This document shows, piece by piece, positions 1-35,225 of a stretch of DNA of 35,225 nucleotides. Source of the stretch: an uncultured Helicobacteraceae bacterium (GTDB lineage: Bacteria > Campylobacterota > Campylobacteria > Campylobacterales > Helicobacteraceae); the NCBI GenBank assembly GCA_947176375.1, contig CAMWQM010000018.1, forward strand, positions 1 through 35,225, written 5' to 3'. The translations under genes and the position numbers were made by a program. Below the pieces are notes generated by a model. That model was not told the origin of the DNA. It saw only the letters and a list, made by a program, of their open reading frames with translations, and did no database searches. Position 1 is the stretch's first letter; every line of letters begins with the position of its first letter.

Positions 1-48
1 TCAAATAGAATTATCCCACTAGCAACTACTGGGGCTGTTAAGTTTTAA
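1..48 (+). CDS. C-terminal tail of an unidentified protein (cut by window edge)
   Basis: Frame 1 is open from the first base and reads SNRIIPLATTGAVKF before a TAA at 46-48. A perfect 11-bp hairpin begins two bases after the stop, as expected at the end of a transcription unit, which is the main reason to believe this is a real gene end. Fifteen residues are too few to name a family. It could also be chance open frame. Confidence 0.35.
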   Translation, partial: SNRIIPLATTGAVKF

Positions 49-50
49 GA

Positions 51-80
51 TAAATCTAGGGAAATAGCCCCCTAGATTTA
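51..80 (+). terminator. Hairpin after the left-edge gene
   Basis: TAAATCTAGGG (51-61) pairs perfectly with CCCTAGATTTA (70-80) around an 8-nt loop. It directly follows the stop at 46-48. The downstream sequence is A-rich rather than T-rich on the plus strand, so it is not a textbook intrinsic terminator; it may act as a 3' end stabiliser or in both directions. Confidence 0.5.
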
Positions 81-114
81 AATAATAAACTTAAAAAATC
101 TTTTAATCATAAAA

Positions 115-544
115 CTATTTGAAATAAAAGTTACTAAAAATATAAATCAATATTTTATTTAATTCTTTTGCTTGTAGAGGGGAAAATTCTCCATTTAGTT
201 TATTAAAGTTGAATTTTTTCATTTAGCGTATTAAGTAAGTTTGATTGCCAAGTATTATCCTCTCTTAAATTGATTAATACTTCCTGTCCCTGATATTCTT
301 TGCTTACTATATACTCTAAATTGATTGTTATTTCTTTATATCCTCTAGGAGAGTTTTTATCTTTGATTTTTTGTCCTTGTTCATCTAGTTTATAAATCTT
401 TTTAGGAGTATTATTAGAATCTTTAAGGAAATCAAAATAAAAATAACTAGCCCAAGCTAATTCTGCATAAAATTTTAGATTAAAGACTGCTTGTTTAATT
501 TTAAGTTCCTTTTGATTTTGTAAAATATTAAAAATAATGCTTTT
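115..544 (-). pseudogene. Decayed N-terminal remnant of a lipase/Mbeg1-like Helicobacter protein
   Basis: Minus-strand frame 203-544 reads as protein (segments such as FNLKFYAELAWASYFYFDFL, KKIYKLDEQGQ and NLEYIVSKEYQGQEVLINL) but has no start codon; a TAA precedes it at 545-547. It ends at a TAA, and the next frame (115-222) continues with LNGEFSPLQAKEL, then stops. From memory, Helicobacter genomes carry large Mbeg1/lipase-like proteins whose N-termini share the 'FYAELAxASY...KKIYK...GEFSPLQ' layout; this is recalled similarity, not a search. The remnant lacks a start, has a frameshift around 205-220 and has lost the catalytic body. The upstream remnant at 528-894 lies on the same strand and overlaps it by 17 bp, suggesting a former two-gene unit. 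That it is coding-derived is likelier than the exact family. Confidence 0.6.
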
Positions 545-894
545 TTAATATGATAACATATAGCCATAAAAATGGTAAAAAGAAAAATACAATATGTATT
601 ACAATTAGGATAGATATTATTAAAAACAGAAAAGATAAAAAAATATACATCCAATACTTTTTAAAGAATAATATAAAATTATTTATATTGTGGTTATTTT
701 TATCACAATATATTTCAAAATCAACAGGAATTTTAAAAATACATAAAATACAAATAAGGCTCAATAGCTAATAGTAAGAATAGAAAAACTTCCAAAAAAG
801 TTAGGTTCGTATGCCATTCCTAAAGACATAATAAATATTAATACACAAAACCCCACAACCATCCCACATATAAGATTTTAAAAAATATTTCCAT
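528..894 (-). pseudogene. Frameshifted small multi-span membrane protein
   Basis: Three minus-strand frames join into one membrane protein. ATG at 892-894 begins MEIFFKILYVGWLWGFVY, then a stop at 838-840. The next frame continues LIFIMSLGMAYEPNFFGSF to a stop at 761-763. The third continues SLICILCIFKIPVDFEIY and runs through two strongly hydrophobic stretches to a TAA at 528-530. Joined, it is about 120 residues with roughly four membrane spans. Hydrophobic segments meeting at both frameshifts argue for a decayed gene rather than chance. The third frame alone could in principle be read from the TTG at 762-764 (78 aa) but has no good ribosome-binding site. The family is not recognised. It lies just upstream of the lipase-like remnant on the same strand. 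Confidence 0.5.
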
Positions 895-1119
895 TCTATC
901 CCATAAACCCAACTATAAATCTATTCTTTATCTATTTACTTTTAATGTTTATTCAAAATGCTTTAGAATTTATAATATTAGTTAAATTACTCTTTAACCT
1001 TAAGAATCTTTATTTTTAATTTAAAATATTATCCAGCTAAATTTATAAATATAAAATAAACTTTAAAAATTTAAAACCACAAATCACTGCAAATCAATCC
1101 TATAAAAATATATTGAAAT
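895..1119. other. AT-rich spacer between the remnants and xseA
   Basis: No open frame with coding character and no clear terminator for xseA. The stretch is A/T runs with scattered GATTC/GAATC words. Confidence 0.6.
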
Positions 1120-2490
1120 TTATTTTATAATAGCTTCTTTTGTGATTTTTCCATCGCTTAAATTTATACTATCGCCCGTTTTTAAATCACTAAGAAGTTT
1201 TACCTTACCATTTAATGTGATTTGCACAAAGCCATATTTAGCCATTTTGCTTGGATTTTTAGATTCTAGTAATACTTTTAAATGCTCTAGCATAAGATTT
1301 TTTTTTGAGAAATTTGTAAGGATTAAATTATCTAAAATCTCTTTTTTAGGAATCTTGCTTTCCTGCAAATTTAATAAAGTCATCGTGCTAAAAACTAGCT
1401 TTTCTTTAAATAAATAGAGATTTTGCATTTTTAAAGGAGTGATATTGCTATAATTAAAACCCATCGTCCTTTTTAGATTTTTAGTTATTTCTATCTTATT
1501 TTCTAACATTGAACTTATAAAGCTGTTTAAAAAGTTTTTATAAGTAAGCAGATTTTCCTTTAGCTTAACATAGTCGAATTTAAAATGAGAAATCTCACTT
1601 TTAAGAGAATCTAACTTATATTTAAATCTATTTAGATTCTGCTTTTGCAAAACATCTAGCTCATTTAAATTATCATTTAGCTTTAAAAGCCACTCATTTT
1701 TATCTGGTAATATCATTTCTATACACGCAGATGGGGTCGGTGCTCTTCTATCCGCTACAAAATCACTCAAAACTATATCCGTTTCGTGTCCTATAGCAGA
1801 GACTATAGGTGTTTTTGCGCTAAAAATTGCTTCTGCTACAATCTCCTCATTAAATGCCCACAAATCCTCTAAACTTCCTCCACCTCGTGCAATTACGATA
1901 ATATCAAATCCCATTTTATCCGCTAGTTTTATATTTTCTGCAATTTTATATTTTGCCTCGTTGCCTTGCACTAAAGTATCAAATATACTAAAGCTAACTA
2001 GATTCCACCTCTTTTGTGCAACAAATTTCATATCTTGTAAAACTGCGCCTGTAATCGATGTAATCAAAGCAACTCTCTTTGGAAAAGCTGGTATCGCCTT
2101 TTTAAAGCTAGATTCAAAATAACCTTTATTTTTTAGCTTTTCTTTTAATTCCTCAAACCTCAAAGCGAGATTCCCAAGTCCGCTTTCTACAATATTATTG
2201 CAAATAATTTGATATTCCCCTCTACTCGCATATACAGATATACTACCACTAACTTGAACTTTCAGGCTATCTTCTACATTTAATTTAATTTTTGCTCTAG
2301 CCCCTTTAAAAAGCACACATTTAATACTTGCATTATCATCTTTTAGTGTAAAATAATAATGTCCGCTTTGATGTTTTGTAAGATTGCTAATCTCACCCTC
2401 AACGCAAATATTTATAAAATGTTGTGTTAAGAGGCTTTTTATCTGCTCTGTTAGCTCACTAACGCTTAAGATTCTTACCTTAGATTCCAC
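1120..2490 (-). CDS. xseA: Exodeoxyribonuclease VII large subunit
   Basis: Large subunit of exonuclease VII, which degrades single-stranded DNA from both ends in complex with several XseB copies and takes part in DNA repair. The 456-aa length is normal. The N-terminal OB-fold (about 1-105) contains GEISNLTKHQSGHYYFTLKD (32-51). The catalytic domain carries ARGGGSLEDLWAFN (201-214), IGHETD (233-238) and DRRAPTPSA (247-255), the conserved core of the family. The C-terminal half is the usual long Lys/Leu-rich helical region. The start is GTG at 2490 with AAGG about 6 nt upstream; an ATG overlapping it by one base is out of frame. It lies 23 bp after hemD on the same strand, so they are probably co-transcribed. 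xseB is not in the window. Confidence 0.96.
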   Translation of the reverse strand: MESKVRILSVSELTEQIKSLLTQHFINICVEGEISNLTKHQSGHYYFTLKDDNASIKCVLFKGARAKIKLNVEDSLKVQVSGSISVYASRGEYQIICNNIVESGLGNLALRFEELKEKLKNKGYFESSFKKAIPAFPKRVALITSITGAVLQDMKFVAQKRWNLVSFSIFDTLVQGNEAKYKIAENIKLADKMGFDIIVIARGGGSLEDLWAFNEEIVAEAIFSAKTPIVSAIGHETDIVLSDFVADRRAPTPSACIEMILPDKNEWLLKLNDNLNELDVLQKQNLNRFKYKLDSLKSEISHFKFDYVKLKENLLTYKNFLNSFISSMLENKIEITKNLKRTMGFNYSNITPLKMQNLYLFKEKLVFSTMTLLNLQESKIPKKEILDNLILTNFSKKNLMLEHLKVLLESKNPSKMAKYGFVQITLNGKVKLLSDLKTGDSINLSDGKITKEAIIK

Positions 2491-2513
2491 ATATTAACCT
2501 TATGGCTATTTAT

Positions 2514-3176
2514 TTAAGGCAGTCTTGTGCGTAATTCTTTGGCAAATTCAATGCAAGATTGAATGCTTTGCTTTGGTGCTACAAAACCACTTACTCCAGC
2601 GTGAAATACTCCAAAAGTCGTCATTCCTATAGCTATTGCAAGATAACTTCCATCCCATTTAAAATTTGATAAAAAGGCATTATAATGGCTTGGGGCGGTA
2701 AAAATTAAAATAGAATTTGGATTTGGCATAAGACGCGAATCTAGCTTTTTAGTTTTATTTTCATACGCGACAACTTCGCTTAATTTGATTTTATGATGAA
2801 GTAATTTTTCATTAATATGCGAGACAATTTTTTTAGCATGAATATAAAGTGGATGGCGATTTTCAAGCAATGGAATAATCTCTTTTACAAAGCCATCTCC
2901 ATGAGAATCTTTTCCTATATATTCTATCGTGCCACCAAGTTTAAGTAGCTGTTGTGCGCTCCCCTCCCCTATCACAAAACTAGGAATCTTTTTCCAGCTG
3001 TCATCTTGCAGTCTTTTTGCATTCTCTGCAATGGATTTAATAGCGTAGCGAGAAGTAAAAATTAAAGCATCAATATTTGATAAATTCATCTCGAATGGTA
3101 ATAATTCTATCTCACTTACAACCAAAGACTTGACATTTGGCTCCTCTTTAGAGCCGATTAACACTATATCTCGCAT
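2514..3176 (-). CDS. hemD: Uroporphyrinogen-III synthase
   Basis: Cyclises hydroxymethylbilane to uroporphyrinogen III in haem synthesis. The 220-aa length suits HemD, a poorly conserved family. Visible landmarks are the opening IVLIGSKEEPNVKSL, the segment NIDALIFTSRYAIKSIAEN (the 'a.vfTS.nav' element), FVIGEGSAQQLLKLGGTIEY (the hinge-side element) and, near the C-terminus, LIFTAPSHYNAFL and AIGMTTFGVF (the 'ta..g' element). ATG at 3176 is preceded by AAGGAA 7 nt upstream. A TATAAT box lies 29 bp before the start. It heads the hemD-xseA unit. Low family conservation leaves a little doubt. Confidence 0.88.
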   Translation of the reverse strand: MRDIVLIGSKEEPNVKSLVVSEIELLPFEMNLSNIDALIFTSRYAIKSIAENAKRLQDDSWKKIPSFVIGEGSAQQLLKLGGTIEYIGKDSHGDGFVKEIIPLLENRHPLYIHAKKIVSHINEKLLHHKIKLSEVVAYENKTKKLDSRLMPNPNSILIFTAPSHYNAFLSNFKWDGSYLAIAIGMTTFGVFHAGVSGFVAPKQSIQSCIEFAKELRTRLP

Positions 3177-3204
3177 TAATTTTCCTTATAAATAAAATGT
3201 TGAA

Positions 3205-3210
3205 ATTATA
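3205..3210 (-). promoter_or_regulatory. Putative -10 element for hemD-xseA
   Basis: Minus strand reads ATTATATAATTTC, containing TATAAT at 3210-3205, about 28 nt before the hemD ATG. Campylobacterota sigma-70 promoters rely on an extended -10 with little -35 conservation, and no -35 is obvious here. Confidence 0.45.
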
Positions 3211-3483
3211 TAATGATTGAAATTTGTTTTTATTAATTTAGCATAAAAAGCATTTATAATTTTTAATCACTTTTTAAAATATCAAGATTTTAAATTCAAA
3301 GATTCTAAATTTTAAAGATAATAGATTTAACACAAAAAGACTTTCTAATTTATTTTTTAAAAGACTGATTTCTAACAAATAAAATACTAAAAAATTGCAA
3401 ATAAGCTCATCTATTAGCTTTAAAGTAAGATTTTATACTAGAAGTTTAGTGTCTAGCAAAATTTTAGAATTTATTATGTAAAA

Positions 3484-3509
3484 TGGAATCTTTTTAAATA
3501 AAGATTCCA
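3484..3509 (-). terminator. Intrinsic-type terminator of the oorDABC operon
   Basis: On the minus strand TGGAATCTTT and AAAGATTCCA form a perfect 10-bp stem with a 6-nt loop, followed by TTTTA. It lies 28 bp after the oorC stop. A-T flanks extend the pairing a little. The T-tract is short but the position is right. Confidence 0.7.
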
Positions 3510-3536
3510 AAATTTAATAAAGCAATTGATAAAAGC

Positions 3537-4079
3537 TTATTTCATAGCTTCTTTTGCATATTTTTCACCCAACTCAAAAGCTTTTTTATTTACATCTGCA
3601 ACTTTAGCAGGGACTTTTGAGAGCATAGTTTCATATACAATATCTCTATCTACACATTTTATTAAAGTAATAGTTATAGCAAGAGCTACGACAGACTGGG
3701 TTACTGCATTTCCCACCTCATCTTTTGCAATTGTAATGATGGGAATTGAATAAATTTTATATTTCTCAAAATCCTCTTTAGATGGAGTTACAAGATTACT
3801 CTCTACCACAACGATAGCATCATCTTTCAAATCCACTTTAAACTGATCATAGCTAATTTGTGCGGTGGAGAGCATAAAATCAATGCTTTGTGCATAGGGA
3901 TATAAAATTTCTTTCTCATCAAGTAAAATATCGACTTTCGTTGGACCGCCACGCACCTGACTTGTATAAGTAGCAGCTTTCACTCCATAGCCCTTATCTT
4001 TGATTCTAGCCTCCGCTAGAATCTCACCTGCTAATAATACTCCCTGTCCGCCGACACCTGTAAATCTCAATTCTGTCAT
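3537..4079 (-). CDS. oorC: 2-oxoglutarate:acceptor oxidoreductase, gamma subunit
   Basis: Gamma subunit of the CoA-dependent 2-oxoglutarate:acceptor oxidoreductase, which replaces the 2-oxoglutarate dehydrogenase complex in the citric acid cycle of Helicobacter and Campylobacter. The 180-aa protein has the typical N-terminal GVGGQG (8-13) and YTSQVRGGP, the signature of the pyruvate/ketoisovalerate oxidoreductase gamma domain. It starts at ATG 4079 with AGGA just upstream, 3 bp after the oorB stop, and is the last gene of oorDABC before the hairpin at 3484-3509. Confidence 0.96.
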   Translation of the reverse strand: MTELRFTGVGGQGVLLAGEILAEARIKDKGYGVKAATYTSQVRGGPTKVDILLDEKEILYPYAQSIDFMLSTAQISYDQFKVDLKDDAIVVVESNLVTPSKEDFEKYKIYSIPIITIAKDEVGNAVTQSVVALAITITLIKCVDRDIVYETMLSKVPAKVADVNKKAFELGEKYAKEAMK

Positions 4080-4082
4080 TTC

Positions 4083-4901
4083 CTACCCCCTTTTTGCTTT
4101 CTCAATAACTCTTGCATAAGCATTACAATATTCCTCTTTACTATTGTCCTCTTTTAAGATTCCTGTTACAAATTTACCTTCTTTCTCCTCTGAGCTTAAT
4201 TTATCATACTCAATTTTATTTACAAGTCTTGAATCTATCCAATTTAGCATATTTACAGCTTCACCCATTTTATTTTTTCTACCCAAATTTACATGGCAAT
4301 TACTATGAATATCAAAGAAAGTAAAGCCCTCGTGTTTGAATCCAGCCACAAGTAGTTTTTCCAAAGCTTGAGGTTTTGTAACGCTTCCTCTAGCTACAAA
4401 TGTAGCACCAGCTGCGTCTGCTAACTTGCAAGGGTCAAATGAATAATCAATATTGCCATATTGTGCAGTAACAGTCCAAAAATCACGCGGTGTAGTGGGT
4501 GAAGTCTGAGAATTTGTAAGCCCATAAATAAAATTATTTACTAAAATGAATTTTATATCTATGTTTCTTCTGCAAGCGTGTATAGTATGATTCCCGCCGA
4601 TTGCCATTCCATCGCCATCACCTGAAATTACTATAATATGCTTTTTTGGATTTGTAAGTTTTATTCCAGTAGCATAGGCGAGTGTCCTTCCGTGTGTTGT
4701 ATGAACAGTGTTGCAATTTAAATATGAAGAAAATCTCCCGCTACAACCAATTCCACTCACAATGCAGACATCATTCATATCCCAGCCTACATTTTCTATC
4801 GCTCTAATAACGGTTTTTAAAATAACACCATCTCCACAGCCCCAGCACCAAAGTGTAGGCATCTTATCCATTCTTAAATATGTATCGTAATTGTATGCCA
4901 T
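4083..4901 (-). CDS. oorB: 2-oxoglutarate:acceptor oxidoreductase, beta (TPP-binding) subunit
   Basis: Thiamine-diphosphate-binding subunit of the Oor complex; it decarboxylates 2-oxoglutarate and passes electrons on. In 272 aa the sequence shows WCWGCGDG (18-25), VSGIGCSGRFSSY (48-60), VHTTHGR (66-72), GDGDG (94-98) and NNFIYGLT (122-129), the last two being the Mg/TPP site. Cysteines in WCWGCG and GIGCSG are the usual positions for a [4Fe-4S] centre held by this subunit. The ATG shares a base with the oorA stop (TAATG), so translation is coupled. Confidence 0.97.
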   Translation of the reverse strand: MAYNYDTYLRMDKMPTLWCWGCGDGVILKTVIRAIENVGWDMNDVCIVSGIGCSGRFSSYLNCNTVHTTHGRTLAYATGIKLTNPKKHIIVISGDGDGMAIGGNHTIHACRRNIDIKFILVNNFIYGLTNSQTSPTTPRDFWTVTAQYGNIDYSFDPCKLADAAGATFVARGSVTKPQALEKLLVAGFKHEGFTFFDIHSNCHVNLGRKNKMGEAVNMLNWIDSRLVNKIEYDKLSSEEKEGKFVTGILKEDNSKEEYCNAYARVIEKAKRG

Positions 4902-6025
4902 TATAACCCCTTTATTTCATTAATAATTTCATTTGGAGAGATTGCTCTCCCATTGGCTTTTCCATAGAAACTAATTTCTTTTTTCATAATTCGCTCAATT
5001 TCCTTGACATATTGCCCTAAATTTAGCTCAATGGTTAGAATCTTATTAAATCTTTTACCTAATTCTGCAATTTTTTGGCTAGGTGAAGGCCAGATTGTGA
5101 TAGGTCTAAAAAGCCCAACTTTTATGCCTTCTTTTCTTAATTCATTTATAGCTTCTTTTGCAGAAAGAGAAGCAGAACCATAGGCTATAAGCAAAATCTC
5201 CGCATCATCTAGCATATATTCCTCATACTCTTCTATTTGTGAAGCTTTTGAAGTGATTTTATTAAACAACCTATTGATTAACTCGCCACTTAATTTTTCA
5301 TCTTCTGTTGGGAATCCTGTATATCCGTGAGTTAATCCTGTGATATGATATTTATATCCACTGAAGAAAGGATTTAAAATAGCACTTTCATTATTTGGAA
5401 CATTGTAAGGTTTGTAATCATTTGGAGAGCCTTCAAATTTTCTCCTATTCTTTATAGTCTTTTTAATATCTTCTAAAGCTGGTAAAACTGCCTTGCCGTG
5501 CATATGCCCTAATGTTTCATCAAGAAGTAAAAATACGGGCGTCATAAATTCCTCTGCGATATTAAACGCTCTAATTGTCTGTGTATAAGCCTCGCTTAAA
5601 TTACCTGGACATAATGCAATAGAACAATAATCCCCATGAGTTGGTGATTTAGCTTGATTAATATCACCTTGTGATACTCTTGTAGGAAGCCCAGTTGATG
5701 GACCACCGCGCATAACATTTACAATAACAAGCGGAATCTCTGCCATAAAGCCATAGCCAATTTGCTCTGCCTTTAGCGAAATCCCCGGACCGGAGCTTGC
5801 AGTAAGAGATTTTGTTCCACTCATCGAAGCACCCAATGCAACAGAGATTCCAGCAATCTCATCTTCCATTTGTATAAAAACACCATCATTTTTTGGTAGC
5901 AGAACGCTCATATTATGTGCCACTTCACTTGATGGTGTTATAGGATACCCACCAAAAAATTTACAACCAGCATCAATGGCTGCCATAGCAACTAACTCAT
6001 TTCCTTCTGAAATAATATCTCTCAT
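4901..6025 (-). CDS. oorA: 2-oxoglutarate:acceptor oxidoreductase, alpha subunit
   Basis: Alpha subunit of the Oor complex, carrying the N-terminal pyrimidine-binding fold of the split 2-oxoacid oxidoreductases. The 374-aa protein has GGYPITPSSE (25-34), MEDEIAGI (catalytic-face Glu region), TASSGPGISL and GLPTRVSQGD, and a C-terminal transketolase-C-like domain (ILLIAYGSASLSAKEAI onward). All subunits are needed for activity. It starts at ATG 6025 with AAGGAA 7 nt upstream, 15 bp after oorD, and overlaps oorB. Confidence 0.97.
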   Translation of the reverse strand: MRDIISEGNELVAMAAIDAGCKFFGGYPITPSSEVAHNMSVLLPKNDGVFIQMEDEIAGISVALGASMSGTKSLTASSGPGISLKAEQIGYGFMAEIPLVIVNVMRGGPSTGLPTRVSQGDINQAKSPTHGDYCSIALCPGNLSEAYTQTIRAFNIAEEFMTPVFLLLDETLGHMHGKAVLPALEDIKKTIKNRRKFEGSPNDYKPYNVPNNESAILNPFFSGYKYHITGLTHGYTGFPTEDEKLSGELINRLFNKITSKASQIEEYEEYMLDDAEILLIAYGSASLSAKEAINELRKEGIKVGLFRPITIWPSPSQKIAELGKRFNKILTIELNLGQYVKEIERIMKKEISFYGKANGRAISPNEIINEIKGL

Positions 6026-6040
6026 AGTCTGTTCCTTAAT

Positions 6041-6355
6041 TCAATTTATAGTCATATATTTATTAGCTTTAATATTCACAGCCATCTCTTTTGCCTCATT
6101 CGTAAGTTTTGCAAATTTAAAATCCTTTCTATCAGCTACATGGATAGCAAAATCTGGACAGGATAATTCGCAGTTGTTACAACCTATACAACTTTGAGGA
6201 TTAACTATATCAATGATTTTGCCATTAATAGAATTTACATCAATCCTCATAGCAAGAGTTCCGCTCGGACACACTTCAACGCAAATATCACAAGATTTAC
6301 ATCTATTATAATCCACCCATACAGGGACATTAGCAGGGGATTCCAGCTTACTCAT
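6041..6355 (-). CDS. oorD: 2-oxoglutarate:acceptor oxidoreductase, delta (ferredoxin-like) subunit
   Basis: A 104-aa ferredoxin-like subunit that relays electrons from OorAB. It has two CxxCxxCxxxCP clusters (Cys 19, 22, 25, 29 and Cys 56, 59, 62, 66), giving two [4Fe-4S] centres. It is the first gene of the operon; ATG 6355 is preceded by AAGGAG 6 nt upstream, the strongest ribosome-binding site in this operon. Confidence 0.96.
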   Translation of the reverse strand: MSKLESPANVPVWVDYNRCKSCDICVEVCPSGTLAMRIDVNSINGKIIDIVNPQSCIGCNNCELSCPDFAIHVADRKDFKFAKLTNEAKEMAVNIKANKYMTIN

Positions 6356-6387
6356 TTTTGCTCCTTAAATTTAAATATTCAATTAAA

Positions 6388-6393
6388 ATTATA
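6388..6393 (-). promoter_or_regulatory. Putative -10 element for oorDABC
   Basis: The minus strand reads CTATATAATTTTAATTG; TATAAT lies at 6393-6388, about 33 nt before the oorD start and upstream of its AAGGAG. No clear -35 was found, as is usual in this phylum. Confidence 0.45.
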
Positions 6394-6479
6394 TAGAAAA
6401 ACTATATGGAAATAATTGTAAAACTTAATCAATAATTTATAGTTTTATTAATCATAAAATGCAAATTACTTTTGCTTAT

Positions 6480-6496
6480 TTGTAACAATTTTACAA
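6480..6496. repeat. 17-bp inverted repeat upstream of oorDABC
   Basis: TTGTAA (6480-6485), 5-nt spacer, TTACAA (6491-6496). It lies about 125 bp upstream of oorD, a position compatible with a dimeric regulator site, but AT-rich DNA yields such repeats by chance. Confidence 0.35.
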
Positions 6497-6792
6497 TTAA
6501 AAACATAGCACTATACAAAATAAATCATTTAAGATTTTAAATCCTGGATTCCAAAATTAAGCTATAACAACCCAATTTTCTTTGCATTTTAAAGCTTTAA
6601 AATGACCTTAATCTTTCTAAAATTTCTTTAAAACACAAGAATCTTTAAGAATAAAGTAAATCTAGATTCTGCATTTATAGAATCTAAATTAAATAGCTAT
6701 ATTTCTTAAACTCTCTAAAATTCTAAAATAATTTTCATACTCTTAATCTCTAAAAATAAATGATATTAAATATTTAGAAACCACAATATAAT

Positions 6793-8106
6793 CTATACTA
6801 GCGCTTTACCCTGCCACCTGCGACTTTTCCAACGATACGCATTAGTTAGCCCTCTAAGCCACTCATCAGCACAAAATCCGATCCAAACTCCAATAATACC
6901 TAGACCAAAATAAAAACACAGCACATATCCAACAGGAAGGCTAACTCCTAGCATAAATACAATTCCAGCCATAAATGGAAATTTCGCGTCCCCACTTGCA
7001 CGCAAGGCATTTACCATAACGATATTAAAAGTTCTGCCGATCTCTAGTATAATCGATAAACCAAATAGTGGTAGCATAATCTCACGTAAAGCTTTTTCTA
7101 ATGCTAATCTATCCATTATAAAATCTTTCCCAACATAAAAAGTAATTACTATTAAAAATGTAGCCATAATACTAAACCAAAGCACACGCCAAGTATGTTT
7201 ATATGCGATTTCTAAATAATTCGCTCCAACGAGCTTGCCAATAATAATTTCATTTGCGATACTAAAAGCCTGTCCTGTTAGCATAATTAGCATTGAAATT
7301 TGAAAATAAATCGTTTGCACGCTTGCATTTTCCTCACCTAGTGAATACACAAATGATAATGCAATAGTATATTGAATAATCCAAATTAGATTCTCCCCAG
7401 CGCTAAAAGAACCGATTTTCAGCACTTTTTTTAATACTTCTTTTTGCAAAGAAAATAGCTCTTTTAAATAAATTTTAATTTTTAATTTAAAATACAAAGC
7501 AAAAAGTAGAATAAAAATTGCAGCAATCCTGCCAATTATCGTGGCAAGCCCAACCCCCCATAATTCCCAATCTGTATGATTTAGTGTGTAATAATTACAG
7601 CCAACAGAAATAAAATTCATAGCAAGTGAAGTGAGTGTTACAAAATAAGCCATATTATAAACCCGCACGATTGAGGCAAGGACAATTCCAACTGCATCAA
7701 AAAACAAGCAGATTCCAAGCATACTTAAATAGATTTTTGCTTGTTCAAACTGCCCTTGTGGGACATTTAATAGATTTAGCAGATTCCCACCATAAAGAAG
7801 TATTATGCTACCACAAACTATTCCTAAAAGTGAGTTTAAAAATAAGCTTTGATGCATTGCTTTATTTGCTAAATTATAATCTCGTGCACCCAAAGCTTGA
7901 GCTATCACCACGCTACAACCAACGCTTAAAAAACTAAAAATAGTAATAAATAAATCAAGTATTTGATTCCCCGCCCCCATAGAACCAACAAGATAAGAAG
8001 AATGCTTTGAAACCATATAAGTATTTATCATTAAAGATAGATATCTTAAAAACATTTCAATAAAAATAGGCACTACAAGAGCTTTTATCGATAATTGTTT
8101 TGACAA
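6793..8106 (-). CDS. MATE family efflux transporter
   Basis: A 437-aa inner-membrane protein with about 12 hydrophobic segments, the size and layout of MATE (NorM/DinF-type) cation/drug antiporters, which export organic cations against Na+ or H+. The N-terminal half contains PIFIEMFLRYLSLMINTYMV and GAGNQI...VGCSVVIAQALGARD, and the second half repeats the fold (IANEIIIGKLVGANY; NALRASGDAKFPF). These are typical MATE positions. Start is TTG at 8106, supported by AAGGAG 7 nt upstream; no in-frame ATG lies near. It stands alone on the minus strand, divergent from the binding-protein gene at 8386. Substrate cannot be told. Confidence 0.92.
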   Translation of the reverse strand: MSKQLSIKALVVPIFIEMFLRYLSLMINTYMVSKHSSYLVGSMGAGNQILDLFITIFSFLSVGCSVVIAQALGARDYNLANKAMHQSLFLNSLLGIVCGSIILLYGGNLLNLLNVPQGQFEQAKIYLSMLGICLFFDAVGIVLASIVRVYNMAYFVTLTSLAMNFISVGCNYYTLNHTDWELWGVGLATIIGRIAAIFILLFALYFKLKIKIYLKELFSLQKEVLKKVLKIGSFSAGENLIWIIQYTIALSFVYSLGEENASVQTIYFQISMLIMLTGQAFSIANEIIIGKLVGANYLEIAYKHTWRVLWFSIMATFLIVITFYVGKDFIMDRLALEKALREIMLPLFGLSIILEIGRTFNIVMVNALRASGDAKFPFMAGIVFMLGVSLPVGYVLCFYFGLGIIGVWIGFCADEWLRGLTNAYRWKSRRWQGKALV

Positions 8107-8341
8107 TAAGACTCCTTAAAAATTAATGATTTTGGCTTTATTTATGAATTTTTAAGAAAATAAAGTTTGCAATTCTAACAAAAAACAATAATTTTGATGA
8201 TTTCTTAAGTAATTTAATTTTCATTCAAGATTCTTCTCTTTAATTTACTTAATTAATATTTTAACGCTACTTTTACGCAATAGATTATATATTTTAGCTT
8301 GTACTTATGTAGTTTTTAGCTTATTTTTGTAAAAATCACGC

Positions 8342-8362
8342 TCTAAAAAAAATATTTTTAGA
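8342..8362. repeat. Inverted repeat before the binding-lipoprotein gene
   Basis: TCTAAAAA (8342-8349) and TTTTTAGA (8355-8362) flank 5 nt, ending 23 bp before the ATG at 8386. It could be an operator or a leader hairpin. It does not match the Fur-box pattern. Low specificity because of base composition. Confidence 0.35.
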
Positions 8363-8385
8363 AAAATCAAAATTTAGGAAAAAAT

Positions 8386-9216
8386 ATGAAAAACATTTTA
8401 AAAATTATAGCAATGATATTTAGTGCTTTATTTATCATTGCTTGCGACAATAATAAAGTAGAAAATAAAGCAGATACATCACTAAGTGATATTATCTCAA
8501 AAGATAAGGTTATAGTTGGTGTTTTTGGAGATAAGCCGCCATTTGGCTATGTAGATAGTAATGGAGTAAATAAAGGCTTTGATATTTATATCGCAAAAAA
8601 AGTTGCAAAGGAACTTCTAGGTGATGAAAATAAAATAGAATTCGTGCTTGTAGAAGCACAAAATAGAGTTGAATTTCCAAACTCAAATAAAGTTGATATA
8701 GTGTTTGCAAACTTTACTAAAACAAAAGAGCGAGAAGAAGTAGTAGATTTCGCACAGCCATATATGAAAGTAGCACTTGGTGTAGTCTCAAAAGATGGCA
8801 CTATAAAAAGTATTGATGACCTAAAAGGTAAAACTTTGATTGTCAATAAAGGCACAACTGCAGATTTTTACTTTAGCCAAAATCACCCTGATATTAAGCT
8901 TTTAAAATTCGACCAAAATACAGAGGCATTTTTAGCTTTAAGAGACAATAGGGGTGATGCTTTGGCACACGATAATTTGCTTCTTTTTGCGTGGGCTAAA
9001 GAGAATCCTGGTTTTAAGGTTGGGATAGAACATTTAGGAAACGATGATGTGATAGCCCCAGCGGTAAAAAAAGGTAATACTGAATTATTAAATAAATTAA
9101 ATGAAATAATGATAAAACTAGGTAAAGATGGTGTGATAAAAGAAGCCTATGATGCGACTTTAAGCGAAGTATATGGTAAAGATATTGATGCTAAATCAAT
9201 TATTATAGAAAACTAA
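8386..9216 (+). CDS. Amino-acid ABC transporter substrate-binding lipoprotein (CjaA/GlnH-like)
   Basis: A 276-aa solute-binding protein of the bacterial extracellular family 3 (amino-acid) type. A signal sequence ends in a lipobox (FIIAC, Cys20), so it is anchored in the membrane as a lipoprotein. The binding domain begins VIVGVFGDKPPFGYVD, continues GFDIYIAKKVAKELLG, and has the family-typical FANFTKTKEREEVVDFAQPYM and DDLKGKTLIVNKGTTADFYF. It resembles CjaA of Campylobacter (cysteine binding) and related H. pylori proteins; ligand is inferred only. ATG has TAGGA about 7 nt upstream. No permease or ATPase of the amino-acid type is adjacent, so its partner subunits must be elsewhere. The gap to the next gene is only 48 bp with no terminator seen. 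Confidence 0.93.
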   Translation: MKNILKIIAMIFSALFIIACDNNKVENKADTSLSDIISKDKVIVGVFGDKPPFGYVDSNGVNKGFDIYIAKKVAKELLGDENKIEFVLVEAQNRVEFPNSNKVDIVFANFTKTKEREEVVDFAQPYMKVALGVVSKDGTIKSIDDLKGKTLIVNKGTTADFYFSQNHPDIKLLKFDQNTEAFLALRDNRGDALAHDNLLLFAWAKENPGFKVGIEHLGNDDVIAPAVKKGNTELLNKLNEIMIKLGKDGVIKEAYDATLSEVYGKDIDAKSIIIEN

Positions 9217-9264
9217 TTGAAATTATTTAAAACTTTCATAAATTCATCAAAAAAAGGGTAGTGG

Positions 9265-11472
9265 TTGAAGCAGTTATTGAAATTATTAATATTTCTATTC
9301 CTATTTACTTTTTTATACTCACAAGATAAACAACCTTTGGATGAAAATATCCTAGATGAAGCTTATATAGGTGAAAGTGTGGTTAGTGCTAGTATCTTGA
9401 GTGAAAATATTACGCAAAAAGGAAGCAATACAAGCATACTAAATCAAAAAGATATAAATCTACGCCCAAATGCAAAATTTAGCGATACATTAAGGGGACT
9501 AGAATCTATAAATATCCCATTAGGGCGTGGAATGGAGACTTTTGATACTATCACTATTAGAGGCATTGCAAATGGAACTAGCATTTTAGTAGATGGTGTT
9601 AGCTTAAATGATATGAATAATAATACCAAAATGCTAACTTCAATGACAGCGATGGATTTAGAGCAAGTAGAAGTCGTGCGTGGAGCATTTTCTAGTATTT
9701 ATGGAAGTGGTGCGATTGGTGGAGTTGTGAATTTTATCACTTCTATGCCACAGGAATTAGAAGCAAAAGCAAATCTAGGCTATGGAAACCCATTTGTCAA
9801 AAATGGCGCTCCACAGAATCTTATTCGTGGATATGTGAGTGTTGGAGACGCATTTTTTGATAAAACTTTTAGATTAAAGGCAAGCTATGGCTTTAATGTA
9901 TCAAAGGGCTATGCAGCTGATGATGCTTGGGTTAAAAATACAGAGTCTGGTATATCTGGCTACAAACCTAGCCTGTCTGCCAGAGGAGACGAGATATACA
10001 TCGTTGGCAATATGGGAAGACAAAGCTTTCAAAATCACGATGCAAGGATAAAGTCTCAGATTGATATTAATGATAATGGAATGCTTGATTTTGGCTTTAA
10101 CTACTCAAATTACAATTATAGGCATATAAATCAGCAAACAAATTTGCGTGATAGCGATGGAAATATGTATTGGGGAAATGATACTAACGGAAGTAGTGGC
10201 ACAATACCTTATGCTTTTGTCGGTGGAATGGGAAATGAAAGCTACCATCAATTTGTAGAATATATAAAATATAGGCATTTATTTGAAGATTCCACTTTGG
10301 AGCTAAATATTTCTCGCCTTGATGGAAGCAACACTTGGCTTTCTCCAAATAATGGTGCCTCTCCTTTTGGCGGTAGCGGAGTGAATGTAGACACAAAACA
10401 TCAAAAAACAGATTTGAATCTAATTTATAATATAGATTTTTATAATGAGGTTTTAGGACTGCTTATAGGAGCAGATTATAGACTAATGCAAATGGATATA
10501 AATGAATCTAATATCAATGATTGGCGTTATTTTAACAGCCAAAAAATTAGCTTAAAACAAAAAAGGGGAGGAAAAAATCAATTTGGTGGAATCTTTTTAG
10601 ACCTGAGTGCAAGACTACTAAATAAAAGTCTTATCCTATCATTTGGCGGGAGGACTACTTATTGGTGGGGTGGGGATTATTACAACACAAATATAAATGG
10701 AAGTGCAAATAATAACTCCAAATTTGCATTCTCACCAAAAGCAAGTATAATCTACAAACCGCTAGAAATAACAGCTTTAAAATTCTCCTTTGGACAAGCT
10801 TTTCGTGTGCCTACACTTAATCAAATGTTTGTAGAATATACTAGGAATGATGGGATTAGCTTTATTGGGAATCCAAATTTAAAGCCAGAAACCGCCACTA
10901 GCTTTGATATAGGAATCGAACAAGATATAGTATTTGAAAAATATCCATTAAAAGGCAAGTTAAAAGCGTATTATTTCTATACAGATTTACTAAACTTAAT
11001 TTATATAAACACACAGGGAAATAATCAATATCAGAATGCAGGGAAAGCTAGGATTCAAGGGCTGGAACTTTCTTACAATCAATCTCTCCCACTTGGATTT
11101 GGAATTAGGGCAAGTTACACTTACACAAATAGTAAAATTCTAAAAAATAATGTGAATCCTAGTAGCGTAGGAAAAAAGATTGAAGGCATAAGCGAACATA
11201 TGGGCTATGTAGAGCTAAACTATGAAAATTATGGCTTTTTTGGAAGTATTGGAGCAGAGTTTCAAAGCAAACCTTTTAGCCTAAACAACACTATTAGTAA
11301 GGTTTATGGTGCAAGTGATGAATATTATTTACTTGATTTAAAAATTGGCTATAATTTTACTCCAAATTTTGCCATAGATTTTAGCGCAACAAATATATTA
11401 AACTATAAATATTATAGATATTATAGAGCAAGTGGTGCGGCATTTTTCATAAATTTAAGTGCAAAAGTTTAA
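9265..11472 (+). CDS. TonB-dependent outer-membrane receptor
   Basis: A 735-aa outer-membrane receptor that imports a chelate using TonB-ExbBD energy. A signal peptide (about 1-19, ending FLYSQD) is followed by a TonB-box-like ESVVSAS, then a plug domain (about 55-170; ITIRGIANGTSILVDGVSL, VEVVRGAFSSIYGSGAIGGVVNF) and a 22-strand-type barrel. FRVPTLNQMF...NPNLKPE (about 513-542) is the FRAP/NPNL element common in haem, vitamin B12 and siderophore receptors. The start is TTG with AGGG about 7-8 nt upstream; no in-frame ATG serves. The last 14 nt overlap the upstream extension of the next frame but not its chosen start. With the three genes after it, it forms a full envelope-crossing uptake system; substrate is undetermined. 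Confidence 0.93.
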   Translation: MKQLLKLLIFLFLFTFLYSQDKQPLDENILDEAYIGESVVSASILSENITQKGSNTSILNQKDINLRPNAKFSDTLRGLESINIPLGRGMETFDTITIRGIANGTSILVDGVSLNDMNNNTKMLTSMTAMDLEQVEVVRGAFSSIYGSGAIGGVVNFITSMPQELEAKANLGYGNPFVKNGAPQNLIRGYVSVGDAFFDKTFRLKASYGFNVSKGYAADDAWVKNTESGISGYKPSLSARGDEIYIVGNMGRQSFQNHDARIKSQIDINDNGMLDFGFNYSNYNYRHINQQTNLRDSDGNMYWGNDTNGSSGTIPYAFVGGMGNESYHQFVEYIKYRHLFEDSTLELNISRLDGSNTWLSPNNGASPFGGSGVNVDTKHQKTDLNLIYNIDFYNEVLGLLIGADYRLMQMDINESNINDWRYFNSQKISLKQKRGGKNQFGGIFLDLSARLLNKSLILSFGGRTTYWWGGDYYNTNINGSANNNSKFAFSPKASIIYKPLEITALKFSFGQAFRVPTLNQMFVEYTRNDGISFIGNPNLKPETATSFDIGIEQDIVFEKYPLKGKLKAYYFYTDLLNLIYINTQGNNQYQNAGKARIQGLELSYNQSLPLGFGIRASYTYTNSKILKNNVNPSSVGKKIEGISEHMGYVELNYENYGFFGSIGAEFQSKPFSLNNTISKVYGASDEYYLLDLKIGYNFTPNFAIDFSATNILNYKYYRYYRASGAAFFINLSAKV

Positions 11473-11497
11473 AATAAAAATTAAAGCAAGGCTTAAG

Positions 11498-12517
11498 ATG
11501 AAAAAAATTTTAGCATTATTTACTTTTACTACTATTTTTAGCTCTACCATAATTGCTTTGGAATCTAATATTTTAAGGCAAGATTCCAAACTAGATTCTG
11601 CTAAAAATCAAGATTCTAACAAAAATTCAAACATAGAAATAATTGACTTTTTAGGCAATAAAAGCATTTTTCAAAATCCTGCAAAAAGTCATATATTTTT
11701 AAGCTTTTGTGAAGTGATACCTATGCTTGAATCTTGGGATAGCGCACTTGGATTAAGCCAGCATGTATTTAATGAACCCATCTTTAAAAAAACAAATAAA
11801 AATTTAGATTCTATCCCAAAAGTCGGCGGTGGTAGCGGCTCAAGTCTAAATATCGAAGTGCTAAAAAAACTAAATCCTGATGTTGTCGTAGTGTGGGCAG
11901 GAAAGAAAAAAGAAATAAATTTTATAAGAAATAATGGTATTAAGATTCTAGCTTTTTATCCAAATGACATAAATGAGGTATTTAGAGATATTAATACTAT
12001 TTCTAAAGCACTAGGCAAAGAAGATTTAGTTAAAAGAAAGATGAAAAGCACACTAGAATTGCTTAAAATAGTAGAGAATAAAACTAAAAATTTAGAACAC
12101 AAAAAAAGTGCTATATATCTTTGGGATAAACCAAATAGAATTGCTGGAAATAAAGGAATGATAGCTGATATGCTAGAAAAAATTGGTGTGATAAATTTAG
12201 GTGGAAATCTAAATGTAGATTCCGCTGAAATTAGCATTGAAAAACTTATATCACTAAACCCTAATATTATTTTTATTTGGGGGGCTGCAAAATTTAGTGA
12301 GAGTGATATTTTAAATAATCCTCAATTTAAAAATATCAAAGCTGTTAAAAATAAAGCAGTTTATAAAATGCCTCTTTGGGATAATTGGGGTCCTAGAATC
12401 GCACAAACTACACTCTTATCCGCTTCTCTTGCATACAAAAATGAATATAGTGATATAAACATAGATAGCCTAATAGAGCACTCAAATAAGGATTTATTTG
12501 GAATTGATGTTAGATAG
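11498..12517 (+). CDS. Periplasmic metal-chelate binding protein (Peripla_BP_2/FecB-BtuF type)
   Basis: A 339-aa solute-binding protein of the iron-siderophore/cobalamin class. The chosen ATG at 11498 has AAGG about 7 nt upstream and opens a clean signal peptide (MKKILALFTFTTIFSSTIIA); a longer reading from 11459 would put charged residues ahead of it. The domain shows the class features: IPKVGGGSGSSLNIEVLKKLNPDVVVV, a long linking helix, then GMIADMLEKIGVINLGG and LISLNPNIIFIWGAA. Just after the signal peptide lies a short Asp-Ser-rich linker (QDS, LDS, QDS repeated). It follows the receptor gene with no real gap and precedes the permease, so it is the periplasmic carrier of this import route. 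Confidence 0.92.
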   Translation: MKKILALFTFTTIFSSTIIALESNILRQDSKLDSAKNQDSNKNSNIEIIDFLGNKSIFQNPAKSHIFLSFCEVIPMLESWDSALGLSQHVFNEPIFKKTNKNLDSIPKVGGGSGSSLNIEVLKKLNPDVVVVWAGKKKEINFIRNNGIKILAFYPNDINEVFRDINTISKALGKEDLVKRKMKSTLELLKIVENKTKNLEHKKSAIYLWDKPNRIAGNKGMIADMLEKIGVINLGGNLNVDSAEISIEKLISLNPNIIFIWGAAKFSESDILNNPQFKNIKAVKNKAVYKMPLWDNWGPRIAQTTLLSASLAYKNEYSDINIDSLIEHSNKDLFGIDVR

Positions 12518-12692
12518 AATTCAAGCTAATTTACTAATTTTTTGGTTAATTGCTATATTTTTAAGCTTAACTAGAGCGATATTGTTAAATATTTTTTCAT
12601 TAAAATATTCTTTGCTAAATTTTTGGATTTATATAATTAAAACTGCTAATATTTCTTACATAACAATCCAAAATAAAGCTTCCATTAAATGA
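12507..12692 (+). CDS. Possible small membrane ORF between binding protein and permease
   Basis: A 61-codon frame from ATG 12507 (GGA 4 nt upstream) overlaps the end of the binding-protein gene and ends in a TGA that shares ATGA with the permease start at 12689. It has one hydrophobic helix (LLIFWLIAIFLSLTRAILL) and a second hydrophobic stretch (SLLNFWIYII). The permease has no obvious ribosome-binding site of its own, so translation through this frame could couple the two. No family recognised. The alternative is a 170-bp spacer that is open by chance; hydrophobic frames are common in AT-rich DNA. Confidence 0.3.
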   Translation: MLDRIQANLLIFWLIAIFLSLTRAILLNIFSLKYSLLNFWIYIIKTANISYITIQNKASIK

Positions 12693-13657
12693 AAAATTTT
12701 GCTATTTTTATCTCCCCTCTTATTATTGCTTTTTTTGCCATTCAAATTGGTGAAATAGATTTTTTTTCCGCAATGAATGGAATCTATAAATATATATTTT
12801 TTAATACAGAGTTAGATAATAACGCTTCAATCATTTTTGATATAAGATTCCCTAGAATCTTGCTTGCTATCTTAGTGGGCGCTAGTCTATCTGGCTGTGG
12901 TGCTATAATGCAAAATATTTTTAAAAATCCATTGATTGACCCATTCCTGCTTGGAATCTCAAGTGGAGCAGCTCTTGGCTGTGCTATGTCTATTGGAATC
13001 TTTCCTAATATTAGCCTTTCACTTTTGGCATTCTGTGGAGCATTTTTTAGCTCAATTCTAATCTTATTAATTGGTAAAGTCGCAAATAATACTTCTCTAA
13101 TCCTTTGTGGAGTCGTGATTAGCGCATTTTTAAGTGCTATTACTGCATTAATTCAATTCTTCGTCCCTGCTCAAGAATCTCAAGCTATCACAATATGGCT
13201 TTTTGGAAGCCTATCACTTGCTACTTTTGGTGATATAGCTTTGGTTTTGGTCGGATTTATAATTAGCTTTATTCCACTTTTTATTTTAAGTAGAAAAATT
13301 AATATTTTAAGCCTTAGCGAAGATGAAGCAATCTCTCTTGGGATAAATACCTGGGCTATTAAAATAATATGTATGCTTTGTGTAAGTTTTATTTGTGCCT
13401 TATGTGTTAGCGTGAGCGGGACTATTGGTTGGATCGGGCTTATAGTGCCACATATTGCTAGATTTTTAGTTGGTGCAAATATGAAAATTTTGCTTCCTAG
13501 CTCACTTGCTTTGGGTGCTAGCGTGCTATTAATAAGTGATAGTATAGCAAGAGGAGTTAGTAACTTTGATTTGCCACTTGGGGCAATAAATGCAATAATC
13601 TTTGCCCCATTTTTCTTATTTATTGTATATAGGTATATTAAAAATGCTAGAAATTAG
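12689..13657 (+). CDS. FecCD-family ABC permease
   Basis: A 322-aa inner-membrane permease for iron-siderophore, haem, cobalamin or similar chelates, working as a homodimer. It shows the FecCD landmarks: FPRILLAILVGASLSGCGA, then NPLIDPFLLGISSGAALG, and near the C-terminus GTIGWIGLIVPHIARFLVG, with about nine or ten membrane spans. The ATG lacks a clear Shine-Dalgarno but overlaps the stop of a small upstream frame. The end overlaps the ATPase gene by 14 bp. It belongs with the binding protein before it and the ATPase after it. Confidence 0.95.
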   Translation: MKNFAIFISPLIIAFFAIQIGEIDFFSAMNGIYKYIFFNTELDNNASIIFDIRFPRILLAILVGASLSGCGAIMQNIFKNPLIDPFLLGISSGAALGCAMSIGIFPNISLSLLAFCGAFFSSILILLIGKVANNTSLILCGVVISAFLSAITALIQFFVPAQESQAITIWLFGSLSLATFGDIALVLVGFIISFIPLFILSRKINILSLSEDEAISLGINTWAIKIICMLCVSFICALCVSVSGTIGWIGLIVPHIARFLVGANMKILLPSSLALGASVLLISDSIARGVSNFDLPLGAINAIIFAPFFLFIVYRYIKNARN

Positions 13658-14390
13658 GAATTTAAATGCAAGGTATGACAAAAAGCCTATATTAAAAAAT
13701 ATTAATTTAAGTTTCAAATCTTCTTCTATTAATGCAATTTTAGGGTTAAATGGAGCAGGGAAAAGCACTTTACTAAAAGCAATGCTAGGAATTATTAGGT
13801 TAGATTCTGGAGAGATTTTATACGATAATAAAGATATTTTAAAACAAAGTATTAAAAATAGAGCGAAATTGGTCTCCTATATGCCTCAAACTTGGAATTC
13901 TCCATTTGACTATAAAGTCTATGATGTGCTCTCTATGGGATTAGAAAATAATATTAATTTATTTGATAGAATAAAACAGCATAAATTTAAGATTCTAAAT
14001 GCCCTAGAGATTCTAAATATAGTTCATTTAATAGATGAAAATATTAATTCTTTAAGTGGTGGACAAATCTCACTCGTGCTTCTTGCAAGGGTTATTATAC
14101 AAGATACACCTATAATTTTACTTGATGAACCAACTGCACATCTTGATATTAAAAATCAAAAGATTATGCTAGATTTTATAAAAAAACTAAAAAATAAAAT
14201 CATTTTAATAAATATCCACGAACCTAGCCTAGCCCTTGACTTTGCAAACAATATCATCGCATTAAAAAATGGTAATATATTATTCTCCAAACCTAGCAGT
14301 AATATTACAAAAATGGATTTAGAAGCCATATATGAGAGCAATCTAATGCTAGATATAATTAATGATACTTATTTTATAAAACTCTTATAA
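13644..14390 (+). CDS. ABC transporter ATPase of the iron-chelate uptake type (FecE-like)
   Basis: A 248-aa ATP-binding subunit powering the FecCD-type permease. It has Walker A GLNGAGKST (34-42), Q-loop at PQTW (81-84), signature LSGGQ (137-141), Walker B IILLDEPTAHLD (157-168) and the H-loop His192. The ATG at 13644 is chosen because MLEIRNLNARYDKKP is the canonical start of these proteins; reading from 13602 would add 14 residues encoded inside the permease. It overlaps the permease by 14 bp. Last gene of the uptake cluster, 115 bp before parA. Confidence 0.95.
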   Translation: MLEIRNLNARYDKKPILKNINLSFKSSSINAILGLNGAGKSTLLKAMLGIIRLDSGEILYDNKDILKQSIKNRAKLVSYMPQTWNSPFDYKVYDVLSMGLENNINLFDRIKQHKFKILNALEILNIVHLIDENINSLSGGQISLVLLARVIIQDTPIILLDEPTAHLDIKNQKIMLDFIKKLKNKIILINIHEPSLALDFANNIIALKNGNILFSKPSSNITKMDLEAIYESNLMLDIINDTYFIKLL

Positions 14391-14505
14391 AATATAAAAT
14401 TATCAAATTTTAGATAACCAAATAAGATTTAATTTATAGAAAAAAGGTTAGAATTCCAAGTCATAATTTTAAAATTCATGAATCATATCATATTAAGGTG
14501 CAGAA

Positions 14506-15294
14506 ATGAAATGTGAGATAATTACTATTGCAAATCAAAAAGGTGGTGTTGGGAAAACTACTACAGCAGTAAATTTGGCTGCCTCACTAGCTTACAAAGG
14601 CAAAAAGATTCTGCTAATTGATGCAGACCCGCAATCAAATGCTACAACAAGCTTAGGAATCCACAGAAATGATATAGAATTTTATTTATATCATGTTTTA
14701 ACTGGTTCTAAAAAATTGTCTCAAATTATTAAAAAAACAGATACAAAAAATTTATTTTTAGCTCCTTCAAATATAGGTTTAGTTGGTTTTGAAAAGGAAT
14801 TTTACAATAAAAAAACTCAAGGCAGAGAACTTATTTTGAAAAAAAAGATAGATGAAATTTCTAGTGAATATGATTTTGTTATTATAGATTCTCCACCTGC
14901 TCTAGGACCACTTACTATGAATGCTCTTAGTGCTTCACATTCTGTTTTGATACCAATACAATGTGAATTTTTTGCACTAGAGGGATTGGCACAGCTCTTA
15001 AGCACGATAAAATTACTAAAAGAGCAAATTAATCCTATGTTAAAAATAAAAGGATTCTTACCTACAATGTATGCTTCTCAAAATAATCTAGCAAAACAAG
15101 TTGTATATGATTTATCACAACATTTTGATAAATATTTATTTAAAGATATGAATTCTGAAAATCTAATCATTCCACGCAGTGTCAAACTAGCTGAATCTCC
15201 TAGCTTTGGAAAACCTATTTTGCAATATGATATGCGCTCAAATGGTAGCATTGCATATCAAAATCTTGCTGAAGCAATTTTACAGGGAGCATAA
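14506..15294 (+). CDS. parA: Chromosome-partitioning ATPase ParA (Soj)
   Basis: Deviant-Walker ATPase that moves ParB-parS complexes and so segregates origins. In 262 aa it has KGGVGKTTT (12-20), LLIDADPQSN (36-45) and FVIIDSPP (124-131). ATG has AAGG 7 nt upstream. The gap before it (14391-14505) is AT-rich and must hold its promoter unless transcription comes from the ABC genes. Its TAA shares a base with the parB ATG (TAATG). In Campylobacter the same parA-parB pair heads the ATP synthase cluster. Confidence 0.96.
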   Translation: MKCEIITIANQKGGVGKTTTAVNLAASLAYKGKKILLIDADPQSNATTSLGIHRNDIEFYLYHVLTGSKKLSQIIKKTDTKNLFLAPSNIGLVGFEKEFYNKKTQGRELILKKKIDEISSEYDFVIIDSPPALGPLTMNALSASHSVLIPIQCEFFALEGLAQLLSTIKLLKEQINPMLKIKGFLPTMYASQNNLAKQVVYDLSQHFDKYLFKDMNSENLIIPRSVKLAESPSFGKPILQYDMRSNGSIAYQNLAEAILQGA

Positions 15295-16166
15295 TGGCAA
15301 AGAAAAAAGCACTAAAACTTGGGCGGGGGCTTGGTGCATTAATTAGCGAGATGGAGGAAGCTTATGAAAATAATCTAAGTGATAATTCTGAGCTTGTCGT
15401 AGAAATTGATATTGATTTAATTAAGCCAAATCCATTGCAACCACGAAGATTCTTCAATGAAAATAGCATAGTTGAGCTGTCAAATTCTATCAAAGAATAT
15501 GGAATCTTGCAGCCAATTTTGGTATATGAAGAAAATAATGAATATTTCCTAATAGCAGGAGAGAGGCGGCTTCGTGCTTCTAAACTAGCTAATCTATCCT
15601 CAATCAAAGCTATTGTCATAGATATTAAGCCAGAAAAATTGCGTGAAATGGCTTTGATTGAAAATATTCAAAGAGAGGATTTAAACCCCATTGATTTAGC
15701 ACTCTCTTATGAATCGCTAATCAAAGATTATGATATAACACAGGACGAATTAGCAAACAGATTGCAAAAGAGCAGAACCCAAATAACTAATACTATCGCA
15801 CTTTTAAGGCTTCCAGATGATGTGCAAAATATGCTCATTGAAGGTAGAATATCACAAGGACACGCTAAGATTTTAGTTAATTTAAATGCTAAGGATTTAA
15901 AAATAGCCTTAGATTCTATCATTGGTCAAAAACTATCTGTTAGAGAAAGTGAGAATCTAGTAAAGAAAATAAAAACAAAGCCAAATAAAGCTAATCATAT
16001 AGAAACTAATAAAAGATTTAATGATGAGCTAGTAAAGCTTTTAAAATGTTTTAAAAACATCAATATAGATTCAAGAATTACTAATAATTATTTAACTTTA
16101 AAATTTGATAGCAAAGAAAAAGTAAATAAATTAATAAAAATCTTAGATAATTTCAATGATTTATAA
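15294..16166 (+). CDS. parB: Chromosome-partitioning protein ParB (Spo0J)
   Basis: Binds parS sites and spreads as a CTP-switched clamp, stimulating ParA. In 290 aa: a basic N-terminus with LGRGLGALI (ParA-stimulating segment), NPLQPRR (46-52), GERRLRA (89-95, CTP-binding/arginine box), ENIQREDLNP (123-132), helix-turn-helix TQDELANRLQKSRTQITNTI (149-168) and a C-terminal dimerisation region. Translation is coupled to parA. I found no classic GTTTCACGTGAAAC parS site in the window. Confidence 0.96.
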   Translation: MAKKKALKLGRGLGALISEMEEAYENNLSDNSELVVEIDIDLIKPNPLQPRRFFNENSIVELSNSIKEYGILQPILVYEENNEYFLIAGERRLRASKLANLSSIKAIVIDIKPEKLREMALIENIQREDLNPIDLALSYESLIKDYDITQDELANRLQKSRTQITNTIALLRLPDDVQNMLIEGRISQGHAKILVNLNAKDLKIALDSIIGQKLSVRESENLVKKIKTKPNKANHIETNKRFNDELVKLLKCFKNINIDSRITNNYLTLKFDSKEKVNKLIKILDNFNDL

Positions 16167-16190
16167 AAATTTTAAAAATTAATTTGCTAG

Positions 16191-16196
16191 TATAGT
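16191..16196 (+). promoter_or_regulatory. Putative -10 element before the ATP synthase genes
   Basis: TTGCTAGTATAGTG holds TATAGT at 16191-16196, 29 nt before the atpF' ATG and inside the 58-bp parB-atpF' gap. It fits an extended -10 but has no clear -35. It could give the atp genes transcription separate from parAB. Confidence 0.4.
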
Positions 16197-16224
16197 GAAT
16201 TTTATTTTAAGTGAGGAGGTATAA

Positions 16225-16650
16225 ATGGGCATAAGTTTAAATTTGGAATTGATGATACTTGTATTTTGTTTATTTATCATTTGCATCTTTTTACTTAATA
16301 AATGGCTCTATAAACCTATTTTAGAGTTTATGGACGCTAGAGAAAATATGATAAAAAACGATTTAGAAAACGCAAATAACAATGATAGTGAAATCAATAA
16401 AATTCAAAGTCAAATTAATGATATTCTAAATGAAGCAAAAAAAGAAGCAAATTCCATAAAAGAAAAGGCAACAATTCAGGCAAAAGCAAACTATGAGAAA
16501 AAAATTCAAGAACTAAAAGATTCTAATGATAAAGACTTATCATCTTTCTTACAAGCTATGCAAAAAGAAAAGGAAGAATTAAAAAATTCCCTTTTAACTC
16601 AAATGCCAGAATTTCAAAAGATTCTATCAAATAAATTAAAACAAATTTAA
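16225..16650 (+). CDS. atpF': ATP synthase subunit b' (AtpF')
   Basis: One of two peripheral-stalk b-type subunits; Campylobacterota, like cyanobacteria, make a b/b' heterodimer. A 141-aa protein with one N-terminal membrane span (about 7-27), YKPILEFMDARENMI right after it (the classic b-subunit 'kPi...l..R...I' motif) and then an unbroken charged coiled coil. ATG is preceded by GAGGAGG. First gene of the atp block. Confidence 0.93.
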   Translation: MGISLNLELMILVFCLFIICIFLLNKWLYKPILEFMDARENMIKNDLENANNNDSEINKIQSQINDILNEAKKEANSIKEKATIQAKANYEKKIQELKDSNDKDLSSFLQAMQKEKEELKNSLLTQMPEFQKILSNKLKQI

Positions 16651-16661
16651 GGGAGGTTAAA

Positions 16662-17171
16662 GTGGGCAAAATAATTTTAGCATTTTTAATTCCAGCATTT
16701 TTATTTGGTGCTGAAGTTGATATAGCAAATAGTGATATAATTGAGCGAACCATAAACTTTGCTATATTTGTTGGCATACTTTGGTATCTAATTGCTAATA
16801 GAATTAAACTTGCATTAAAAGGCAGACAAGATAAGATTGCATCTGAATTAAACGCAGTGCAAGATAAAGTAGCACAATCAAATCTTAAAAAAGAGACAAT
16901 ACTAAAAGAGTTAGACAAAGCAAAAGACAAGGCAAAGGAAATTATCACAAATGCAGTAAAAGAAGCTGATATTATAAGCAAAAACATAGAAAAACAATGT
17001 AAAAATGATATTGAAAATATCAAAAAATCTCATCAAGAATTACTTAATTTTGAACAAAAAAAGGCTAAAAAAGCCGTTATTAATGAAATTTTAGATGAAC
17101 TTTTAATGAAAGAAAATATAAATTTATCCAAACAAGATTATATTAATATTCTAAAAAAGAAGGTTGCGTAG
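16662..17171 (+). CDS. atpF: ATP synthase subunit b
   Basis: Second peripheral-stalk subunit, 169 aa. It starts at GTG 16662 with GGGAGG 5-6 nt upstream. The N-terminus is a signal-like hydrophobic stretch ending FLFGAE, followed by a membrane span (INFAIFVGILWYLIANRI) and a long coiled coil. The extra N-terminal hydrophobic segment is, as I recall, a habit of AtpF in this phylum. It lies 11 bp after atpF' and 2 bp before atpH. Confidence 0.94.
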   Translation: MGKIILAFLIPAFLFGAEVDIANSDIIERTINFAIFVGILWYLIANRIKLALKGRQDKIASELNAVQDKVAQSNLKKETILKELDKAKDKAKEIITNAVKEADIISKNIEKQCKNDIENIKKSHQELLNFEQKKAKKAVINEILDELLMKENINLSKQDYINILKKKVA

Positions 17172-17173
17172 TT

Positions 17174-17704
17174 ATGGATTCTTCAGTTTCAAAAAAATAT
17201 ACAAAGGCATTGGTTGAAGCAATAGGATTAAAAGAAATTCATAAAACTTTAGAAATTTTAGAATTTTTGGCAAATTGTTTTAAAGATTCCAAATTTGCAG
17301 GAATAGTAAATTCACCAACAATTCCAAAAAATAAAAAAATCTCTTTGATATTATCTATAATTGACATTAAAAATCAAAAAATAATTAATTTCCTAAATCT
17401 TTTAAATCAAAAAAATAGATTAAATGAGATTCCATTTATTTATGATGAATTAAAAAAATACTTAAAAGAGCAAAATAATGAATATGAGCTTATTGTCTCA
17501 TCATCTTTTAAGTTAGATTCTAAAGATTTAGAGGATATTAAAAAAGAGATAGGCTCTAGACTAGGCATATCATTATACACAACACAAAAAATTATGGATA
17601 CAGAGGGTATAAAGTTATTTGTTGATGGTAAAAGCGTTGAAACTTCATTTCTAAAAAGTGGATTTTCAAATAGTTTAAGAAATCATATTTTAAAAGCATT
17701 TTAA
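17174..17704 (+). CDS. atpH: ATP synthase subunit delta
   Basis: Delta subunit joining the peripheral stalk to the top of F1. The 176 aa have the usual weakly conserved OSCP fold: helical N-domain opening VSKKYTKALVEAI and a C-terminal segment with SRLGISLYTTQKIMDTEGIKLFVDGKSVETS, matching the 'v...id..liGG..v.ig' element loosely. Placement between atpF and atpA makes the call firm. Confidence 0.94.
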   Translation: MDSSVSKKYTKALVEAIGLKEIHKTLEILEFLANCFKDSKFAGIVNSPTIPKNKKISLILSIIDIKNQKIINFLNLLNQKNRLNEIPFIYDELKKYLKEQNNEYELIVSSSFKLDSKDLEDIKKEIGSRLGISLYTTQKIMDTEGIKLFVDGKSVETSFLKSGFSNSLRNHILKAF

Positions 17705-17729
17705 ATTTAAGCATAAGGAGCAATAATAA

Positions 17730-19244
17730 ATGAGCACAAAGATTCAAATAGATGAAATTAGTTCAATAATTAAACAAAAAATTGATGATTTTGATTTAAA
17801 AATTGATATAAACGAAGTAGGCACCGTTATTAACTACGCTGATGGTGTAGCTAGAGTATATGGACTAAAAAATGTAATGTATTATGAAATGGTTGAGTTT
17901 GATACAGGTGATAAAGGTTTAGCACTAAATTTAGAGGATAATAGTGTTGGTATTGTTGTCCTTGGAGCAGGAAGAGAAATAAAAGAAGGGGTTTCTGTAA
18001 AAAGACTAAATAGCCTTATGAGTGTGCCTGTGGGCGATGCTGTAGTAGGTAGAGTTATTAATGCACTAGGTGAGCCCATCGATGGTAAAGGCAGCATAGA
18101 GGCAAAAGAACAAAGATTTATAGAAGTGAAAGCACCCGGAATTATGGCTAGAAAATCTGTTCATGAGCCTTTACAAACAGGAATTAAAGCTATTGATGCA
18201 CTTGTGCCTATTGGTAGAGGACAAAGAGAATTAATAATTGGCGATAGACAAACAGGAAAAACAACAGTTGCAGTTGATACAATCATAAATCAAAAAGGAC
18301 AAGATGTAATTTGTATTTATGTAGCTATCGGACAGAAAGAATCTACCGTTGCACAAGTTGTTAGGAGATTAGAAGAACATGGAGCAATGGAATATACAAT
18401 TATAGTAAATGCCCCTGCTTCAGATTCTGCTACTATGCAGTTTTTAGCACCTTATACTGGGGTTACAATGGGAGAATATTTTAGAGATAATTCAAGACAT
18501 GCTCTAATAATTTATGATGATTTAAGCAAACACGCTGTTGCATATAGAGAAATGTCTCTAATCTTAAGACGCCCACCAGGTCGTGAGGCATTCCCTGGAG
18601 ATGTATTCTATCTACACTCAAGACTTTTAGAGAGAGCAGCGAAATTAAGCGATGAGCTAGGAGCTGGTTCGCTTACTGCACTTCCTGTTATTGAAACTCA
18701 AGCAGGAGATGTCGCAGCATATATTCCTACAAATGTTATCTCAATCACAGATGGACAAATTTTCTTAGAGACAGATTTGTTCTATTCTGGTATTCGCCCT
18801 GCTATCAACGTAGGTTTATCTGTATCTAGGGTTGGTGGGGCTGCACAAGTAAAGGCAATGAAACAAGTTGCAGGAACCTTAAGACTTGATTTAGCACAAT
18901 ACAGAGAGCTTCAAGCATTTGCACAATTTGCTTCTGATTTAGATGAGGGAAGCAGAAAACAGCTTGATAGGGGACAAAGAATGGTAGAAATTCTAAAGCA
19001 ACCTCCATATTCTCCACTATCAGTTGAAAAGCAAATTGTTATAATTTTTGCTGGCTCAAAAGGCTATTTAGATAATGTACCAATTAATAAAATAACAAAA
19101 TTTGAAGCAGATTTATATCCTTTTATCGAGGCAAAATACCCTAAAATTTTTGAAACTCTAATTAGCAAAAAAGCTATAGATTCAGATTTAGAAGCACTAT
19201 TAAAACAGGCATTAGAAGACTTTAAGACTTCTTTTTCAGTATAA
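17730..19244 (+). CDS. atpA: ATP synthase subunit alpha
   Basis: Non-catalytic nucleotide-binding subunit of F1, 504 aa. Walker A is GDRQTGKT (171-178); the region [19 protein letters not shown] and [17 protein letters not shown] (arginine-finger neighbourhood) are canonical. ATG has AAGGAG upstream. Highly conserved from end to end, with no disruptions. Confidence 0.98.
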
Positions 19245-19267
19245 AAGACTTAAAAAAGGTTAAAAAT

Positions 19268-20167
19268 ATGGGGAATAGTCTAAAAGATATTAGGAAAGAA
19301 ATATCAAGTATCAAAAATGTCCAAAAAACTACTAGAGCGATGAAGCTAGTAGCTAATTCTAAGCTAAGAAAAGCTGTCGAAGCTGCTAAACGTTCTAAAA
19401 TCTATGCAGAAAAATTAAATGAAGTGTTTAATGATATAGTGCAAAAAACTTTATCTAGCGGGAATATTTTTGAGAAAAATGATATTTTATATGTGGATAA
19501 AGACAGAGTTATAAAAAAGGTTGATATTATATTTGTAACTTCGGATAAGGGGCTTTGTGGAGCATTCAATGCAAATACTATCAAAGCAGTGGTTAATATA
19601 ATTAATAATTACAAAAGTCAAGATATTAAAATTCGGCTTCGCGGAATAGGGAAAACTGGAATTAGATATTTTAATTTCAATGAGATTGAATTATATGATG
19701 AATCTGATACTTTATCTTCAAATCCAAGTGATGAGAGCGCATCAGAATTCATAATGAAAGCTGTAGATGACTATATCAAAGGTGCAACTGACAAAGTAAT
19801 AATTGTACATAATGGCTTTAAAAATATGCTATCACAAGAAATGAAGATAACTGAGATTCTACCCTTTAAAATAGATTTAAATGAGTTAAAAGAAAATAAT
19901 ACTGGAGAAATGCTAATAGAGCCAGCAGATAATGAAAAGGCTATTTTAGAGGAGCTTGCAAAGCAATACATTAACTATAATATGTTTTATGCTTTGATAG
20001 ATTCGCTAGCAGCAGAGCTTAGTGCTAGAATGCAGGCTATGGATACAGCGACAAAAAATGCCTCTGATTTGGTAAGAGAATTAACAATAAAACTAAATAA
20101 AGCTAGACAAGCAGCAATTACTACTGAATTGGTAGAAATTAATGCTGGTGTAGAAGCAATGAAATAA
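19268..20167 (+). CDS. atpG: ATP synthase subunit gamma
   Basis: Central rotating shaft of F1, 299 aa. N-terminal helix NSLKDIRKEISSIKNVQKTT followed by RAMKLVANSKLRKA, the middle SDKGLCGAFNAN, and the C-terminal helix with SARMQAMDTATKNASD and the Arg/Glu-rich end are all diagnostic. Sits 23 bp after atpA and 22 bp before atpD. Confidence 0.98.
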   Translation: MGNSLKDIRKEISSIKNVQKTTRAMKLVANSKLRKAVEAAKRSKIYAEKLNEVFNDIVQKTLSSGNIFEKNDILYVDKDRVIKKVDIIFVTSDKGLCGAFNANTIKAVVNIINNYKSQDIKIRLRGIGKTGIRYFNFNEIELYDESDTLSSNPSDESASEFIMKAVDDYIKGATDKVIIVHNGFKNMLSQEMKITEILPFKIDLNELKENNTGEMLIEPADNEKAILEELAKQYINYNMFYALIDSLAAELSARMQAMDTATKNASDLVRELTIKLNKARQAAITTELVEINAGVEAMK

Positions 20168-20180
20168 TTTAATTTTATAA

Positions 20181-21602
<1,422 letters not shown>

Positions 21603-21605
21603 AAT

Positions 21606-22004
21606 ATGGAAACAAAAAGTATTAAATTATCTATCGTAACGCCGTATGGAGAGATATTTAATGATAATATAAAAAGTGTGAATTTACCAGGTGTTGAAGG
21701 TGAATTTGGAATCCTCCCAGGACATTGCGATTTTTTATCATTACTTAAAGTTGGTGTAATAGAGATAGATAGAGAAGATGGTAAAAAAGAATTGGTCGCT
21801 ATAAATTGGGGTTATGCAGAGATTAGCTCCACAAAAGTTGATATTTTGGCAAATGGAGCAGTATGTATCAATGGTGATAACGATAGCGACATTTCTAAAG
21901 CATTGAATAATGCTAAATTGCTACTTGAAGAAGCTACATCTGATAAAATTGCAATATCTTCTGTTTTATCAAAAATAGAAACAAGCGCAAAACAGATGTT
22001 ATAA
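21606..22004 (+). CDS. atpC: ATP synthase subunit epsilon
   Basis: Epsilon subunit at the foot of the central stalk that can inhibit ATP hydrolysis, 132 aa. N-terminal beta-sandwich with VTPYGEIF and VEGEFGILPGHCDFLSLLKVG is characteristic, then a short helical C-terminal domain. It starts 3 bp after atpD and ends the atp block; the next gene follows after 9 bp, so the Tol genes may be read with it. Confidence 0.96.
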   Translation: METKSIKLSIVTPYGEIFNDNIKSVNLPGVEGEFGILPGHCDFLSLLKVGVIEIDREDGKKELVAINWGYAEISSTKVDILANGAVCINGDNDSDISKALNNAKLLLEEATSDKIAISSVLSKIETSAKQML

Positions 22005-22013
22005 GGAAACTAT

Positions 22014-22598
22014 TTGAATAATTTTTTATATGATATTGGTCCTGTTACTTGGTTTGTATTGATATGGCTATCTATTTATTTCATTATTAATTTTTGGATT
22101 TTTATTTGGAGATTTTTAAAGATTAATGATAATATTAATGTGGAAAAAGACACTTTAGAATTATTATCTAAAAATCATTCTCCTATGCCAAAATCTGTAT
22201 TTTATAAGATATTTGATAGTAAAACAATAGACTTTAATATGCTAGAAATTTATAAGATTCAAGCTATTAAAAAAGCTACCATTGGACTATCTATGCTTAG
22301 TGTTATATCTTCTACTGCGCCATTTATAGGATTATTTGGAACAGTTGTTGAAATTTTAGAGGCATTTTATCATTTAGGTGGTGATGGCAAGGTATCTTTT
22401 GATGTTATTGCACCAATTATTTCAAAAGCTCTAGTTGCCACTGCATTTGGAATCTTAACTGCAATCCCTGCATATTCTTTCTATATAATCCTAAAGCGAA
22501 AAGCTTATGATTTAACAACATATTTAGATATGCAGGTAAAAATTATCACAAATAATAATAAAAATGATGATGCCAAAATTACATTAAGTCAAAGTTAA
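22014..22598 (+). CDS. tolQ: TolQ/ExbB-family proton-channel protein
   Basis: A 194-aa inner-membrane motor subunit with three spans: about 12-34, 90-115 (AIKKATIGLSMLSVISSTAPFIGLFGTVVEI...) and 138-165 (APIISKALVATAFGILTAIPAYSFY). The STAPFIGLFGTV and ALVATAFGILTAIPA segments are the signature of the ExbB/TolQ/MotA family. TTG at 22014 is supported by AAGGA 7 nt upstream. Linked tolR, tolA, tolB and pal make TolQ likelier than ExbB; annotations in this phylum often say ExbB. Confidence 0.93.
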   Translation: MNNFLYDIGPVTWFVLIWLSIYFIINFWIFIWRFLKINDNINVEKDTLELLSKNHSPMPKSVFYKIFDSKTIDFNMLEIYKIQAIKKATIGLSMLSVISSTAPFIGLFGTVVEILEAFYHLGGDGKVSFDVIAPIISKALVATAFGILTAIPAYSFYIILKRKAYDLTTYLDMQVKIITNNNKNDDAKITLSQS

Positions 22599-22602
22599 TT
22601 GC

Positions 22603-23007
22603 TTGGAAGATATTACAAAATTTAATTGGGATGATAAACCAGATTTAAATATCACGCCATTAGTTGATATTATGCTAGTTTTATTAGCTATCCTTATGGT
22701 AACCACTCCTACAATAGTTTATAAAGAAGATATTACTCTAGCTAAAGGTTCAAAAACACAAAAAGTAGTTGATGAGCCGATAATTGAAATTAGAATTGAT
22801 AAAAATAAAAATATTTATATTAAAGATTCCACATACTCTTATAATAATTTTGCAGATAGCTTTAATTTATTATCATCATCTTATGATAAAAGCACAGAGG
22901 TTAGAATCCGCGCGGATAAAAGCATAATCTATGGAGATGTGATTTTCGTGCTAAAAACTATTAAAGAATCTGGATTCCTAAAGGTATCACTAATCACAAA
23001 TGGATAA
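22603..23007 (+). CDS. tolR: TolR/ExbD-family motor protein
   Basis: A 134-aa partner of TolQ with one membrane span. LNITPLVDIMLVLLAILMV (14-33) carries the Asp that shuttles protons in this family. The rest is a periplasmic domain (EIRIDKNKNIYIKDS, VRIRADKSIIYGDV). TTG start with no clear Shine-Dalgarno, 4 bp after tolQ, so translational coupling is likely. Its last 8 bp overlap the next gene. Confidence 0.93.
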   Translation: MEDITKFNWDDKPDLNITPLVDIMLVLLAILMVTTPTIVYKEDITLAKGSKTQKVVDEPIIEIRIDKNKNIYIKDSTYSYNNFADSFNLLSSSYDKSTEVRIRADKSIIYGDVIFVLKTIKESGFLKVSLITNG

Positions 23008-23800
23008 TACTAAAGATAAAATAGATAGCATATATTTTATGTTAAGTGGAATCTTTGCTATATTTTTATATATATTATTAATTTTACTTATGACATTTAT
23101 CTTTAGGGCTAGTTCCAATTATATAAATATTGCAATTAGCACTCCAAGTGCCATTAGTTCTATTAATGTAAATATAATAGATGAATCCCCACAGCCAAAA
23201 AAGCAAAGCACTTCGCAATCGCAAACACAAAATAATACAGATAAAAATAATGATACCAAACAAAAAGATATAGGATCTAGTAAACCTATATCTGGGTTTG
23301 GAATGGGTGATTTGTTTGACAAAATCGATATAAAAAAGCCAAATTCTAAAAATGAAATTCTAGCTGACAATAGAGATAAAGTCGCATTAAACAAGCTAGG
23401 CTCACTTAACTCAAATGATAAATTAGACAAGATTATCGAAAAAACTGACAATATTATGCAAACATTATCAAACCTCAATCAAAATATCACAATATCTGAT
23501 GAAGCAAGCAGTGCATTTTGCATAAAATATAGTGATTATTGCAAAGAAGTAAGAGATATACTATATAAAAACTGGAATACTAAAAGTTGGTTTGATAATG
23601 AGCTATCCTCAAATATAGCAATTAAAATTAGCAAACAAGGAAATTTTAGCTATACTATCAAGAAAAAATCTGGCAATGCTATGTTTGATAATGAGTTGGA
23701 ATATTCTTTAGAGAGTCTTAAAAATATAAAATTTCCAACCATAGAAAACATTGATATTGACAATCTTGTAGTAACTTTTAGAAATAATAAAGAAGGATAA
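23000..23800 (+). CDS. tolA: TolA-like envelope-spanning protein (TonB/TolA C-terminal type)
   Basis: A 266-aa protein with an N-terminal membrane anchor (about 13-36), a Pro/Ser/Gln/Asn/Lys-rich low-complexity stretch (about 60-130), a coiled region and a globular end (FCIKYSDYCKEVRDILYKNW then IAIKISKQGNFSYTIKKKSG and LKNIKFP), the pattern of TolA/TonB C-terminal domains. Role inferred: links TolQR to TolB-Pal across the periplasm. Two cysteines in the C-terminal domain (FCIKYSDYC) could form a disulphide. No ribosome-binding site is visible; overlap with tolR implies coupling. Sequence conservation is weak, so the name rests mostly on position and layout. Confidence 0.8.
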   Translation: MDNTKDKIDSIYFMLSGIFAIFLYILLILLMTFIFRASSNYINIAISTPSAISSINVNIIDESPQPKKQSTSQSQTQNNTDKNNDTKQKDIGSSKPISGFGMGDLFDKIDIKKPNSKNEILADNRDKVALNKLGSLNSNDKLDKIIEKTDNIMQTLSNLNQNITISDEASSAFCIKYSDYCKEVRDILYKNWNTKSWFDNELSSNIAIKISKQGNFSYTIKKKSGNAMFDNELEYSLESLKNIKFPTIENIDIDNLVVTFRNNKEG

Positions 23801-23804
23801 GAAA

Positions 23805-25058
23805 ATGAAAAAGCTTTTTATTTATTTTATTTTGGTGGCAAACTTATTTGCCATTGATGCGACTATTGAGATTATTAAAAGTGCAGAAAAACTACCAACT
23901 ATAATAGTAGAGAATCTAAATAACGATAAAAACGATGTTTTACTAGGCTCAAAAGTGCATAAAATGCTAGTGGCTGATTTAAAAGTTAGTGGGCATTTTA
24001 ATGTAATAGAAAAAAATAGCGGAACTTCAAATATTGATTATGAATCTTATCAAAGTGATAATGCGAATCTTGTAGTAAAACTAGAAACAGATACTATAAA
24101 TAAAGAAATTGTCTCAACAATGGCTGTTTATGATATTAATATCAAACAAAATGTGTTATCAAAAAAATACACTATTAATCAAGATACAAGATACCCTTTT
24201 TTAGCCCACAAAATGGCTATTGATATAAATGATTATATAAAAGCTCCATCAATTGATTGGATGAATAGATTCGTAGTATTTTCAAAATATACAAAGGCTA
24301 GAGAAAGCCATATAGTTGTAGCTGACTATACGCTAACTTTTCAAAACACAATCATTAGAGATGGATTAAATATTTTTCCAAAATGGGCTGATAAAGAACA
24401 AAATAGCATTTATTTTACAAAATATATGCCATCACCAACACTTGTAAAATACAATATTTATACAGGACAAATGGATAAATTAATTTCTAGCGAGGGTATG
24501 CTAATAGCTTCTGATGTTAGCTCTGATGGTAATAGAATCTTATTAACTATGGCTCCAAACTCACAGCCAGACATTTTCTTATATGATATAGCAAAAAAGA
24601 CAAATCAAAAGCTAACTAATTACAATGGTATCGATGTTGGGGCAAACTTTATAAATAATGAAAAATCTATAATGTTTATTTCAGATAGAATGGGTTATCC
24701 AAATATTTTTTCACTAGATTTATCCACAAAACTAATTAGCCAACTTGTATATCATGGCAGAAATAATAGCTCTGCAAGTGCTTATAATGAATATGTTGTA
24801 TATGCAAGCAGAGAAAGTGATAATGAATTTGGAGCAAATATTTTTAATTTGTATTTAATATCTACTAAAAGCGATTATATAAGGAGATTAACTGCAAATG
24901 GAGTAAATCAAATGCCTAGATTCTCAAGAGATGGCGGAAGTATTATGTTTATCAAAAATACACCTGAAGAGAGCTCTCTTGGGATAATTAGACTGGATTA
25001 CAATAAAAGCTATTTATTTCCTTTAGCAAATGAAAAAATACAAGCAATAGATTGGTAA
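23805..25058 (+). CDS. tolB: Tol-Pal system protein TolB
   Basis: Periplasmic protein of 417 aa that binds Pal and outer-membrane proteins. A signal peptide (MKKLFIYFILVANLFA) precedes an N-terminal mixed domain and a C-terminal six-bladed propeller: SPDG-like repeats appear as VSSDGNRILLTMAPNSQPDIFLYD, FISDRMGYPNIFSLDL and FSRDGGSIMFIK. Starts 4 bp after tolA. Followed by a 64-bp gap with a strong promoter for pal. Confidence 0.95.
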   Translation: MKKLFIYFILVANLFAIDATIEIIKSAEKLPTIIVENLNNDKNDVLLGSKVHKMLVADLKVSGHFNVIEKNSGTSNIDYESYQSDNANLVVKLETDTINKEIVSTMAVYDINIKQNVLSKKYTINQDTRYPFLAHKMAIDINDYIKAPSIDWMNRFVVFSKYTKARESHIVVADYTLTFQNTIIRDGLNIFPKWADKEQNSIYFTKYMPSPTLVKYNIYTGQMDKLISSEGMLIASDVSSDGNRILLTMAPNSQPDIFLYDIAKKTNQKLTNYNGIDVGANFINNEKSIMFISDRMGYPNIFSLDLSTKLISQLVYHGRNNSSASAYNEYVVYASRESDNEFGANIFNLYLISTKSDYIRRLTANGVNQMPRFSRDGGSIMFIKNTPEESSLGIIRLDYNKSYLFPLANEKIQAIDW

Positions 25059-25063
25059 AATTA

Positions 25064-25093
25064 TTGACATATTAAGCACAATTTGGCTACAAT
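25064..25093 (+). promoter_or_regulatory. Sigma-70 promoter for pal
   Basis: TTGACA (25064-25069), an 18-bp spacer and TACAAT (25088-25093), with a TGGC just before the -10. It starts a few bases after the tolB stop and lies 35 bp before the pal ATG. A near-consensus -35 is unusual in this phylum and in this window, suggesting strong separate expression of the abundant lipoprotein Pal. Confidence 0.75.
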
Positions 25094-25128
25094 CAAGCCT
25101 TAATTTTTAACAGATAGGAGTAGTGATT

Positions 25129-25656
25129 ATGAAAAAAACATTATTTATAGGTTCTCTAATATTGGCTATGATACTTGCAGGCTGTGGAGAAAAATCGGAT
25201 GTAGAAGTAGATGAGGGTGCTACTACAAATAGTAGCGGTGGTGGTAATGAAAGTATGGATACAACAGGAGGCGATAATTCAACAATATCTAGTTCTGGTT
25301 CTAGCTCAGATATTAGTTCAAGTTCTTTATATTCTGTATATTTTGGATTCGATAGATTCATAGTAGAGGGTGTAAAAAATATTGATACAATAAAAAGTAA
25401 TGCCAAATTAATCATAGAAAGTGGTAAAAATGTAGTTATAGAGGGAAATACAGATGAGTGGGGGAGTGATGAATATAATTATGCACTAGCACTAAAAAGA
25501 GCATCATCTGTAAAAGACGCACTTGTAAATAACAATGTTTCTGAAGACAAAATTAGTCTTGTAAGTTATGGTGAGAGTAAACCTAGATGTAGTGAAAGCA
25601 CAAGAGAATGTTGGAGAGAAAACAGAAGAGTTGATTTTGTTTTAAACGCTCAATAA
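25129..25656 (+). CDS. pal: Peptidoglycan-associated lipoprotein Pal (Omp18)
   Basis: Outer-membrane lipoprotein of 175 aa that binds peptidoglycan and TolB. Lipobox LAGC (Cys at 21) follows the signal. A Ser/Gly/Asp/Thr-rich linker (about 26-63) leads into an OmpA-like domain (VYFGFDRFIVEGVKNI, VIEGNTDEWGSDEYNYALAL, YGESKPRC, ENRRVDFVL), with the Asp and Arg that hold meso-diaminopimelate. ATG 25129 with GGAG 8 nt upstream is preferred over GTG 25123. Has its own promoter. Related Campylobacter Omp18 is a major antigen. Confidence 0.96.
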   Translation: MKKTLFIGSLILAMILAGCGEKSDVEVDEGATTNSSGGGNESMDTTGGDNSTISSSGSSSDISSSSLYSVYFGFDRFIVEGVKNIDTIKSNAKLIIESGKNVVIEGNTDEWGSDEYNYALALKRASSVKDALVNNNVSEDKISLVSYGESKPRCSESTRECWRENRRVDFVLNAQ

Positions 25657-25682
25657 GTTAATCTTTTTTTTAAAAGAAATTT

Positions 25683-26537
25683 GTGAGAAATATATTATTT
25701 ATACTAATATTAGCTCCTTTTTTAGGAGCTAATGAACCATCTGCTTTTGAGTTGCAAAGTGGTGCTACTAAAAAAGAAATGCAGAATCTTAAAGATAAAT
25801 CAGAAGCTAATTTTGATAGAATATTTGAGCTAGAAAACAAAATCAAACAATTAGAAATTTCTTTTGAGGGAATAAAAAGTATATATGAGGGACAATCCCT
25901 AAATATTAATGATATAAATAATAAATTAAATACTATTAATACAGAATCTACTGCAAATGAAAACGAAACATCAAAGCTAGAAGAACAAGTTACGAACAAT
26001 ACAAAAAATGTTCAAATACTAACAGAAAGTCTAAATAGTTTAAATGGATCTATAGCGCAAATCAAAGAACTATTAAGTGAACTACAACAAGAAATCAAAG
26101 AGATACAAAAAGAATCTCAAGAAGAATCTAAAACAGCACAAAACAATTCTACTTTTCAAAAAGACACAACAAAAAAGAAAGAAATTTTTAAAGAAGCAAG
26201 AAGCCTAACATATACAAAAAAATTTGATGAAGCCATTGCTAGATATATTTGGTTTATAGAAATAGATTATAGAAAGGCTGAATCTAACTATATGCTAGGA
26301 AATATTGCTTATGAACAAAATAAATATAATGATGCAATTTTCTATTACAAAGAAAGTGCTATTTTAGATGATAAAACTAAATATATGCCACGACTTTTAC
26401 TTAACTGTGCTAATTCTTTAAGAGTTTTAGGAAAAAATGATGATGCAAAAAATTTCTATAATTCACTAATTTTGCGTTTTCCTGATAGCCCAGAGGCAAA
26501 AGAAGCAAAAGAACAATTAAAAAAACTAAAAGGATAA
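25683..26537 (+). CDS. cpoB: Tol-Pal cell-division coordinator CpoB (YbgF)
   Basis: A 284-aa periplasmic protein. Signal peptide (MRNILFILILAPFLGANEP), coiled-coil region (about 28-150, rich in Lys/Glu/Gln and heptads) and C-terminal TPR repeats (FKEARSLTYTKKFDEAIARYIWFI, SNYMLGNIAYEQNKYNDAIFYYKES, LGKNDDAKNFYNSLILRFPDSPEA). This is the YbgF/CpoB layout, with its habitual place after pal; it helps coordinate outer-membrane constriction with wall synthesis. Start is GTG 25683 with no clear Shine-Dalgarno; 26 bp after pal and 2 bp before slyD. Confidence 0.9.
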   Translation: MRNILFILILAPFLGANEPSAFELQSGATKKEMQNLKDKSEANFDRIFELENKIKQLEISFEGIKSIYEGQSLNINDINNKLNTINTESTANENETSKLEEQVTNNTKNVQILTESLNSLNGSIAQIKELLSELQQEIKEIQKESQEESKTAQNNSTFQKDTTKKKEIFKEARSLTYTKKFDEAIARYIWFIEIDYRKAESNYMLGNIAYEQNKYNDAIFYYKESAILDDKTKYMPRLLLNCANSLRVLGKNDDAKNFYNSLILRFPDSPEAKEAKEQLKKLKG

Positions 26538-26539
26538 AA

Positions 26540-27091
26540 ATGAATAAAGTTAAAAATAATCACCTAGTTAGCATATGCTATCAAGTTACAGATAAAAGTA
26601 ATGGTGAAATACTAGATTCTAATAATGATAGAGAAAATCCACTTACTTTTCTAATGGGGAAAAATCAAGTTATTGAAGGGTTAGAAAAAGCAATTATTGA
26701 TAAAGAAATAGGAAGCAAATTTAATGCAGAAATAGAACCTAAAGATGCTTATGGTATTAGGAATCCAGAGTTTTTACAAGAGATTCCAAAAAATCAGTTT
26801 AGCGGTATTGAGCTCATAAAAGGTATGACACTATATGGACAAAGCGAAGATGGACAAAATGCTCAAGTAATAGTCAAAGAAATCGGTGAAGATAGCGTAA
26901 TAGTAGATTATAATCACCCTTTAGCAGGAAAAACTCTTTTATTTGAAGTTGAGATTATATCTAGCAAAGAGCCTAGTGAGCAAGAGATTTTAGAGCTTAC
27001 TAGCCATTCTTGTGGTTGTGGGCATAGCGGTGGTGGCTGCTGTGGTGGTCATCATAAAGAGCATTCAGATGGATGTGGTTGTCACTCCTAA
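26540..27091 (+). CDS. slyD: FKBP-type peptidyl-prolyl isomerase SlyD with metal-binding tail
   Basis: A 183-aa prolyl isomerase/chaperone. The FKBP core opens VSICYQVTDKSNGEILDS, with PLTFLMGKNQVIEGLEKAI and the inserted IF domain (PKDAYGIRNPEFLQEIP...), and NHPLAGKTLLFEVEII closes it. The last 30 residues hold many Cys and His (SCGCGHSGGGCCGGHHKEH then CGCHS), the nickel/zinc-binding tail that lets SlyD serve hydrogenase and urease maturation. Follows cpoB by 2 bp. Confidence 0.95.
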   Translation: MNKVKNNHLVSICYQVTDKSNGEILDSNNDRENPLTFLMGKNQVIEGLEKAIIDKEIGSKFNAEIEPKDAYGIRNPEFLQEIPKNQFSGIELIKGMTLYGQSEDGQNAQVIVKEIGEDSVIVDYNHPLAGKTLLFEVEIISSKEPSEQEILELTSHSCGCGHSGGGCCGGHHKEHSDGCGCHS

Positions 27092-27136
27092 TATAATTTA
27101 TCTAACTAAATTTTACAAACTAAAAAAGGGCAAAAT

Positions 27137-28051
27137 ATGAAATATGCTTTTATATTCCCAGGACAGGGAAGTCAAGCTATTGGTATGGGAAAAGATTTTT
27201 ATGAAAACTATGCTTTAGCAAAAGAGCTTTTTGATAATGCTAGTGATATTTTAAAGATTGATATGAAAAGTCTTTTATTTGAAGAAAATGACAATATCAA
27301 TCAAACAAAATTCACACAAAGTGCAATCTTGCTAGTTAGCTATATTGCATATAAACTTTTTAATGAGCAAAATAAAGCTAAACCTATTTTTGCGCTTGGG
27401 CATTCATTGGGAGAAATTAGTGCAAATCTGGTCTCTAATGCTATGAGCTTTGAGAGTGCAATTAATCTTGTTTATAAAAGAGGTGAGCTAATGCAGAGGG
27501 CTTGTGAAAATGTAGATGCTGGAATGGCTGTTGTAATTGGAATTGATGATAAATCCTTACAAGATTTTTGCAAAGAAAATCAAAATATTTGGTGCGCAAA
27601 TTATAATAGTGATGGGCAAAGTGTCCTAGCAGGTAGCAAAGAAGCACTGTTTAAAGCAGAAGAGAATATCAAAAAAATTGGTGCAAAAAGATTTTTAATT
27701 CTTCCTATGTCTGTTGCTAGCCATTGTCCGTTATTAAGCAGTATATTAGAGGATTTTAGAGAGATTTTAGATAAATCATTAATAGATAATTTTGATTTTG
27801 AGATAATCTCAAATGCCACAGTGGAAACTTATAGCTCAAAAGCTAAAGCTATAGATTTACTCACTAGACAACTTGTAGAACCTGTTTTTTATAAACAATC
27901 TATTTTAAATAATCAAGATAGAATTGATTGCTTCATAGAGTTTGGCTATGGAAGCGTTCTAAAAGGTCTAAATAAAAGAATTAGCTCAAAACCGACATAT
28001 AGTATAGGCGATATTAAAAGCCTAGAATCTACACTAAATGAATTAAATTAA
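27137..28051 (+). CDS. fabD: Malonyl-CoA:ACP transacylase
   Basis: Transfers malonyl from CoA to ACP to start each fatty-acid elongation cycle. In 304 aa: FPGQGSQ (7-13), the nucleophile Ser90 in GHSLGE, Arg115 in KRGELMQ that holds the malonyl carboxylate, and catalytic His196 in ASHCPL. ATG with AAGGG upstream. Followed by mtn after 11 bp; this pair is also adjacent in H. pylori and C. jejuni. Confidence 0.97.
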   Translation: MKYAFIFPGQGSQAIGMGKDFYENYALAKELFDNASDILKIDMKSLLFEENDNINQTKFTQSAILLVSYIAYKLFNEQNKAKPIFALGHSLGEISANLVSNAMSFESAINLVYKRGELMQRACENVDAGMAVVIGIDDKSLQDFCKENQNIWCANYNSDGQSVLAGSKEALFKAEENIKKIGAKRFLILPMSVASHCPLLSSILEDFREILDKSLIDNFDFEIISNATVETYSSKAKAIDLLTRQLVEPVFYKQSILNNQDRIDCFIEFGYGSVLKGLNKRISSKPTYSIGDIKSLESTLNELN

Positions 28052-28062
28052 AGAATCTAAAA

Positions 28063-28761
28063 ATGAAAAAAACAATAGCGATAATAGGAGCAATGAGAGA
28101 GGAGATAGCCCCGCTTTTAGAATCTTTTGGTAGATACAAGAGCATTGATTTTGGTGGAAATACCTACTATCAATTAGAATATAAAAATTACACAATAATA
28201 ATTGCTTATAGCAAAATAGGCAAGATTCACGCTGCACTAACCTGCTCTACTATGATTTTACATTTTAATGCTGATTGTGTGATTTTTACAGGTGTGGCTG
28301 GTGGGTTAGATTCCACCCTTAAAATAGGTGATATTGTCCTTGCTACTTCGCTTTGTCAATATGATGTGGATATTAGCGCATTTGGACATCCGCTTGGCTT
28401 TATCCCTGAAAGTAGCATTTATATAAATACAAACAAAGAGCTAAATGATATTGTAAAAAAAGTGGCAAAAGAGAATAATCTAGCGATAAAAGAGGGAATT
28501 ATTGCTTCTGGTGATAGCTTTATTTTTAGCAATGATAAGAAAAAGTGGATTATTGATAATTTCAAGGCTTGTGCGGTTGAAATGGAAGGAGCTAGCATAG
28601 CTGTCGTAGCAAGTCTTCTCAATGTGCCATTTTGCGTTATTCGCTCAATTAGCGATGGTGCTGATGATAATGCAAATATAAGCTTTGATGAATTTTTAGT
28701 AAATTCCGCATCAAAAAGTGCAAAACTCGTGCTTTCAATAATCGATAATATGCCTAGTTAG
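28063..28761 (+). CDS. mtn: 5'-methylthioadenosine/S-adenosylhomocysteine nucleosidase (MTAN)
   Basis: Cleaves adenine from methylthioadenosine, S-adenosylhomocysteine and, in Helicobacter and Campylobacter, 6-amino-6-deoxyfutalosine on the menaquinone pathway. The 232 aa show IGAMREEI (acid Glu), VFTGVAGGLD-type segment (about 73-83), AVEMEGASIA (171-180) and SISDGADD with the catalytic Asp198. Weak ribosome-binding site, so it is probably read with fabD. Ends the conserved block that began at parA. Confidence 0.96.
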   Translation: MKKTIAIIGAMREEIAPLLESFGRYKSIDFGGNTYYQLEYKNYTIIIAYSKIGKIHAALTCSTMILHFNADCVIFTGVAGGLDSTLKIGDIVLATSLCQYDVDISAFGHPLGFIPESSIYINTNKELNDIVKKVAKENNLAIKEGIIASGDSFIFSNDKKKWIIDNFKACAVEMEGASIAVVASLLNVPFCVIRSISDGADDNANISFDEFLVNSASKSAKLVLSIIDNMPS

Positions 28762-28946
28762 AAAGTTTCCATTTAAAGATTCTACTTCAAAAACTCTATT
28801 TGATAAAAATATATTTTTTAGATTATAAATTTAATTATTTTTAATATTTAGATTCTAATTTTTATAGATTGTTTAATTGAAAAATATTGTTACACAATTC
28901 TTACACATATTTTAGCAAACCTTGCACATTATGGTATGAAATATTA

Positions 28947-28987
28947 AATTATTTAATCCTATACTAGCTTTAGTATAATTATTTAAT
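28947..28987. repeat. Direct repeats flanking a hairpin
   Basis: AATTATTTAAT occurs at 28947-28957 and 28977-28987. Between them TATACTA (28960-28966) and TAGTATA (28971-28977) form a 7-bp stem with a 4-nt loop. Could be an mtn 3' end structure, a regulator site or a footprint of a past insertion; no T-tract follows. Confidence 0.4.
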
Positions 28988-28994
28988 ATATTTT

Positions 28995-29276
28995 AATATT
29001 TCAGAAAATAGTGAGCTTGAATTTTTACTAAAAGAAAAGTCTTATATTGATGAAACATACACACAATAATTAATTTAAAAGATGAGATAATTACAACCAT
29101 AAGGCTATTTGATGAGCTTTATTATAATTCTTTATAGAGATTTGCTAGAAAAATCATGCGCACCAAAAAAACGATATTAGAGCTAAATATACAAAAATCT
29201 AAAAACAAAAGCAGAAGATATGTTTAAAGAACTATACACTGCCAAACAAAATAAAGACTTAGAACAAATAAAATAA
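28995..29276 (+). pseudogene. Decayed unidentified gene remnant
   Basis: Short coding-like pieces in alternating frames: NSELEFLLKEKSYIDETYTQ then stop at 29067-29069; in another frame LKDEIITTIRLFDELYYNSL, a TAG, then RFARKIMRTKKTILELNIQK; and back in the first frame KAEDMFKELYTAKQNKDLEQ, ending TAA at 29274-29276. Charged, helical character and similar spacing suggest one former protein broken by frameshifts and stops. The family is not recognised. Chance reading of AT-rich DNA cannot be excluded. Confidence 0.35.
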
Positions 29277-29593
29277 ATACTAAAATGCCCTTTTAGCCAA
29301 ACATCTTAAAATTAGTTTAAAATAGAATCTAACCTAATTTTTTATAAATTATTAATGATTTTATCGCAAACTTGCGTTTATAACTTTTAAAAATAGCAAT
29401 AAGTAAAAAACTAAAAGCAATCAAAGAAGCAATTTTATGGATAAATTTTAAAATGCTTTATAGCTTTTCTAGGCTATCCAACAAATTTATTTTAATGAGG
29501 TAAATTAGATTCTCTAATCTTTAAATACTTTTCTTATTTTTAAATTGATTTATGATAGACTTTTAGTCATTTCTTTAGGGAGGTTATCTAGGA

Positions 29594-30319
29594 ATGAAAG
29601 CTTACTTTTTTGCTACCTGTCTTGGCGGGGTAGCCTACTCAAATACTTGCATAAATGCCATAAAATTACTTCAAAAAGAAGGTGTAGAAATCATCTTTAA
29701 AAAAGACCAGACTTGTTGCGGACAACCTAGCTTTAACTCTGGTTACTATGATTATAGCCAACAAATCGCACTTCATAATATTAAATTATTTAATGAGCCT
29801 TATCCTGTCATTGTGCCATCAGGCTCGTGTGCGGGAGTTATGAAAGTGGACTATTTAGAGCTTTTTGCAGATAGTGGTGATTATGCAATGGTAAAGGAAT
29901 TTAGCTCTAGAGTGTATGAATTAAGCGATTTTTTACTAAAAGAATTAAAAGTCAATTATGAGGATAAAGGCGAGAAAGTAAAGGTTGCTTGGCATTCTAA
30001 CTGCCACGCTTTGAGAGTTGCAAAAAGTGTAGGATCTTCTAAAAGCCTAATTCGTCAGCTAAAAAATGTAGAGTTAATAGAACTGGAAAGAGAGGAGGAG
30101 TGCTGTGGATTTGGCGGAACATTCTCAATAAAAGAGCCAGAAATATCAAATGCAATGGTGCAAGATAAAATCAAAGATATACAAGATAGAAATGTAGAAT
30201 ACCTAGTATCAGGCGATGCAGGATGCTTGATGAATATTAGTGGTGCAATGCAGAAAAATAATGTAAATGTAAAACCCATTCATTTGTATGATTTCATAGC
30301 ACAAAGAATAAACCTCTAA
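29594..30319 (+). CDS. lutA: L-lactate oxidation protein LutA (CCG-domain)
   Basis: Part of the LutABC iron-sulphur complex that oxidises L-lactate to pyruvate and feeds electrons to the quinone pool. The 241-aa protein has two cysteine-rich CCG domains, with TCCGQPSFNSG (40-50) and ECCGFGGTFS (169-178) as the paired cluster/active-site motifs, and further cysteines at SGSCAG and SNCH. AGGA lies just before the ATG, with a stronger GGGAGG 12-15 nt upstream. 13 bp before lutB. The name reflects family; glycolate-type CCG proteins are similar, but the three-gene context points to LutABC. Confidence 0.94.
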   Translation: MKAYFFATCLGGVAYSNTCINAIKLLQKEGVEIIFKKDQTCCGQPSFNSGYYDYSQQIALHNIKLFNEPYPVIVPSGSCAGVMKVDYLELFADSGDYAMVKEFSSRVYELSDFLLKELKVNYEDKGEKVKVAWHSNCHALRVAKSVGSSKSLIRQLKNVELIELEREEECCGFGGTFSIKEPEISNAMVQDKIKDIQDRNVEYLVSGDAGCLMNISGAMQKNNVNVKPIHLYDFIAQRINL

Positions 30320-30332
30320 AAAGGAAATAGAT

Positions 30333-31787
30333 ATGAGCAATAGCAGTCAATTTCACTCTAGCAATGAGTATGAAAACATAGTAAATTCAAAATTAAATGA
30401 TGCACAATTAAGACAAAACCTTCAATCTGTAATGAAAACCCTAAAGCAAAACAGGAAAAATACCATTGCATCGCGTTATACAAAATGGGAAGAGTTACGA
30501 GAGCTTGGAAGAAAAGTTAAGCAAAATGCTCTCTCAAAACTTCCTAGCTTACTAGAAAAATTTGAACAAAATGCAATCAAAAATGGTTTTAAGATTCACT
30601 GGGCAAGAGATAGCAAAGAAGCAAATAAAATAATCCTCTCTTTGATGCAAAAAAACAGCTCAAATGTGATTTTAAAAGGTAAATCTATGGCGAGTGAGGA
30701 GATTCACCTAAATGCCTATTTGAAAGAAAATAATATAAATGCACTTGAGACAGATTTAGGTGAGTTAATAATCCAGCTAATTGATGAGCCACCTGTGCAT
30801 ATTGTCGCTCCTGCGATTCACAAAAATCGCTATGAGATTGGAAAAATTTTTAAGGATAAATTAAATGCGAAGCTAGAATCTGAACCAGAAAAGCTAAACG
30901 GAATCGCAAGAGAACATTTAAGAAAAGAATTTAAAAGCTTTAAAATTGGCTTATCAGGCGTAAATTTTGCAATAGCAAATGAGGGTGCTATATGGCTAAT
31001 TGAAAATGAAGGCAATGGTAGGATGAGCACCACTGCGTGTGATATTCACATAGCAATATGCGGGATTGAAAAAGTTGTTGAGAGTTTTGAAGATGCAAGT
31101 ATTTTAGATCTATTGCTTGTACCGAGTGCTACAGGTGCGAATATTAGCTGTTATAACAACATCATAGGTAGCCCTAGACAAAGCGATGAGTTAGATGGAC
31201 CAAAAGAAGTGCATATCATTATGCTTGATAATAATCGCTCTAGAATTCTAAGTGATTCACACTATTACCGCTCTTTAAGCTGTATTCGTTGTGGGACTTG
31301 CCTAAATCACTGCCCTGTATATGATAAAATCGGTGGGCATGCATATCTCTCCACATATCCTGGACCTATTGGTGAGGTTATTTCGCCACAAATTTTTGGA
31401 ATAGATAATTATGCTCCTATGCTAAATTTATGTTCGCTCTGCGGGCGTTGCTCAGAAGTCTGTCCTGTTAAGATTCCACTAGCAGAATTAATTAGAGATT
31501 TGCGTAGTGAAAAAGCAGGAGAAGGACGAGGTGGAATAGTAGGATATAGTGAAGTGCATAGAAACAAAACAGAGAAAAATAGCTTTGCAGTTTTTGCAAA
31601 TATCGCTACAAGTGGTGCTAAATGGCGTATGCTATTATGGCAAGTGCGAATCTTTGGCGGAATGGGAAAAATCTTTGGCAATCTTATTCCGGGATTAAAT
31701 CTCTGGCTAAAATATAGAAGCTATCCTAAACTTGATGCGAGTTTGCACTCTAGGGTAAAAGAATTAAAAGGAGTGATTTATGAGTAG
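30333..31787 (+). CDS. lutB: L-lactate oxidation iron-sulphur protein LutB
   Basis: Electron-transfer subunit of LutABC, 484 aa. An N-terminal LUD-type domain (about 70-305; GKSMASEEIHLN, ETDLGELIIQL, ANEGAIWLIENEGNGRM) is followed by two [4Fe-4S] motifs: Cys 317/320/323 with 327, and Cys 367/370/373 with 377. The C-terminal region continues with RSEKAGEGRGG and a hydrophobic tail. AAGGAAATAG precedes the ATG. Overlaps lutC by 8 bp. Confidence 0.95.
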   Translation: MSNSSQFHSSNEYENIVNSKLNDAQLRQNLQSVMKTLKQNRKNTIASRYTKWEELRELGRKVKQNALSKLPSLLEKFEQNAIKNGFKIHWARDSKEANKIILSLMQKNSSNVILKGKSMASEEIHLNAYLKENNINALETDLGELIIQLIDEPPVHIVAPAIHKNRYEIGKIFKDKLNAKLESEPEKLNGIAREHLRKEFKSFKIGLSGVNFAIANEGAIWLIENEGNGRMSTTACDIHIAICGIEKVVESFEDASILDLLLVPSATGANISCYNNIIGSPRQSDELDGPKEVHIIMLDNNRSRILSDSHYYRSLSCIRCGTCLNHCPVYDKIGGHAYLSTYPGPIGEVISPQIFGIDNYAPMLNLCSLCGRCSEVCPVKIPLAELIRDLRSEKAGEGRGGIVGYSEVHRNKTEKNSFAVFANIATSGAKWRMLLWQVRIFGGMGKIFGNLIPGLNLWLKYRSYPKLDASLHSRVKELKGVIYE

Positions 31788-32409
31788 AGAGGCAATTTTA
31801 TCAAATGTAAGAAATGCGCTAGAACAAAACAAACTTAACAATGCAAATAGAGACTACAAAGATTTAATAAAACATAGCAGCGATAATATTGTTCAAGAAT
31901 ATATAACAATGCAGACTGCAAACAAGGGCATTGTAGTCGAGAGTAAAGATATTTTAAACGACATAAAAGAAATTCTAACAAAACTGGAATCTAAAAAGAT
32001 TCTATACACTCTTGATATGGCAGACATAGCCAAAGATTTAGAATCTACGAAAGAATTTGACATTAAACCTTATGATAAAAGTGTAGATTCTATAAGAGAT
32101 GAGCTTTTTAATACAGATACTTCTATAATTAGAGCAAAGTGTGGAGTGGCTGATTTAGGCATATTTGGCGTTGTGTCTTCTAGTCTCCATCCTAGACTTG
32201 CTTCACTTATCACTAAAAATTGTATTATCATTTTGGATAAAAAAGATATAGTGCAAAGCCTGAATGATGGGATAAACAAGCTAAAAGGAAATGATAAATT
32301 ACCTAGCAACATAATTTTTATAGCAGGACCATCAAGGACAGCAGATATTGAGCTTAAAACGGTCTTTGGAGTTCATGGACCACAACAAACTTATATAATT
32401 TTGATATGA
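31780..32409 (+). CDS. lutC: L-lactate oxidation protein LutC (LUD domain)
   Basis: Small LUD-domain subunit of 209 aa. The C-terminal half holds the usual core: AKCGVADLGIFGVVSS, HPRLASLITKNCIIILDKKDIV and AGPSRTADIELKTVFGVHGP, the last being the diagnostic LutC segment. Its ATG has AAAGGAG upstream inside lutB, and its stop overlaps the yaaA start (ATGA). Confidence 0.94.
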   Translation: MSREAILSNVRNALEQNKLNNANRDYKDLIKHSSDNIVQEYITMQTANKGIVVESKDILNDIKEILTKLESKKILYTLDMADIAKDLESTKEFDIKPYDKSVDSIRDELFNTDTSIIRAKCGVADLGIFGVVSSSLHPRLASLITKNCIIILDKKDIVQSLNDGINKLKGNDKLPSNIIFIAGPSRTADIELKTVFGVHGPQQTYIILI

Positions 32410-33116
32410 AAATACTTTTTAGCCCTAGTGAGGAAAAGAATTTTATTTATAAAGAAAATTGCAATGAGCCTTTTTCTTTTTTACAAGACTTGCTCTTTGG
32501 TGCTAACGTGAGGGAGGATTTTGTAAAGAATTATTTGAAGTATCTAAAAGATTCCACCACAAATGAGCTTTCTAAGATTCTTGGTATGAAAAATATCTCA
32601 CTAGATAAATTAAGTGCCGCAAGCAACCTACACACTGCAAATACAATAGAATCTATTTTGCTTTATAATGGCGTAGCTTTTAAGGCACTTGATATTAGCA
32701 GTTTGCCAAAAGATTCGCTTAATTTTCTATTTGACAATGTCCTAATTTTTAGCAATCTTTTTGGTTGTATTCGTGCTAACGATAAGATTCCATACTATAA
32801 ACTAAAACAAGGAGAAACTTTCTTTAAAAATAGTATTTTTAGTCTATATGATAGATTTAAAGAACCGCTCTTTGAGTATCTCAAGGATTCTGATGTGCTA
32901 GATTTGAGAGCGGAATTTTATATCAAAGCTTTCGCTCTGCCCTATCCACACACCAAAGCGGAATTTTACAAAAATAATAAAAAAGTCTCTCATCAATCAA
33001 AGCATTATCGTGGATTATTACTTCGGAATCTTGCATTAAATAAAAAAGAGCCTTTCAAAATAAGAGATATTAAGCAAAATGGCTTTATTAAAATCATTCA
33101 ATATGAAGTGGATTAG
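32406..33116 (+). CDS. yaaA: YaaA-family peroxide-stress protein
   Basis: A 236-aa protein of the YaaA (DUF328) family, which in Escherichia coli lowers free iron and damage during peroxide stress; recent structures show a DNA-binding fold. The N-terminus ILFSPSEEKN, the middle ILLYNGVAFKALD and VLIFSNLFGCIRANDKIPYYKL, and the C-terminal SHQSKHYRGLLLR (HARG-like) match. Coupled to lutC by a 4-bp overlap. The association with lactate oxidation, a source of H2O2 in some enzymes, is an inference. Confidence 0.88.
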   Translation: MKILFSPSEEKNFIYKENCNEPFSFLQDLLFGANVREDFVKNYLKYLKDSTTNELSKILGMKNISLDKLSAASNLHTANTIESILLYNGVAFKALDISSLPKDSLNFLFDNVLIFSNLFGCIRANDKIPYYKLKQGETFFKNSIFSLYDRFKEPLFEYLKDSDVLDLRAEFYIKAFALPYPHTKAEFYKNNKKVSHQSKHYRGLLLRNLALNKKEPFKIRDIKQNGFIKIIQYEVD

Positions 33117-33147
33117 CTAACTCTCTTTTATTTTATGATAAAGATAT

Positions 33148-33153
33148 TATAAT
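33148..33153 (+). promoter_or_regulatory. Putative -10 element for the MshQ-like gene
   Basis: GATATTATAATTGC contains TATAAT at 33148-33153, 26 nt before the ATG at 33180, with AGGG between. It sits in the 63-bp gap after yaaA, so the gene can be transcribed on its own. Confidence 0.5.
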
Positions 33154-33179
33154 TGCATAAAAATTTTAGGGTTTAAAAT

Positions 33180-35069
33180 ATGAAAAAAATTTTATTTATC
33201 ATTTTATTTTATATATTTTCTAATGCAAATGATGTTGTGTTAAATCAAGCTCCGCTAATAGTTGAATTTGATGTTTTTAAAGAAGCAGAAAAAATCTGCA
33301 ATGGAAGTGATTATACAAAGCTTAATTGCCTAGTTAGTAATCTAAAACCTTATAGCAATAGAATCTACACAAAAAAAAGTGGCACAAATGGAAAAATTAG
33401 CGTGATTTTCTACGCACTCTCAAGTGATGGTAAAATCACATATCCACAAAATATTAGCTCTAAAACCTGCGAATTTATCGATACATTAGGAAAAAGATTC
33501 CACTCCAAACTTAATGGAAATGGCTTTAGCTATGTGCTAAATTATAACTTTAGCGCCTCATCATCGCTAAGCAAAGCTCAAATCTATTGTAAATTCACAG
33601 ATAAAGATAAAGTGATTTCTCAAACCACACAGCCAATTAGTGTAATTCCAAATGATTTTGATATGAAGCTAACGATAAAAACCGCTCAGGATTCGCTCTA
33701 CACTTTAAATACACAAGAGATTTTATCTCCAAATATTTCTCAAAGTGAAGCACAAAACTATCAAAATGTAAATAATGTAGATTTTGTTCTAAAGCCTCAA
33801 AACTATATAATAAATATCAATAATAACGCCATTGCAAGGACAATAAATGGTGAAATTGATAGAGGATTTAGTGATTCTCTAATTCCACTTTCAATTAGAT
33901 TTAGTAGAGATAATGGCTTGTGTAACCCTGTGGGTGAGAGCATAAATGGGAGATTTAGCTTTAAGAATGGAAAATTTGTTTATAACAATGTAAATATCAA
34001 TTTTCTTGATGTCGCAAGCGGTGAGCTAGAAATAATGCTAGAACATAGTCTAGATAAAGATGATAGGGAAAATGGCAAATGTCTCCTAGCTCAACCACAA
34101 ACTAAAGATATAACAAATGCAGGAAAGATTCCGTGTCAAAAGCCTATAACAATCAAAAAAAGAATTGAAATTGTGCCTTACTCATTCTTTGTTACTTTGG
34201 AAAATAATGGCAGACAAATTTATTACAATCAGCACACTTTTATTCCTGCTATTTTACACCTACCAACTGCAAAACTTCAATTTAGTGCGATAAATAATAG
34301 AAACCAAATACTAAAAAACTTTACAAAAGACTGTTATGCGAGAGATTTAAGCATTAAGCTAGAGGATAATAAAAATAATCTTGTTTTTATTAATGAAAAT
34401 ATTCCAGATTCGATCTTACCAAAAGATACTTTTCTACAAGATTCTAAATCACAAATTATCCGCAAACTCTCAAGTAGTGGGATAAATGATAGGGATTTAA
34501 CACCACTTGACTTATTCAATTCTAATGTGATAAATCTAAATGATACATTTTTAAAAATAGGATTCCCAAATAATGATGTAAAATATCCTGTCTATCAAAT
34601 CAAACCAAAAATTACTAACGATTGGCGTATCGCCCTAATGCGTGGCAGAATCTCACTTATAAAAAATACAAATGAAAGTGCTGCATTGGTGGCAAATCCA
34701 AAGATTCAATATGAAATTTTCTGCAAAAGCCCAACTTGCAAGATAGTGGATATTGAGAGCGTTTTATCTCCATATACTAGACTGCCAAAATCTAATTTTA
34801 ATGATTGGTTTATAAACACCGCTCATCCCACAAATCTAAAGGTTTTGGAAAATAATTTAGCCCTGCCCAGTGAAATAAGCATATATTCAATTGGTAATAT
34901 AGTAAATGGGATCCAAACTCTAGCCCTACAATCTAGCCAAAAAGGCAATTTTGATATAAAAATAAAGCAAGGACTTGGAGCAGAGGACTTCGCCTTATTT
35001 TTATATTTTGCACCCAACTATGCAAATATCCGCGAAGATCTAGGCATAAGCACTAAAATTAGCTTTTAA
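33180..35069 (+). CDS. Secreted MshQ-like (DUF6701-type) protein
   Basis: A 629-aa protein with a clean signal peptide (about 1-17) and no other membrane span, so exported. Most of it has beta-rich, Asn/Lys/Ser-rich composition and several Cys. The order of elements from about 255 onward recalls the C-terminal region of MshQ: GRFSFKNGKFVYNNVNINF then ASGELEIML (the 'nG....v.ysdvGei.l' part), RIEIVPYSFFVTL (the 'RFvPdhF.v' part), FIPAILHLPTAKLQFSAINN then ILKNFTKDCYARDLSI (the 'l.A.n..g..t.Ny.g.fa' part) and WRIALMRGRISLIKNTNES then IQYEIFCKSPTC (the 'fGRl.l.n..Gse...qYw' part). This is pattern resemblance from memory. MshQ belongs to mannose-sensitive-haemagglutinin pilus loci; no pilin gene is in the window. 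AGGG 7-9 nt before ATG. Function unknown. Confidence 0.6.
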   Translation: MKKILFIILFYIFSNANDVVLNQAPLIVEFDVFKEAEKICNGSDYTKLNCLVSNLKPYSNRIYTKKSGTNGKISVIFYALSSDGKITYPQNISSKTCEFIDTLGKRFHSKLNGNGFSYVLNYNFSASSSLSKAQIYCKFTDKDKVISQTTQPISVIPNDFDMKLTIKTAQDSLYTLNTQEILSPNISQSEAQNYQNVNNVDFVLKPQNYIININNNAIARTINGEIDRGFSDSLIPLSIRFSRDNGLCNPVGESINGRFSFKNGKFVYNNVNINFLDVASGELEIMLEHSLDKDDRENGKCLLAQPQTKDITNAGKIPCQKPITIKKRIEIVPYSFFVTLENNGRQIYYNQHTFIPAILHLPTAKLQFSAINNRNQILKNFTKDCYARDLSIKLEDNKNNLVFINENIPDSILPKDTFLQDSKSQIIRKLSSSGINDRDLTPLDLFNSNVINLNDTFLKIGFPNNDVKYPVYQIKPKITNDWRIALMRGRISLIKNTNESAALVANPKIQYEIFCKSPTCKIVDIESVLSPYTRLPKSNFNDWFINTAHPTNLKVLENNLALPSEISIYSIGNIVNGIQTLALQSSQKGNFDIKIKQGLGAEDFALFLYFAPNYANIREDLGISTKISF

Positions 35070-35225
35070 GTTATTTATTTAGCTAAAATTTTCAAAAATA
35101 AGAAAACTATTTAATAAGCCTTTTAATAATATTTATTAAGAAATTAGATTCTTATTTATAGAAACCAAAATATATTTTTAAAACCTCAATGCACTTATAA
35201 AATACCCAAATTATTGCAATATATA
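35070..35225. other. AT-rich right edge
   Basis: No gene seen. TAAGAA and TTCTTA pair around ATTAGA about 70 bp after the stop, a weak hairpin that could end the transcript. Confidence 0.4.

What the first reader, a model, noticed from the sequence alone, without database searches (positions are those of the whole stretch)
33180..35069. Secreted MshQ-like protein without a pilus locus
The C-terminal two-thirds follow the element order of MshQ/DUF6701 proteins, usually found with MSHA-type pili of gammaproteobacteria. Here it stands alone with its own promoter next to a lactate-oxidation operon. In a Helicobacter this would point to an uncharacterised surface or pseudopilus system encoded elsewhere or just past the right edge.
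Basis: partly seen in the sequence, partly recalled or inferred. Interest (0 to 1): 0.6.

Follow-up and report, generated by a model that had tools for sequence, protein, structure and literature searches.

The report
Displaced MshQ-like pilus-tip protein, three copies
This gene makes an exported protein that is a distant, shortened cousin of MshQ, the suspected sticky tip of one kind of bacterial type IV pilus; in this Helicobacter relative the gene has moved away from its usual place beside the pilin genes and exists in three versions, while the pilus machinery it most likely serves lies elsewhere in the same genome.

Summary
The ORF (33180-35069, 629 aa) is a real, conserved gene under purifying selection. 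No Pfam or NCBIfam model recognises it. Profile-profile comparison nevertheless ties its residues ~154-613 to DUF6701 (MshQ-type) proteins (98% probability; controls below 0.5%). Across Campylobacterota, the proteins its profile finds are mostly large exported proteins encoded directly upstream of two prepilins and a PilX-like ORF, the expected company of MshQ.

Contig C9 of the same genome carries an MSHA-type pilus locus: MshL secretin above its curated cut-off, an ATPase with an MshE-type c-di-GMP domain, PilC, PilT and two minor prepilins. 'Stands alone with its own promoter' is not supported: the gene ends a lutABC-yaaA run conserved in its genus and overlaps yaaA in two relatives. The window is a whole contig, so nothing lies past the right edge.

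New here: the gene is detached from the pilin operon, lacks the extra N-terminal part of the long forms, and is one of three genus paralogues. In passing: genus members carry about ten dispersed full-length pilin genes with constant ends and a hypervariable middle.

The parts
33180..35069 (+). MshQ-like exported protein, 629 aa (the finding)
   Evidence: ORF; orthologues; alignment; selection
33180..33227 (+). predicted Sec signal peptide MKKILFIILFYIFSNA (no lipobox, no prepilin motif)
   Evidence: sequence; inference, no signal-peptide program run
33228..33638 (+). N-terminal region (residues 17-153), Ig/MG-like beta domain in the model; similar to the genus paralogues, outside the strongest DUF6701-like match
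   Evidence: AF2 model; VIA-align Z 8.2 over 95 residues to a TEP1 macroglobulin domain; alignments
33639..35018 (+). DUF6701/MshQ-like region (residues ~154-613)
   Evidence: hhalign A2 against pilin-operon proteins 98.4%; against formal DUF6701 proteins 97.8%
34317..34346 (+). family signature NFTKDCYARD (N-[FY]-x3-C-x-A-K-D), residues 380-389
   Evidence: aligned columns, invariant N380, nearly invariant C385, coordinates
34641..34652 (+). family signature RGRI ([YR]GR), residues 488-491
34710..34739 (+). family signature YEIFCKSPTC (YExYCxxC), residues 511-520
34803..34829 (+). family signature DWFINTAHP (WYxNxxH), residues 542-550
   Evidence: nearly invariant W543, H549
32406..33116 (+). 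yaaA (H2O2_YaaD, PF03883), immediate upstream neighbour kept in all orthologous loci
29594..32409 (+). lutA-lutB-lutC lactate-utilisation genes, upstream part of the same gene run
33148..33153 (+). TATAAT hexamer in the yaaA-ORF gap; possible -10 element, not above chance
   Evidence: sequence; promoter scan reports no site here

Best explanation
The gene encodes a divergent, short MshQ-type protein. It is most likely exported by Sec, folds in the periplasm into a chain of immunoglobulin-like beta domains, and works with the MSHA-type type IV pilus encoded on contig C9 of the same genome. By analogy with MshQ it would be carried out through the MshL secretin on, or together with, the minor-pilin complex and act as the adhesive or priming tip component of the pilus. 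SHOWN by computation: exported-looking, conserved gene; homology to DUF6701/MshQ-type proteins; usual genomic company of that family in Campylobacterota; presence of the pilus machinery in the same genome; two further paralogues. INFERRED: physical association with the minor pilins, secretion through MshL, adhesive function. The lut-yaaA neighbourhood is probably incidental, a landing site that supplies transcription.
For: (1) hhalign of the orthologue-only profile A2 against pilin-operon proteins: 98.4%, E 4e-15; against orphan DUF6701-type proteins 97.9%; reversed controls 0.4% or less. Against formal DUF6701 proteins only: 97.8%, stable at 97.5-98.3% on leave-one-out; five unrelated families 0.2% or less. 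(2) Profile A1 found 22 Campylobacterota genomes outside the genus; in 17 the hit ORF is directly followed by two prepilin-like ORFs and usually a PilX-like one, and in one more prepilins are a few kb away. N_methyl was confirmed on several of these prepilins. (3) DUF6701 is the only Pfam family that recognises any member of the 33-sequence alignment (8 of 33, best E 1.1e-23). (4) Own genome: MshL secretin TIGR02519 at 274 bits against a 250 cut-off, MshE-type c-di-GMP domain NF053729 at 51.8 against 38, PilT family, PilC/GspF-like protein, two prepilins with weak N_methyl matches; prepilin peptidase on C7. (5) Survey: 138 of 298 Campylobacterota genomes carry the family, and 137 of these carry an MshL-like secretin (Fisher p 6e-7 without phylogenetic correction). 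(6) V. cholerae MshQ is called a putative MSHA adhesin; its loss lowers surface MSHA without blocking retraction (PMC7096442); swapping mshQ between V. fischeri strains changes host colonisation (PMC4094467).
Against: The window protein itself reaches no Pfam or NCBIfam model. It is not beside pilin genes, and no experiment links it to the pilus. Many Helicobacteraceae with an MshL-like secretin have no member of this family, so the pilus can work without it. Structural matches are generic Ig-like and macroglobulin folds. The MshL association partly reflects how widespread MshL is (271 of 298).
Confidence: 0.6

Rival explanations
1. It is an outer-surface or periplasmic Ig-like adhesin that descends from MshQ but no longer works with the pilus; after leaving the pilin operon it serves another surface role under lut-yaaA transcription.
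For: Detached from the pilin operon, triplicated and sitting in a metabolic gene run; structural resemblance to Ig-like surface proteins such as FdeC and PrgB; much shorter than the operon forms (about 800-1590 aa).
Against: Found only in a genus that keeps the full MSHA-type machinery; nearly every genome with the family has an MshL-like secretin (137 of 138). No outer-membrane anchor or lipobox seen in the sequence.
Confidence: 0.22
2. It belongs to a DNA-uptake or type-II-secretion-like pseudopilus, not to an adhesive pilus; the protein would be a tip or cargo factor of a competence machine.
For: Minor-pilin/PilX-like/secretin cassettes are shared by T2SS, competence pseudopili and T4P (general knowledge); the best model by E-value for the C9 assembly ATPase is GspE, below its cut-off.
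Against: MshL above its own curated cut-off, MshE-type c-di-GMP domain above cut-off, PilT-family retraction ATPase next to the minor pilins, and many full-length pilin genes in the genus favour a true retractable pilus.
Confidence: 0.13
3. The similarity is chance convergence of beta-rich, cysteine-containing secreted proteins; the protein is unrelated to MshQ.
For: No direct Pfam hit; pairwise identity to proteins outside the genus only 14-19%.
Against: Controls below 0.5% against 98%; shared ordered signatures N[FY]x3CxAKD, [YR]GR, YExYC, WYxNxxH; A1 finds pilin-adjacent ORFs in 17 of 22 outside genomes, which sequence composition alone would not produce.
Confidence: 0.03
4. A decaying relic of a lost operon gene.
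For: Shortened and displaced relative to the operon forms.
Against: Intact and retained in all four genus genomes of about 99% completeness, pN far below pS, three paralogous lineages kept.
Confidence: 0.02

Closest known systems
MshQ of the MSHA type IV pilus (Vibrio, Aeromonas, Shewanella); Pfam DUF6701, PF20419
   Same: Exported beta-rich protein of unknown biochemical function; homologous C-terminal region by profile-profile comparison; occurs in genomes with MshL, MshE-type ATPase, PilC and PilT
   Different: Below Pfam detection; 629 aa; not next to the minor-pilin genes; three paralogues in the genus; sits after lutABC-yaaA; gammaproteobacterial sequences were not compared directly here
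Large DUF6701-type proteins upstream of prepilin-prepilin-PilX genes in Campylobacterota (e.g. L058, L062, L067)
   Same: Shared signature positions and order; found by the genus profile
   Different: About 800-1590 aa with extra N-terminal regions, encoded in the pilin operon; many end in an R-x-x-W type tail that the window protein lacks
PilY1/PilC tip proteins of canonical type IVa pili (PF05567)
   Same: Same supposed role at the pilus tip (from general knowledge)
   Different: No PF05567 match found in this genome, but the search rang in no control genome, so absence is not shown

Membership tests
DUF6701 (PF20419) | HMMER match above Pfam's 27-bit gathering score | tested here: not met
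   0 families at E<=10 for the window protein; 0 at E<=0.001
DUF6701 (PF20419) | Homology to formally recognised DUF6701 proteins over the domain | tested here: met
   hhalign 97.8%, leave-one-out 97.5-98.3%, controls 0.2% or less
MshQ (MSHA pilus component) | Encoded next to MSHA minor pilin genes | tested here: not met
   Neighbours are yaaA and lutABC; the minor-pilin operon on C9 has no such gene beside it
MshQ (MSHA pilus component) | Genome encodes an MSHA-type pilus (MshL, MshE-like ATPase, MshG/PilC, minor pilins, prepilin peptidase) | tested here: met
   TIGR02519 274 bits over cut-off, NF053729 over cut-off; PF00482, PF07963, PF00437, PF01478 hits
MshQ (MSHA pilus component) | Additional N-terminal region before the DUF6701 part, as in the long Campylobacterota forms | tested here: not met
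   629 aa against about 800-1590 aa; only ~150 residues precede the DUF6701-like part
MshQ (MSHA pilus component) | Sec-exported | tested here: inconclusive
   Signal-peptide-like N-terminus visible; no predictor run
MshQ (MSHA pilus component) | Affects surface pilus amount or adhesion | not testable with these tools
   needs a mutant
PilY1/PilC | C-terminal beta-propeller PF05567 | tested here: not met
   no Pfam match in this protein
Prepilin / pseudopilin | N-terminal prepilin peptidase motif and hydrophobic helix | tested here: not met
   no G/A-[F/M]-x3-E motif at the N-terminus

The most novel reading that the evidence does not exclude
The genus runs a combinatorial, variable pilus: three interchangeable MshQ-like tip proteins, each in a different transcriptional context (this one coupled to the lactate-utilisation genes), together with about ten dispersed full-length pilin genes with constant ends and hypervariable centres, giving a switchable adhesive surface in a Helicobacteraceae lineage.
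Probability: 0.22. Interest if true: 0.72.

Novelty: new variant of a known kind. Interest (0 to 1): 0.45.

Why it matters
MshQ is among the least understood parts of MSHA-type pili: one paper lists it with MshM and MshF as components of unknown function (PMC9815625), and no paper in the held library mentions DUF6701. Showing that a large, poorly annotated family of MshQ-like proteins occurs across Campylobacterota (138 of 298 genomes sampled), mostly beside minor pilins where inspected, but displaced and triplicated in one Helicobacteraceae genus, gives a concrete candidate for the pilus tip in a group where surface pili are little studied. It also shows that family models miss divergent members.

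Tried and rejected
Direct HMMER scans (Pfam, NCBIfam): no hit, hence profile-profile work. The genome-contig scan with the single protein found only one relative, contig CALUUD010000002.1, whose length equals that of G004:C2. Trimmed-fragment Pfam failed on a frame error and was replaced. Pfam scan of the full-length ORF in L055 gave no DUF6701 hit although the genome search gave 66 bits for a piece of it; the discrepancy was left unresolved, and leave-one-out without L055 does not change the result. PDB fold searches gave only generic Ig-like and macroglobulin matches, Z about 8 or less; no PDB sequence relative. PilY1 search uninformative, as no control rang. A link between lactate oxidation and the pilus was considered and set aside: nothing beyond adjacency supports it.

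Full report
WHAT IS THERE. The window is the whole contig G000:C18 of a 1.8-Mb, 37-contig genome. At 33180-35069 lies an intact 629-aa ORF that starts with a hydrophobic, signal-peptide-like segment. It follows lutA, lutB, lutC (LUD and CCG domains) and yaaA (PF03883) on the same strand. Three of the four other genomes held for this genus have an orthologue (64-69% identity); the fourth is only 56% complete. In each the gene directly follows yaaA; in two the coding sequences overlap and in the third the gap is about 24-36 nt. The promoter scan gives chance-level hits and none in the gap. The gene is therefore better described as the distal member of a lut-yaaA run than as standing alone with its own promoter, although a TATAAT at 33148-33153 leaves a separate start possible. 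Codon-position bias and pN far below pS show that it is a selected protein gene.

IS IT MshQ-LIKE? No Pfam or NCBIfam model hits it. The orthologue-only profile A2 (4 sequences) was compared with two alignments of large Campylobacterota proteins: 98.4% probability against proteins encoded beside prepilins and 97.9% against orphan DUF6701-type proteins; reversed versions gave 0.4% or less. Against only proteins with a formal DUF6701 match in the genome search it gave 97.8%, stable on leave-one-out, while five unrelated families gave 0.2% or less. In the 33-sequence alignment A4 the shared ordered signatures are N[FY]x3CxAKD, [YR]GR, YExYC(xxC) and WYxNxxH. DUF6701 is the only Pfam family that recognises any of the 33 members (8 of 33).

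GENOMIC COMPANY. Profile A1 (4 orthologues plus 2 paralogues) over 298 Campylobacterota genomes hits 22 outside the genus. Reading those loci, in 17 the hit ORF (about 800-1450 aa; one is cut by a contig end) is immediately followed by two prepilin-like ORFs and usually a third, PilX-like one; in one more, prepilins lie a few kb away. Several of the prepilins carry the N_methyl motif by Pfam. In some loci the run continues into further pilus genes (L064, L076, L078). This is the company expected of MshQ.

THE SYSTEM ELSEWHERE. The same genome carries on contig C9 (locus L155) a PilT-family ATPase, a PilX-like ORF and two minor prepilins on one strand and, divergently, three unassigned ORFs, an MshL secretin (TIGR02519, 274 bits, cut-off 250), a TPR protein, an ATPase with an MshE-type c-di-GMP domain (NF053729, 51.8 bits, cut-off 38) and a PilC-like protein. 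A prepilin peptidase is on C7. No DUF6701-type gene lies beside the C9 minor pilins, and the corresponding minor-pilin loci of three genus members and of the g13 relative G120 look the same in this respect.

PARALOGUES AND TREE. The window's genome has two more family members: C8 (858 aa, locus L053) and C1 (1078 aa, locus L170). None of the genus paralogue loci inspected lies directly beside pilin genes. In a maximum-likelihood tree the genus copies form one fully supported clade with three fully supported subclades, so the triplication predates the genus members seen here. Within the family Helicobacteraceae the survey finds this protein family only in this genus and g13, although most other genera have an MshL-like secretin.

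STRUCTURE. AlphaFold2 on A4 gives mean pLDDT 82.3 and pTM 0.74, a chain of mostly beta domains. Matches in the PDB are generic: macroglobulin domains of TEP and complement proteins, Ig-like adhesin domains (FdeC, PrgB, RTX adhesin), with Z around 8 or below. This fits an extended adhesin but proves nothing.

HOW IT PROBABLY WORKS. V. cholerae MshQ is described as a putative adhesin; its deletion lowers surface MSHA but does not block retraction (PMC7096442). Swapping mshQ between V. fischeri strains affects host colonisation (PMC4094467). MshQ is listed among MSHA components of unknown function (PMC9815625). By analogy, the protein would be exported by Sec, assemble with the minor pilins and reach the surface through MshL as a tip component. 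Homology and presence of the machinery are shown by computation; the export signal is read from the sequence; assembly, transport through MshL and adhesion are inferred.

CO-OCCURRENCE. 138 of 298 genomes carry the family and 137 of them an MshL-like secretin (the exception is G219); among the 160 without the family, 134 have one (Fisher p 6e-7). The test ignores relatedness and MshL is common, so it is supporting evidence only. MSHA-type genes in Campylobacter were annotated before (C. ureolyticus MshL and MshM, PMC3758288).

LIMITS. Gammaproteobacterial MshQ sequences were not compared directly; the link runs through Campylobacterota proteins that meet the DUF6701 cut-off. The PilY1 search is uninformative.

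Noticed in passing
L171-L188 (genomes G004 and G002); G000 contig ends C22:22134, C19:194, C27:202: Genus members carry about ten dispersed full-length pilin genes (mostly 170-190 aa) whose N-terminal ~90 aa (93-95% mean identity) and last ~25 aa (87-93%) are nearly constant while the middle is hypervariable (31-46% mean identity, range 17-100%), with similar upstream regions. It looks like a pilin repertoire shaped by recombination; the window's own assembly appears to break at these repeats. No paper in the held library combines pilin, antigenic variation and Helicobacteraceae.
   Followed up: partly
L055 and L167 (genome G120): A g13 relative of 2.1 Mb shows the same uncoupling: minor pilins, PilT and MshL-type locus in one place, the DUF6701-type protein (1316 aa) more than 1 Mb away.
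   Followed up: partly
L056:3561-13623: Genome G149 has three DUF6701-type genes in tandem on one strand with no prepilins beside them.
   Followed up: no
L157:106-5047 and 9242-11396: A Cas9-like ORF of 1096 aa with possible cas1 and cas2 downstream lies a few kb from a pilin gene and a 530-aa ORF matching the T2SSE/PilT ATPase family in the window's own genome (annotation of the cas genes by eye only).
   Followed up: no
window 28762-29593: About 830 bp without a long ORF ahead of lutA, possibly holding remains of a decayed gene.
   Followed up: no
window 35040-35069: Many operon-type relatives end in an R-x-x-W or VRLLR-like tail; the genus proteins end differently (window STKISF, C8 type RSGGRIGGF), so the end motif has changed in this lineage.
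   Followed up: no
genome G219: The only genome of 138 with the MshQ-like family but no MshL-like secretin hit.
   Followed up: no
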